A stretch of DNA of 43,367 nt, taken from a virus. Below are positions 1-43,367 of the stretch, one piece after another. The stretch is taken from positions 1 to 43,367 of IMG/VR virus record IMGVR_UViG_3300009093_001230; one strand, given 5' to 3'. The notes beneath the pieces were generated by a model. It was not told the DNA's origin. It was given only the letters and a program-made list of their open reading frames with translations, and did not search any database. The stretch's first letter is position 1; the number at the start of each line of letters is the position of its first letter. The position numbers and the translations under genes were made by a program.

Positions 1-3000
1 CTACTTGCGGACGAACTGCTCTGAAGCCTGTTTCACTCCTGCCAGGGTCGCATCCCGCTCGCTCGCGGTCATCCCATTGTCCTTCCCATCTCGGAGATAC
101 TGCTCTGCGGGACGATAGATGCTCTGGTACCACGCTTTCAACTCTTGGAAGCGTGTCGTCTGCTCATCCGTCCGGAACTTGTCGCCCAGGCGCTGCAGTG
201 TCCCGTATTCCATTGCGAGGCGTTGCGCGTTGGCCGGCATGTCGAGCTTCAGCCTGGCTGCCGCCTGTTGCTCCAAGGTCATCGCCGCGACCTGTTGTTC
301 GTGATAGCCGGCGTCCGTGATCTTCACCATCCCATTGATCATCGGAAGATTCTTGAGCTGCTCCGTGGTCATGCCTGTCTGCGGATCGAAACTTACGAAG
401 TTGCTCATTCCGGTCTGTCCATACGTCCAGGTCAGCATCGGCTTCACCCCATCCCATCCGCCGGCGAGAAACTGTGCATCACTGAGCACGAACTTGCCGC
501 GGAAGTCATCGAGCGGATTCTGTCCCTGCAGGTAGGTCTTCCAGCCGCTGGCCATCTTGATCATCGGATTCAATCCGGGCACGTCGCTGTCGATCTCCGC
601 CAGATTGTGCTGCAGCATAGTGCCGACGCCCGTACCATCCGGCGGATTCATTTGCTGCAGCTCGGTGCCGAGTAGCCCGTGCTGTGCGGCGAGCGTCCCT
701 TCCGTCTTTAGTGCGTTGTAGAAGATGCCAGAGATGATCCTATCCACCGGATCCTTGGGGATCGGGATGAATACCACCTTCGGCCCATAATCGCCCTGGC
801 CGGTCGTGCCCAGCGGGATGACATCGTAGTTCGCCTTGTAGTGGTCCGAAATGCCGTCGTAGAGCTTCTTGATTGCTGCCCCGAGAAGTCCGATCGATCC
901 CGCTACTTTCAGCACCGTCCACACGCCGTTTGTCATTGCCCAGCGAAACCACCATGCCGCCGGCGACGTTGCTCGCTTGCCTGGCTGATCGGTTCGCTGA
1001 AATCCTTTAAGGGCGAGCTGCATGTCTGCCTGCCAGCCGCGCATCCAGATGTTCACGAAGGGAAACACCGGATTCACCAGTGAGATATGTTTGCCGCGTT
1101 TGTTGTAGTTCGGCGTCCCGATGAAATTGCGGACGTAATAAGCAGCCTCTTGCGGTGACCAGCCGAGACGCTCCCTCAGGACCTTGTAAATGCTCGCCTT
1201 GGGCACGATCTCATTGATGCGCCCGGCCATCTGGACCGACTTCAGGACCTTTGCGACAAAGTTCGGCACGATCTTTTCGATCCATGTCTCGTGACCTCCT
1301 TCCTCCGGCAATACCTTCACCTTCTGCAGCAGCCTATCGAAGGAAGTCGACGGACGGGCCGGCGTGACATCAAACATCGCGTCGCCTGGAGTGATCGCGA
1401 GGTTATCCAGCATTTCGGCAATGAGCGGCTGTTGCTTGCCTCGCTTCACAAAGTCACGCGCTGCGTCCAGGACCGGATTGGGGCCGATGCTCTTAATGAG
1501 CGGCATCTGACGCGCGATGTCCCAGAAGCCAACGCCAACCGGCGCGTTCACGAAGTTTCGGCGCACGTTCCGCATCGGGTGACGGAAGAACTGGAACACC
1601 GGATTGAACTCGATGAAAAGCGGATGGAAGAATTTGCGGAAAGGCGTGTTCAGGATGCTCAGTGCGGCGTCGAGGAGCGGGATGTCCGGACGATCGAACA
1701 TGTAGGCAATTTCCTTCGGCACGTTGTACCAGGCTGGCTTTCCCGCTTCGCGCACCATGATCTGCTCCACGCCTTTCTCGCGCGGCTGCCGTGGCGTTTC
1801 CCGGCCGTTTCCGTCCCGCACCGTTTCCGCGCGCTGGATCTCCGCTGGCCAGTCGCGCTGCAGGATCCTGACCGTGGTCGCCTTGAGCCTCTGATGCTGG
1901 GTCGCACGCATCAGCGTCAGCACCTTTGAGACGGTCGAGACAAATGGATTCTGGATCTCTTTTAGCGTCCCGGCCTGTCCCTGCAGTCCTGCCGGCAGAA
2001 AGATGTCCACGTACTCGAGCGGCGTGAAGGTCGCATAATTGTCACGATTGTGCCCGATCAGCGCCATCTGCTCGTTGGTAAACATTCCTTCCTGATGCGC
2101 ATCCTTCATCACATCATAGACGAGATCGTGAAAGCGCTGTACCGCCGAGTCCAGGAGTGTCTGCGCTCGCACTCCGTTCTCCAGCCTCTCCGACAGCAAC
2201 TGCAGCCGTGCGGTCTGGGGCGTGTGTCCTTGCGGGTTCGCGATCACACTTCGTCCGCCCGTGGTCATGCCGAGCTGCTCCGCGATGCGCCCCGAGATCG
2301 GGTAGCTCTCGTTGGCGATGCGCTTGAAGAAGAGCTGACGGCCGATGTCATCCATCGAGAAACCGGATGCCTGCGCGGGTTCGATCACCGTACGCTGCAT
2401 GCGTTCCAGCCAGCGATAAAGCTGATTGTCCGCCAGCGGGTGCTCATCGAAGAGGAAGCGGGCTGCATCGTTCACGCGCCCGGTGCCGGCGGCGTCCTCC
2501 CGATCGAGAAGAGGGGAGAAGTTATCGAAGAATGCCTGCTTTAGCATCGAGAGCCATCCAGAGAATCCCTTGTACCGCTCTTCGCGTTCCTTCCACTTCG
2601 TCTCGAAGATGTCCTGGGCTTTGGCGAACATCTCGTCTGCCTTGGTGGCGCGATCCTTCAGGATCTGCATTGCCGGGCGGCTCAGCCACTTTTGCATCTC
2701 AAAGAATTGCGTCTTTACCTCGGGCTTAGTATCGAGTCCGCGGAAGAATTCCCGGTAGAACTTCGGTGCCATCTGTTTCAACGTCGCCGGCGAGTTGAAG
2801 AGCACGCTCAGCGCATCCGCGTACAGCTCGGCCGCGCTCTCGCGGTACTGCACGTAACCCTTTGGATCCGTTGCCGGATCATATGGTTTCCAGTACTTGC
2901 TCAAGCCGATTAACTCGGCGCGCATGTCGTTGTTTGAGATCGCTGCAGCCCCGAACCGGTCCTTCGCGTATTTGGTGAGGGAGGATATCCACCCATGCAG

Positions 3001-6000
3001 GTTGCCGCGCTTCATCACCTTATCCGGCAGCCATCCGACCAGGTGTCCGATCTCATGTCCCAACGTCTTCGCTGCACTCACGGGATCCGAGAAAATCCGG
3101 GGATCCAGCCGGATCCGTCCATTGCCGAGGGCGGCGAATTGTCCCCGCGCTTTGCTCATTCGCTTCAACTCAGGCAATTGACCCATCAGCTCACGAGCGA
3201 GCTGCACGAGTTCCGGCATCTGGACGATCTTGATATCGTTCAGACCTTTCAGCGGGACCGACGCATAAGGATTCCCTTTGTCGTCCACTGCCTGCACGGG
3301 CGAGTATCCTTCGGGCTCTTCACGCAAGCTCTGCCGATCGGTGGCAGCGTCCACCACGTACCTCGCGTGCTTCTCCAGAAAACCCGCCGCTGCCGCGCTT
3401 GGCAGGCTCGGCCATGATCCGTCGATCACTCGTGGTCCGCCGCTCAAGAGATCTTTGAGCGCGGTGAGTTGGCTCAGGATATCCAGGGGCTTCGCGTCCT
3501 GCGGGAATGAGACCGCGATCCCGTACGCTCCTTCCCGCGCCGCGCTGTTTCGGAGGGCGCCGGCCAATTGCGCCAGAGTGAGGTTCGCCGGCTGACGCTC
3601 GATCGCAGTGAGAGTTAGTTTGGTCGTGAGGTACGCCACATGCACTGCGTCGGGATCGCCGGTCCGGAGCGTTTGGACCAGTTGCCGCAGATCGCGATTG
3701 GAACCGGTTTTCAGCAATTCATTTCGCGACACCATTTCCCACGGCGCCGGCTCTGCGGCAAAGGTGCCCTCGCCACCGCGCCGCAGGGAGAAATACCGGC
3801 CATGGTTGGTGATCACGTGGTCCGTCATGTTGTACCCCGCCTGCTTCAGCGCGTCTTGAATCAGATTAGTGATCTTGTGATCGGCGGCGCTGGGCGTCGG
3901 ATCGCCGCTCGGGTGGTTGTGCGAAATGATCACATCCTTTCCGATCCCGCTGCTGCGCTGCATAAAGCGGATGATTTCCTGCGCGGATGCCACGCTCTCG
4001 TTTAGCGCGCCAACATGCAGGATCTCCGAGGCTTCGATTTGTCCATTGTTCAGCTTCAGCACCCGCAAGACTTCCTTATAAGGATTGCGCAGGATGCCCT
4101 GGAAGAGCCGCGCCACATCTTCCGCGGTTGCCACCTTTGCCCCGCGAAGGCTGACCCCTAGTTGTGGCTCCTGGACAAGATTCGCGGCGATCGATGAGAT
4201 CGTCTGCCCTTCGGTGAAGGCCTTCCGGATCTCCTCCGGCTTTGCCGTGCCTGCCGCTATCTTTCGGAGGACTTCGGCTCGCTGCTTGGCGGTGCTGGCA
4301 CCGGCACTGGCTTGTCCGCTGGTGGGTAGATAGTATCCGGTAGCCTCAGACCCTCCTCCGCTTCCTCCCGGGGCAGATACAGACCCTCCTCGCCCGGTTG
4401 ATACACCACTTCCGGTGTTTCCGAGTGGGAGGTCGAGCTGTCCATGGGCGGTAAGATTATCCAGATTTCGCTGCCGGGCAACGAAATCTGTTTGCTTGTC
4501 GGGATTGGTGACTTGTTTGGTATCGAGGTAGGCAGCATCCGCCCCGGGCGTCGAGCCTGGCTGCAGAGAAGCGTTCATGCGCATCATCAGTGCTGGCGAT
4601 TCGCCCTGGCGCGCGATCACACCCCATGCCCTCACGCGATCGGAGGAAAGACTCCAATCACCCGTGGCGAGCGCCACGATATCGCCGGCATGATACATGC
4701 CCATCACCAGCGCCTTAGACTGATGGTCCAGCGGAAATCCGGCCGCCTCGAGTACGTCGGCGATGCGCACGGCAGGAAAGCCGAAGTCCTTCACTTGCCG
4801 CTGATACGCCTCGATGATCTTACTGCGCTGCTCCGCTGTCGGAGTTTGCGCCGGAGTCACCGTCTTGCTCGCAATAACTCGATCTGCCGCCTGCTTATAT
4901 TCATCCTCCGTTTCCTCCACGACCATGCGATGCGCGATCTGCACATGATTCAAGTCGAAGACAACAGCCTCCGAGTTGGGTGGAGTTTGCCACGAGACAC
5001 GTACGCCTTCCCACCCCTGCTGTTGTAAGATCTGGGTAGCGAGGCGCGACCGTTCCCTCAACTTTTCCTGGTCCCATTCGCTTACACTCATACCCGGAGG
5101 TCTTCTGGGCGCCGAATAATTGATCGCTGCGTCTTCGTCATCCCCTACCGCCGAACGATTAACCATGTTCCCGTTCTCGTCGAACACCTGCCACACTTTG
5201 ATCGTCTTACTCGTATCTGGATAACCAGCCATTTCCTGTTTCAGCTTCGCCGTCCATCCCTTTGGTATGAGCACGCGATCTCCAAGTATTTCTCCCGCGA
5301 GCTTCCAGGCTGCATTCCACTCTTCGCGACCTGCAAATTTTCGTGCCGATACTCGCACTCGGTACACATTTCCGCCCTTGCCGGCATAGGTCTGCGCACG
5401 CCATTGACGATTTGTGAGGTAGACACCATTTCCGAAATATCCGTAGTCACTCTTCTGCGTATGCTCGAAGCGCTGGAATGTTAGTGGGCTGCCGTGAAAC
5501 CACTCTTCACCTTCGTCTTCCGGCTCTTCCTTCACCACCTCCGGCTCTTTCGGTAAATCACTAAATAACGCCGAACCAGGCTGCAGCGCGGATTGCAACG
5601 TGTCCATGATGCTCCGCTTCTCTCCGAAGAGATCCGGCGCATCCTGATGCTGTTGCACCGCCCGATTGACCCGCGCGAAGGTCTCCCGCGCATTCTCCAG
5701 CGTCGGCTCTGTCTGCAATCGTCCCGCGCTATCGGTCACCACGGCGCCACGCAGCGCCGCGGCGACCGCTTGCGCCGGCGCATGCGCGGGATCCAGCTCG
5801 CTCTGTGCGGCGACGGTATCCAGCGCTTGCGGCAACTTATCGACGCCCTGGTTCTTCGTGACATCGAGCGTCGTCGTAAAGGTCCGAGCGATCGCATTGG
5901 CGATGTCATTCGCACCCTTCTGCCGAAGTGAAATCAAGGCTGGCGTGGCTGCATCGATCAGCCCGCGCATAGGTCCATTTGCTGCACGGCTATCACCACG

Positions 6001-8259
6001 CGCTTCCGCGATCGCCGGTTGCTGAAAGGCGGCATTCACCAGGAGCCGCTGCACATAGTCCTGGCTCTGCGACGGACTCGCTGCAGTGCCGGCCAGCCGA
6101 TTGCGATCGACAGTTCCGCTGCTGATCAGCTGCCGCACGAAGCCTTGTGCCTCCTGCGGTGCAATGTCCATGTTCACGTTCGCGAGCTGATCGATCGGCA
6201 CCGTTGCGGCGTCGACCTCCGCGCGTTTTGCCGTGGATTGCACCATTCCAGGCGACGGATTGAGCGCATCCACCATGCTCTGCAGCCGCGCCTGGTCGCC
6301 GGACTTGCGGAAGTCAAAGGTCCCAAGGTAGCGCACGATCTGGCTGTCTGCGTCTGGCGCCGGCTGCAGTCCGAAGTTGCTCGCCTTCGTGTTACTGTAA
6401 TCAAGCGTCGCCTGCCGTTGGTCCGGCGAAAGATTTTGCATCGCCCATTGCCGATTGTTTCCACCCACCACCGCCAGCGTGGCGTTCCCGTCTCCATTGA
6501 TCACGCGCGCGACCATGGGCGGACCGACCGCCGCGTCCGGACTGTCAGTGACTGCTCGACGTGGATCCCAGCTATTGCGTGTGGCGAGCGCCTTGTCCTT
6601 CTCCGCCTGGTCTCCGTAATCCCGCGTGTTCGTGAGTGGGTAGTCAGGATTCGCTGCAAGTGTCTCCCCGGTATGTGACGGCTGAATCATCGCTTGAGGA
6701 GCCCATGCATAACTTGCTGGATACTCTTCGCCCTTCGCTCCGATCACCACGGTCGGCGCGCCGCGCTTCACGCTGTCTTGCGTGACAAGTTGTGATTCGA
6801 ATTGTTCCTGGCTATCGCTTGGCGGTTCGGTTGGCGGGGGAGTGCCGGCCTCTGCACCAGGTTCACCTGTGGGCAAGCCCGTTGGTCCGTTCGGTGCCTT
6901 CGCGCCTTTGAGCGTGACCTTCACCGCTCCGAGCGGTGCTTCGCCTCCTTTCTCATGGCCGACGACTTCCGTGTCGCCCGCTTTGCCGCGTCCTTTGCCG
7001 ACCATCTGTTCCGCCGAAACATCAAATTGTGCCGGATCCAAAGTCTGCCCGCTTTGCAGCACGCCCTGGAACTTATCCTTCATCGCATCGAAGACCTCAC
7101 GCTCAGCCGGACGAAGGACATCGCGCGGATCCAATCCCTGCGCCGCCGCATTGGCGCCACGCGTCCAGATCTCCGCGAGTTGATCGGAAGAATAGTTCTT
7201 CGATTTGAGCCCGAGTCCGGACATCGCCACGCCCAGCGCGCCGCCTAGGACCAAGCCCATCGGACTCATCTTCGCGTCCGGATCCGACAGCTTATCCAGT
7301 GCTTGCGCGCCGGCCGCTCCCGCGACGCCGGCCACTGCCGGCTTGGCGAGGAATGCAGTAGCCGCCATTGCGCCCTTTGTCTCCTGGACCAGCTTCGCCG
7401 CCTGCAGCGCCTTCGCAAGGCCGAATGGCGCCGGGATCACCATGGTTGCCAGATCGCCGCTCGTGTAGGCTAGGGGATGCAATTGGCGCGCCGCCTGCAT
7501 GGATTGCGGGAGGATTGCATCATACACCTCGCCCGCGGTTGAGCCTGCGGCGACAGATGCCGCCGGGACAAGAGCGAGTGAAGTAAAGGCGCTCTCCGGA
7601 GCCGTAGCTGCGACCGCTGATCCCGTTGCCGCGCCGGCGCCAAGCGTTACGAGCCCACGCCCCAGTCCCGCGATTGTTGCGTTCGCCATTGCGTCTGGCC
7701 CGGCTTGCTGCCGCAACGTGCGTTCGGTCTGCGCCGCCTGCTGCACGAGATAGGCAGAGTGCATGCGGTTGTCGTAGTCCTCTGGCGAGATCACACCTGC
7801 CGCCAGGGCATTCTTGAGCGCTGCAGGATACCGCGTCGGATCGAGAAACACCTGTCCTGCTTCGATCCGCATCGGTGGTTCATTACTGTCAAATTCGCGC
7901 GGCTGCAGTGGCGTCCAGCGTGGAGGCAGTGATGGCTCACGGCTCATCACGTCCGCCGTGGTCGGCGTCTTTGGCGCGGACTGTAGGGCCTGCGCATCCG
8001 GTAATCTCCGCTCCAGCTCATCATTCGAGATCCATCCCGCCGCGTGCAGATCCTGCAGCGCATCAGCCGGTCGCGCGGGATCCATCAGGATCTTACCATC
8101 CTGCAGCTTGAAAGCCGCTTTGGGCAAGTCCCCAAAGAGCGAGCCGGACGGCTGTGCTTGTGGAGCCGGTGAAGGCGTTGGTGCGGGTGTGTCCTGTGGT
8201 ACATCGGCAAACGGCGCCGCCACCGGACCGTCCTTTGGAAGGTCGTCAAAGAGTCCCAT
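1..8259 (-). CDS. Giant polyvalent virion protein (2752 aa)
   Basis: Probably packaged in the virion and ejected with the genome; this role is inferred from the class of phage polyvalent proteins. Visible modules in order: two short repeats at about 50-90 and 130-165 (pattern G-x-hydrophobic-LDP...AL..AAG.IS...); a Gly/Ala-rich hydrophobic stretch at about 190-350; a ParB/DdrB-like region at about 510-880 containing GGNNRQWAMQNL; an ADP-ribosyltransferase-like module at about 915-1105 starting WFHGSPLTFQRFEHT; a RadC/JAB metalloprotease-like domain at about 1365-1495 with HNHPSGDPTPSAAD; a zincin motif HEIGH near 1733; then a long helical region with FNPVFQFFRHPMRNVRR near 2215-2240, typical of large polyvalent-associated domains. 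The motif LF-x-DLPK occurs at the N terminus, near residue 42 and near 893. It is the last gene of the leftward late operon and ends exactly at the window edge with TAG. The start is 12 bp after the preceding stop, with an AACC-rich leader and no clear Shine-Dalgarno. Confidence 0.85.
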   Translation of the reverse strand: MGLFDDLPKDGPVAAPFADVPQDTPAPTPSPAPQAQPSGSLFGDLPKAAFKLQDGKILMDPARPADALQDLHAAGWISNDELERRLPDAQALQSAPKTPTTADVMSREPSLPPRWTPLQPREFDSNEPPMRIEAGQVFLDPTRYPAALKNALAAGVISPEDYDNRMHSAYLVQQAAQTERTLRQQAGPDAMANATIAGLGRGLVTLGAGAATGSAVAATAPESAFTSLALVPAASVAAGSTAGEVYDAILPQSMQAARQLHPLAYTSGDLATMVIPAPFGLAKALQAAKLVQETKGAMAATAFLAKPAVAGVAGAAGAQALDKLSDPDAKMSPMGLVLGGALGVAMSGLGLKSKNYSSDQLAEIWTRGANAAAQGLDPRDVLRPAEREVFDAMKDKFQGVLQSGQTLDPAQFDVSAEQMVGKGRGKAGDTEVVGHEKGGEAPLGAVKVTLKGAKAPNGPTGLPTGEPGAEAGTPPPTEPPSDSQEQFESQLVTQDSVKRGAPTVVIGAKGEEYPASYAWAPQAMIQPSHTGETLAANPDYPLTNTRDYGDQAEKDKALATRNSWDPRRAVTDSPDAAVGPPMVARVINGDGNATLAVVGGNNRQWAMQNLSPDQRQATLDYSNTKASNFGLQPAPDADSQIVRYLGTFDFRKSGDQARLQSMVDALNPSPGMVQSTAKRAEVDAATVPIDQLANVNMDIAPQEAQGFVRQLISSGTVDRNRLAGTAASPSQSQDYVQRLLVNAAFQQPAIAEARGDSRAANGPMRGLIDAATPALISLRQKGANDIANAIARTFTTTLDVTKNQGVDKLPQALDTVAAQSELDPAHAPAQAVAAALRGAVVTDSAGRLQTEPTLENARETFARVNRAVQQHQDAPDLFGEKRSIMDTLQSALQPGSALFSDLPKEPEVVKEEPEDEGEEWFHGSPLTFQRFEHTQKSDYGYFGNGVYLTNRQWRAQTYAGKGGNVYRVRVSARKFAGREEWNAAWKLAGEILGDRVLIPKGWTAKLKQEMAGYPDTSKTIKVWQVFDENGNMVNRSAVGDDEDAAINYSAPRRPPGMSVSEWDQEKLRERSRLATQILQQQGWEGVRVSWQTPPNSEAVVFDLNHVQIAHRMVVEETEDEYKQAADRVIASKTVTPAQTPTAEQRSKIIEAYQRQVKDFGFPAVRIADVLEAAGFPLDHQSKALVMGMYHAGDIVALATGDWSLSSDRVRAWGVIARQGESPALMMRMNASLQPGSTPGADAAYLDTKQVTNPDKQTDFVARQRNLDNLTAHGQLDLPLGNTGSGVSTGRGGSVSAPGGSGGGSEATGYYLPTSGQASAGASTAKQRAEVLRKIAAGTAKPEEIRKAFTEGQTISSIAANLVQEPQLGVSLRGAKVATAEDVARLFQGILRNPYKEVLRVLKLNNGQIEASEILHVGALNESVASAQEIIRFMQRSSGIGKDVIISHNHPSGDPTPSAADHKITNLIQDALKQAGYNMTDHVITNHGRYFSLRRGGEGTFAAEPAPWEMVSRNELLKTGSNRDLRQLVQTLRTGDPDAVHVAYLTTKLTLTAIERQPANLTLAQLAGALRNSAAREGAYGIAVSFPQDAKPLDILSQLTALKDLLSGGPRVIDGSWPSLPSAAAAGFLEKHARYVVDAATDRQSLREEPEGYSPVQAVDDKGNPYASVPLKGLNDIKIVQMPELVQLARELMGQLPELKRMSKARGQFAALGNGRIRLDPRIFSDPVSAAKTLGHEIGHLVGWLPDKVMKRGNLHGWISSLTKYAKDRFGAAAISNNDMRAELIGLSKYWKPYDPATDPKGYVQYRESAAELYADALSVLFNSPATLKQMAPKFYREFFRGLDTKPEVKTQFFEMQKWLSRPAMQILKDRATKADEMFAKAQDIFETKWKEREERYKGFSGWLSMLKQAFFDNFSPLLDREDAAGTGRVNDAARFLFDEHPLADNQLYRWLERMQRTVIEPAQASGFSMDDIGRQLFFKRIANESYPISGRIAEQLGMTTGGRSVIANPQGHTPQTARLQLLSERLENGVRAQTLLDSAVQRFHDLVYDVMKDAHQEGMFTNEQMALIGHNRDNYATFTPLEYVDIFLPAGLQGQAGTLKEIQNPFVSTVSKVLTLMRATQHQRLKATTVRILQRDWPAEIQRAETVRDGNGRETPRQPREKGVEQIMVREAGKPAWYNVPKEIAYMFDRPDIPLLDAALSILNTPFRKFFHPLFIEFNPVFQFFRHPMRNVRRNFVNAPVGVGFWDIARQMPLIKSIGPNPVLDAARDFVKRGKQQPLIAEMLDNLAITPGDAMFDVTPARPSTSFDRLLQKVKVLPEEGGHETWIEKIVPNFVAKVLKSVQMAGRINEIVPKASIYKVLRERLGWSPQEAAYYVRNFIGTPNYNKRGKHISLVNPVFPFVNIWMRGWQADMQLALKGFQRTDQPGKRATSPAAWWFRWAMTNGVWTVLKVAGSIGLLGAAIKKLYDGISDHYKANYDVIPLGTTGQGDYGPKVVFIPIPKDPVDRIISGIFYNALKTEGTLAAQHGLLGTELQQMNPPDGTGVGTMLQHNLAEIDSDVPGLNPMIKMASGWKTYLQGQNPLDDFRGKFVLSDAQFLAGGWDGVKPMLTWTYGQTGMSNFVSFDPQTGMTTEQLKNLPMINGMVKITDAGYHEQQVAAMTLEQQAAARLKLDMPANAQRLAMEYGTLQRLGDKFRTDEQTTRFQELKAWYQSIYRPAEQYLRDGKDNGMTASERDATLAGVKQASEQFVRK

Positions 8260-8271
8260 AGTTGGTTTGGA

Positions 8272-9399
8272 TCAAAGTCCCGTCGTGTCCACGCCCCATC
8301 CCTGCAGCCGAGCCAATACGGCCGCCCGGTTCTGTCCCGATTGAATCGCGCCCTGCGCTTCCTTGCGCAGGGCATCATCGTTCCATCCCGCCGGCTTCGG
8401 ATTCGCCGGTTTGGCTGGCGCCTGCACTGGCGTCACCGGAGCGGCGGGCGCCGCTTGGACCGGTGCCGGCGCAGGGGTGGGCGCTACATCGTTCGGCGTT
8501 GGGAGCGGAGTGCCGCCGGCGTTCGGCATCAGGTTGAGGTTCACCCCTCCGCCTGGATTGGTCGGGAGTGCCGGCGCCTGCACCGGCTTCGTTCCGGGCG
8601 CTGGCGCTACGGTCGGCACGGTTGGCTTGCCTGGTGCGAGTTGTTTCCGGATCGTGTCGATCTGTTCCAGATTCCGCGCCTTCTGCGCGGTCAGTTCCGT
8701 GATCTGGTCCTGGTAACTCTTCCCTCCGGTCACCTTGCTAAACCAATCAAGTCCCGGGTAATTGTTCCCGTTCGAAATCTCCTGCTGATACTGCCCGATC
8801 GTGTCATCGATGCCCTTATTCCGCTGCAGAATCGTTTCGATACTCGCTGCCGCACTCGGCGGGAGGGTGGTGCCTCCGTGCACCTGTTCCAGCTTCTTGC
8901 CGTCATAATAGAAGTTACCCGTGCCGGTCGGATCGCTGCCGATCGGAATGCCTGGCTGCGGTTTATCGGGCATGGGTACATACGATCCTCCGTGCTTCGA
9001 CTGCGGGAGATAGATCATCCCGGCGTCTTGCGCCTGCTTCAGCGTGTCCGCATCCGGCGCCCATGGTTCGTCGCGTTGCTGCACGTTGTACCAGTCGCGA
9101 TTAGAGGCGTCAGTGCTCTTCCAATCCTCCATATCCTGCTGATGCTGCTGCCGGGACTTCACATCTGCCGCCGTTGCCGCCGTGATCATCCCGCGTTTCG
9201 TGCCGACCGATCCATTCTGGAATTTCTGCAACTGTTCCGGATCGTTGCCGAAATAGTAATCGGCCATTCCGCTAAGATAGTCGTGCTCTTCCTGGTTCTT
9301 GCGGATCCCTTCGATGCCATCAGACAGTGCCTTCGAGGCAATCTCCGCCCCGCGCATGATATACTCGCCGCCGTGGTTGGTAACGCCCGGATTATACAT
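8272..9399 (-). CDS. Putative virion protein with Pro/Ala-rich linker (375 aa)
   Basis: Not recognised as a named family. The N-terminal two thirds is hydrophilic with a helical/coiled-coil stretch near residues 240-265 (LTAQKARNLEQIDTIRKQL). A long Pro/Ala-rich linker follows, then a short C-terminal helical segment beginning WNDDALRKEAQ that resembles a small peptide-like or helical tail module. The start overlaps the preceding gene's stop by 8 bp and has a good Shine-Dalgarno (AAAGGAAG) about 7 bp upstream. Position between the internal-virion-like gene and the giant polyvalent protein suggests a virion or ejection protein; this is inference from context only. Confidence 0.75.
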   Translation of the reverse strand: MYNPGVTNHGGEYIMRGAEIASKALSDGIEGIRKNQEEHDYLSGMADYYFGNDPEQLQKFQNGSVGTKRGMITAATAADVKSRQQHQQDMEDWKSTDASNRDWYNVQQRDEPWAPDADTLKQAQDAGMIYLPQSKHGGSYVPMPDKPQPGIPIGSDPTGTGNFYYDGKKLEQVHGGTTLPPSAAASIETILQRNKGIDDTIGQYQQEISNGNNYPGLDWFSKVTGGKSYQDQITELTAQKARNLEQIDTIRKQLAPGKPTVPTVAPAPGTKPVQAPALPTNPGGGVNLNLMPNAGGTPLPTPNDVAPTPAPAPVQAAPAAPVTPVQAPAKPANPKPAGWNDDALRKEAQGAIQSGQNRAAVLARLQGWGVDTTGL

Positions 9400-10690
9400 A
9401 GATCGACTTCCTTTCTGCTTCGACGATTCGTTCCATCACGCTGCGCACGCATGCCTTCACACGCGCATGCTCGTGCAGCCAGCTGGCGAAACGCTCGCCG
9501 CGCGCAAAGTAAAGCTTCCGTAGCCAGGTCGGGCATTTCCGGCTCATCAGCCAGCCCCGGAAGAGCACCCACTTCAGCCATGGTTTCTTTCCGATCATCA
9601 CGATCTCCGTGCCGAAGACTTCCCGTGCCACCCAGCACTTTGCTGCGGCGCCGGCCATGCTTCCTACTGCGCCGATGATCGCGCCATGGATGGCCGCCAT
9701 GTTATTGGCGTTGCTGATCCGCGTTGCGGCATCGGAATTGAAGTTCGTGTTATAGAGATCCGAGCCGTAACTCAGGACCGGATCCATCGCTTGCGGGCCG
9801 GCACCGATGATGTTCGGGCCGCCGCTGAGATAGCTTGCCGCTGCGGTCGGAGAAACTGCGGTTCGCTGTCCGTAGATGCCCAGGACGGGGTTCAAGGCGT
9901 TCTGGTTGGCTTGTTGCGTGTTGAGCAGGAATTGCTGACCGGCGGTGGTCGATTGCTGGTTCTGCCCCTGCACCATTCCGGCGAATTGCCCGAGCTGCGC
10001 GCGCTGCGCCGCGAGCGCTGAGTCTTCGCTCTGCCCGAGCTGCTGGATCTGCGCGGCGTACTGTTCGCGCTGCTGCAGCCGCTGCTGCTGCGCGGCGTGG
10101 GTATTGAGCGCCTCGGTGGCGATCGCCGGATCTGAGTACTCGAGTCCGCGCGCGGCAAAGGCAGCCCGCGAAGATTGATCCACATCGCGCAGCTCATCGG
10201 CTGAGAGTGCGCCCCCTAAGGCGAGCTGATCCTGGGCGCCTTGCGTCAGTGAAGTCCGGAGTGCACTCGGCGCGAGGTTGTCAGCCGTATTCAGCGCACT
10301 CGTTGCGGAAGTATTCAGCCGGCCGAGCAATGGCGTCGGGGTCATCGCCGTCGAAGCGGCGTTGTTCACCGCGTTCAGGCTGCTCTGCCATCCTGGGTTG
10401 ATCTTCCCGAGTGCTGCCTGAATCTTCGGTCCGTACTTGCTCAGGTCCGCCGCGTCCTGGGCGCGCTGCGCCGTGGTCGCCGCCTGCTCCGCCGTGACGA
10501 GCTGCGGATAGAGCGAGAGCGCTTCGTTCGCGAAGTCCTGCCCGAGGCCGAGCTGCGCTTGCCCGATCTGCGTGCTGTAGCCGATCTCGTCGTTCAGGAC
10601 CGGCTTGGCTTGTTTGCTGATGTTGCCGAGTTCCTCGTTGAGGTGCCGAGGATCCATCTGCGCCGATTGTCCAAAGTATCCGCTGCTCAT
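9392..10690 (-). CDS. Putative internal virion/tail protein with C-terminal CWVAREVFG domain (432 aa)
   Basis: The first 300 residues are Ala/Gln-rich and helical, with many heptad-like Q/A runs, as in phage internal virion or ejection proteins. The last 90 residues form a separate module starting CWVAREVFGTE and rich in Trp/Arg (KWVLFRGWLM, WLRKLYFARGERFASWL). I have seen this module at the C terminus of many phage virion-associated proteins, but its function is unknown. I chose ATG at 10690 because it forms an ATGA overlap with the upstream stop; an ATG four codons earlier is possible. It sits with the other late virion genes between the tail fibre and the polyvalent protein. Confidence 0.75.
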   Translation of the reverse strand: MSSGYFGQSAQMDPRHLNEELGNISKQAKPVLNDEIGYSTQIGQAQLGLGQDFANEALSLYPQLVTAEQAATTAQRAQDAADLSKYGPKIQAALGKINPGWQSSLNAVNNAASTAMTPTPLLGRLNTSATSALNTADNLAPSALRTSLTQGAQDQLALGGALSADELRDVDQSSRAAFAARGLEYSDPAIATEALNTHAAQQQRLQQREQYAAQIQQLGQSEDSALAAQRAQLGQFAGMVQGQNQQSTTAGQQFLLNTQQANQNALNPVLGIYGQRTAVSPTAAASYLSGGPNIIGAGPQAMDPVLSYGSDLYNTNFNSDAATRISNANNMAAIHGAIIGAVGSMAGAAAKCWVAREVFGTEIVMIGKKPWLKWVLFRGWLMSRKCPTWLRKLYFARGERFASWLHEHARVKACVRSVMERIVEAERKSIYV

Positions 10691-11061
10691 ACGTGAAGGC
10701 ATTGTGCGAGCGCGCGCACTCGCTGGGTTGGGTAGACGCGCAAAGGTTGAGGCCCGCGCCGGCGGCTAGAGCCACGGTGGAAGGCGAGATAGGGCAGATC
10801 GTAGGGCAGGAGACTGAGCAGCAGGTCCAGGTGCCCCGCTGCACTCCACACCAGCCAGGTGTCCGGATTTACAAAGGGATGCGGTATGCAGGCCAGCCAG
10901 CGCTCCTCGGCATCGCGCCTCACGGGCCGGGCCATGGCAAAGAGCTGTGGAAAGGAGAGGACGTAACCGTGCAATAGGTGCTGGTTCACATCCGCCCAGA
11001 AGTCCCGCGGACTATCACTCTCCCGATATGCTGCCCAGGCTTTGAGGATCGCTGGTGTCAT
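10687..11061 (-). CDS. Small conserved phage protein, function unknown (124 aa)
   Basis: Starts MTPAILKAWAAYRESD and contains a Trp-rich central motif FVNPDTWLVWSAAGHLDLLLS followed by YDLPYLAFHRG and an Arg-rich end. No catalytic motif is evident. It is joined by ATGA overlaps to both neighbours (start in the stop of the 704-aa fibre gene, stop in the start of the 432-aa gene), so it is almost certainly translated as part of the late operon. A longer reading from position 11157 exists but would run into the upstream gene by 99 bp, so I prefer the ATG at 11061. Function cannot be given. Confidence 0.7.
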   Translation of the reverse strand: MTPAILKAWAAYRESDSPRDFWADVNQHLLHGYVLSFPQLFAMARPVRRDAEERWLACIPHPFVNPDTWLVWSAAGHLDLLLSLLPYDLPYLAFHRGSSRRRGPQPLRVYPTQRVRALAQCLHV

Positions 11062-13172
11062 GGCAAGGTATAGCTGCAGACCTCGATCCGGTAGCCGGCG
11101 GTGTGAACGCTCACGGCCCAGTAAACCGTCTGGGCGGTAATAATCGGCAATCTCCACTGTTCGCTCGCCCGGAAGTTATAGTTCGCCGTGCCGGTGTCGT
11201 TCGCGATGCGGACGATTTCTCCGATCCCTGGATCCGTGAAGGTCCCCGGGTTATCGGCACTCATCCGGATCCGGATGTCATTTCCCGTAGTGACCCCTAC
11301 CGTCCCACTCACCGCCACGGCGTTCGGCGGGACCGACGTGTTGAGGACGAGCGTCTGCCATGTGTCATCCGCGCTCGCCGTGCCGGCGAAAACGGATTGC
11401 TTGGCGATCCAGACTTCCTTGCCGATCTGCAGGAACTTCGGCACGCCGAGGCTGATATAGAGCGCTCCCACGAGTGCCCGATAGATATACCCGTCGGGCA
11501 GGGTGGGTGCGCTGGCCGATTGGGAGAGGATTGCCGAGTGACTGTCTCCGCGCGAAACCAGCCACACATAATGCCACGTGATAGTCAGGAATGGCGGCGT
11601 GTAGTCGATGCCTCCGGGCCCTTGGGCGGTGATGTCGATCGCCGCCGTCATCGCTGGGATGAGGATCCCTTTGCCTCCGGCATCTTTCAGGACCAGCTCC
11701 AGGGCGCTGATGGTCAGGTGCGTGCTATCCACGTAAGCCGCTCGCAAGCTCGCATAACTGCCACCGGCGGCATACGGTTCGTCGTAACTCGGCTTTGGTA
11801 CGAACGTGGTTGCCGTGGCACCAGGTTCCAGCCTCGGCCGCGCCACGGAGATCGTTTGCCCCGAACTCGCCAGCGTCCCGGAATCGAAACGCAGATACAC
11901 TTCCGCTCCGTTGCCAAAGTTTGGCAGGCTTGAGGCATCAAACGAGATCGCCAGATCCGTCCAGGCTCCGTCTGCGCACGGCGGCAGCACCTGGGTCAGG
12001 CGATTCGTCAGCGTGTTGAACGTGTTTTCGCTGTTGCAGGTGTCGACCAGCAAGGTCGGGTTGATCGCGCCGCCCGTGTTGTTGAACACCTTTGCGGAGA
12101 ACACAACCGTTCGTTGTGCCTCGCTCGCTGTGGGCAGGTCGAGCTGGGTGCCGAAATCGACAAATGCGCTCACCGCACTATCGCCGGTCATCTTCGCCGC
12201 AAACCGCGATCCGACATCCGGAGTCACCGTGTCCCGTGTCAGGGACAGCGTGTTACCCGCCGCCGGCCGGGCAAACCAGGCCAGCGGTCCGAAGTTGCGT
12301 TGCGCCGCCTGACAGGTCACGGAGGTTGCCTGCCACCGGTGGAAATTTGGATTCGCAAAATAGTTGATCTGCTCGCCCGATCCGGCCCCGCCGCTGATCG
12401 TGGAAGGATCGGTGTTGCGCTCAGTCACCCTCGTCGTCCCGCTCGTGCCGACTTCCAGCTTTGCGGCATATACGCGCACAAATTTTCCCACGTCGCCGGC
12501 GCCGGTGAAGCGCACGAAGAGAAAGGCGCCATTCCGCACCTCCGTGGAAAATGCTGTCAGGTCGAGCGTGGTCGTCGTCACCGCCGTCGCGCCGGCCGCG
12601 ATCGGCACGAGTGTCTGAGTCACGCGCAAAGTCGTGGCGTTGTAGTTCTCGAACGTGTCGCAAGTTTCGTAGCGAATCACCGGTGTGATCGAAGCGCCGG
12701 TTTCGTTCTCGATCTCCAGGGTCAGCGTGCATTTCGGGTGCAACGCCGCGCAGACTCGCGCCGGCAGTTTCTGGCCCAGGTCCATCGAGATCAGGTTGAT
12801 TGCGCCGGACATTTTCGCGCAGTAGAGCCATTGCTCGTGTTGCGTGTCCGGATCCAGGGTGATATTCGCAAAGGTGCCGCTGCCGCCGCTCCCGATCGCG
12901 CCGTAGTCCGCCCGGGCAAACCAGTAGTCCGGTAGCTCACTCCAGATACCCTCGGAGAGCGAGAGGGGGCCTTGTCCACGGCTCCAGAGCGCGAAGTCGG
13001 CGTTGCGCAGATAGTTCTGCCCGGCCACGCCTTGCCCGAGTGACTCATTCACCTGGGCGACGATGGCATCGTAGTCCTCCTGCTCGAAAGCGATTTGGAT
13101 ATCGCCCAGGGCGTCGAATTGATCGCGGCTGCAGGGTCCGGATCCGGGAAGATGATTGCGGGTGATGATCAT
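11058..13172 (-). CDS. Putative tail fibre / carbohydrate-binding virion protein (704 aa)
   Basis: After a short N-terminal segment ending SLGQGVAGQNYL there are two tandem beta-rich units, about residues 50-255 and 265-465. Each opens with a Trp-containing NxxF-type start (NADFALWSRG; NPNFHRWQA), includes a segment on a D-T-C pair (RYETCDTFEN; LVDTCNSENTF), and ends in an L-E-x-G-x-x-x-T motif (KLEVGTSGTT; RLEPGATATT). This arrangement resembles carbohydrate-binding beta-sandwich modules common in phage fibres. The C-terminal 230 residues are another beta-rich region with an N-terminal helix-poor linker. Likely a receptor-contact or fibre protein; the exact family is not certain. It follows the gp10-like gene by 3 bp and is coupled by ATGA to the next gene. 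Confidence 0.75.
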   Translation of the reverse strand: MIITRNHLPGSGPCSRDQFDALGDIQIAFEQEDYDAIVAQVNESLGQGVAGQNYLRNADFALWSRGQGPLSLSEGIWSELPDYWFARADYGAIGSGGSGTFANITLDPDTQHEQWLYCAKMSGAINLISMDLGQKLPARVCAALHPKCTLTLEIENETGASITPVIRYETCDTFENYNATTLRVTQTLVPIAAGATAVTTTTLDLTAFSTEVRNGAFLFVRFTGAGDVGKFVRVYAAKLEVGTSGTTRVTERNTDPSTISGGAGSGEQINYFANPNFHRWQATSVTCQAAQRNFGPLAWFARPAAGNTLSLTRDTVTPDVGSRFAAKMTGDSAVSAFVDFGTQLDLPTASEAQRTVVFSAKVFNNTGGAINPTLLVDTCNSENTFNTLTNRLTQVLPPCADGAWTDLAISFDASSLPNFGNGAEVYLRFDSGTLASSGQTISVARPRLEPGATATTFVPKPSYDEPYAAGGSYASLRAAYVDSTHLTISALELVLKDAGGKGILIPAMTAAIDITAQGPGGIDYTPPFLTITWHYVWLVSRGDSHSAILSQSASAPTLPDGYIYRALVGALYISLGVPKFLQIGKEVWIAKQSVFAGTASADDTWQTLVLNTSVPPNAVAVSGTVGVTTGNDIRIRMSADNPGTFTDPGIGEIVRIANDTGTANYNFRASEQWRLPIITAQTVYWAVSVHTAGYRIEVCSYTLP

Positions 13173-13175
13173 AAA

Positions 13176-14861
13176 TCAGCGCGGCCGTCCGGCCCGGTTT
13201 GCGGCGTCTCCCTCCAACTCCACAGCCACGACCGCCATGGTGCCTTGCTGGTTGCTCACGATCACCGAGGCGCCGCGTGTCTGGGTCCGGATGGCGAGCG
13301 GTTCGGTGTGGGTTTGCTCGAGATCGGGATCCACGCCATTTGTCCCCGGATCGAAGGCAGTGCCGATGTCCACACTGTAATCCTCGCGTAGCGGGGCTCC
13401 GTGGTTGTCGCCTGTGTTGGCCGGGTTATACTTCGGCGCGCCGTGCGTCTTGTAGCGGGTGCGGTCCTTTATCACGTTCGCACGCAAGGTTTGCACCTGG
13501 TTCACGCCCTCGGATTTCAGCGCGATCGAATAGTCCGGATTCCATCCCCGCAACACGACCTTGCCGCGCCGAAACCGCTTCTGTCCCGCCAGCGTGGTCT
13601 GTAAGAGATCGCAGCGCTTGATCTCCACGCTGCACGGGATGTCGTACACCGTCGAGCCGATGACATCGTGGCGCCCTTGGAAGAGCAGATGTACCCGCGC
13701 ATTTGCGAAGTCGATCCCATAGAGCCGCTTTTCGCCCTGGTAATCCGTCACCTGCAGGGAATCGAATTGCACCCCGCTCGGAAAGGTGTGGATCCCGTGC
13801 CATGCGTCACTCGCAGCGTCGTAGACCAGGAGCGCGGAATTGACCGTGCGCAGGTCCAGCGGCACCGCCAGTACATAATAACGCCCGATCACTGCCGCGC
13901 ACGCTCCGGCCACCGCACTCCACGTGATGCGCTTGATATAAGGCTCGATCGCCTCACTCACCGGGGTAGGGGGCGTCTGGATCCGGTTTTGAATCACCTG
14001 ACTCAGCCGATACACGCCCGTGGTCGAGAGAAAGAAGACATCAGACCCGACCATTGCCACGCTGTTTGCCGCACAGCAGCCGATCTGATCATTCACCGGC
14101 CCGAGCGCGGCGCTGGATAGGTCTCCAGTCAATCCGGACAGGATCTGAATGCTCTGATCGAGAAAGACCAGCAAAGAGGATTGCTGGTAGGCATACAGCG
14201 CCACGAGTAAGTGATCATTCGCCCCGCCTACATAGTAATCCGAGAAGACGTTGTCATACCGGGTAAAGTCCAGGATGTCCGACACGGCGAGAAAGTTCCG
14301 GTCATGTGGCACAAAGCTGCGCGAGTTCATCACCACCGGCCGCAATCCGATCCGGTCCGTCCCGTTCGGGATCGGCTGCGTACCGTCGCCCAGGTCGGTC
14401 TGTGGTACGGGTGCAAAGGCATCCCGCACGTCACCATCCCAGCTCCACGGTACCGCCTGGCTTCCGCGGAAGAGTAGCATGGAGCCAAACGTCTGGACAA
14501 ACTCCACCCGCTTCGTGCTCGGTGCCGGCGTCTGCACCGAACGCGCCGTGCAGCCATCCCGCATCCGCCAGATCCGGTCGCCGGCGGCGAGGAGCAGCCA
14601 TTCCCGGTCCTTCGGATCCGAGAAGATCCCCGCGCCATAGAGCGGCGCTGCAAGTTGCGCGCTCATGAAGCTCGCCGGCGTCATGCTGCCGAGGCGCGTC
14701 TGTGCCACCTGGCCGGAAAATGTGATATTCCGGCCATCGTACACATAGCCTTCCGGAAGCTGGTCGGGTTCGCCTTTGCAGCGCACGCCAATCCACGCGA
14801 GTTGCCCGTCCGTCTGCGCGGAGTCATCCTTCGGATAATATGCTCGGTAACGTTGTCCCAT
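13176..14861 (-). CDS. P22 gp10-like tail/packaged-DNA stabilisation protein (561 aa)
   Basis: Starts MGQRYRAYYPKDDSA and continues with repeated short beta strands separated by Gly/Asp turns (LPEGYVYDGRNITFS, LLLAAGDRIWRMRDG, LLVFLDQSIQILSG, DVFFLSTTGVYRLS), consistent with a beta-propeller-like tail hub of the P22 gp10 class. Family assignment is by pattern and order: adaptor genes upstream, fibre and internal proteins downstream, no tape measure. I chose ATG at 14861; a longer start at 14894 would begin inside the conserved hairpin immediately upstream. There is no strong Shine-Dalgarno: the leader after the hairpin is GAGCTTTAAAATG. Confidence 0.7.
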   Translation of the reverse strand: MGQRYRAYYPKDDSAQTDGQLAWIGVRCKGEPDQLPEGYVYDGRNITFSGQVAQTRLGSMTPASFMSAQLAAPLYGAGIFSDPKDREWLLLAAGDRIWRMRDGCTARSVQTPAPSTKRVEFVQTFGSMLLFRGSQAVPWSWDGDVRDAFAPVPQTDLGDGTQPIPNGTDRIGLRPVVMNSRSFVPHDRNFLAVSDILDFTRYDNVFSDYYVGGANDHLLVALYAYQQSSLLVFLDQSIQILSGLTGDLSSAALGPVNDQIGCCAANSVAMVGSDVFFLSTTGVYRLSQVIQNRIQTPPTPVSEAIEPYIKRITWSAVAGACAAVIGRYYVLAVPLDLRTVNSALLVYDAASDAWHGIHTFPSGVQFDSLQVTDYQGEKRLYGIDFANARVHLLFQGRHDVIGSTVYDIPCSVEIKRCDLLQTTLAGQKRFRRGKVVLRGWNPDYSIALKSEGVNQVQTLRANVIKDRTRYKTHGAPKYNPANTGDNHGAPLREDYSVDIGTAFDPGTNGVDPDLEQTHTEPLAIRTQTRGASVIVSNQQGTMAVVAVELEGDAANRAGRPR

Positions 14862-14870
14862 TTTAAAGCT

Positions 14871-14940
14871 CGCAAACCGGCTCCGGCAAACCACCTGTTT
14901 GGATTGCCCAATCCTGCAGGTAAATCCGGAGCCGGTTGCG
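14871..14940 (-). other. Long nested stem-loop between lysin and gp10-like gene
   Basis: The 88-bp gap holds a nested inverted repeat. The outer arm CCGGCTCCGG (14877-14886) pairs with CCGGAGCCGG (14926-14935), and extends outward over AA/TT and CGC/GCG with a single bulged A, giving about 15 bp. Inside are ACCTG (14893-14897) with CAGGT (14917-14921), and GGATTG (14901-14906) with CAATCC (14909-14914). Neither strand shows a U-tract after the stem, so it is not a textbook terminator. The RNA hairpin would end 10 nt before the ATG at 14861. It may attenuate, process or stabilise the late mRNA, or control translation of the gp10-like gene. Confidence 0.75.
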
Positions 14941-14949
14941 AAAGGTTAG

Positions 14950-15498
14950 TTAAGATTTCAGAAACGCCGCCAGATCCCGATCGCGATCCAGCCAGCCCTT
15001 GAGGAACTTTGTCCGCCTCGGCAACTTGGCTAGCACCCGGAACCGCGCATCGCGCTCCGCGAGAAAGATCGTCACAAGATCGTCCTGGTTCGCGGATTGA
15101 AGGGCGGCCAGAGTGGCCGGCCCGAGAATCCCGTCCTCGGTGAGGAAAGGCTCGGCTGAATGCGATGGCGCGATGTTATAGGCGTGCTGCAGCCATTCCC
15201 ACGCGTGGCCGCCATTCACCCACACATCAAAGGCGCAGATCGCCAGCTTGTCCGGAAGTGCATCGAGGTTGTGCGCATCCCAGTAGCGTTTCCGGTAGAT
15301 GGCAATCGCCTCATCCTTCGTCAGGTTCGCGATGTCCACGCCCGGATTGCTCGCCTCGTCGATACCGTACTTCGTCAATCCGCCGGCATCGCCGGACACG
15401 TTCTCGGTGACGACGAAGTTTTCATCGCCCCAGTGTCCACGCGCAAACTCCTCTTCGTGCGGCAGCACGAACGAGATCGCTCGAGTAAATGCGTCCAT
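14950..15498 (-). CDS. Endolysin, GH108-type muramidase with peptidoglycan-binding domain (182 aa)
   Basis: Predicted to cleave peptidoglycan at lysis. The N-terminal domain matches the GH108 (DUF847/ZliS) pattern: FTRAISFVLPHEEE with the likely catalytic Glu near residue 15, GGLTKYGIDEASNPGVDI, IYRKRYWDAHNLDALP and CAFDVWVNGG. The C-terminal part (about 120-178, DGILGPATLAALQ..., LAERDARFRVLAKLPRRTKFLKGWLDRD) fits the PG_binding_3 domain usually paired with GH108. The usual H-E-G-G is H-E-E-E here. Start is firm: AAAGGAG lies 8 bp upstream and the ATG shares one base with the stop of the preceding small lipoprotein gene (TAATG). Lysis cassette neighbours include two membrane proteins. Confidence 0.9.
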   Translation of the reverse strand: MDAFTRAISFVLPHEEEFARGHWGDENFVVTENVSGDAGGLTKYGIDEASNPGVDIANLTKDEAIAIYRKRYWDAHNLDALPDKLAICAFDVWVNGGHAWEWLQHAYNIAPSHSAEPFLTEDGILGPATLAALQSANQDDLVTIFLAERDARFRVLAKLPRRTKFLKGWLDRDRDLAAFLKS

Positions 15499-15653
15499 TA
15501 CTTCTTCTCCTTTCTAAACGCCGGATCCAATTCCACGCTCGCCCCAATCTGGTCCCCGTGAGGAGTCTGATAGTAAGCGCCGATGTGGATCGTATACGGC
15601 AGGGGCTGGCAAGTGGCAGCCAGCATGCACAGCCCCAGAAGCACGAGTTTCAT
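15498..15653 (-). CDS. Small predicted lipoprotein, possible o-spanin-like (51 aa)
   Basis: A short gene directly upstream of the endolysin, sharing one base with its ATG (TAATG), with the endolysin's ribosome site lying in its last codons. It begins MKLVLLGLCMLAATCQPLP, a hydrophobic signal with Cys9 and Cys15; LAATC is a weak lipobox. The mature part is about 36 residues ending in a Lys-rich tail (FRKEKK). Small outer-membrane lipoproteins beside an endolysin are typical of spanin components, but there is no sequence proof. The leader carries CCAACCCAACC and no Shine-Dalgarno. Confidence 0.6.
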   Translation of the reverse strand: MKLVLLGLCMLAATCQPLPYTIHIGAYYQTPHGDQIGASVELDPAFRKEKK

Positions 15654-15682
15654 TCGTTGATCGTTTGAGGTTGGGTTGGGGC

Positions 15683-16309
15683 TTAGGGACTGCTCGCTGC
15701 CGCCACTGCATCAAGCTGTCGTGCCGCCATCTCGATTCCGCCGTTTGCCGTCGGCGCCGTTGCCGCACTCGCGACCACGGCCGCCGCGATCGTTTGCGCT
15801 TCGCTACCTTTGCCCAGGTAAGGACTGATCGCACTGAGCACGTCCGTTGCGCTCGGCTGTTTGCCGTTCTCCAATGTGCGCACGAAGTAGGCCGCTGTAC
15901 TGAGATCTGCCGCCGTCTTCGGTCCAGCATTCTTAGCAAAGGCTGCATTCGCTCCGGCGAGAGCACCGTTGAGAATGATCGTTCCCTGTTGTGTCTGCGC
16001 CCAGGTTTCCGCCTTCTGAAACTCCGCCTGCACGGTCATGAAGATAGTGCCGACGTTCGCACAGCCGGTCATCGCCTCCATGGTCCAAGCCAGGCCGACA
16101 ATGATGATGAGGCATTTCAAGAACGATTGCGTACCGGGAGTTGCCGAGGGATTTGCATCCTTCGCATGAATGAGTCCCCATCCGGCGGTGAGTGTGGCGA
16201 GTGTCGTGACGCCGGGCATCGCGCCGGTCGAGAGATAGTTAATCGCCGCCGAGATAAGCGCGCCGGCGATGGTGAGGATTCCGAGAGTGGTAGTTTTCCA
16301 GTTATTCAT
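15683..16309 (-). CDS. Membrane protein of the lysis region: holin-like N terminus joined to lipoprotein-like segment (208 aa)
   Basis: Residues 1-58 (NNWKTTTLGILTIAGAL..., then a Gly-rich segment ending GLIHAKD) match the layout of small phage membrane proteins often called holins: a K-T-T start, one or two hydrophobic segments and a G-x-x-x-A-K-D end. A second hydrophobic segment, about 65-80, ends in AMTGC and looks like a lipoprotein signal beginning at the in-frame TTG at 16120 (LKCLIIIVGLAWTMEAMTGC). The remaining Ala-rich helical region (84-208) is unassigned. It may be a fusion, or the TTG may be a second start. Placed two genes upstream of the endolysin, it is a holin/spanin candidate. 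Confidence 0.65.
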   Translation of the reverse strand: MNNWKTTTLGILTIAGALISAAINYLSTGAMPGVTTLATLTAGWGLIHAKDANPSATPGTQSFLKCLIIIVGLAWTMEAMTGCANVGTIFMTVQAEFQKAETWAQTQQGTIILNGALAGANAAFAKNAGPKTAADLSTAAYFVRTLENGKQPSATDVLSAISPYLGKGSEAQTIAAAVVASAATAPTANGGIEMAARQLDAVAAASSP

Positions 16310-16352
16310 GTCTAATGTCCGATTTATTATTAAGTCGGCTATTACCTGCGGA

Positions 16353-16739
16353 TTACACCGCGGACGCAGCTGCTTCCCATGCAGCGATCAAATGAGACCG
16401 CTTTGAGTCCTCCTTCATTTCCGTATAGGTCGGAAGTGGGTCGCCGTTGAACGCCTTGCCCCCGACTGCGATGACGTACGCAGTGTATGCGCGCTCGCCC
16501 GGCGTCGTGGCCTCTTCCACGTTCGCGGGCCGAATATCGATGAAGTATTCTTCGCCGGGAAGGAGGATTCCTTGCGCGTTCGGATTATCGATCGTCATCT
16601 CCAGGGAGCCATCCGGAGTCGCCTTCGCCCATTCGGCGTTCGCTTTGCCGTCGCCGTACACCGCGTGCAGCTTGGGAGTCTCGGCTCCATAGGCGTGCGT
16701 GGTTACGGAACTTACTGAGAATTTTGCTCGGATCTTCAT
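16353..16739 (-). CDS. Conserved phage protein, function unknown (128 aa)
   Basis: Starts MKIRAKFSVSSVTTHAYG and has a beta-rich core with LHAVYGDGKANAEWAKATPDG, LEMTIDNPNAQGILLPGEEYFIDI and a C-terminal helical tail. The pattern (a short beta-rich protein with T/S-P-x-G-x-x-x-M-x-I-x-N-P and P-G-x-x-Y) recurs in phages next to head or tail genes, but I know no function. No signal peptide or membrane segment. ATG at 16739 is preferred over earlier in-frame starts; its 43-bp leader contains TAACCCCAAACCC and no Shine-Dalgarno. Confidence 0.65.
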   Translation of the reverse strand: MKIRAKFSVSSVTTHAYGAETPKLHAVYGDGKANAEWAKATPDGSLEMTIDNPNAQGILLPGEEYFIDIRPANVEEATTPGERAYTAYVIAVGGKAFNGDPLPTYTEMKEDSKRSHLIAAWEAAASAV

Positions 16740-16782
16740 TTGTAACTGAGTGGATTTTGGGTTTGGGGTTAGTCGCAGAAAG

Positions 16783-17118
16783 TTAATGGTGACCGCCCTT
16801 GCTATGGATAAGCGCCGCGCGCTCGCCATGGGCGATGATCGCCTTCGTGTTCTCGCTGATCACCGTGGTCAGCTGCTCGATCGATTCGCGGAGATACTTC
16901 GTGTGCTCCTCGTGCACCGAATCCAGCTTGCCTCCAAGCTGATCGATCTTCCGATCCCGCATGTCGAGTTGCCGCATGAACCACCGCGCCATGAGCATGA
17001 TCGCCCCGAGCAGGAAACAGAGGATCGCGATGAGCAGCCAGCGATCGCTCTTCGTCGATAAGTTATCCACGAGCTGCGTGGCTTCTTCCGGGGAAAGGAG
17101 TGCGAGTATTGGCACCAT
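16783..17118 (-). CDS. Membrane-anchored coiled-coil protein, possible i-spanin or holin (111 aa)
   Basis: An amphipathic N terminus (MVPILALLSPEEATQLV) is followed by one clear transmembrane segment at about residues 27-48 (WLLIAILCFLLGAIMLMARW). A heptad-rich coiled coil runs from about 50 to 100 (LDMRDRKIDQLGGKLDSV, LRESIEQLTTVISENTKAI), ending in a His-rich tail. Topology fits an inner-membrane spanin or a small lysis protein, and it lies in the lysis region with the endolysin and small lipoprotein. Start chosen at ATG 17118, 4 bp after the upstream TAA in the leader TTCTAACCTTATG; a TTG start five codons earlier is less likely. Confidence 0.65.
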   Translation of the reverse strand: MVPILALLSPEEATQLVDNLSTKSDRWLLIAILCFLLGAIMLMARWFMRQLDMRDRKIDQLGGKLDSVHEEHTKYLRESIEQLTTVISENTKAIIAHGERAALIHSKGGHH

Positions 17119-17122
17119 AAGG

Positions 17123-18718
17123 TTAGAATCCAAAGAAGGGCTTCAACACGGTCACGATTGGAGTCACCCATGTTGCCGTGCCGACCGACGTCACATGCGA
17201 TCCGTCATTGACCGTCAAAGTAAGTGCCACACCGGCAAGGTTCCCGCCCGTTTGCAACAGGTGTCCGTCGCTGGAAATGATCGATTCGAAGTTCGAGCTG
17301 ACATCGCTGCTGTCGCTCACTTTGATCACACTGGCCACCCGCGCCTTGCGCAGCGGAAAGAATTGGACGGAGATTGACTGACTGCCGCCCGTGGCATTCG
17401 CGCCGGTAAATCCGCCGGAAATCGTCCTGTATTTCGTCGTGTCTTGCCACGCCGTATTTGTGCCAAATCCGGAAATGGTCGTCAGGTCGACCGTCGCATC
17501 CGCTCCCGAATTCGACGGGGTATTCAAAGACAGATTGAGTGCGGCCCTCTGAGTGTCGGCCGCATTTTGCGTTGTCGTATCCGTGTCCGCCTGTTTCGGA
17601 ACCATTGTCGCCTGCACGACGAAGGCACCTTGTGCCTTGGCTTTCGAAACCCATGTGGCTTGATTGCCTTCTACGGTTGCGGCAGAGGCTCCGGTCGCAA
17701 CATCGATTGATCCCGTAAACACCAAAAGGCCATCGCCAGATTGCAAGCAATTCAGCTGGTTATCGTATGGAGGCGCACCGGCAACTTGCGTTGCCAATGT
17801 CCGGCCGCCGTATGCCGCATTGATGAAACGGACTTGCGGCATCGCCTTCTGCAGTTGGTCCACGATCGTTCCGCCTGCATCCTGTGCCGTACCTTCTCCA
17901 ATGGAATCGCCGGTCACAAAACAACGAGGCCGGTAATCTTTCACGAAGCTATCGTGTAGATAGGCGCTGAGTTTCCGGATTTCCGTCGGCTCTAACGTTC
18001 GATTCCAGAAAGCAAATGCTCCGACATCGACCACAAACCCATTCCCCGCATCCAGGTTTCCGATTTGGACGGGACCGTCCATTGGAATCGTTGTGGTACC
18101 AGTGGATTGCCCGCTGACACACACTCCGTCTATCCATAATATCGCCAACCCGTTGACGCTTTGAAACGTTTTGCTCCCATCATAAGTCCAGATCGCCACG
18201 AGAGGACGCGCCGAACCGCTGACGGTGCCGGCTGAAATACGCCCCTTTGCGCCAATCCCGCCCAGCGGAAAGTGTTGCATGTTAAACTCCGGATTTTGCG
18301 AAGTTTGCAACTGGATTCCGGTAGTCAGGATGCTATTTGCAAAACTCCCAAGCCCGTTGATTGTCGATTGCCCGCCATATGATGTGCTCTTCGGCCACAG
18401 CACCATTGCCACAGAGAAGTTTGCATAATTCCCGCTGAGGAGGTTTGCGGCGGTGGCCAACATGGATGAGCCAGTGCAATGCACCGACGGGTTACCGCAG
18501 ATCCCACCGCTCGAATAGAACGCATTCCCGTAGCCGGCATTGATCGCTTGAGCGGCGGCAACGGTGGCGATATTCCCATTCTTTCCCGTCCAACTGGTGA
18601 CATTACCACCTTCCGAGATACCTTTGATGTCGCGAGCGTCCCAATACTCGACCGGATTGGTCTGCTGCAGGGGATCTTTCGTTGCTGCCGGTCGAGCCAG
18701 CGAGGGAATAGGGATCAT
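17123..18718 (-). CDS. Receptor-binding / tailspike-like protein with LamG-like and SGNH-like domains (531 aa)
   Basis: Residues about 20-250 form a beta-rich concanavalin/LamG-like region (YWDARDIKG, VAMVLWPKSTSYGG, LAILWIDGVCVSG, FAFWNRTLEPTEIRKLSAYL). Residues about 262-420 look like an SGNH/GDSL hydrolase fold: FVTGDSIGEGT (block I, Ser272), NAAYGGRT (300-306) and FTGSIDV (335-340) where block III is normally G-x-N-D. The expected C-terminal D-x-x-H is not evident: DTTKYRTISGG at 426-436 has no His. It may deacetylate host polysaccharide or may only bind it. The last 90 residues are beta-rich. Upstream coupling is by ATGA. A role at the tail tip is inferred from context. Confidence 0.7.
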   Translation of the reverse strand: MIPIPSLARPAATKDPLQQTNPVEYWDARDIKGISEGGNVTSWTGKNGNIATVAAAQAINAGYGNAFYSSGGICGNPSVHCTGSSMLATAANLLSGNYANFSVAMVLWPKSTSYGGQSTINGLGSFANSILTTGIQLQTSQNPEFNMQHFPLGGIGAKGRISAGTVSGSARPLVAIWTYDGSKTFQSVNGLAILWIDGVCVSGQSTGTTTIPMDGPVQIGNLDAGNGFVVDVGAFAFWNRTLEPTEIRKLSAYLHDSFVKDYRPRCFVTGDSIGEGTAQDAGGTIVDQLQKAMPQVRFINAAYGGRTLATQVAGAPPYDNQLNCLQSGDGLLVFTGSIDVATGASAATVEGNQATWVSKAKAQGAFVVQATMVPKQADTDTTTQNAADTQRAALNLSLNTPSNSGADATVDLTTISGFGTNTAWQDTTKYRTISGGFTGANATGGSQSISVQFFPLRKARVASVIKVSDSSDVSSNFESIISSDGHLLQTGGNLAGVALTLTVNDGSHVTSVGTATWVTPIVTVLKPFFGF

Positions 18719-19035
18719 ACGCTTTCGTACGTGAACTTCGCCGTCACCTGGGTATTCGCCGTGTCGTCGCGCTGCACCTGCAGTTGCTTCGAGTTACTCA
18801 GTCCCCGCAATGGCTGCGCGATTCCATCCGGAATTTTCAAGTAAGTGTCTCCGGGTATCGCGACGCCGGCGTTGTTGCAGTACCGCACTCGCAATGCCGC
18901 CCCGGTGTCATTGTAGATCGTGACCTGATTGCAGGACCGGTCCGTGAGTTGCACCCAGTTCGCACCTGTCGCCGAAGTGGTGACTTGATCAATGCCCGCC
19001 TTCTGGGCGATTTCGAGTCCTTGTGATCGAAGCAT
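18715..19035 (-). CDS. Small beta-rich virion-associated protein (106 aa)
   Basis: After a short helical start (MLRSQGLEIAQKAG) the protein is a run of beta strands: WVQLTDRSCNQVTIYNDTG, LRVRYCNNAGVAIP, LKIPDGIAQPLRGLSNSKQL and VTAKFTYESV. Short proteins with the N-x-T-G-x-x-L-x-V-R pattern occur among phage head and tail genes, but the function is unknown. The stop forms ATGA with the receptor-binding gene, and the start at 19035 follows the upstream TAA by 5 bp in the leader TTCTAACTCTTATG, similar to the leader at 17118. Confidence 0.65.
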   Translation of the reverse strand: MLRSQGLEIAQKAGIDQVTTSATGANWVQLTDRSCNQVTIYNDTGAALRVRYCNNAGVAIPGDTYLKIPDGIAQPLRGLSNSKQLQVQRDDTANTQVTAKFTYESV

Positions 19036-19040
19036 AAGAG

Positions 19041-19943
19041 TTAGAAGCTGCTGACGTGGCGCGGATAGTTGCTGTCGTTCGCCGTCCGCACTTCGACGTT
19101 GGCTCTCCGCACCTGGTTTTGTTGTCCGTCCGCCTTCCCCCATTCATTCGTGAGGGTTTCTTCGGCCGCCTCGCGCGTGCTGATTGCCTTATCCTGTTGC
19201 CCGTCATCATCCAGGGCGGAGGCATAGGCGAATTGCTTCACCGCCTCGGCCAGGACATACGGAAACAGGATCTTGCTCCACTTCGTGGCGTTGGATCCGG
19301 GTGGCACGGTCAGGCTGGCGCCCACCGCGAGCCAGCATTCCCCGCTCTGCGGATCGTATACGCTATCTCCCGTCGCATAGTTGATCGATGTTTCCCAGAC
19401 GGCTGCCGTAAACTCCGGCGGACGGAGCCGGAAGGTGATCCAGACGCTATTCAGTGCGCACGCCGGCACTTGGATGCCGTTGTCCGAGAAGGTGTACTTC
19501 AGATGACGCGAGCCGGGATAGAGATCCGGGTTATGCGGGGAGATCCGCGAGACGGTTCCGATCGGCGTCTTGCCGGCCTGGTCGAGGGAGATATACGGAT
19601 CGATCGGCAATGCGCCGTCCACTCCGCACTTCTCCCAGAAGCCAGTTTCATCCGGCACGTTCCCGAACTGCATGTCGAAGAGGGACCGGAAGTAGGCGCA
19701 AGCCGGTGGATAGTACACCTCATCACCGGCGCTGTAAGTCGTGCCTACGTCCCAGAAGGGGCGGAACCACCGCTCTTCGGTGGTCGTCCATTCCGGCCAG
19801 TAGTCCCGTTCCCAACAATCGCGGACAGCCGTGTTGATCCCGTCGACGAACCCGGCTGCATCCTCATCGCCCATGATCGAGACGGATCCGAGCATCTTGC
19901 GCGCAACCCATTCCAGGACCGGCTTGAATTGAGTCGTCCTCAA
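19041..19943 (-). CDS. Head-tail adaptor-like protein with sugar-binding-like inserts (300 aa)
   Basis: Start chosen at TTG 19943: it makes a TTGA overlap with the upstream stop and has AGGAGG 7 bp upstream; an ATG seven codons earlier lacks such a site. The mature start RTTQFKPVLEWVARKM and the C-terminal helices (LFPYVLAEAVKQFAYASAL, ISTREAAEETLTNEW, QVRRANVEVRT) resemble podovirus head-tail adaptor or tail-tube A proteins. Inserted are two segments of the chitin-binding CBM5/12 type, W-x-x-x-x-x-Y-x-x-G-D-x-V (near residues 62-85 and 204-235, WDVGTTYSAGDEVYY and WETSINYATGDSVY). Adaptor role is inferred from position after the capsid genes. Confidence 0.7.
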   Translation of the reverse strand: MRTTQFKPVLEWVARKMLGSVSIMGDEDAAGFVDGINTAVRDCWERDYWPEWTTTEERWFRPFWDVGTTYSAGDEVYYPPACAYFRSLFDMQFGNVPDETGFWEKCGVDGALPIDPYISLDQAGKTPIGTVSRISPHNPDLYPGSRHLKYTFSDNGIQVPACALNSVWITFRLRPPEFTAAVWETSINYATGDSVYDPQSGECWLAVGASLTVPPGSNATKWSKILFPYVLAEAVKQFAYASALDDDGQQDKAISTREAAEETLTNEWGKADGQQNQVRRANVEVRTANDSNYPRHVSSF

Positions 19944-20368
19944 ATGTCGCCCTCCTCGACGCACGCGGCGCCGGTGTTCACCAACTGCATGCCGTCTACG
20001 TTGTCCGCGTTCTCCCGATAGTCCGCCGGCACTACGATTCCTGTCTTGCGGCTCCGGCTCTTCACCCGAATCTCCGGGTTATCGCGGAGTAACGTGCGCA
20101 GGAAGTCCGGCGAATTCACCGTCTCGTAGCCGTACATCAGCCCGAAGCGATGATAGATATCCGCATCGATCGACGCGACGACTTCGCCGATCCCGTCGAC
20201 AAAGGCCCGGTCGAGCCGGGAATTCGCCGCCGCGATCCGGTGCTGCCGGCTCAGCGCCAGCGCACAGAGAACCTGCTCACGATCCGCGATCTGCGACCGA
20301 AACGGCCACATCTCGCGCGTGACATCCGTGAGTAGTTCCGGATCGAAGAAGTCGACGGCCTTGGGCAT
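19940..20368 (-). CDS. Conserved phage protein, possible head-completion component (142 aa)
   Basis: Starts MPKAVDFFDPELLTDVTREMW, followed by a basic helix (RQHRIAAANSRLDRAFVDG), VVASIDADIYHRFGLMYGYET, a polar loop rich in R/K (RVKSRSRKTG) and an acidic end (CVEEGDI). No recognised motif. Located between a capsid decoration-like gene and the adaptor-like gene, where head-completion or small adaptor proteins are found, so a structural role is probable but unproven. A GAGAG lies directly before the ATG and CCTAACC about 15 bp upstream. The stop overlaps the TTG start of the next gene (TTGA). Confidence 0.65.
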   Translation of the reverse strand: MPKAVDFFDPELLTDVTREMWPFRSQIADREQVLCALALSRQHRIAAANSRLDRAFVDGIGEVVASIDADIYHRFGLMYGYETVNSPDFLRTLLRDNPEIRVKSRSRKTGIVVPADYRENADNVDGMQLVNTGAACVEEGDI

Positions 20369-20384
20369 CTCTCGATCAGTGAGG

Positions 20385-20837
20385 TTAGGATCCCGCGAGT
20401 TGCTTCAGATCCACGATCTCCGCGAAGACGGTGATCGCGCCGACATCGATGTTTGACAGGCTCTTGGCGGACATCGAGTTGAAGGTGATGTTTAGCGCGT
20501 CCGTCGAGTCATACGCCTTGGCCGTCATCGTGCCGGCCTTGTTGTACACCTCGGTGCCGTTCACGTTCAGTTCCTGGCTGGCCAGGAAGAGGTTCGCTGT
20601 ACCAGTGTCGCCGATGGTGATCGCCGTGCTGTTGAACGCATTGTCGCTCACGTCCTGAAACGCAATCGTCATGCGGGTCGCAACGCGCAGCACCATCATG
20701 CCGATGGCAAGGGTGATCAGCGAAATGACCTGGGCAGTATTGGCTGCCGTTTGGGTCAGATCGGCGTGCGTAAGTTCGATGCGGTGGGTGAATCCACCCT
20801 GCGCCCGCTCTTCAGTTGTCAGTGGGAAGACATTCAT
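20385..20837 (-). CDS. Putative capsid decoration / head protein (150 aa)
   Basis: A soluble beta-rich protein: FTHRIELTHADLTQTA, an apolar stretch AQVISLITLAIGMMVLRVAT, ITIGDTGTANLFLASQELNVNG and a C-terminal INITFNS-type strand (DALNITFNSMSAKSLSN, ITVFAEIVDLKQL). The segment DTGTANLFLASQELNVNGTEV followed by paired strands recurs in small phage head proteins encoded directly after the major capsid gene. This is the case here (42 bp downstream of it), hence decoration or head-fibre-like. The leader contains CCCTACCCAACC and no Shine-Dalgarno. Confidence 0.65.
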   Translation of the reverse strand: MNVFPLTTEERAQGGFTHRIELTHADLTQTAANTAQVISLITLAIGMMVLRVATRMTIAFQDVSDNAFNSTAITIGDTGTANLFLASQELNVNGTEVYNKAGTMTAKAYDSTDALNITFNSMSAKSLSNIDVGAITVFAEIVDLKQLAGS

Positions 20838-20879
20838 AACTATGTCTGCTTTGGTTTTCCGATTGGTTGGGTAGGGTGC

Positions 20880-21872
20880 TTACGATGCTTTGATGGCGCC
20901 GTGCACGAGAGGGGAGTCGAGCTGTTGTGAGATGATAGCCGTTACCACACCGCGCGGGCCGGAGTCGTCGTCCGGCAACGGTTTGAATCCGGGGAGCTTA
21001 TTTGCCCGCATCTTGATGCCGTTCATCCGCAGGAAATAGCCGCGCTTCGTGTCGGCCTTCTTCGTGGTATTGTTGTAGTGATTCCACAACGTAGGAAGTA
21101 GCCGCACGGTGCCGAAGTCGCCCTTTACGATATCAACCGATCCGTAAAGCGTGCTATCCTTCAACTGTGCCCAGAAGGTACGAACGACAGCTTTGTTCGT
21201 GGTAACACTCTCGTCGTGAATCGTCATCTTCGAGATGAAAGATTTCAGATCCGTTCCCACCGGCCCGTCAAGATCGAGCATTTCGCCGGTCTGTTCGTAG
21301 ATTGACTGCATGATGCCACGGATGTCGTCTTCCGTGAGATCCGTCAGCGCGCCGGAGTAGATGCTCGCGGTCGGTGTCAGATAGAGCGTTGGCACTGGTA
21401 AGTCCGCCTGGGCGGTATCATTGATCCACGCTCCAAGTCCACGGCAGGTGTGAGTCGTACCGACCAGACTGCTGTCCTGGTCGCCGCAGAATACCGCTTC
21501 GATGGCTCGCTTCACAGCGAGGAGCGCGTTTGCTTTCGAGTTGGCAAACTCCGATTGAATGCCCGCCGGCGTGCTCACGTCTTCCGCCATTTCGGAGACG
21601 CCCACCACGCGACGGAGTTTATGCACGCGGCCGTGGAGTAATCCACGATCGCCGGAAAGGTCCTCGACATTATCGACCGGCTTGCCGTCTGGCACGCTAT
21701 TCGTATCTGGATCCGGAATGCGGGCGTGGACCCAATCGTAGATGGTCTTCGCCGGTTTCTTGCCCTTCGGCATCATGGACGATACCGGGGTATTCTTCGC
21801 ATCGGCCACGACGAGCTGATCGCTAAGATCCTCGCGCTTGCCGACCTGGTTAATTTCGCTCGTAGCTGGCAT
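20880..21872 (-). CDS. Major capsid protein, DUF5309-like HK97 fold (330 aa)
   Basis: Expected to form the icosahedral shell. Layout matches the SU10/DUF5309-type capsid family: an N-terminal arm (SEINQVGKREDLSDQLVVAD), a segment K-x-x-K-T-x-Y-D-W-V near 38-48, the middle helix EFANSKANALLAVKRAIEAV at about 109-128 followed by a short insert with GLGAWIND, then ALTDLTEDDIRGIMQSIYEQTG, WAQLKDSTLYGSVDIVKGDFG and a C-terminal GTVRLLPT...YFLRMN...KLPGFKPL region. No N-terminal protease cut site or prohead protease gene is evident. It sits between a scaffold-like gene and a decoration-like gene. Confidence 0.8.
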   Translation of the reverse strand: MPATSEINQVGKREDLSDQLVVADAKNTPVSSMMPKGKKPAKTIYDWVHARIPDPDTNSVPDGKPVDNVEDLSGDRGLLHGRVHKLRRVVGVSEMAEDVSTPAGIQSEFANSKANALLAVKRAIEAVFCGDQDSSLVGTTHTCRGLGAWINDTAQADLPVPTLYLTPTASIYSGALTDLTEDDIRGIMQSIYEQTGEMLDLDGPVGTDLKSFISKMTIHDESVTTNKAVVRTFWAQLKDSTLYGSVDIVKGDFGTVRLLPTLWNHYNNTTKKADTKRGYFLRMNGIKMRANKLPGFKPLPDDDSGPRGVVTAIISQQLDSPLVHGAIKAS

Positions 21873-21904
21873 GGGTAACTTACTGAGGTAGGTTTCGAGC
21901 GCGG

Positions 21905-23005
21905 TTACAGGACCCGGGCCAGGTCATCAGCATCCATCGAGGCGCTCAACTCGGCGGATTTGCCTTTCGGCTTGGAAATTGGTGGTTTTGCGGCGCCGGT
22001 GCTGCCGCCCCGTCCACCGCTCGGCGGCACCGGCGCGATCGGCACTTCGCTATTGCCGGCCGCCTTCTTAACCTTGGCGGCATGATCTGCCTCAAAGGCG
22101 AGATGCCCGCGCACGACGCTCGCCAGAACGGTCCGCCAACGCGGGAGTTGCTTCACTTGCGGGAACTGCCGGGCGAACTCTTCCATTAACTGGCCTTCCG
22201 GTGTCTTCGCATCGACATAGGCCGGGTACTCCTTGGCGAGCCAATCGTTTGTCTCCTTCTCCGTTGCCAGCCACTCCCGGCGAGCGGGGATGTGATCGCT
22301 CAACATCGCCTCAGTGTTCTCCAGGATGGATCCCACTTCCTCAGCGGTCAGTGTCCGCGGTTCCGTGATGTCTTCGACCTTGCGACCTTCGACCCGCGCC
22401 TGCAGTTCCTTCGGCAACTCGCCGCCACTCGCCACATGCCGCAGCGCCCAGCTCCGCAGCGATTTCGCCAGGGCAGCATGAGCCGCGAGACCCTCCGAAG
22501 TGACCCGGGCGAGGGGACCCGCACCAGTAACTGCCGGCGCTGCCTGCGGTGCGCCATCCTTCAGCTTCTGCACTTCCGCGGCGAGTGTCTCCTTCTCGGT
22601 CTTCAGCGCGTCGCGCTCCTTCTGCACCGCTTCAACATGCGTCCGGGCCGCTTCCGGCCAATCCTTCATGTCAGGTGCGGACGCCGGCACTTCCGTCTTT
22701 TCTTTTCCCGCTTCCACAGTGCCGGCGGCCGCCTCCTGTTTCTCCGGTTCCCGCGTTTCCAAATCTTCGTCTTCCTCGCCCGTCGCATTCTCCTGCGTCC
22801 ATTGTGCCGGCAATCCCTCGTTATCTTCCGCCGGCGCGCCCGTGGTCGTAGCCCCGCGCAGCATTTCGCCGCCAGGCAGGAACTCCAATCCGGATTCGTC
22901 CACCGGCCTTGGCTCGCTTCCGGAACCACCGCCTTTGTCGGCTTCGAGTTTCCAGTTGCGATAAGAGAACCAGTAGTTGCGCGCGCGAAAGCTGATTGTG
23001 GGCAT
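21905..23005 (-). CDS. Scaffold-like protein (366 aa)
   Basis: Highly charged and mostly helical: an acidic middle (EEDEDLETREPEKQEA) and a clear coiled coil at about 130-165 (VQKERDALKTEKETLAAEV). A helical segment at about 235-310 follows, then a Gly/Pro/Ser-rich C-terminal tail with a basic patch (ISKPKGKSAELS) and an acidic end (DADDLARVL). This composition, and the position between the portal cluster and the major capsid gene, fit a scaffolding or core protein. Assignment is by composition and order, not a recognised motif. Upstream lies a 93-bp gap with four 10-bp-phased repeats. Confidence 0.7.
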   Translation of the reverse strand: MPTISFRARNYWFSYRNWKLEADKGGGSGSEPRPVDESGLEFLPGGEMLRGATTTGAPAEDNEGLPAQWTQENATGEEDEDLETREPEKQEAAAGTVEAGKEKTEVPASAPDMKDWPEAARTHVEAVQKERDALKTEKETLAAEVQKLKDGAPQAAPAVTGAGPLARVTSEGLAAHAALAKSLRSWALRHVASGGELPKELQARVEGRKVEDITEPRTLTAEEVGSILENTEAMLSDHIPARREWLATEKETNDWLAKEYPAYVDAKTPEGQLMEEFARQFPQVKQLPRWRTVLASVVRGHLAFEADHAAKVKKAAGNSEVPIAPVPPSGGRGGSTGAAKPPISKPKGKSAELSASMDADDLARVL

Positions 23006-23040
23006 GGGTCCGCTTTACTCCTGGTGCCTAACTCCGGTCT

Positions 23041-23080
23041 ATGTGACTACCAGTGAAGTAGGGTGAAAGGGGGTGAAATG
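23041..23080. repeat. Four 10-bp-phased GTGA(A/C) repeats
   Basis: Four consecutive 10-mers each carry GTGAC or GTGAA at the same offset: GTGAC at 23043, GTGAA at 23053, 23063 and 23073. The spacing is exactly one helical turn. The array lies in the only larger gap of the head region, upstream of the scaffold and capsid genes (read on the minus strand as TTCAC repeats). It is a candidate binding array for a late activator or another DNA-binding protein. I see no convincing promoter elements around it. Confidence 0.6.
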
Positions 23081-23098
23081 GCGGCTAAATCGGTGCGG

Positions 23099-23344
23099 TT
23101 ATACGCACTCGTCTTCGTCGTCATCCTTGGCAGCACGAGCCTCTTCCGCTTCGCTCAAGATCACCCAGCATTTGACCTGTCCGAACCGAGCAAACCAATT
23201 ACCCGCACCTTTCTGGAAACGAAAGGTTTTGCCGTCATCTTCCACCCGCGTGGCGAAGATGTGCACCGTGTCGAAGTGCTCGCCCAGGACTCGGAGCGCT
23301 TCGTTGATCCGCTCGATGTCAACGTCCTTCTCTGGTGTTTCCAT
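23099..23344 (-). CDS. Small phage protein, function unknown (81 aa)
   Basis: Starts METPEKDVDIERINEALRVLG and contains VHIFATRVEDDGKTFRFQKG, then WFARFGQVKCWVILSEAEE and an acidic tail (AKDDDEDECV). An alpha-beta pattern with no membrane segment. Genes of this kind between portal and scaffold are common but unassigned. The start at 23344 overlaps the end of the preceding, apparently frameshifted gene by 26 bp. Confidence 0.6.
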   Translation of the reverse strand: METPEKDVDIERINEALRVLGEHFDTVHIFATRVEDDGKTFRFQKGAGNWFARFGQVKCWVILSEAEEARAAKDDDEDECV

Positions 23345-23613
23345 AGTTCCGTAACTTCTCGACACACGGCGCCAGCCATTCCGCTTTCGCCAGCTTGATG
23401 ATTCTCTCCACGTCGGCAAGGGCAACATCGTGCGGCCAGACACATTCGTCCGAGATATGCCCGCGATCCTGCAGCCAATCCATTCCCGAATTAAGATCGA
23501 AGCCACGCGCCGCAAATAGTGCGCAAAGCGGGTGCTGCCAGTGCTTTCCGAATTGCGCCTTCGGGTACTTATAAACCGGCGCCCATGACTGTCTTCCCGA
23601 TGATCTCGATCAT
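23319..23613 (-). pseudogene. Small gene with apparent +1 frameshift (about 97 aa if joined)
   Basis: A start ATG at 23613 makes an ATGA overlap with the upstream gene, but its frame stops after 14 codons (MIEIIGKTVMGAGL, TAA at 23569-23571). A second frame with coding character runs from the same region to the TGA at 23319: SWAPVYKYPKAQFGKHWQ, HPLCALFAARGFDLNSG, WPHDVALADVERII, EWLAPCVEKLRNY. This frame has no start codon before an internal ATG that would give only 54 residues. Skipping one base (+1) anywhere between about 23590 and the TAA joins the two into one protein. It may be a point insertion, an assembly error, or a programmed +1 shift at TTA-TAA-G. Function unknown. Confidence 0.5.
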
Positions 23614-23792
23614 CTCTTTGCCTGTCTCCGCTCCGCTAGAAGTTGCTGCACCGCCGGATCCTCGTACTGCGCTGTCGTTAACCGGTCGCCATGCTCCGCC
23701 CCGATCTTATCGAGGATCCGCTGAGGCAGCCAAAGCGGTTCGTTATTCGGCCGCAAGACGTAGATCACCATTTCGAAGCTTTCGTCATTCAT
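23610..23792 (-). CDS. Small phage protein, function unknown (60 aa)
   Basis: MNDESFEMVIYVLRPNNEPL, then LPQRILDKIGAEHGDRL and an Arg/Gln-rich C terminus. Linked by ATGA overlaps to both neighbours, which is good evidence for translation. No recognised motif. Lies in a run of very small genes between portal and scaffold. Confidence 0.6.
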   Translation of the reverse strand: MNDESFEMVIYVLRPNNEPLWLPQRILDKIGAEHGDRLTTAQYEDPAVQQLLAERRQAKR

Positions 23793-24028
23793 GACTTTTC
23801 TTTTTCGCGCCAGCTACCATCGGGTAACTTTTCCATGTTCGGATTGCTCTCCGCCCATTCCTCGAGCTCTTTCACGAGCCAGTTATGCAACGATCCGTCC
23901 TCATAGCATTCTCGGCAGCACCATACGGTCATCGGGTCTTTCGGATCTCCAAGTCCAATTTGATCATCCGTGACGCATCGACATCCAACACACTCGCCTT
24001 CTGCTGGGACAAAGTGTGATTCACTCAT
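23789..24028 (-). CDS. Small zinc-ribbon-like protein (79 aa)
   Basis: MSESHFVPAEGECVGCRCVTDD, then VWCCRECYEDGSLHNWLVKEL. The pairs C-x-x-C (13-16) and C-x-x-C (about 38-41) suggest one zinc site; the remainder is helical and acidic. ATGA overlap downstream and an 8-bp overlap with the upstream gene. Function unknown; similar tiny cysteine proteins occur in four other places in this genome. Confidence 0.6.
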   Translation of the reverse strand: MSESHFVPAEGECVGCRCVTDDQIGLGDPKDPMTVWCCRECYEDGSLHNWLVKELEEWAESNPNMEKLPDGSWREKEKS

Positions 24029-24257
24029 AACAAGGCCGCGCCCAATGGGCCGCAATGATGCATTGGCAGTTCATTTCGCCGCTGTCGCAAGTTTCACATA
24101 CTCGAAGGGTGGACAGGTTTAACCTTCGAACGGTAGCTCGATCAGCGTCCCGTTGCGCCTTCCACGAGGGACTGCATTGCTCGCAGTCCAGTTCCGGATT
24201 GTAAGTTCCACGTCCGCAGTGCCGGCACGGCTCTGGAAAACTAAGATACTTACCCAT
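24021..24257 (-). CDS. Small cysteine-rich zinc-binding-like protein (78 aa)
   Basis: MGKYLSFPEPCRHCGRGTYN, LDCEQCSPSWKAQRDADRA, LRVCETCDSGEMNCQC. Two C-x-x-C pairs at about 11-14 and 25-28 form one probable zinc ribbon, and CETC with CQC a second. The start is well supported by GGAGGAGG about 7 bp upstream. The stop overlaps the next gene by 8 bp. Function unknown. Confidence 0.6.
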   Translation of the reverse strand: MGKYLSFPEPCRHCGRGTYNPELDCEQCSPSWKAQRDADRATVRRLNLSTLRVCETCDSGEMNCQCIIAAHWARPCYE

Positions 24258-24258
24258 C

Positions 24259-24627
24259 TCAATCCTCCTCCAAAGTCTGTTTGAGCGCTTCCTCCCGCTC
24301 GGCAAGCAGGAAATCCCGGAACCGCTCCAAATGCCGCGCGGCGCCCGCATAATATGCCGGCAGTGGTGGCCGGAGCTGGTTGTCGGGATCCGTCGCCTCG
24401 GCATGCGCCGCCGCAATCTGCCCTTCGAGCAAGACATGCACCGCCTTCCACAACGGCGCATCCTCACCCACGCAAAGCGCCGCCCGGATCTCCCGCGGCG
24501 TCATGCTCCCGTACTTCCTCGCTTGCGTTTGTTGCCGCGTCCGCTTCGTCCAGATAGTCCATAAGGTCCAGCTCAGCCATACGAAGCATACCATACTGAG
24601 TGCCGCCACCAGCACTGGCCAGCTCAC
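24259..24627 (-). CDS. Small membrane-anchored protein after portal (122 aa)
   Basis: Start chosen as GTG 24627: it forms a GTGA overlap with the portal stop and has GGGAGG about 7 bp upstream. One hydrophobic segment at residues about 4-26 (VLVAALSMVCFVWLSWTLW) is followed by KRTRQQ and a helical domain: PREIRAALCVGEDAPLWKA, VHVLLEGQIAAAHAEATDP, YYAGAARHLERFRDFLLAE. The D-P/A-x-W-x-A...L-L-x-x-x-I pattern is familiar from small genes next to phage portals, function unknown. A holin role is possible but not supported by position. Confidence 0.6.
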   Translation of the reverse strand: MSWPVLVAALSMVCFVWLSWTLWTIWTKRTRQQTQARKYGSMTPREIRAALCVGEDAPLWKAVHVLLEGQIAAAHAEATDPDNQLRPPLPAYYAGAARHLERFRDFLLAEREEALKQTLEED

Positions 24628-26813
24628 TGTGCACCTCCCATCCCGGTCGGCGCTCCGAGGGCTGGCGCGCCCGCGCTGCCCGGTGTCGGCATGGTGCCAT
24701 AAACCCCGATCATCCGGTTCTTCTGCTGCGTGACTTGTTGGGTGAGAAACTTCACCCGCTGATCGACCATCGCGCCAAAGTCCGGCCATTGCTGCAGCGC
24801 TTGCTGCAAGCGTGGGTTGCCCTGGATCGCTTGCTGTAGCACCTGCAGTCGCGCCGCGAAGTTCTGCCCCTGCAGTTTCATCGGTGGCGGCACGCCGGCG
24901 AACATCTTGGCCAGGTTCGTTTGTTCGTCGTCGACCTCTGTCGCCTGCGCGCTTTCCGTGTCGCGCACCGCTAGATCCGCGAGGGTCGGGTCAATGCTCG
25001 CCATCACATACCGGATCACCGCATCCCGGTTCACCACGGCGTTCGTGTCGATCGGGAAGAGATACTGCGCAAACTCACTCATGAGTTTCAGCACGTACTC
25101 CTGATTTGCAAACCGCGCGTCGAAGGTGAGGATGAGATCGAACTGCCCGGCGATGCTCTCGCGTGAGACGTCGATCGGTTTAGGTGTCATGCCGACAATC
25201 CTCGGGATGGTCATCGGTGGGGTGTACTGTTGCGCGAGCTGCAGGACCTGTTTGCCGGCCAGCCTCCAGCGATTCAGCCAGAGTGTGACCTGGGCTTGTT
25301 GCCGATTCAGTACGAGCTGCGGATCGACTCCCTCGCCGGCGCGGCCGACGTACTCATTCAGATCCCGCTTGCACGCTTGTTCGACTTCGATACTCGTTTC
25401 ATCCGGAGCGCCAAAGGACAGGGGAGCGATATCGTCCATCTTGTTCACCGGAATCTCCACGCCTGGGCCGTAGGTATTCTTCTTCTGTCCCGGCCGATGC
25501 TTGACCAGCATGGGCGGATGCGTCGTGACGCTCGCCCGATCCGTGCGCGCATCGCGCTGGACCTTGATCTCGCTCTGGTGGGTGTCCAGGACCTCCGGCA
25601 ACCCGCGCGAGGCGAGGATTGAGCGGCACGTCTTCTCCCGCACGAACTCGATGTAAGGGTATTGCCCATGCAGATAGGGCATGATCTCGTGCAGCCCATA
25701 GCTATCCCCGACAAACGGATGCATGACCGTGCGGAAGATTGCCGGAATGCCCTTGTTGCTGGCACGGTGATAGAAGTGCCACACCTCATAGAGATCCTCG
25801 GCTTCGTTCATCCATTCGCCCCATACGCCGCCCAGTTCGCGCTGTCGCTCGAGGACATTTAGCGCATGCAGATTCCCGTTGAACGTCTTCCCGCGCTGGC
25901 TCTCGATGACTTGATCGACCCAATCCGAATCCCATTGTTCACGGCCCTGCGCTTTCTCCTGCAGCTCGGTTGCGGTCAATAACTCCCGCTCCGCGATAAA
26001 CCGCGCCTTCTGCAGACGCCACGTGTTCACGGGGAAGAAGACATCCTGGAACGTCTGCAGGGCGCGGAGTGACGGCCGCGCCTCCGAGATATACGGCTTC
26101 GGGAACTGCGCGACACCGTTTGTGCGGAGATCGTTGATCACCTTTGTCGCCTCGGCGCCGGTGAGCATCGACGAAATCTGCTTCACGTAACTCACGACCG
26201 TATCCTGTTGCCCCGGATCAAAGAGCATTTTCTGCAGTTGCGCCAGCATCTGCGGTCCGCCGGCCTGCATCCCTGCGGCGAGTAGATCGTCCAGTTTCAC
26301 CGTCTTCCGCTCATAGGCCAGCGTCTGCAGCCAGTGCACGCTCAGCACGGTGCTCCCGTAAGTGAGCATGTAATTCGCCAACGGCCCGATTTCGCTGTCT
26401 CCTTCGTCGGCCATCGCGTTGTACATGTACCAGCGCAAGAGAGTGCTGATGCGCGCACCCCAGTCCGCGTCCATCGCCTGCGTGGGTGCGGTCTGAATGT
26501 TCATCTTGCCCAGGGTGGTTAGCAGTAGCTCGCTTTGCTCCTGGATCACCATGTCCACGGTCCGGATCCGCGTGTCACTCGCGCCCGGCCAAGGGAACGG
26601 TTCGCGTTCCAGGGTACCCCATTTGCGCCCGTCGCGGGTTTGTCCCGGCCACCAGCAATAGCGGGTGTTCAGGCAATGCTCATTGCGATCGTAGAACTCG
26701 AAAGCGTTATTGATCGCATGATCGAGTTCGCGGACCATTTCGCCCAGCTCGGGATTATCCGTCGCCTTTTCGATGCTGGGTTTCTCCGTGCCGGTTGGTG
26801 AGTAGAGTTTCAT
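24624..26813 (-). CDS. Portal protein, podovirus-type (729 aa)
   Basis: Size, gene order (TerL, small HTH gene, portal) and character fit the P22/T7-like portal class that forms the DNA entry ring. Visible features: the N-terminal segment NNAFEFYDRNEHCLNTRYCW, LLRWYMYNAMADEGDSEIG (typical portal helix), the stem region with VEQACKRDLNEYVGRAGEG near 465-480 and QAQVTLWLNRWRLAGKQVLQ, and a Gln-rich helical C terminus (RLQVLQQAIQGNPRLQQAL). The C-terminal end is Gly/Pro/Ala-rich. Assignment rests on pattern and context rather than a single motif. Confidence 0.8.
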   Translation of the reverse strand: MKLYSPTGTEKPSIEKATDNPELGEMVRELDHAINNAFEFYDRNEHCLNTRYCWWPGQTRDGRKWGTLEREPFPWPGASDTRIRTVDMVIQEQSELLLTTLGKMNIQTAPTQAMDADWGARISTLLRWYMYNAMADEGDSEIGPLANYMLTYGSTVLSVHWLQTLAYERKTVKLDDLLAAGMQAGGPQMLAQLQKMLFDPGQQDTVVSYVKQISSMLTGAEATKVINDLRTNGVAQFPKPYISEARPSLRALQTFQDVFFPVNTWRLQKARFIAERELLTATELQEKAQGREQWDSDWVDQVIESQRGKTFNGNLHALNVLERQRELGGVWGEWMNEAEDLYEVWHFYHRASNKGIPAIFRTVMHPFVGDSYGLHEIMPYLHGQYPYIEFVREKTCRSILASRGLPEVLDTHQSEIKVQRDARTDRASVTTHPPMLVKHRPGQKKNTYGPGVEIPVNKMDDIAPLSFGAPDETSIEVEQACKRDLNEYVGRAGEGVDPQLVLNRQQAQVTLWLNRWRLAGKQVLQLAQQYTPPMTIPRIVGMTPKPIDVSRESIAGQFDLILTFDARFANQEYVLKLMSEFAQYLFPIDTNAVVNRDAVIRYVMASIDPTLADLAVRDTESAQATEVDDEQTNLAKMFAGVPPPMKLQGQNFAARLQVLQQAIQGNPRLQQALQQWPDFGAMVDQRVKFLTQQVTQQKNRMIGVYGTMPTPGSAGAPALGAPTGMGGAQ

Positions 26814-26816
26814 GAG

Positions 26817-27068
26817 TTACAACTTTGTGGTGGTGGGCAATGGGCCGCGCATTCTCTCTTCCGCGTCCCGGAACGGTTTGATAAGGTGTCTCTCGATCGC
26901 CTCGCGAAGATAGTAACCCCGGGCATTGGCATGTAAAGTGATCCTCTCGATAACTCCGGCGTTAACTAACTTTTCGAAGTCCTTTTCGAAGATCCCGAGG
27001 GAGGTAATCCATTCGATCACCTCGCCGCGGCGAAGGTATTGTTTCGTGGGTGGGATGTAGTCACTCAT
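26817..27068 (-). CDS. Small HTH-like protein between TerL and portal (83 aa)
   Basis: MSDYIPPTKQYLRRGEVIEW, then LGIFEKDFEKLVNAGVIERI, a helix-turn-helix-like arrangement, and AREAIERHLIKP-type basic helices at the end. Separated by 3 bp from both TerL and portal. It could be a small terminase subunit in an unusual place or a regulator. No firm family. Confidence 0.6.
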   Translation of the reverse strand: MSDYIPPTKQYLRRGEVIEWITSLGIFEKDFEKLVNAGVIERITLHANARGYYLREAIERHLIKPFRDAEERMRGPLPTTTKL

Positions 27069-27071
27069 AAA

Positions 27072-28880
27072 TCAGTAGGCTCCGCCGCCCCGGCTCCGCA
27101 TGCTGTCCGGCTCCATGTAAACCGGAGGATCCAGCGCGAGGTAGCGCACGAGATCGGCGAAATCCTTTGAGGCTCCGTGCTGTCCGTCGAGCCCCGTGTA
27201 ATTCTCGAACATCCAAAGGACGTTCTTGCAATTCTCCGTCACCAGCAAACGCGGTCGATTAATGTGGTCGATCCGCCGATCCTCCTCATACCAGAGCAGA
27301 TCGTGGATCTGGTCGATACCCTCCCGCATGTGCTCGCCCGGTGCCGGTTCAAAATTCATTCCCAGCTCCGAAAGTGACTCGATCAACGTCACCGTCTCAC
27401 CCTTGGCTAGTGTCGGCGCATTTCCAAACCGTGAGTCCATGACCCTCTCGTAAATCGCTTCGATCTTACTCGCCGGGCCATTCCGCTGGGTTTTCGGTGG
27501 TGTGCAGTCCATCGCCTCCACGGCTGCCTCGATCTCCGCATCGTTCCATCCCTCCGCAATCAGGATCTCCTCGATCCACCGTTGCAGCCCAAAGCCCCAG
27601 GGCTTCTGTGCATCACCTTGCTTGCCGTCCGGTTTCTTTGCGTCCAGCTCTGCCCACCATCCCGGATCACCCACGCCGCGAATATAACTACCCGGAGACG
27701 GCCACTCCCGATAGATCACCACCGTGCGCGTATCGGGCAACGCTCGCCCCCAGATCATCGCCGGATTCCGTCCGCTGCACGGGTCAATATACTGCTTGTT
27801 TGTCCCGTCCTTCGGCAACTCGCCCTCTTTGATCATATGCACCTTCCGGTTGAACGTCGGGAACAGATTGCCCGCCAGCTTCTCCGCTACTCCATACACG
27901 CGCTCCAGGATCGACTTCCTTCCGCCGGCACGCGCCTTCTTGATCACCTCGCCGGCATTGGCGAATGGGTTATCGCTCAGATGGAAGTACACGATGCTCA
28001 AGTCCGGGTTCGTGCCGGGATTTGCCTTCTGTACCCGAGGCACTGTCTCACATCCTCCCGGCGCTCCCAGCTTTGGCAACAATGGTGCTGGCACCCGCAC
28101 TACATCCCGCGCGCTTTCCGTCAGCTTCGCCACGGTCGGCGTAAACCCGTCCTTGGGCGTGAAGTCGATAATCAAATCCCCCGCACGTTGCGCCAAGCGG
28201 AACCGCACCGCTTCGATGAATTCCCACGGGGCCAGCTCCGTCATCCAGGCGATGTCGATTTCATCGCCTTCGAGCGAACCCACATCCATCGCATAATTCA
28301 GGAACCAGCATTGCGAGCCATTCGTGCCCACAAAGGTCGGTGGTTCACCCGAGAAGCCTGTCGCCGGCTTATACCGAATGTAGGCTGTGTGATGCTTCCG
28401 GATCTGCTTCCACTCCGGCGGGATGAATTTCCATACCCGTGGCTGTTGTTGCTGGACGCTGCGCGGTCCGGACATGTGAAAGCACCAGGCGCGCTGCATT
28501 CCCTTATCGAACATCCGCTTCACGATCGTCCGCCCCCCATACTCGCTTTTGCTCGAGCGATTTGCTCCGGACACGTAGACTTCGCCGCCGCCCATAATCT
28601 CCTTTGGCACGCTATCCGTCGGATCGATCAACACCACGCGATTCCCGCGGACAAGCAGATCGTCCACAATATGCCAGATCTTCGGCTCATACCCATGCCG
28701 CAACGGATCCTGCGTCCGTAACTCAATCTTGTGCTGCCGCTCGGTGAGATAGGCGACAAACTCCTGAGGGTGCTCCCGCAAAGCCCGCTCCATCTCGTCA
28801 GCCGAGGGAAGGGGCAGCACGGGATCGTCCACCGGGACGAATGGCAATACGGGAAGTCCTGCTGTCAGTCCTTGGCTCAT
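27072..28880 (-). CDS. terL: Terminase large subunit (602 aa)
   Basis: ATP-dependent packaging motor and nuclease. Deviant Walker A at 105-112 (GANRSSKS), Walker B EIDIAWMTE at 207-215 (D209, catalytic E215), and the coupling segment IIDFTPKDG near 237-245. The nuclease half begins after about 350 with acidic residues (QYIDPCSGRNPAM, RGVGDPGWWAELDAKKPDG) that could bind metal. The C terminus ends in LDPPVYMEPDSMRSRG. ATG 28880 is chosen because it makes ATGA with the upstream stop; a longer reading from 29039 would overlap that gene completely. Confidence 0.9.
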   Translation of the reverse strand: MSQGLTAGLPVLPFVPVDDPVLPLPSADEMERALREHPQEFVAYLTERQHKIELRTQDPLRHGYEPKIWHIVDDLLVRGNRVVLIDPTDSVPKEIMGGGEVYVSGANRSSKSEYGGRTIVKRMFDKGMQRAWCFHMSGPRSVQQQQPRVWKFIPPEWKQIRKHHTAYIRYKPATGFSGEPPTFVGTNGSQCWFLNYAMDVGSLEGDEIDIAWMTELAPWEFIEAVRFRLAQRAGDLIIDFTPKDGFTPTVAKLTESARDVVRVPAPLLPKLGAPGGCETVPRVQKANPGTNPDLSIVYFHLSDNPFANAGEVIKKARAGGRKSILERVYGVAEKLAGNLFPTFNRKVHMIKEGELPKDGTNKQYIDPCSGRNPAMIWGRALPDTRTVVIYREWPSPGSYIRGVGDPGWWAELDAKKPDGKQGDAQKPWGFGLQRWIEEILIAEGWNDAEIEAAVEAMDCTPPKTQRNGPASKIEAIYERVMDSRFGNAPTLAKGETVTLIESLSELGMNFEPAPGEHMREGIDQIHDLLWYEEDRRIDHINRPRLLVTENCKNVLWMFENYTGLDGQHGASKDFADLVRYLALDPPVYMEPDSMRSRGGGAY

Positions 28881-29101
28881 GGGTTCTGAGTAATGATCTC
28901 GTGACTCGGCTGCGCGAGATGGTGGCGCATGACGAGGGTTTGTTCCGCGAGGAGTAAGTGCTGCACACAGTCCCTGCAGACCCAGATGAGCAGGTCCTGG
29001 TCGAAGTCCCACATCGGGCCGATGCCGACGGGTTTGCACAACCCGCAGTGTCCGTCGATATGCCCGACGTGGTTGATGATCCGCGCGCGTCCGACTTTCA
29101 T
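28877..29101 (-). CDS. Small zinc-ribbon protein upstream of TerL (74 aa)
   Basis: MKVGRARIINHVGHIDGHCG followed by CGLCK and CRDC (about 19-22 and 42-45), a two-knuckle zinc site. Between them lies MWDFDQDLLIWV and after them the helix LLLAEQTLVMRHHL. ATGA overlaps on both sides. The adjacent genes encode HTH proteins and TerL; a role in packaging or regulation is conceivable. Function unknown. Confidence 0.65.
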   Translation of the reverse strand: MKVGRARIINHVGHIDGHCGLCKPVGIGPMWDFDQDLLIWVCRDCVQHLLLAEQTLVMRHHLAQPSHEIITQNP

Positions 29102-29379
29102 GTGGGTTGAGCAGCCTCGCGTCCTCGGGCTGCGTCGAGGTGGTTAGTGATGAGTTCGCTGAGCGTGGAATCGAACACCGCGACGCGGCGGAGTTTGTCG
29201 AGGGCTTGCTGCTCGATCTGGGAGATGCGCTGATGGGAGACGCCGCAGAAGGCCGCGAGTTGCTGCAGGGTCATGCCTCGGCCGGGCACGGCGTGACAGC
29301 GGGCGATGGCCAGCCCGAGGTCGATCCGCCTGCCCCGGCCGGATCTGCAGCGTTTACGTTGTGCGGCGCTTAGTGGCAT
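29098..29379 (-). CDS. HTH protein, sigma-region-4-like (93 aa)
   Basis: Basic N terminus (RKRCRSGRGRRID) then LAIARCHAVPGRGMTLQQLA and AAFCGVSHQRISQIEQQALDK, which matches a sigma-70 region 4-type helix-turn-helix (L-A-x-x-x-G-V-S-x-x-x-I-x-x-I-E-x-x-A-L-x-K-L-R). The remainder is a short helical tail. Clearly related to the next upstream gene: 24 of 43 residues identical in my alignment by eye. Position just before TerL makes a small-terminase or late-regulator role possible. ATGA downstream; 10-bp overlap upstream. Confidence 0.7.
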   Translation of the reverse strand: MPLSAAQRKRCRSGRGRRIDLGLAIARCHAVPGRGMTLQQLAAFCGVSHQRISQIEQQALDKLRRVAVFDSTLSELITNHLDAARGREAAQPT

Positions 29380-29691
29380 GGCGTCTTGGTTGCCGGGCGG
29401 CGGTCCTGGACACGCAGGATAAGCTCCTCGACCACGGTCGTGATTGCCGGGTCTTTCATGAAGAGCAGGCGATTACGCAGCTTCTTTAGCGCGTCTTTCT
29501 CGATGTGATAGATCGTCGCATCGGAGCATCCGCAGAACCGTGCCAGCGTTTCGAGCGGCATCGGCTTGCCTGGGATCGCGTGGTGTTCCGCGATCGCCAA
29601 GGGCGATGCGCTCCTGCCGGAATTTGCGGCTGTTGGGCAGTCCCGCCAGTTCGGACGGGACCCGCTTACCGTTGGCGTCGCGTGTGGCCAT
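29370..29691 (-). pseudogene. HTH protein paralog with apparent +1 frameshift (106 aa if joined)
   Basis: Frame one starts at ATG 29691 (MATRDANGKRVPSELAGLPN, SRKFRQERIAL), which is well placed 2 bp after the upstream TAG. It continues in an unrelated low-complexity frame to a stop at 29473. The second frame (AIAEHHAIPGKPMPLETLAR, FCGCSDATIYHIEKDALKK) is clearly homologous to the neighbouring HTH gene. A one-base skip at CTT-G-GCG near 29600 joins RIAL to AIAE in the same order as the paralog (LGLAIARCHAVPG). It could be a sequencing insertion, a recent mutation, or programmed +1 frameshifting; a TTG at 29600 could also act as an independent start giving only 76 residues. Confidence 0.6.
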
Positions 29692-29693
29692 AA

Positions 29694-30041
29694 CTAGCTT
29701 TGCACCTCCTTCACCTGTTGCTCGCACCACATTTCCCAGTGCGTCTGATCACGCATCTGCGCATCGGTGGGCTGGTTCGGCACGTAGCGGTATTCGGCAA
29801 TGCGCGAGCATCCGCCGGTGCGACGGCCCGTCTTCGGATCACGGCCATCCCAGAAACATGATCCGATCTGATCCGCCGGTGTCGCGCACTCGTAAGCATA
29901 CAACGTTTCGCTGGAAGCCGGCTCGTCTCCGATCTGGTCGAGCGCATCCCACTTCGCGCCATGGACCACGCGCAAGAAGCGCGGAGCCCGAGCAAGGCTC
30001 AATGTCAAATTCTGCGCCGGGCCGTCGATGAAGCTGATCAC
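29694..30041 (-). CDS. Conserved phage protein, function unknown (115 aa)
   Basis: Start taken as GTG 30041, which makes GTGA with the upstream stop and has AGGGGG about 7 bp upstream. Sequence begins (V)ISFIDGPAQNLTLSLARAPRF and continues LRVVHGAKWDALDQIGDEP, ETLYAYECATPA and a C-rich patch (GSCFWDGRDPKTGRRTGGCS). The motif L-x-R-A-P-x-F-L-R-V-V-x-x...W-D-A-L-D-Q recurs in phage early genes, function unknown. A longer ATG start upstream is in-frame but lies inside the DHH gene. Confidence 0.65.
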   Translation of the reverse strand: MISFIDGPAQNLTLSLARAPRFLRVVHGAKWDALDQIGDEPASSETLYAYECATPADQIGSCFWDGRDPKTGRRTGGCSRIAEYRYVPNQPTDAQMRDQTHWEMWCEQQVKEVQS

Positions 30042-31426
30042 GGTTGCACCCCCTTCCACGCATCGACACACGCCGGCCGCGCCGGCACTTTCACGTCCGG
30101 GTTATCGCTCGCGTTGAAGTGCACACACGTGCACCATTCTTCGACTTCCGACCGTTGTTCACCGGTCCAAGCTTCGATGACATCGAGCGGCACGTTCTCA
30201 CCGACTAACTCCAGCATGTCGCGGAGCGTCGTTGTGTCTGTGATCTCCGCTTGAAAGGTCTCCATTGCCCGGCGAATGATCGGATCCTTTTTGAACGCCG
30301 CTTCCCGCCGGTCCAGTCGATCAATCTCAGCAGCGATGAGAGCGCCCGCCTTCACCAAGTTACGGCGCGGATCCCGCGCTTGGAAGTACTCACGTTCCCA
30401 CGGCCAATCCTTGTGGAAGAAACACGGCGGCGATTGTTCCAATCCGTTCTTGATTTGCAGGGCAGCCGTCTCCGCATAGCACGCTGCCGCCTGCGCGATT
30501 GAGCCGTTCCGGTGGCCGTCATCATGTGCGGCGCTATATCCTTCCTCCTGGATCTGCCGCTGCCGCTCCCGAGTAATGGCAATGCAGCCGCCCTGCTCAA
30601 AGTCTCCGACGATGCTATGCAGCTCTTCCTCGAACCCGCACGCCTGCGGATGGCCACCGCCACCCAGTTCCTTGGCGATCACACTACAGTCGAAGTCCGG
30701 ACGGCTGCGCAGACTCCAGATCCGTTTGCCTTCCTGGTCGCGGTAGACGGCTACGAAGGGCGCATCCGGATGCTCTTCGAGCATCTGGTGGCACGTCTCG
30801 CTGTGGAATGCCGTGACGTTCGCGACCGGGACGGTATAACCGCCGACGGTATTCGTGAAGGCAAACGATGCCTGGACGCGCGCGATCTTCTCGATCTGCT
30901 GCAGCGCAACAAACCCGTCATGCATCAGCTTCGGAATGCTCTCCACCGCATGGGTAAAGGCGACGAAGTCCCGCGGCACGATCGAGAGCGCGGCATTGAT
31001 CTCGCGCGAGCTGGGCAATTGCCACTGCCACAGGTCGCGGTCCTGGACGTAGAGCAGGATTTCCGGGACGGCCTTATCCGGGAAGAAGTAGCGCCACGCG
31101 AGGACGGCGCCGCACTGCGAGGTATCGAAGTGCACACGGAGCGGGCAATCCACCTCCAATCCTGGCAATCCATCGAGCTCCGCTTTGGCCGTCGAATGGT
31201 GATCGAGTACGACCACATGATTCAGCATCGACAGACTCTCAAGAATGGTCCGCTTATAACTGAAATCGAGAATGAAGATGCGGCTTCCTTCCGTGATGGT
31301 GGCCGGGACCGGCTCGCCGTAGAATACGGGGATATAGGTCGCATCATCGCGGAAGAGCAGCCAGGCAACCCACGCGGCCGCAAAGCCGTCCGGACAATTG
31401 GCGTGATAGAGAACGTAAGTTTTCAT
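30038..31426 (-). CDS. DHH-family phosphoesterase fused to a phage-specific C-terminal domain (462 aa)
   Basis: Residues 1-275 are a DHH/DHHA1 phosphoesterase: HANCPDGFAAAW (D13), FILDFSYKR (D54), VVVLDHHSTA (75-77), VQDRDLW (D129), and GGGGHPQACGF (255-265). The family includes NrnA-type nucleases and enzymes that hydrolyse short oligonucleotides or cyclic dinucleotide breakdown products. From about 285 a different domain begins, RERQRQIQEEGYSAAHDDGH, with AQAAACYAETAALQ and RRNLVKAGALIAAEIDRLDR; I know this as a stand-alone phage domain of unknown function. The fusion is unusual. Start at ATG 31426 after the leader CCTAACCT. GTGA links it to the next gene. Confidence 0.8.
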   Translation of the reverse strand: MKTYVLYHANCPDGFAAAWVAWLLFRDDATYIPVFYGEPVPATITEGSRIFILDFSYKRTILESLSMLNHVVVLDHHSTAKAELDGLPGLEVDCPLRVHFDTSQCGAVLAWRYFFPDKAVPEILLYVQDRDLWQWQLPSSREINAALSIVPRDFVAFTHAVESIPKLMHDGFVALQQIEKIARVQASFAFTNTVGGYTVPVANVTAFHSETCHQMLEEHPDAPFVAVYRDQEGKRIWSLRSRPDFDCSVIAKELGGGGHPQACGFEEELHSIVGDFEQGGCIAITRERQRQIQEEGYSAAHDDGHRNGSIAQAAACYAETAALQIKNGLEQSPPCFFHKDWPWEREYFQARDPRRNLVKAGALIAAEIDRLDRREAAFKKDPIIRRAMETFQAEITDTTTLRDMLELVGENVPLDVIEAWTGEQRSEVEEWCTCVHFNASDNPDVKVPARPACVDAWKGVQP

Positions 31427-31429
31427 AGG

Positions 31430-31657
31430 TTAGGATGGAGAAACGATTTCTAACTCGGCTGGTTGGGTAACGATCGCGGTCGGCGCCGTACCGGCCACGA
31501 TCGAGAGAGTGGGGCGCGGGTCGATCGCCTCGCGCATGGTGGGATGGGTTTCGCGAATGGCCCGCAGCAGCAGCTCCCGCCGCTCCGCACCGGCCAGGAG
31601 CTGCGCCACGCGCACCACGCTCGCGGCATCCGTGTAGAGAAGGAAGCTGGCAGGCAT
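31430..31657 (-). CDS. Small phage protein, function unknown (75 aa)
   Basis: MPASFLLYTDAASVVRVAQL, then RRELLLRAIRETHPTMREAI and a Thr/Ala-rich end. One helical region and a disordered tail. Start 1 bp after the upstream TAA (TAACATG) and the stop lies in the AACC leader of the DHH gene. No recognised motif. Confidence 0.6.
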   Translation of the reverse strand: MPASFLLYTDAASVVRVAQLLAGAERRELLLRAIRETHPTMREAIDPRPTLSIVAGTAPTAIVTQPAELEIVSPS

Positions 31658-31658
31658 G

Positions 31659-31997
31659 TTATTTTCCCGGCTCCGAATACCGGACGCCTTTTCCGTTAGC
31701 TTGGGCGAATTCGATTTCTCGTTTAGTTGAATTGCCGATGTAACCGCCTGGGTTGACGACCAATATCTCATCACACAATCGGATCTTTTCGATATGGAGA
31801 GCGTCCAGCCGCTGCTTTACCTCAGTGGATTCGTCGCCATCACAGGTCGCAGCTTTGGCTCCGGGTGGAAAATCCGCGTGCCCGTACAGGCCCATTGGGA
31901 TCACGATATTTCCATTCAGGGTTTCGATCATCGCCATCCGCAGATGCTCGTCAGGAAAACGCGAGGATCCGCACAGTGTTACAATCACGGGTTTCAT
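31659..31997 (-). CDS. Nucleoside 2-deoxyribosyltransferase-like protein (112 aa)
   Basis: MKPVIVTLCGSSRFPDEHLR begins with the family's beta strand and G-S-S/T-R-F loop; MIETLNGNIVIPMGLYGHAD and IEKIRLCDEILVVNPGGYIG follow, with NSTKREIEFAQANGK at the end. This matches the small phage and bacterial nucleoside 2-deoxyribosyltransferase / DUF4406-type fold (nucleotide salvage or base removal). About 112 residues is normal. Context: beside the DHH phosphoesterase, so nucleotide or signalling-nucleotide metabolism is likely. Start chosen at 31997 for its match with the family start. Confidence 0.75.
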   Translation of the reverse strand: MKPVIVTLCGSSRFPDEHLRMAMIETLNGNIVIPMGLYGHADFPPGAKAATCDGDESTEVKQRLDALHIEKIRLCDEILVVNPGGYIGNSTKREIEFAQANGKGVRYSEPGK

Positions 31998-32014
31998 AAG
32001 TGCAAACGTCGGCA

Positions 32015-33979
32015 CTAGACCGTTACGGGTTCCTCCGGTTTCGGAATGCTTCCCGCAAATCCACACTCACACGTGGAGACAATCTCAGTTGTCGTTTGCG
32101 GCTTGTCCTTCCATGCCTCGCTAGCTGTTTCCTTGCGGGCTGTTGAGCAGAACGGACAAACGAGGGTATTACCATCGAGATCCAGTGCCCATTCGGTTTC
32201 GTCTGTCGGATCTGCCTTGGGAGGTCGTGGGGGAACCTTCGTTTTCGCACCGGCGGCGGAAAGCTCAAGCTGCTTCACGCCGCTATTTTTCTTCTTACCT
32301 TTCTCGCTCATCGCGAGCTTCACGCCTTTCTCGATCTGCTTCAGATCCACGCCCACAATGCTGGCAAAATAGATGATCTGGTCGTCGGCGGAATTCCATC
32401 CCTCCGTGCAGATCAGCACGTCCACGAGAAGCGCCATGATTCCTTCCCAGGTATTCTGCTCGCCGGCCAGCTTATCGATTGCATTACGCGGAAGCTTCTG
32501 CCCGTAGGTTGTGGATTGGACTTCCAGCGCGCGTCGCTTACAGATCTCTCTCGCCTGGTCGTGACTGACTCGCCCTGCGAAACCGACGCAGATCCCGCGC
32601 ATCCACGTCGAGACTGCTTTCGTGTCGTCAATCTGGATATTTTCAAAGCCATCTACGATCGCATTGACCTGTGCCCGCCGGACCGCGAGGGCCAATCGTG
32701 TCGCGTCCATCTCTTTCTTCCGTGCCGCTTTCTCTGAATCACTCCCGTCGCGTTGTTTGATGTCTCCATTCTTCTTGGCGAAGGCGACGGCCTGCGCGCG
32801 CTTCACCAGCAGGAAGTGCTTGCCGCTCCCATCATTGGCCTGGGCCAGATCGGGGATCAGCTCGCCGCTATCCAGCTGCGGCTTGAGAATCTGTTTCCAA
32901 GTCTTATTCCCAGACACTTCCCATGGTGACGATTCCAAGTCGGCATACTCGCCACCGACGCTACTCCACGTCTCATGCAGGCCAGCCTTCGCGGCTTCGC
33001 TTTTCGAAAGCACTTTTCCGCCGCGCTTCTCGTGCTCGGCGGCGCGTCGCTTGAAAGAAGCTTTGCATTTCTCGCGATAACAAACGGTGTCCGTACAAAC
33101 GTCGCCTCGCCCCTTTGCCAGATCCGGAAACATCTCCGCCATGTTACCCGTGCGATACGGGCAGCTTTCGCACGATCCGCGCTCTGTCAGCGTGGCGTCC
33201 TTTCGATCAAATGGCGCTCCCTTTAGCTCGGTCATGTATCGCTCATTGATCAACTCGGCCGCATCAGCGTCCGTCCATTGATCGGAGATCGCCAACTTGA
33301 GTGCATCCATCTGATGATCCCGATTCGGGATCCGTGCGATGCGGACGGCAACGCTGGGATCGAGGCGCGACTCCGGATCCTTCGAGCGCAATGCTTCGAG
33401 TCCGAGTTTCGGCAACTCGACCAACTTCAGAAGGGCATATACCTTCGTCTTGCTCGCTTTGATCTGATGTCCGATCGACTGCTCCGGATTGGCCGGATCC
33501 CAAGCCTTCATGCCGTGCTCGTCGATTAGCTTCCGGTAGGCAAATGCCGCATCGAGGTCGGACAGATCACGGCGCTGCAGGTTATCGATCAGCCCCAGCT
33601 TGATGGCTTGCTGCTCGGTGCAGTCGTAGATCTTGACCGGCGCCGTCATCCGCGTGGTGAGCAGCGACGCCCGCCAGCGTTGCTCGCCGGCGATCAGTCC
33701 GTGATTCGCGCCATTGATCGGCTCCGGGAGTTTGTAAACCCAGAGGCGATTCTGGATGCCGATTTCCTGAATGCTCGGCGCCAGTTCGTTTTTGATGTAG
33801 TCCGGATCGAAGTCCGATCGTGCGTTATAGACCGGTACGATATCTGCGAGCGGCAAATCTGTTTCGATGAATGGGATCTCGACACTGGCGATTTTGGATA
33901 AGTCGAACGTGCCGGCGTCGGCACTCGGAGTTTCAGCGGTAGACTTGGCGCTTTTCTTGGCTTTGACTATCTTAGGCAT
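32015..33979 (-). CDS. ParB-like DNA-binding protein with zinc motifs (654 aa)
   Basis: ParB N-terminal domain at about 40-130, with GEQRWRA (98-104, the nucleotide-contact motif) and IDNLQRRDLS (131-140). Then an HTH region at about 140-215 (SIGHQIKASKTKVYALLKL). A cysteine cluster near 270-305 (CESCPYRTG, VCTDTVCYREKC) follows, typical of plasmid/phage ParB-related regulators. The last 50 residues contain a second zinc ribbon (LVCPFCSTARKE, STCECGFAG). Role may be partition-like or transcriptional. No ParA partner is present, which argues against a plain partition system. Start: ATG at 33979, 5 bp after the upstream TAA (TAACTACCATG). Confidence 0.8.
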   Translation of the reverse strand: MPKIVKAKKSAKSTAETPSADAGTFDLSKIASVEIPFIETDLPLADIVPVYNARSDFDPDYIKNELAPSIQEIGIQNRLWVYKLPEPINGANHGLIAGEQRWRASLLTTRMTAPVKIYDCTEQQAIKLGLIDNLQRRDLSDLDAAFAYRKLIDEHGMKAWDPANPEQSIGHQIKASKTKVYALLKLVELPKLGLEALRSKDPESRLDPSVAVRIARIPNRDHQMDALKLAISDQWTDADAAELINERYMTELKGAPFDRKDATLTERGSCESCPYRTGNMAEMFPDLAKGRGDVCTDTVCYREKCKASFKRRAAEHEKRGGKVLSKSEAAKAGLHETWSSVGGEYADLESSPWEVSGNKTWKQILKPQLDSGELIPDLAQANDGSGKHFLLVKRAQAVAFAKKNGDIKQRDGSDSEKAARKKEMDATRLALAVRRAQVNAIVDGFENIQIDDTKAVSTWMRGICVGFAGRVSHDQAREICKRRALEVQSTTYGQKLPRNAIDKLAGEQNTWEGIMALLVDVLICTEGWNSADDQIIYFASIVGVDLKQIEKGVKLAMSEKGKKKNSGVKQLELSAAGAKTKVPPRPPKADPTDETEWALDLDGNTLVCPFCSTARKETASEAWKDKPQTTTEIVSTCECGFAGSIPKPEEPVTV

Positions 33980-33984
33980 GGTAG

Positions 33985-34200
33985 TTAACGGGTTTGGGTT
34001 GGCAGGAGAAGAAGATGGGGAGTGCCAGCCTCAGCACGCGCAGTGGCGAGTTGCTGGCGCAGACGGATGGTTTCCGCGAAGACGCGCGGGATGAGGTAGA
34101 GCACCCGGGCGATATCCTCACGATGCGGCATGAGCCCCGATTCCCATTGCCGGGAGCACCGCTCGTGTAACTCGTGCAGCTCTAACTCGTCGGGGTTCAT
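33985..34200 (-). CDS. Small helical protein, function unknown (71 aa)
   Basis: MNPDELELHELHERCSRQWE, then ARVLYLIPRVFAETIRLRQQ and a short tail. Entirely helical, slightly amphipathic. Start makes ATGA with the upstream zinc-binding gene. No recognised function. Confidence 0.6.
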   Translation of the reverse strand: MNPDELELHELHERCSRQWESGLMPHREDIARVLYLIPRVFAETIRLRQQLATARAEAGTPHLLLLPTQTR

Positions 34201-34499
34201 AGCGGTTCCTCGGTTCGGGTGCCGTCCGGGTTGAACTGCGGGAGTTTCCAGCGCCGGTCGTCCACTCTCCCCCTCACTCCATCGCCCGGAATATAGCCTT
34301 CGTCCGCCAGCCAATCTTGCACCGCTGGATGCCGCATTGCGGCTTCGCACTCGCCGTGGGTGTGCCCGTTGTAGGGATCTCCATCAAACACGCCAAAGTG
34401 TGCGAACGCTGCTGAGCCCGCGGGAATCACTTCGCAGCACCATGTGCATCGATGCTCACGACGTGTCTTCTTGATTGGCCGGCTATGATGGAAGTCCAT
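34197..34499 (-). CDS. Small phage zinc-binding protein (100 aa)
   Basis: CTWC (near 18-21) followed by FDGDPYNGHTHGECEAAM, giving a C-x-x-C...H-x-x-C set of zinc ligands. Similar small phage proteins (R-C-x-W-C-x-E...H-x-E-C-E-x-A) are common early genes and their role is unknown. TAATG sharing with the helicase stop upstream and ATGA downstream support translation. Confidence 0.65.
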   Translation of the reverse strand: MDFHHSRPIKKTRREHRCTWCCEVIPAGSAAFAHFGVFDGDPYNGHTHGECEAAMRHPAVQDWLADEGYIPGDGVRGRVDDRRWKLPQFNPDGTRTEEPL

Positions 34500-36115
34500 T
34501 ATTGCTCCTCCGCGTTTTCTTCGATTTCCTCCGGAGCCTGCCGGTGCTGCGCATTGTTGCTATATCTCGTACGCTCCGGATCCCATGTAGAGAACTGCGT
34601 GTAGTCAGCGACGAATCGCAGATCGATCGGCCCCACCGGTCCCTCGCGTTGTTTGTCGATGATCAGTTTCGCGTACCGCTCCAGGTCCTCGGTGCCGAAG
34701 CGGATCTCTTCGGCCTTTTCTTTGGGCATCCCGCGCCACATCGCTTCGCGCACGAACCGTTCCCGTAACTCCTCGGCAAGCGCTTGTTGCTTATCGACGT
34801 TGTGTTTCACGTAGTAATGCGGCCGATGCAATAGTCCGACGACGTGGGCCTCCTGCTCGATGTCGCCACATTCCCTGAAATCGCTCATGTCCGGCTCGGC
34901 ATCCGGTCGCCGGTCCTTCGGGCGCTTGAGCTGCGCGAGGATGATGATCGGGATCTGCAGCTCTTTGGCGATGATACTGATGCCCTGGGCGATTTCCTGC
35001 AGTTCGAGATACCGCGCGTCTTCGCTCCGCTTGCTCGATCCTTTGATCCGTTGCAGGTAGTCGATCACGATGATCACATCCGGCTTTCCGTCCTTCCGTT
35101 CGCCGCCGTTGATTCGCCGCTGCTGTTTCACGAAGCGGCGGATCCGGGCACGGAGGTGGGCGATGGTCAATGCCGCGGTCTCGTCGATGAATAGCTTCGA
35201 CTTGGCGATCCGGGTCATCGCCGCGGTGAGATGATTGATATCTCCCTGGGAGAAGAATCCATCCCGCGCTCTCTGCAGATTGATCTGCGCAAGCCGGAGG
35301 ATGGCGCGCTTGATCAATTGGACGCCGGTCATCTCGATCGAGAAGATGAGGGTGGGCGTCGCCGTCGCGCCCGACATTGCCGCGCAGGATGTCTCGAGCG
35401 CGAACTCCATGCCCAGGGATGTCTTACCCATGGCCGGCCGCGCGCCGATATAGTAGGTGTATCCCTTCTGCCAACCACCGATCATGCGGTCGAGATCGAC
35501 GAAACCGGTCGGGATGCCGATGGTGCGGCCGCGGTTATTGTAGGCGTACTCGATCTCCTGCAGCGCTTGGAAGGCGAAGTCTTTGGCCGGTTTGACGGTG
35601 TTCTCCTGGATGCCGCCGGCGGCGATCTCGGAAAAGGCGGTCGCAGCATCTTCTGTGATGTCGCGCCACTGGTCCTGCTCCTCGTAACAGCGCTGGGTCA
35701 ACGCGTGGCACTGAGTGATGACTTCCCGGAGTGTCGCTTTTTGCCGCACGATGTCGGCGTAATGCCGCCAGTTGGCAGCGGTGGGATAACCAAAGAGGTT
35801 CACGAGCGCGCCGGCGCCGCCGATTTTTTCGAGTAGCCCCACATCGCGCATGCGGTTGACCATCACGACGGTGTCGATTTTTTGCTTTGCTTCGTGCAGC
35901 GCGACGGTTTGTTCCCAAATGAGTGCGTGCGCCTGCACATGAAAGTGCGCCGGCGTGATGATCTCGGCGGCATCGTCGAGGATATCCGGCGCAATGAGGG
36001 CAGAGGAGACGAGTGCGCTCTCAGCTTCCGGACTGGATGGCAGGAGACGGTGACCGCCTTGCGCCGATGAGGCTGCGGCGTAGTCGTCGGGTGATTCGGG
36101 GCGGGGCGATTTCAT
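34499..36115 (-). CDS. DnaB-family replicative helicase (538 aa)
   Basis: Unwinds the phage DNA at replication. N-terminal DnaB-N helical domain (about 25-135), linker, then the RecA-like core: Walker A GARPAMGKTS (224-233), IFSIEMTGVQL (257-267), Walker B VIIVIDYLQRI (347-357), LAQLKRPKDRRP (393-404) and SDFRECGDIEQEAHVVGLLHR (411-431), the usual DnaB signature. The C-terminal end is a short acidic tail. Coupled by ATGA to the initiator-like gene, as expected for a loader/helicase pair. Confidence 0.9.
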   Translation of the reverse strand: MKSPRPESPDDYAAASSAQGGHRLLPSSPEAESALVSSALIAPDILDDAAEIITPAHFHVQAHALIWEQTVALHEAKQKIDTVVMVNRMRDVGLLEKIGGAGALVNLFGYPTAANWRHYADIVRQKATLREVITQCHALTQRCYEEQDQWRDITEDAATAFSEIAAGGIQENTVKPAKDFAFQALQEIEYAYNNRGRTIGIPTGFVDLDRMIGGWQKGYTYYIGARPAMGKTSLGMEFALETSCAAMSGATATPTLIFSIEMTGVQLIKRAILRLAQINLQRARDGFFSQGDINHLTAAMTRIAKSKLFIDETAALTIAHLRARIRRFVKQQRRINGGERKDGKPDVIIVIDYLQRIKGSSKRSEDARYLELQEIAQGISIIAKELQIPIIILAQLKRPKDRRPDAEPDMSDFRECGDIEQEAHVVGLLHRPHYYVKHNVDKQQALAEELRERFVREAMWRGMPKEKAEEIRFGTEDLERYAKLIIDKQREGPVGPIDLRFVADYTQFSTWDPERTRYSNNAQHRQAPEEIEENAEEQ

Positions 36116-37053
36116 GCGGAAAGGGCGAATTCGGACCGGACGGAGTCAGGGAGGGCAAACCAGTTGGCCGGCCTGGTTAAGTCGGGGTAGCGCGAGGCAA
36201 ACCATTCCCAGCAGCCGGCGGGTTCGGTGAGGGGTGCGGCATTTTTTTGCGCGGGGTTTTTTTCGATCCGACCGATGCGCTGGAAGTAAGCGGTGGCTGT
36301 TTCAAGCGCGGCGAAGAGATTGATCGCCAGGCGATCCGCGTTCCGGTACCGAGACCGCAGATCCACGTCCTCCCCGTCATGTGGCAGGGCGTAGAAGTCG
36401 CGCAGTATTTTTTCGTCCTCAGCGGAAAGCGGTAGGTCGTTAGCGAAGCCGGCGAGTGCGCGTTCGGCCTCGTTTCCGAGCCGGGTTCTTTTTTGCCCCA
36501 AAATCTGGGTGCAGAGGGTGGCAGTTTTGGCAAGAGCATCCTCGCACGCACGCGCACCCTCGCGCGCTTGCGCGTGGAGTGGGGGAGGTTCTCTTCTATT
36601 CTCCTCTCCTCTCCTCTCCTCTGCGCCAGCAGAAGAGCCAGCTTGTCGCAATAAGCTGGCCTCCTGCTGTCCAGCTAGCTGGTTGCTAGCTTCGTGCGTG
36701 CTGGTAGCAAGTTGGCCGGTAGCTGTTCGCGCGGCTGCTGCGGCGCGTTTTTTCCCGCCTTCGATCTTTGCGAGCCAGGACGCGTTGATGTCGCGCCATC
36801 CATGCGCAAGATAACCGTCGGATGACTCGTCGATCCATCCGCACGTGACCAGGGCAGTCAGAAGTACCTTTGCTTTGCCGTCCCATCTGCAGATTGCCGC
36901 GACATCCTCCGGATCTCGGCCCAGGAAGTCGTTTCGCCGCACCTGACAGTGCGCCCAGATCCGGAGCAGCATGAGCGGCGCGGCCGGCATCTTCAATGCC
37001 CGCACGAGCTTCACGGTCTTCGGATGGTCAGGAAAGTCCGGATCCACGATCAT
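36112..37053 (-). CDS. Phage replication initiator-like protein (313 aa)
   Basis: The N-terminal winged-helix-like region (MIVDPDFPDHPKTVKLVRAL, CRWDGKAKVLLTALVTCGWI) is followed by a low-complexity Gln/Ser/Ala-rich linker at about 110-170 and a helical C-terminal domain (WFASRYPDLTRPANWFALP). The architecture is like lambda O or DnaD-type loaders: DNA-binding N terminus, linker, helicase-contacting C terminus. Position immediately upstream of the DnaB gene supports this. The linker DNA contains repeats (see separate entry) that could act as an origin. Not a confirmed family. Confidence 0.7.
   Translation of the reverse strand: MIVDPDFPDHPKTVKLVRALKMPAAPLMLLRIWAHCQVRRNDFLGRDPEDVAAICRWDGKAKVLLTALVTCGWIDESSDGYLAHGWRDINASWLAKIEGGKKRAAAAARTATGQLATSTHEASNQLAGQQEASLLRQAGSSAGAEERRGEENRREPPPLHAQAREGARACEDALAKTATLCTQILGQKRTRLGNEAERALAGFANDLPLSAEDEKILRDFYALPHDGEDVDLRSRYRNADRLAINLFAALETATAYFQRIGRIEKNPAQKNAAPLTEPAGCWEWFASRYPDLTRPANWFALPDSVRSEFALSA
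36587..36725 (-). repeat. Short repeats inside the initiator gene, possible origin
   Basis: Within the linker-coding part of the initiator gene there are four tandem CTCCT units (36601-36620) and four copies of G(C/G)TAGC at 36674, 36685, 36703 and 36718. Their spacing (11, 18 and 15 bp) is only roughly helical. In lambda-like phages the origin iterons lie at this place in the O gene. No AT-rich unwinding region is obvious here, so the origin call is tentative. Confidence 0.35.
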
Positions 37054-37055
37054 GG

Positions 37056-37532
37056 TCAGATTTTTCCGGGTCTACGTGGCAGCCTTCCGTGATAGTAGAA
37101 GACTTGCGGTATCCTCGATTGCTCACACTTTTCCAGGACCATTCCCGGGCGGAAGTTATCCGACGGCTTAGTCATCACCCGCACCTCGGCGCCGTCTTTT
37201 TTTGCGATCAGAACGCGCGGATTGCTGATCCGTAGAATCGTCAGTGAGACGTAACGATCTGGCTGTCTAGCGGCCTCTGCTGCGCGCTGTATAGCCTCGC
37301 CAGTGCCGGTCTCTGCACTTCCCGCTGTCACCATGCGCGCGAGTTTTTTTTGCCCCTCTACGGTGATCATTACCTGCGTGCCGTTGCCTCCCGTCCAATC
37401 AACGCCGTGCGTCAATTGAGCGCGCAATTTTTTGAGGTCGTCGCGCGAGACGCCAAGCGTGCGAGCAAGGTCGATCTCACTGATAGGTGCAGGATCTGGC
37501 GGATCGGTGGTTGGGTTGGGTGTAGTCGCCAT
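37056..37532 (-). CDS. HTH protein, early region (158 aa)
   Basis: MATTPNPTTDPPDPAPISEI then a helix-turn-helix (DLARTLGVSRDDLKKLRAQL, near 20-40) and VDWTGGNGTQVMITVEGQKK. The C-terminal part is beta-rich and basic (YVSLTILRISNPRVLIAKKD). Probably a DNA-binding early protein. ATG 37532 chosen over a longer reading that would overlap the next gene's C-terminal low-complexity end. Confidence 0.6.
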   Translation of the reverse strand: MATTPNPTTDPPDPAPISEIDLARTLGVSRDDLKKLRAQLTHGVDWTGGNGTQVMITVEGQKKLARMVTAGSAETGTGEAIQRAAEAARQPDRYVSLTILRISNPRVLIAKKDGAEVRVMTKPSDNFRPGMVLEKCEQSRIPQVFYYHGRLPRRPGKI

Positions 37533-37554
37533 TTGTCGAAAATTTTGGAACCAC

Positions 37555-38313
37555 TCAAACAGTCGGTGAAATCTGGCCCCCCCCAGGTTCCGAGACCCCC
37601 GCCCCCCCCACGTCCGAGCCGGCGACCGGACGCGCATCGCGATCGCCTTTGGTAGCCTCAACAGTAGCCTGTGCCGCAACGCGAGGGAGAACGTCCGATT
37701 GCATATCGGATGATGCTGCCGGTAACACGTGGACACGCGCCGGACCATCCAGGGCGGCGCCATTTGCGCCCGTTCCTCCCACGCCCAAACCGGTATCTGA
37801 GCCCTTCACGCGCTTCATCCTATCCATCCATTCTTCCCACGTGCGCGGCGCATCGCTAGGCGTCTGGGTAGTCTCAATCCGCTGAGTCACTCCACCGCTG
37901 AGCAGCTCTATCTTCTCCGTGATGATGCCCAGGGCGATAGGCTTCGCCTCGGGCTTCAGGTTGCCGTCTACCACATCCTCAATGATCGACTCAGCCAGCA
38001 TCGACTGAGCGATCCGCAGGTTCGCCAGGACTTTCTCTTTTCCTGTGTCTATAGCGATGCGTTCACGTTCTGCCACCGCCGCGATCGTTAAATGGTGCAC
38101 CCGACAAGCCCGCTTGATCGCACGGATGCTCTGCCCTTGCTGCAACAAGTGCACAATCGTCCTGTAAGTGTCCGGACGCGAACGCCACAGCCTCTCCGCT
38201 GTATAATGACCATCCTGGTCGAGCTTCTGCTCTACCTCATCCGGTAGCGAAAAAAGAACCGGCTGCTGAGCCAACGCTGCGTCTTGCTCGATAATCAGAC
38301 TCTGCAGGCTCAT
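37555..38313 (-). CDS. HTH DNA-binding protein with Gly/Ala-rich tail (252 aa)
   Basis: An HTH-like segment near 50-80 (RTIVHLLQQGQSIRAIKRAC, RVHHLTIAAVAERERIAI) is followed by helices with AQSMLAESIIEDVVDG and IALGIITEKIELLSG. The last 80 residues are Gly/Ala/Val-rich and poorly ordered. Similar phage early regulatory proteins share the HTH plus a second helical domain with I-A-x-G-I-x-x-x-K-x-x-x-L-S-G. Function not assigned. ATGA with the upstream gene. Confidence 0.65.
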   Translation of the reverse strand: MSLQSLIIEQDAALAQQPVLFSLPDEVEQKLDQDGHYTAERLWRSRPDTYRTIVHLLQQGQSIRAIKRACRVHHLTIAAVAERERIAIDTGKEKVLANLRIAQSMLAESIIEDVVDGNLKPEAKPIALGIITEKIELLSGGVTQRIETTQTPSDAPRTWEEWMDRMKRVKGSDTGLGVGGTGANGAALDGPARVHVLPAASSDMQSDVLPRVAAQATVEATKGDRDARPVAGSDVGGAGVSEPGGGQISPTV

Positions 38314-38684
38314 TCTTTCTCCTCTCTGAGTGCCGATGTCGGCACAAAAAAAGAACGCGGCGCGGGCTGCGGATCATCTGCCGATTGCAGAGCGTTGCGC
38401 TCGATATACGCAGTAACTCCCTTAACCGGTATCCTGAGCCGATTGTGAGCTGGCTTGAACGCTATACCCCAGGGACCATTAAATGCGCCGCTATGGGCCA
38501 GATGCAGCACCGTCTGCTTCGCCAATCCAAGCTTGGTAGCTACCTCTGCCGAATCGAGGTAATCATCCACCTCCGGCTTACGCAGTATGCCGCGCAACAG
38601 GATCAATTCATCCGGTCGCAATGGTTCAGCATCACGCCTCACCTTCATTCGCTGCTTAGGCTGAGAAAAAACTTCGCGCGCCAT
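38310..38684 (-). CDS. MerR/excisionase-type HTH protein (124 aa)
   Basis: ELILLRGILRKPEVDDYLDS, then SAEVATKLGLAKQTVLHLAH and RLRIPVKGVTAYIERN form the winged HTH of the excisionase/MerR (HTH_17) class: a Y-L-x-x-x-E-V-A-x-x-L-G-x-x-x-x-T-V motif and R-I-P-x-x-x-V-x-A-Y-I. It is a candidate excisionase or early regulator, but lies 3.3 kb from the integrase. TAATG and ATGA overlaps with its neighbours. Confidence 0.7.
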   Translation of the reverse strand: MAREVFSQPKQRMKVRRDAEPLRPDELILLRGILRKPEVDDYLDSAEVATKLGLAKQTVLHLAHSGAFNGPWGIAFKPAHNRLRIPVKGVTAYIERNALQSADDPQPAPRSFFVPTSALREEKE

Positions 38685-38989
38685 TAATCTACTCCACAGT
38701 TAGGTTTACCTACATGCCAATCATGGCGCGGGGCCTCGCTCTTACTCGCACGACCTCCACATACCGATGCGACCATAAAAAAATGCCGCCGCGCTGGCTC
38801 GTGGACGCTGCAATAGGTATTCAGCCAATCCACCAATGCCGTTGCCTCGAGCAAAGATAGTGAGACAGCATCCCGCCTCTGCGAGGACCAGAAGCCACGG
38901 CATGCATACTCCGAAAAAAAACGCGGCGCGCCGACAGCCGGAGCCTCAGCAACAAAGTGCACCACGAGAGCGGAAACCCCTGATGCCAT
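38684..38989 (-). CDS. Small early protein, function unknown (101 aa)
   Basis: MASGVSALVVHFVAEAPAVG, FFSEYACRGFWSSQRRDAVS, LSLLEATALVDWLNTYC, then a Cys/His-containing end (DWHVGKPNCGVD). No recognised motif. Starts sharing one base with the upstream TAA (TAATG). Confidence 0.55.
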   Translation of the reverse strand: MASGVSALVVHFVAEAPAVGAPRFFSEYACRGFWSSQRRDAVSLSLLEATALVDWLNTYCSVHEPARRHFFMVASVCGGRASKSEAPRHDWHVGKPNCGVD

Positions 38990-39273
38990 TAGCGTTCCTC
39001 CTTTTGTTTGCGTCCGAAATAATGGCCACATGCCTCGCAATAGTGGGAGCCGCGCTCAGGATACAACCAAGGCACGGACACCTTATCATCGCTTCCACAA
39101 AGCGGGCAGGTTCGCGCAAGATCCTCTACCGAAACACCCAGTTCATTTGCATGACACAAAGGACAGATACCGTGAGAAACCGGCTCACGCCCGAACTGCA
39201 GGATGATCCCGCACCAAGCACATTCGCGCTGGTGTGGAGTGGTCGAGTGCTCGCTGAAAACGATTTCGCTCAT
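38989..39273 (-). CDS. Small zinc-ribbon protein (94 aa)
   Basis: Four cysteine pairs in order: CAWC (near 18-21), CPLC (37-40), CPLC (56-59) and CEAC (79-82). These form two probable zinc ribbons, the second ending in HYFGRKQKEER. The first ribbon has the small-phage-protein pattern E-C-A-W-C-G. ATGA upstream, TAATG downstream. Possibly nucleic-acid or protein binding; function unknown. Confidence 0.65.
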   Translation of the reverse strand: MSEIVFSEHSTTPHQRECAWCGIILQFGREPVSHGICPLCHANELGVSVEDLARTCPLCGSDDKVSVPWLYPERGSHYCEACGHYFGRKQKEER

Positions 39274-39602
39274 AACTCGATCCGAGCCTCTAGAGGCATC
39301 GGCACGTCCTTAAAAAGGCGGTCCAATTCCTCACGAAAACGTTCCTTCATCAGATCGCGCCGATCTCCATATGTCGTCGTGCTCGCAGCGTCGACCAGGA
39401 CATCATGGAGAGCCGCAAGCAGCGCTTTAGCCTCCGCAGCTGCCGCAAAGCAGTCGCTCGAATCGCGGCGACTAGATACACCACCGAGGCAACGATCACG
39501 CGAGCAAGCCTCTGCTATGTTGCGGGAGGTGATAACGAGCGATGGGTGCAGATACTGATACTGATCGGGCGCGATCTCGGCGCGGTCGATAGGTTCGCTC
39601 AT
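39270..39602 (-). CDS. Small helical early protein, function unknown (110 aa)
   Basis: MSEPIDRAEIAPDQYQYLHP, then EACSRDRCLGGVSSRRDSSD, an Ala-rich helix (CFAAAAEAKALLAALHDVLV) and an acidic/basic helical end (RDLMKERFREELDRLFKDVP). No recognised motif. Starts 1 bp before the stop of the coiled-coil gene and makes ATGA downstream. Confidence 0.55.
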   Translation of the reverse strand: MSEPIDRAEIAPDQYQYLHPSLVITSRNIAEACSRDRCLGGVSSRRDSSDCFAAAAEAKALLAALHDVLVDAASTTTYGDRRDLMKERFREELDRLFKDVPMPLEARIEL

Positions 39603-39603
39603 G

Positions 39604-39825
39604 TTAGTCCTCCGCGACTTTGAGTTGTTCCTCTTCCACCACGCTGAATAGCTCCGGCTGTTTCGCGTTCGCTACCTCACGACGCAACCGCGACAGCTCC
39701 TTTTCGAGCTCCCGTTCTCGCTTCACCGCTTCCTCGGCCACGGCGATCTCCGGACCGATTCGCAGTCCGCGCAGCACGGTTACCTCGTGCTCCAGCACAA
39801 CGATTCGGGCTTCAGGTTGCGTCAT
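39604..39825 (-). CDS. Small coiled-coil protein, first gene of the leftward operon (73 aa)
   Basis: MTQPEARIVVLEHEVTVLRG then a charged helix with heptad spacing (KRERELEKELSRLRREVANA) and an acidic end. It is the first gene after the early leftward promoter, a place typical of Cro- or antiterminator-like proteins, but it has no recognisable DNA-binding motif. Start chosen at ATG 39825; two earlier in-frame ATGs would fall inside the promoter. Confidence 0.55.
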   Translation of the reverse strand: MTQPEARIVVLEHEVTVLRGLRIGPEIAVAEEAVKRERELEKELSRLRREVANAKQPELFSVVEEEQLKVAED

Positions 39826-39832
39826 GTGATAA

Positions 39833-39861
39833 GTTATTGCGTAACGCATCTTTTGAGGCAA
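39833..39861 (-). promoter_or_regulatory. Candidate early leftward promoter with operator
   Basis: On the minus strand TTGCCT (39856-39861) and AATAAC (39833-39838) are separated by 17 bp, each with four of six consensus bases. The palindrome TGCGT-A-ACGCA (39838-39848) lies between them, in the position where a repressor would block RNA polymerase. The next 80 bp up to the plus-strand repressor gene contain ATTGC-N8-GCAAT (39886-39903), a second likely operator. The host sigma preference is unknown, so boxes are tentative. Confidence 0.45.
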
Positions 39862-39885
39862 CAACTTTCTTGCGCGGAGCGTCAA

Positions 39886-39903
39886 ATTGCCGTACCACGC
39901 AAT
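39886..39903. promoter_or_regulatory. Operator-like inverted repeat ATTGC-N8-GCAAT
   Basis: Perfect five-base half-sites flank eight bases, ending 2 bp before the repressor ATG at 39906. The half-site ATTGC also occurs at 39836-39840 within the upstream promoter palindrome. It is well placed for autoregulation of the repressor. Confidence 0.4.
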
Positions 39904-39905
39904 CC

Positions 39906-40331
39906 ATGGCCTACGTCGCAGCAGCGCTAACTACAGTCCTTTCTGAGATCGATTGGACCCAACGCGATCTGGCGCAGCGCTGCGGTTTGCCGGCCAGCCA
40001 GATCAATCGGTACTGCCGTGGCGTGAATAAAATCCCGATCGACAGCGCCGAGAAGCTCATCCGGGCAATTCCAGAGGAACACCGCGCGACAATCCTGATT
40101 GCATACCTTCGCGACTGCATCCCTCCAGGCTTTGAAAACCTCGTCGAAGTCGCGTCCACAAGTCCACGGGTGAAAGAGGAGGGGATCGATGGCATCAAGC
40201 TCCCCAAAGGCATGGATGCCGAGCTGACTCGGATGATTGAATTGTTTGGCCAGCTCGGCATGCGACATACCCAGGTGCGCGATATGATGCGCAGCTTTCT
40301 TAAGATCGCCGCGCCGGAGCAGATGGCCTGA
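39906..40331 (+). CDS. CI/Cro-family HTH repressor without autoproteolysis domain (141 aa)
   Basis: Only one of two plus-strand genes. The HTH is at about 10-45: VLSEIDWTQRDLAQRCGLPA, SQINRYCRGVNKIPIDSAEK. The remaining 95 residues are helical (YLRDCIPPGFENLVEVAS, LTRMIELFGQLGMRHTQVRD, MMRSFLKIAAPEQMA) with no S24 peptidase-like Ser/Lys dyad, so RecA-induced self-cleavage is not expected. Divergent from the leftward early operon and separated by 80 bp with operators. The 3' end overlaps the convergent 177-aa gene by 32 bp. Start at ATG 39906; a longer reading would cross the promoter. Confidence 0.75.
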   Translation: MAYVAAALTTVLSEIDWTQRDLAQRCGLPASQINRYCRGVNKIPIDSAEKLIRAIPEEHRATILIAYLRDCIPPGFENLVEVASTSPRVKEEGIDGIKLPKGMDAELTRMIELFGQLGMRHTQVRDMMRSFLKIAAPEQMA

Positions 40332-40833
40332 CCTTCGCGTTACGGATGACCCGCGCCGCGACGGCATCCTGATCCAGCGCGGACAAGATAATCCGCGCCG
40401 CCTTCCGCGTGTCGCCTTCTTGGGCGCATTCCACGATCGCCGTCAGGTAATCACTCACAAGACTCTTCACCTCTTCTTTGCTCTCGGCACTCATCGGCTC
40501 GATCAATTGCGGGATTGGCGGCCATCCCAGCGCCGGCGCCATGTTCCGATATACTTGCTGCATCAGCGGCACAGGGAACGTCTGCAGCGTGCCGAGAAAA
40601 GGATCCGTTGCGGTCTGGTAGGGCAGGGCAAATGCCTTGGCGAGATTACCCACCATGTTGCCGAATTTGATCAAGCTCGGATAGCCCCACGGCTGTTGAT
40701 GCGGGATCCGGGCGAGGAATCCCGTGATCGATCGAAACTCCACGCCAACATCGGGCTGCAGAGTGGCTTCGGCGCCCTCTTCAATCGGTACTTCAGTGCT
40801 GTCAGGTTGCGGCTGATTTTCGGTGTCATTCAT
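40300..40833 (-). CDS. Gene with LexA-like box, convergent with the repressor (177 aa)
   Basis: Sequence MNDTENQPQPDSTEVPIEEG then FRSITGFLARIPHQQPWGYP, LAKAFALPYQTATDPFLGTL, QTFPVPLMQQVYRNMAPALG, and a helical C-terminal part (VKSLVSDYLTAIVECAQEGD) ending in basic residues. No recognised motif. Its start is 3 bp after a perfect TGTTC-N4-GAACA palindrome, and its 3' end overlaps the repressor's by 32 bp in the opposite direction. I infer it is LexA-repressed and could act as an antirepressor, or that its transcript interferes with repressor expression. Confidence 0.65.
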   Translation of the reverse strand: MNDTENQPQPDSTEVPIEEGAEATLQPDVGVEFRSITGFLARIPHQQPWGYPSLIKFGNMVGNLAKAFALPYQTATDPFLGTLQTFPVPLMQQVYRNMAPALGWPPIPQLIEPMSAESKEEVKSLVSDYLTAIVECAQEGDTRKAARIILSALDQDAVAARVIRNAKVRPSAPARRS

Positions 40834-40836
40834 ACA

Positions 40837-40850
40837 TGTTCAAGAGAACA
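40837..40850. promoter_or_regulatory. LexA-like box TGTTC-N4-GAACA, upstream of 177-aa gene
   Basis: TGTTC-AAGA-GAACA is a perfect palindrome with a 4-bp spacer, ending 3 bp before the minus-strand ATG at 40833. Read from memory, TGTTC-N4-GAACA is the LexA motif described for Verrucomicrobia. A TATAAG element (minus strand, 40883-40888) lies about 33 bp upstream; a matching -35 is not clear. Confidence 0.65.
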
Positions 40851-40887
40851 CTATTCGGTCTCACAACCAAGCACAATTCCGCCTTAT

Positions 40888-40938
40888 ACAGACAAATCAG
40901 TACGGACAAAATCCACGTCCCACGGACACCACTTGTCC
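40888..40938. repeat. ACGGACA direct repeats and GGACA-N5-TGTCC inverted repeat
   Basis: ACGGACA occurs at 40902-40908 and 40922-40928, exactly 20 bp apart, with a related ACAGACA at 40888-40894. The last copy also forms GGACA-CCACT-TGTCC (40924-40938), directly after the stop of the 78-aa membrane gene. It could be a regulator binding array or a weak terminator hairpin; no U-tract follows. Confidence 0.4.
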
Positions 40939-40942
40939 TATC

Positions 40943-41179
40943 CTATTCCTTCCGCAGAAAGTTGGCTGTCCAGGCCGCTCCCAGGATCAGTGCAAAGTCG
41001 ATAAAGACTGTCGCAGACATCGGAATATCAGGCACCGATCCCTCTCCAAATGGCACCTCGTACACACGCCGGCCGAAGATGTCGTAATTGTACCGCCCAT
41101 CGCTCGTTCTCACCATTCCCTCCACCACGAAGTACACGAAGAGCAGTCCCAGAATGATGTTGGATAGCGCCTTCCGCAT
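40943..41179 (-). CDS. Small two-transmembrane protein, lysogeny region (78 aa)
   Basis: MRKALSNIILGLLFVYFVVE is one hydrophobic segment (about 6-24), and SATVFIDFALILGAAWTANF near the C terminus is another (about 55-74). A polar, Tyr-rich loop (SDGRYNYDIFGRRVYEVPFG) lies between. Shares one base with the upstream lipoprotein stop (TGATG). Likely co-expressed with the lipoprotein from the prophage; superinfection exclusion is a guess. Confidence 0.6.
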   Translation of the reverse strand: MRKALSNIILGLLFVYFVVEGMVRTSDGRYNYDIFGRRVYEVPFGEGSVPDIPMSATVFIDFALILGAAWTANFLRKE

Positions 41180-41550
41180 CACAGATAGCGGATGAGCATT
41201 ACCTTCACTTTGGGACGCACCATCAGTTCGTCCTGGTCGACTCCGCTGATACGATTGCCGGCAGCCATCACAATCATCGCTTGGGCCCCGTGACTCGCCG
41301 CCGCTTTCGCGAGATCGTTCAGTACCGTGCCCTTCGTTGCGCGTGTTCCGCCTTCTTCCTCCATGAATCCGAGAACCCGGTAACGCCGCGGTGGATCCCC
41401 GTTTTCCCACACCTGCACGCCCTGGACCATTTGCACCGTCCCGCCAGTGCCGACGCGCACACTATTGCCAACGAAGGGCTGAAACTCCGGTTCGGCGCAA
41501 CTTGGCAGGCACATGGCCGCCGCGAGTAGGGGAATGGCGTACATCCTCAT
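41179..41550 (-). CDS. Predicted lipoprotein, lysogeny region (123 aa)
   Basis: The signal sequence MRMYAIPLLAAAMCLPSC ends in a lipobox L-P-S-C with the lipid-modified Cys at 18. The mature part (VGTGGTVQMVQGVQVWENGD, PRRYRVLGFMEEEGGTRATK, LAKAAASHGAQAMIVMAAGN) is a compact alpha-beta domain. A similar R-V-L-G-x...A-x-x-x-G-A-D/Q-A-x-I-V core occurs in small secreted or heavy-metal-binding-like bacterial proteins. Placed beside the integrase with the small membrane protein, it is a candidate lysogenic-conversion or surface-exclusion gene. The function is not known. Confidence 0.65.
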   Translation of the reverse strand: MRMYAIPLLAAAMCLPSCAEPEFQPFVGNSVRVGTGGTVQMVQGVQVWENGDPPRRYRVLGFMEEEGGTRATKGTVLNDLAKAAASHGAQAMIVMAAGNRISGVDQDELMVRPKVKVMLIRYL

Positions 41551-41598
41551 GCCCTCGCCTGTAGCAAAGGGCTGCCGCTATCGCAATCTCGGCTTGCG

Positions 41599-41633
41599 TG
41601 TTCTCGTGTTCCGAAACAGTGTTCACAAGAACA
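41599..41633. promoter_or_regulatory. LexA-like box TGTTC-N4-GAACA with extra half-sites, upstream of the 131-aa gene
   Basis: The perfect palindrome TGTTC-ACAA-GAACA occupies 41620-41633, ending 2 bp before the plus-strand ATG at 41636. Two further TGTTC half-sites lie at 41599-41603 and 41607-41611. The 85-bp gap also contains the upstream region of the divergent lipoprotein gene. The same motif precedes the 177-aa gene 0.8 kb away. Confidence 0.65.
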
Positions 41634-41635
41634 CG

Positions 41636-42031
41636 ATGCCAGACGATATGCACAAACGGATCAACCTCCTTGCTCAAGAGACCCGGCGTCTCTGGGAAAC
41701 TGTCGTAATCGCTCAGGAAATCTCCAAATCGCTGGGGAAGCCGCTCAATTGCCTGGGCGGCGCGGCGCGAGCCCAAGCCGCTGTCCGTGACGCCTACGCC
41801 CTCGTCCGCGAGTTCCTCGAGGAGTACGCAAACCAGGACCAGCTCATCCGCTACGTTTTCACCACGCGGAAGAGCTACCGCAAAGAGGTGCAATTTGATC
41901 ACACCAAAGAGCAGAGGCGTGTTGAGCTGTTCCTCACTCAGTCGTACATGGCCGCGCAGAAAATCGGCTTCTGCGGCGAGTATCGCCGCTGGCTCGATGT
42001 CGTGCGCTATCGTCCGAAACCGATGTGGTAG
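41636..42031 (+). CDS. Gene with LexA-like box beside the integrase (131 aa)
   Basis: MPDDMHKRINLLAQETRRLW, then VVIAQEISKSLGKPLNCLGG, AAVRDAYALVREFLEEYANQ and RRVELFLTQSYMAAQKIGFC, ending in a Trp/Arg-rich strand (GEYRRWLDVVRYRPKPMW). Mostly helical, soluble, unassigned. Convergent with the integrase (1 bp between stops). The LexA-like box directly before its ATG suggests SOS induction; an antirepressor or a prophage-induction gene is an inference. An earlier in-frame start would lie beyond the box. Confidence 0.65.
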   Translation: MPDDMHKRINLLAQETRRLWETVVIAQEISKSLGKPLNCLGGAARAQAAVRDAYALVREFLEEYANQDQLIRYVFTTRKSYRKEVQFDHTKEQRRVELFLTQSYMAAQKIGFCGEYRRWLDVVRYRPKPMW

Positions 42032-42032
42032 C

Positions 42033-43367
42033 CTACAGTCCGCAATCCCGGAATGTGATCGGCGCGATTGGGGCGTGGTCCGTCAGATAGTGCCGGCCGG
42101 CCACGGTCTTCGGCGCATGCCGGAGAAACCGCTCTGCGTATTCGTCTCCCTGTCGGCGTGCCACGATAGTCGCCGCCCATCTACGTAGCTCATAGGACGT
42201 CTTTGCATGTCCTTGCACCCACTGTCGGACGAAGTTGCCGTGATCACGATCAACAATCCACTCACGCTCTGTCTTTGTCCTGGCGGGAATGAGGAAATCC
42301 TCCGGATTCGCCGCCCCGCTATACCTCCGGATTTCGCGCCACACCGCAGGCGCGATCGGTACTTCTCCTGAGCTCTTCTTTGGGATCCATTCTGGTCGCG
42401 GTTTGATCACCATCGCTCCCGCGATCGCGCGCCTTTCCCCATTTGGCAGTGTGACCGTATCGCTTCGCTTTTCGAGCCATCCGAGGCGTGCATTCTCCGC
42501 TTCGTCATTACGTAACGCCAGATGGCGGAATAACAAATGAGCGACGTAGAGTGCCGGAAACTGGTCGCGCAGACAGAGGGCTGCCTGCGACATCTGCCAG
42601 ATCGATTCTGGCGCCATTCGCATGTGCTCGATCCGTGGATCCGCCAACGTCTCCGTCGTCAGGAATCCTTCGAGAAATCGGCTGAACTGCTTTTCCGGGG
42701 AAAGCTTCTGCCCATTTACCGACGGCTCTCCTGGAAGGGATAACCCGCGATAACATTTGAGCGCCGCATCGCAGAACATCGCCCTGGCGTTTCTCAATGC
42801 CGCGTTCGCGCCCCTGATTTTGCTATCTCGATCAACCAGGTCCGTCGCTTCCGTCACATATGCTGCGAAGAATTTCTCCACCAGCTCGCTCGTCAGTGCC
42901 GATGCACGCACTTCGTCCGCATCTCCAGGATACACCCGCCGCAACACACTGCGCAGAGCGCTCGTATAGCCGGCTGCGGTGCGATCCTTCATCTTCACGC
43001 TGAAACTCTGGATTTTCGTTTCGTAGGCCTCGATCAGCTCGCCGATCGTACACACGCTGCGTGCGGGACGCAGTCGCGACTGATCCAGTGCGTCCCATCG
43101 TCCTTCCATCGCCGCACGCAGCTTCAGCTTTGCCCCTTCGGCCGCGAATCCTTTGGTGTCCACGCCCAGTGATTGCAGGACCTGCCGGCCACCGATGTAA
43201 AACTTCACGTAGTAGGACTTCTGTCGCTTGCCGTGCTTCAAAGGTCGGAAGACTCTGGCCGTCTTTCCGGCGACCTGCACCTCGAAGAAGTCGTCCTCCC
43301 GATCCTCCGGCGTTTCGATCTTCTGATACAGCACACGAGGGGGCAGGGGCGTGTCTTGGGTGTCCAT
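42033..43367 (-). CDS. int: Tyrosine recombinase / phage integrase (444 aa)
   Basis: Catalyses site-specific integration and excision. The N-terminal region resembles an arm-binding strand domain (YYVKFYIGGRQVLQSLGV) and is followed by a core-binding helical domain. Catalytic residues in the C-terminal half: R286 (HLALRNDEAE), K330/331 (EWIPKKSSGE), box II TSYELRRWAAT with Y392 where the family usually has His and R395, H417 (FLRHAPKT), and the nucleophile Y427 (GRHYL). The His-to-Tyr change is unusual but tolerated in some family members. The start is at the window edge, so a longer protein upstream cannot be excluded. Confidence 0.85.
   Translation of the reverse strand: MDTQDTPLPPRVLYQKIETPEDREDDFFEVQVAGKTARVFRPLKHGKRQKSYYVKFYIGGRQVLQSLGVDTKGFAAEGAKLKLRAAMEGRWDALDQSRLRPARSVCTIGELIEAYETKIQSFSVKMKDRTAAGYTSALRSVLRRVYPGDADEVRASALTSELVEKFFAAYVTEATDLVDRDSKIRGANAALRNARAMFCDAALKCYRGLSLPGEPSVNGQKLSPEKQFSRFLEGFLTTETLADPRIEHMRMAPESIWQMSQAALCLRDQFPALYVAHLLFRHLALRNDEAENARLGWLEKRSDTVTLPNGERRAIAGAMVIKPRPEWIPKKSSGEVPIAPAVWREIRRYSGAANPEDFLIPARTKTEREWIVDRDHGNFVRQWVQGHAKTSYELRRWAATIVARRQGDEYAERFLRHAPKTVAGRHYLTDHAPIAPITFRDCGL

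Follow-up and report, generated by a model that had tools for sequence, protein, structure and literature searches.

A possible LexA-controlled antirepressor switch beside a repressor without a self-cleavage domain in a Verrucomicrobiota provirus

The control region described here lies in a window of 43,367 bases, meaning the whole stretch of DNA that was analysed, and comprises a CI-like repressor gene (P0001), a divergent leftward early operon, and two genes of no recognizable family (P0002 and P0003), each immediately preceded by a predicted LexA box (Table 1). The P0001 product carries a Cro/C1-type HTH_3 domain at residues 16–55 (Pfam E 5e-8, above the Pfam cut-off), leaving just 86 residues after the HTH, and has no match to Peptidase_S24 in Pfam. 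These results bear out the original prediction of a repressor with an HTH and without an autoproteolysis domain. Because P0001 lacks the C-terminal S24 peptidase domain, it was rejected as a self-cleaving repressor of the CI/LexA type, and RecA-stimulated self-cleavage is not expected. Induction of the ImmR/ImmA type, in which an M78 protease cuts the HTH repressor, was likewise rejected, since no M78 peptidase match was found in P0001 or the neighbouring proteins and P0002 and P0003 contain no HEXXH metalloprotease motif. A distant homologue of P0001 (E 1e-4), the only match in 337 genomes, occupies the syntenic place in a prophage of the Verrucomicrobiota genome G244 (C17:27231-27752). No comparable boxed gene was found beside the repressor of this related prophage.

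Table 1 Predicted genes and sites of the control region, with selected genes of the early operon.
Feature	Position	Strand	Details
DnaB	34499-36115		Early operon
Rep protein	36112-37053		Early operon
Excisionase-like HTH gene	38310-38684		Early operon
First gene of the leftward early (lytic/replication) operon	39604..39825	-	73 aa; ORF list and sequence
Probable repressor operators	39817..39903		Divergent switch; TTGCG half-sites at 39817, 39837, 39870 and 39898
CI-like repressor P0001	39906..40331	+	141 aa; ATG at 39906, stop at 40331; Pfam and PHROGs matches
LexA-boxed orphan P0002 (predicted box)	40300..40833	-	177 aa; pI 5.1; convergent with the repressor gene
Predicted LexA box 1	40837..40850	-	TGTTCAAGAGAACA, read TGTTCTCTTGAACA on the P0002 strand; 3 nt before ATG
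Terminator-like hairpin	40915..40929	-	Between membrane-protein gene and box 1; consensus match only
Small membrane-protein gene	40943..41179	-	78 aa; coupled to lipoprotein gene; no family match
Predicted lipoprotein gene	41179..41550	-	123 aa; divergent from P0003; no family match
Predicted LexA box 2	41620..41633	+	TGTTCACAAGAACA; 2 nt before P0003 ATG
LexA-boxed orphan P0003 (predicted box)	41636..42031	+	131 aa; pI 9.6; adjoins and is convergent with the integrase gene
Tyrosine integrase	42033..43367	-	PHROG integrase, E 9e-14

Base 1 of the window begins a minus-strand stop codon and the final base is the start of the integrase ATG, so the record ends at gene boundaries, as an excised provirus presumably would. 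Of 288 Verrucomicrobiota genomes, 11 have a relative of the capsid gene (best E 7e-38), as does one of 297 Acidobacteriota genomes (E 1e-4). Portal, terminase, replication, and tail relatives lie in the same regions as the capsid relatives in G162, G244, and G223, and on the basis of this synteny and of the capsid, portal, and terminase relatives we assign the provirus to Verrucomicrobiota. The syntenic prophages in this phylum are divergent from the present one; G162 and G244 belong to the same order as G044, G035, and G052. The G+C by codon position of P0001, P0002, and P0003 follows the phage's own pattern. The region is best explained as a Verrucomicrobiota prophage's immunity region. The control region is not common to the 80 viral relatives found via the Rep protein. 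The SU10-type capsid (window positions 20880-21872) marks a diverse prophage lineage common to G162, G244, G223, G307, and G046.

The gap between the repressor gene and the early operon measures 80 bp and contains the window's densest cluster of TTGCG/CGCAA, with four occurrences in 96 bp against 0.35 expected. The half-sites form imperfect palindromes (TTGCG-TAA-CGCAT, TTGCG-CGGAG-CGTCAA, and ATTGC-N8-GCAAT), and these candidate sites are likely the operators of P0001. Lambda/P22-type phages likewise have operator-like repeats separating a divergent pair of HTH repressor gene and early operon; their repressors, however, are cleavable, whereas P0001 is without the S24 domain.

The exact palindrome TGTTC-N4-GAACA occurs in the whole window only at boxes 1 and 2, where 0.05 sites would be expected; two exact boxes were reached in one of 100 shuffles and in none of 300 first-order Markov sequences. 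Their spacing of 2–3 nt to both predicted ATGs is hardly due to chance. Candidate promoters picked by eye accompany both boxes: TTGTGC (40876-40871) and TAGTGT (40853-40848), 17 nt apart, at box 1, where the −10 element overlaps the box, and TTGCGT (41594-41599) and CAGTGT (41617-41622), also 17 nt apart, at box 2. A sigma-70 consensus scan returned no promoter in the region. Additional TGTTC half-sites lie near box 2 at 41599 and 41607. An inverted repeat, CGCAA-N7-TTGCG (41582-41598), extends over the candidate −35 of P0003 and is possibly an extra operator, with half-sites that face outwards as opposed to those at the early promoter. A scan of viral contigs for a box, 2 nt, and an ATG gave 42 matches, most of which lack a real ORF. 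Several IMG/VR contigs (L355, L370, L371, L372, L373, and L388) contain a longer palindrome, AGTGTTC-N4-GAACACTATG, with two copies in IMGVR_UViG_3300043756_000111 and no ORF following it.

Erill and colleagues reportedly described TGTTC-N4-GAACA in 2016 as the motif of the Verrucomicrobia LexA regulon. Both phage boxes match it at all ten fixed positions and adjoin a start codon, as some host lexA boxes do, the difference being that they sit on the phage genes P0002 and P0003. We searched for this motif with at most one mismatch before lexA or recA, using the reversed motif as a control. Among 12 Verrucomicrobiota genomes, chosen as those with a LexA of the MK(E/D)LT, LTDRQ, or similar type, the box preceded lexA in seven and recA in four, and the control was found in 0 of 24 of the same promoters. 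The corresponding Acidobacteriota counts were 2 of 22 for lexA and 0 of 12 for recA, and this scarcity combined with the single capsid relative among 297 genomes makes an Acidobacteriota host unlikely. The lexA genes of G044, G052, and G035 have the box, or a variant of it, within about 1–10 nt of the start codon; that of G044 shares the box-2 nt-ATG layout of the phage (TGTTCACTTGAACActATG vs TGTTCACAAGAACAcgATG in the phage), as does that of G052 with a degenerate box. No box was present in Verrucomicrobiota lineages whose lexA product starts MK(T/A)LTEKQ, and none was clear at lexA in two genomes with related prophages, G162 and G244. As for exact boxes, those in G307, G162, G244, G223, and others lie mostly within genes and look like chance, so not all Verrucomicrobiota lineages use this motif as their SOS box. 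The alphaproteobacterial LexA direct repeat, GTTC-N7-GTTC, was not enriched in the window.

The original prediction that both genes are LexA-boxed is thus upheld by exact palindromes beside their ATGs and by similar lexA and recA promoters in the host phylum. Judged from these relatives, control of P0002 and P0003 by LexA is very probable. The boxes might instead be bound by a phage regulator, either P0001 or the excisionase-like HTH protein, as the phage encodes several DNA-binding proteins and the LexA comparison drew on relatives from the host phylum. We consider this most improbable. The early-promoter region has its own, different repeats and no TGTTC-N4-GAACA box within two mismatches; the dissimilarity of the TTGCG repeats makes it improbable that the repressor binds at the boxes, and the motif equals the one preceding lexA and recA in genomes of the host phylum, in some cases with the same start-codon spacing.

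P0002 and the repressor gene converge and overlap by 32 bp at the repressor 3′ end (40300-40331), in agreement with the predicted arrangement. The terminator-like hairpin upstream of box 1 sets P0002 off as its own unit. Box 2 occupies the intergenic region that P0003 shares with the divergent lipoprotein gene and could control both P0003 and the lipoprotein/membrane-protein pair. Neither P0002 nor P0003 has a match in PHROGs, Pfam, NCBIfam, or GenBank phages, or a relative in the phage, plasmid, viral, or sampled genome collections, so an antirepressor role gains no comparative support; these homology searches covered limited samples and used pattern-based scans sensitive to close relatives only. 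Pattern searches of viral contigs with P0001–P0003, the integrase, the capsid, and the lipoprotein gave no relatives, nor did a P0003 pattern search of genome contigs. Two weak matches to P0002 (in G090 and G170) were dismissed as chance alignments within the frames of other genes. Single-sequence AlphaFold2 models of P0002 and P0003 had pLDDT of 50 and 44 and were not usable.

We propose that P0001, small and non-cleavable, would keep the leftward early promoter shut from its TTGCG-type operators while host LexA would occupy the two boxes, which overlap both the promoters and the start sites of P0002 and P0003. Upon DNA damage, RecA would trigger LexA self-cleavage, P0002 and P0003 would presumably be SOS-induced, and at least one of their products would bind and inactivate P0001. 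As P0001 is not expected to cleave itself and the early promoter carries no LexA box, damage would reach the switch, if at all, only via the two boxed units. Either gene is a candidate antirepressor, with P0002 slightly favoured because it adjoins the repressor gene and is acidic. We give the full proposal, in which an SOS-induced, LexA-controlled antirepressor inactivates P0001, an even chance of being correct.

The layout also supports the earlier suggestion that transcription of the 177-aa gene runs antisense to the repressor gene, and extends it: a box 1 transcript continuing past the repressor gene would read into the lytic operon in sense orientation. The leftward transcript from box 1 could then by itself silence the repressor and start the lytic genes, and the P0002 protein may matter little. 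P0002, the repressor antisense strand, and the early operon are in line on the minus strand; a consensus scan from 40300 to 39700 found nothing terminator-like on the minus strand, the 32-bp overlap is too tight to accommodate a bidirectional terminator, and the terminator-like hairpin closely precedes box 1 instead of following it. However, the terminator scan used a simple consensus that is blind to Rho-dependent ends, and the route leaves box 2 unexplained. Moreover, the full P0002 coding sequence and its phage-like codon pattern suggest that the protein is probably made. We regard this purely transcriptional route as unlikely, and we think it similarly doubtful that a LexA promoter in the immunity region lets SOS flip the switch chiefly through this one transcript, with help from one or two antirepressors belonging to a new, unrelated protein family.

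P0002 and P0003 might alternatively be SOS accessory genes (for DNA damage, lysis timing, or conversion) with no direct role at the repressor, induction being achieved otherwise or independently of damage. LexA-boxed prophage genes other than antirepressors do exist, for example dinI homologues (PMC3121763). Both genes here are orphans, and box 2 faces the lipoprotein gene as well. Yet the link from damage to the non-cleavable P0001 would then vanish from the sequence, and both boxed units directly adjoin the immunity gene. We consider the accessory role rather unlikely.

The proposed antirepressor switch has precedents in enterobacterial phages. In Gifsy, LexA-controlled antirepressors inactivate repressors of 136 aa that have no cleavage motif, and 186 and N15 work likewise (PMC3121763). 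In the GfoR-GfoA systems of Salmonella Gifsy-1 and Gifsy-3, as predicted here, the repressor is about 136–150 aa without a cleavage motif (PMC3121763), and LexA acts directly on the antirepressor gene (here, candidate genes) while the immunity gene itself is unboxed. In contrast, Gifsy has its antirepressor genes outside the immunity region, whereas P0002 runs towards the repressor gene and overlaps its end; antirepression is known there and is proposed here; and the phylum and LexA motif differ, with no sequence relation to P0002 or P0003 seen. Coliphage 186 Tum and N15 AntC follow the same LexA-controlled antirepressor logic (cited in PMC3121763). Tum, at 146 aa, is similar in size to P0003 but has a DinI-like half, to which neither P0002 nor P0003 shows similarity, and there is no homology. 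With Tum, AntC, and GfoA-type systems the provirus shares a repressor without an S24 domain and a candidate gene under a predicted LexA operator; homology to a known antirepressor is missing, which is not a strict mark of the kind as known antirepressors differ from one another. By this analogy, the system probably joins the kind represented by 186 Tum, N15 AntC, and Gifsy GfoA.

We found no literature report of LexA-controlled antirepressor systems in Verrucomicrobiota. If the proposal is true, LexA-controlled bypass of a non-cleavable repressor extends from enterobacterial phages to this phylum with unrelated effectors, and P0002 and P0003 are two small candidate antirepressors that are directly testable. 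A host-specific LexA motif on a prophage can also aid host assignment of viral contigs.

Elsewhere in the provirus, a 462-aa protein near the portal-side genes (30038-31426) matches DHHA1 (E 6e-7), which is unusual for a phage packaging region, and a 93-aa protein between packaging genes (29098-29379) has a weak sigma-factor family match (E 1e-5). A 531-aa tail-region protein (17123-18718) contains a GDSL-lipase-like domain (E 3e-6, below the cut-off) and is possibly a receptor or polysaccharide esterase.

Follow-up and report, generated by a model that had tools for sequence, protein, structure and literature searches.

Two LexA-type boxes in front of genes in the lysogeny region of a virus suggest a link between prophage induction and the SOS response in Verrucomicrobiota

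A palindrome of the LexA type that immediately precedes a phage gene raises the question of whether the virus has placed part of its lysogenic switch under the control of its host. This question is posed by an IMG/VR virus record of 43,367 nucleotides, cut at gene ends without host flanks and referred to here in its entire length as the window, where two perfect copies of the motif TGTTC-N4-GAACA are found close to the genes of a repressor and an integrase. As answer we favor a scenario, to which we assign a probability of about 0.7, where the window represents a temperate phage that infects Verrucomicrobiota and exploits the SOS response of its host. Host LexA would repress two genes coding for proteins of 177 and 131 residues, and their release upon damage would lead to inactivation of the phage repressor, to excision, or to both. 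This estimate refers to the model as a whole, which includes the assignment of the host and assumes the LexA motif of the actual host.

Two palindromes and their neighborhood

Box 1 (TGTTCAAGAGAACA, 40837–40850) is located 3 bp upstream of the ATG at 40833 that starts the 177-residue gene on the minus strand, and box 2 (TGTTCACAAGAACA, 41620–41633) 2 bp upstream of the ATG at 41636 that starts the 131-residue gene on the plus strand. The boxes themselves are assigned to neither strand and both are intergenic. Their coordinates, their perfect symmetry and the distance of 2–3 bp to start codons on opposite strands are exactly as described in the original prediction, and its remark that no further copy was noticed on reading was borne out by a scan of the whole window, which detected these two perfect sites and no other. 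Variants with up to two mismatches occur at chance level (13 compared to 13.5 expected), and the window thus does not contain a family of weaker sites. When scored with a matrix built from lexA and SOS boxes of Verrucomicrobiota, which has a training range of about 15–25 bits, box 1 reaches 22.2 and box 2 20.7 bits, and the runner-up in the window, which resides within a coding region, 10.1 bits. A promoter scan revealed, as a point against our scenario, no sigma-70-like promoter near the boxes, and the promoter and terminator scans of the window gave nothing above chance.

Palindromes of this kind could have arisen randomly and be devoid of function. Single perfect matches do appear by chance inside the genes of large genomes, as illustrated by three Verrucomicrobiota genomes (G127, G179 and G124), where several perfect sites other than those at lexA fall into coding sequence and are chance matches. 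In the window, however, two copies within 43 kb, both intergenic and both at most 3 bp from a start codon, contrast with an expectation of 0.05 in shuffled windows, where two copies were reached in one out of 100 shuffles, and of 0.028 in a first-order Markov model, which assigns a probability of about 4e-4 to two or more sites. We thus regard coincidence as the least probable of all explanations considered.

The genes surrounding the boxes are arranged, from the right, in the order integrase, 131-residue gene, two small leftward genes, 177-residue gene, repressor and a long leftward operon. The tyrosine-type integrase (444 residues, 42033–43367, minus strand; phrog_1 integrase, E=9e-14) has its start codon at the last base of the window, and at the opposite edge the first base is part of the end of a 2752-residue gene. 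The 131-residue gene (41636–42031, plus strand) is oriented tail-to-tail with the integrase gene. The two small genes between the boxes (40943–41550, minus strand), which encode a protein of 78 residues with hydrophobic stretches and one of 123 residues with a lipoprotein-like signal, have neither a box of their own nor a family match in Pfam or PHROGs. The 177-residue gene (40300–40833, minus strand) overlaps at its 3' end by 32 bp with the 3' end of the gene of the repressor, a Cro/CI-type helix-turn-helix (HTH) protein of 141 residues (39906–40331, plus strand) that matches the PHROG transcriptional regulators and contains HTH_3 as sole domain (Pfam, E=5e-8). Divergent from the repressor gene is the first gene of the leftward operon (39604–39885, minus strand), which in the map of open reading frames extends to structural genes and whose PHROG annotations farther left include a helicase, replication initiation, a ParB-like protein, head proteins and packaging genes. 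The predicted placement of the boxes at lysogeny genes therefore holds for their neighborhood, as reflected in the presence of repressor and integrase, but not for the box genes themselves, which match no family.

Two further observations concern distant parts of the window. The 2752-residue gene (1–8259, minus strand), a relative of which is present in a prophage of genome G164, combines a RadC-like JAB domain with a weak match to an ADP-ribosyltransferase (ART-PolyVal) and is of the polyvalent-protein kind. At 30038–31426 (minus strand), a DHH/DHHA1 phosphoesterase is fused to a second domain that is matched by several unnamed PHROGs.

The motif in Verrucomicrobiota genomes and their prophages

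The motif TGTTC-N4-GAACA is reportedly the one that defines the LexA regulon of Verrucomicrobia. We searched 241 Verrucomicrobiota genomes for the LexA DNA-binding domain and examined 90 regions upstream of lexA. A perfect box is present in 13 of them, each from a different genome, and a box with a single mismatch at eight further loci. Every perfect box ends at most 27 bp from the start of the match to the LexA domain, in some cases 1–4 bp before the ATG. In three genomes (G179, G046 and G218) the upstream region reads TGTTC-N4-GAACACTATG and the box is found 2 bp from the ATG, a spacing that matches the one in the phage, and in a fourth (G135) lexA carries two boxes, one of which is identical in every letter to box 1. 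The motif extends to other SOS genes, with perfect sites in G215 near gene starts that include lexA, recA, dnaE2 and a radical-SAM gene of the PA0069 family, and boxes in G252 in front of lexA, recA, ssb, priA and a dnaE2-like gene, where recA and the dnaE2-like gene were assigned by visual resemblance to the proteins of G215. In both genomes a box also precedes an unnamed protein of 208–213 residues without family match (L229:690-1313 and L238:697-1335), possibly an accessory gene of SOS mutagenesis.

Among the 90 regions, many lexA promoters, including that of G164, carry other palindromes, and the Gram-positive-type GAAC-N4-GTTC was encountered in rare cases only; Verrucomicrobiota thus seem to hold several LexA motifs. 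A second type of palindrome, around TATAC/GTATA, is found in the lexA upstream regions L064, L074, L084, L094 and others, which stem from other Verrucomicrobiota genomes. The original prediction had assigned TGTTC-N4-GAACA to LexA of Verrucomicrobia, which is supported by the 13 lexA loci and the SOS genes of G215 and G252, although the motif marks just part of the phylum. By their sequence, as perfect palindromes with high matrix scores, and by their position at start codons, the phage boxes would qualify as LexA boxes of the Verrucomicrobiota type.

The motif had also been taken as a pointer to the phylum of the host, and in this respect the terminase provides independent information. In a scan of 84,980 species, its relatives were confined to two genomes, both of which are Verrucomicrobiota MAGs. 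Further relatives of the terminase were found in searches within Verrucomicrobiota, to which most of our searches for relatives were confined, and the scan of 84,980 species thus constitutes the sole unbiased evidence for the host phylum. Together with a gene-sharing prophage in the Verrucomicrobiota genome G164, it agrees with the proposed assignment. This prophage has the most genes in common with the window, among them terminase, portal and capsid, and its region contains no TGTTC box, while lexA of G164 carries a different palindrome, a single case which speaks against our model and is at the same time consistent with boxes that track the LexA of the host.

The exact 14-mer of box 2 recurs in two other Verrucomicrobiota prophages, both in genomes with a perfect box at lexA. 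In G215, it is located between the gene of a D12 methylase and a terminase-portal-capsid block. The copy in G227 lies at a distance of about 16 kb from a relative of the window's integrase (E=6e-23) and is adjoined by a RecT-like gene and a DnaB-like helicase. In a second element of G215, two small genes are preceded by a box at distances of 4 bp and 1 bp, respectively. The latter gene, next to an AAA gene of the primase/helicase type, weakly matches an excisionase family (E=5.5e-4). Also on the opposing side, a perfect box is absent from 34 viral records of distant relationship, a large part of them fragments. A scan of IMG/VR for GTGTTC-N4-GAACAC-N-ATG retrieved 44 stretches, most of which can be accounted for by chance. 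Among viral records, two contain multiple copies of TGTTC-N4-GAACA near AAA-type genes (L160 at 2305 and 6053, L173 at 2480, 3409 and 8743); we rejected them as comparable cases since the setting of the copies resembles repeats and does not clearly place them at the start of genes, and these copies look unrelated to SOS.

The same comparisons bear on the idea that the boxes serve the HTH repressor of the phage itself as operators, in which case their likeness to a LexA motif would reflect convergence. Their location within the immunity region, one of them near the repressor gene, would be compatible with such a role. However, the gap that separates the lytic operon from the divergent repressor gene (around 39830–39905), where a phage repressor would be expected to act, holds no perfect copy but the imperfect palindrome TTGCGTAACGCAT (39837–39849), and both boxes exactly match boxes of lexA promoters or prophages in other genomes. 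We thus consider an operator function for the phage repressor highly improbable. The TTGCGTAACGCAT palindrome, whose count is not above chance, is a possible candidate for the operator of this repressor.

The box genes and a proposed route to induction

Read in frame, both box genes use codons in a coding-like manner. Since this is not the case for an upstream extension (41513–41635) and an 83-residue open reading frame across box 1, the ATGs adjacent to the boxes are likely the actual starts. Neither Pfam nor PHROGs nor NCBIfam yielded a match for the 177-residue protein, and in the same collections nothing meaningful was found for the 131-residue protein. Weak and short matches of the former in G092 and G172 (E of about 3e-4) were set aside. 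Searches of viral records detected no relatives of either protein, of the integrase or of the repressor, and our searches overall no usable relative of the two box-gene products. AlphaFold models were too poor for a fold search, with a pLDDT of 44 for the 177-residue protein, which makes its model unusable, and of 51 for the 131-residue protein, which is mostly helical by prediction at low confidence. Given neither usable relatives nor a confident fold, the roles of both proteins, as candidate antirepressor and candidate excision or induction factor, are a guess.

A constraint on these roles is provided by the repressor. An S24 peptidase domain was not detected anywhere in the window, while control genomes gave positives, and direct RecA-triggered cleavage of the 141-residue protein is thus not expected. 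DNA damage would consequently have to act via LexA, and one of the box-gene products probably inactivates the repressor, as in the Gifsy prophages. We infer the binding of LexA, the derepression and the involvement of both proteins in the following sequence of events. In the lysogen, host LexA bound to both boxes would keep the two genes silent and, given the location of the boxes at the start codons, probably cover the start of transcription. Upon DNA damage, RecA would trigger the cleavage of LexA and thus permit expression of both genes, whose products may inactivate the HTH repressor, assist excision or both, the latter being conceivable for the 131-residue protein as neighbor of the integrase. 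Once the repressor is disarmed, the leftward lytic operon would be expressed. Moreover, a leftward transcript originating at box 1 would cross the repressor gene in antisense direction into this operon, and our scan, which provides weak evidence, found no leftward terminator in between. It is tempting to combine these features in a stronger proposal, where the box genes are a new, unrelated pair, one acting against the repressor and the other in favor of excision, and where antisense readthrough from box 1 would add to their effect, so that the release of LexA both disarms and bypasses the repressor, but in this complete form we consider it doubtful.

Host LexA could equally bind both boxes if the two genes were SOS-induced cargo that serves host takeover or survival, in which case the repressor would be inactivated by another route. 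The box genes belong to no known family and the two small genes between them resemble accessory genes in the gene map, as would be expected for cargo. Conversely, the box genes directly flank repressor and integrase, the window does not encode a self-cleaving S24 repressor as alternative SOS route, and a box precedes the excisionase-like gene in another Verrucomicrobiota element. We thus judge a cargo function as unlikely and prefer a role of the box genes in induction.

LexA-controlled induction as such is a known strategy, and its realization with TGTTC-N4-GAACA in Verrucomicrobiota is most likely new, as a literature search, with most subscription journals outside its scope, did not retrieve any account of prophages with LexA boxes in these bacteria. 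The proposed mechanism would tie prophage induction in a poorly studied phylum to the SOS response via a readable promoter motif, and the box genes provide a pair of candidates for induction factors, of no known family, that can be tested. A scan of lysogeny regions for a LexA box of the host type that is just a few bp away from an ATG may predict SOS-inducible prophages and their hosts.

Relation to known LexA-controlled systems

With the LexA regulon of Verrucomicrobia, the window shares the motif TGTTC-N4-GAACA, confirmed here at promoters of lexA, recA and dnaE2, but it would represent a phage-borne extension of this regulon. A direct action of host LexA on a phage promoter, here predicted, has been outlined for the Bacillus phage GIL01, where LexA directly represses transcription (PMC4551915), whereas the window contains a gene for a phage HTH repressor and no box at the start of its lytic operon. 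A closer parallel is found in the LexA-controlled antirepressors Tum of coliphage 186 and AntC of N15, as cited in PMC3121763, which similarly place a host LexA box before a phage gene whose product is expected to lift repression. In contrast to these phages, the window contains two separate box genes, one on either strand, and for neither product was a relation to a known family detected.

The Gifsy prophages of Salmonella encode repressors of 136 residues that are not cleaved and antirepressors, such as GfoA and GfhA, whose genes are controlled by LexA (PMC3121763). Their small repressor without cleavage domain, compared to 141 residues in the window, and a LexA-type box on genes outside the core immunity region are features found in both systems, which differ in phylum and LexA motif and in that no family in common with an antirepressor was detected for the box genes of the window, which are candidates for this activity. 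The two properties that characterize prophages of the Gifsy, 186 and N15 kind, a repressor without S24 domain and a LexA box before a gene outside the core repressor and lytic promoter, are both found in the window, and by mechanism the phage would resemble the enterobacterial prophages whose antirepressors are controlled by LexA, with an antirepressor activity that is assigned by analogy.
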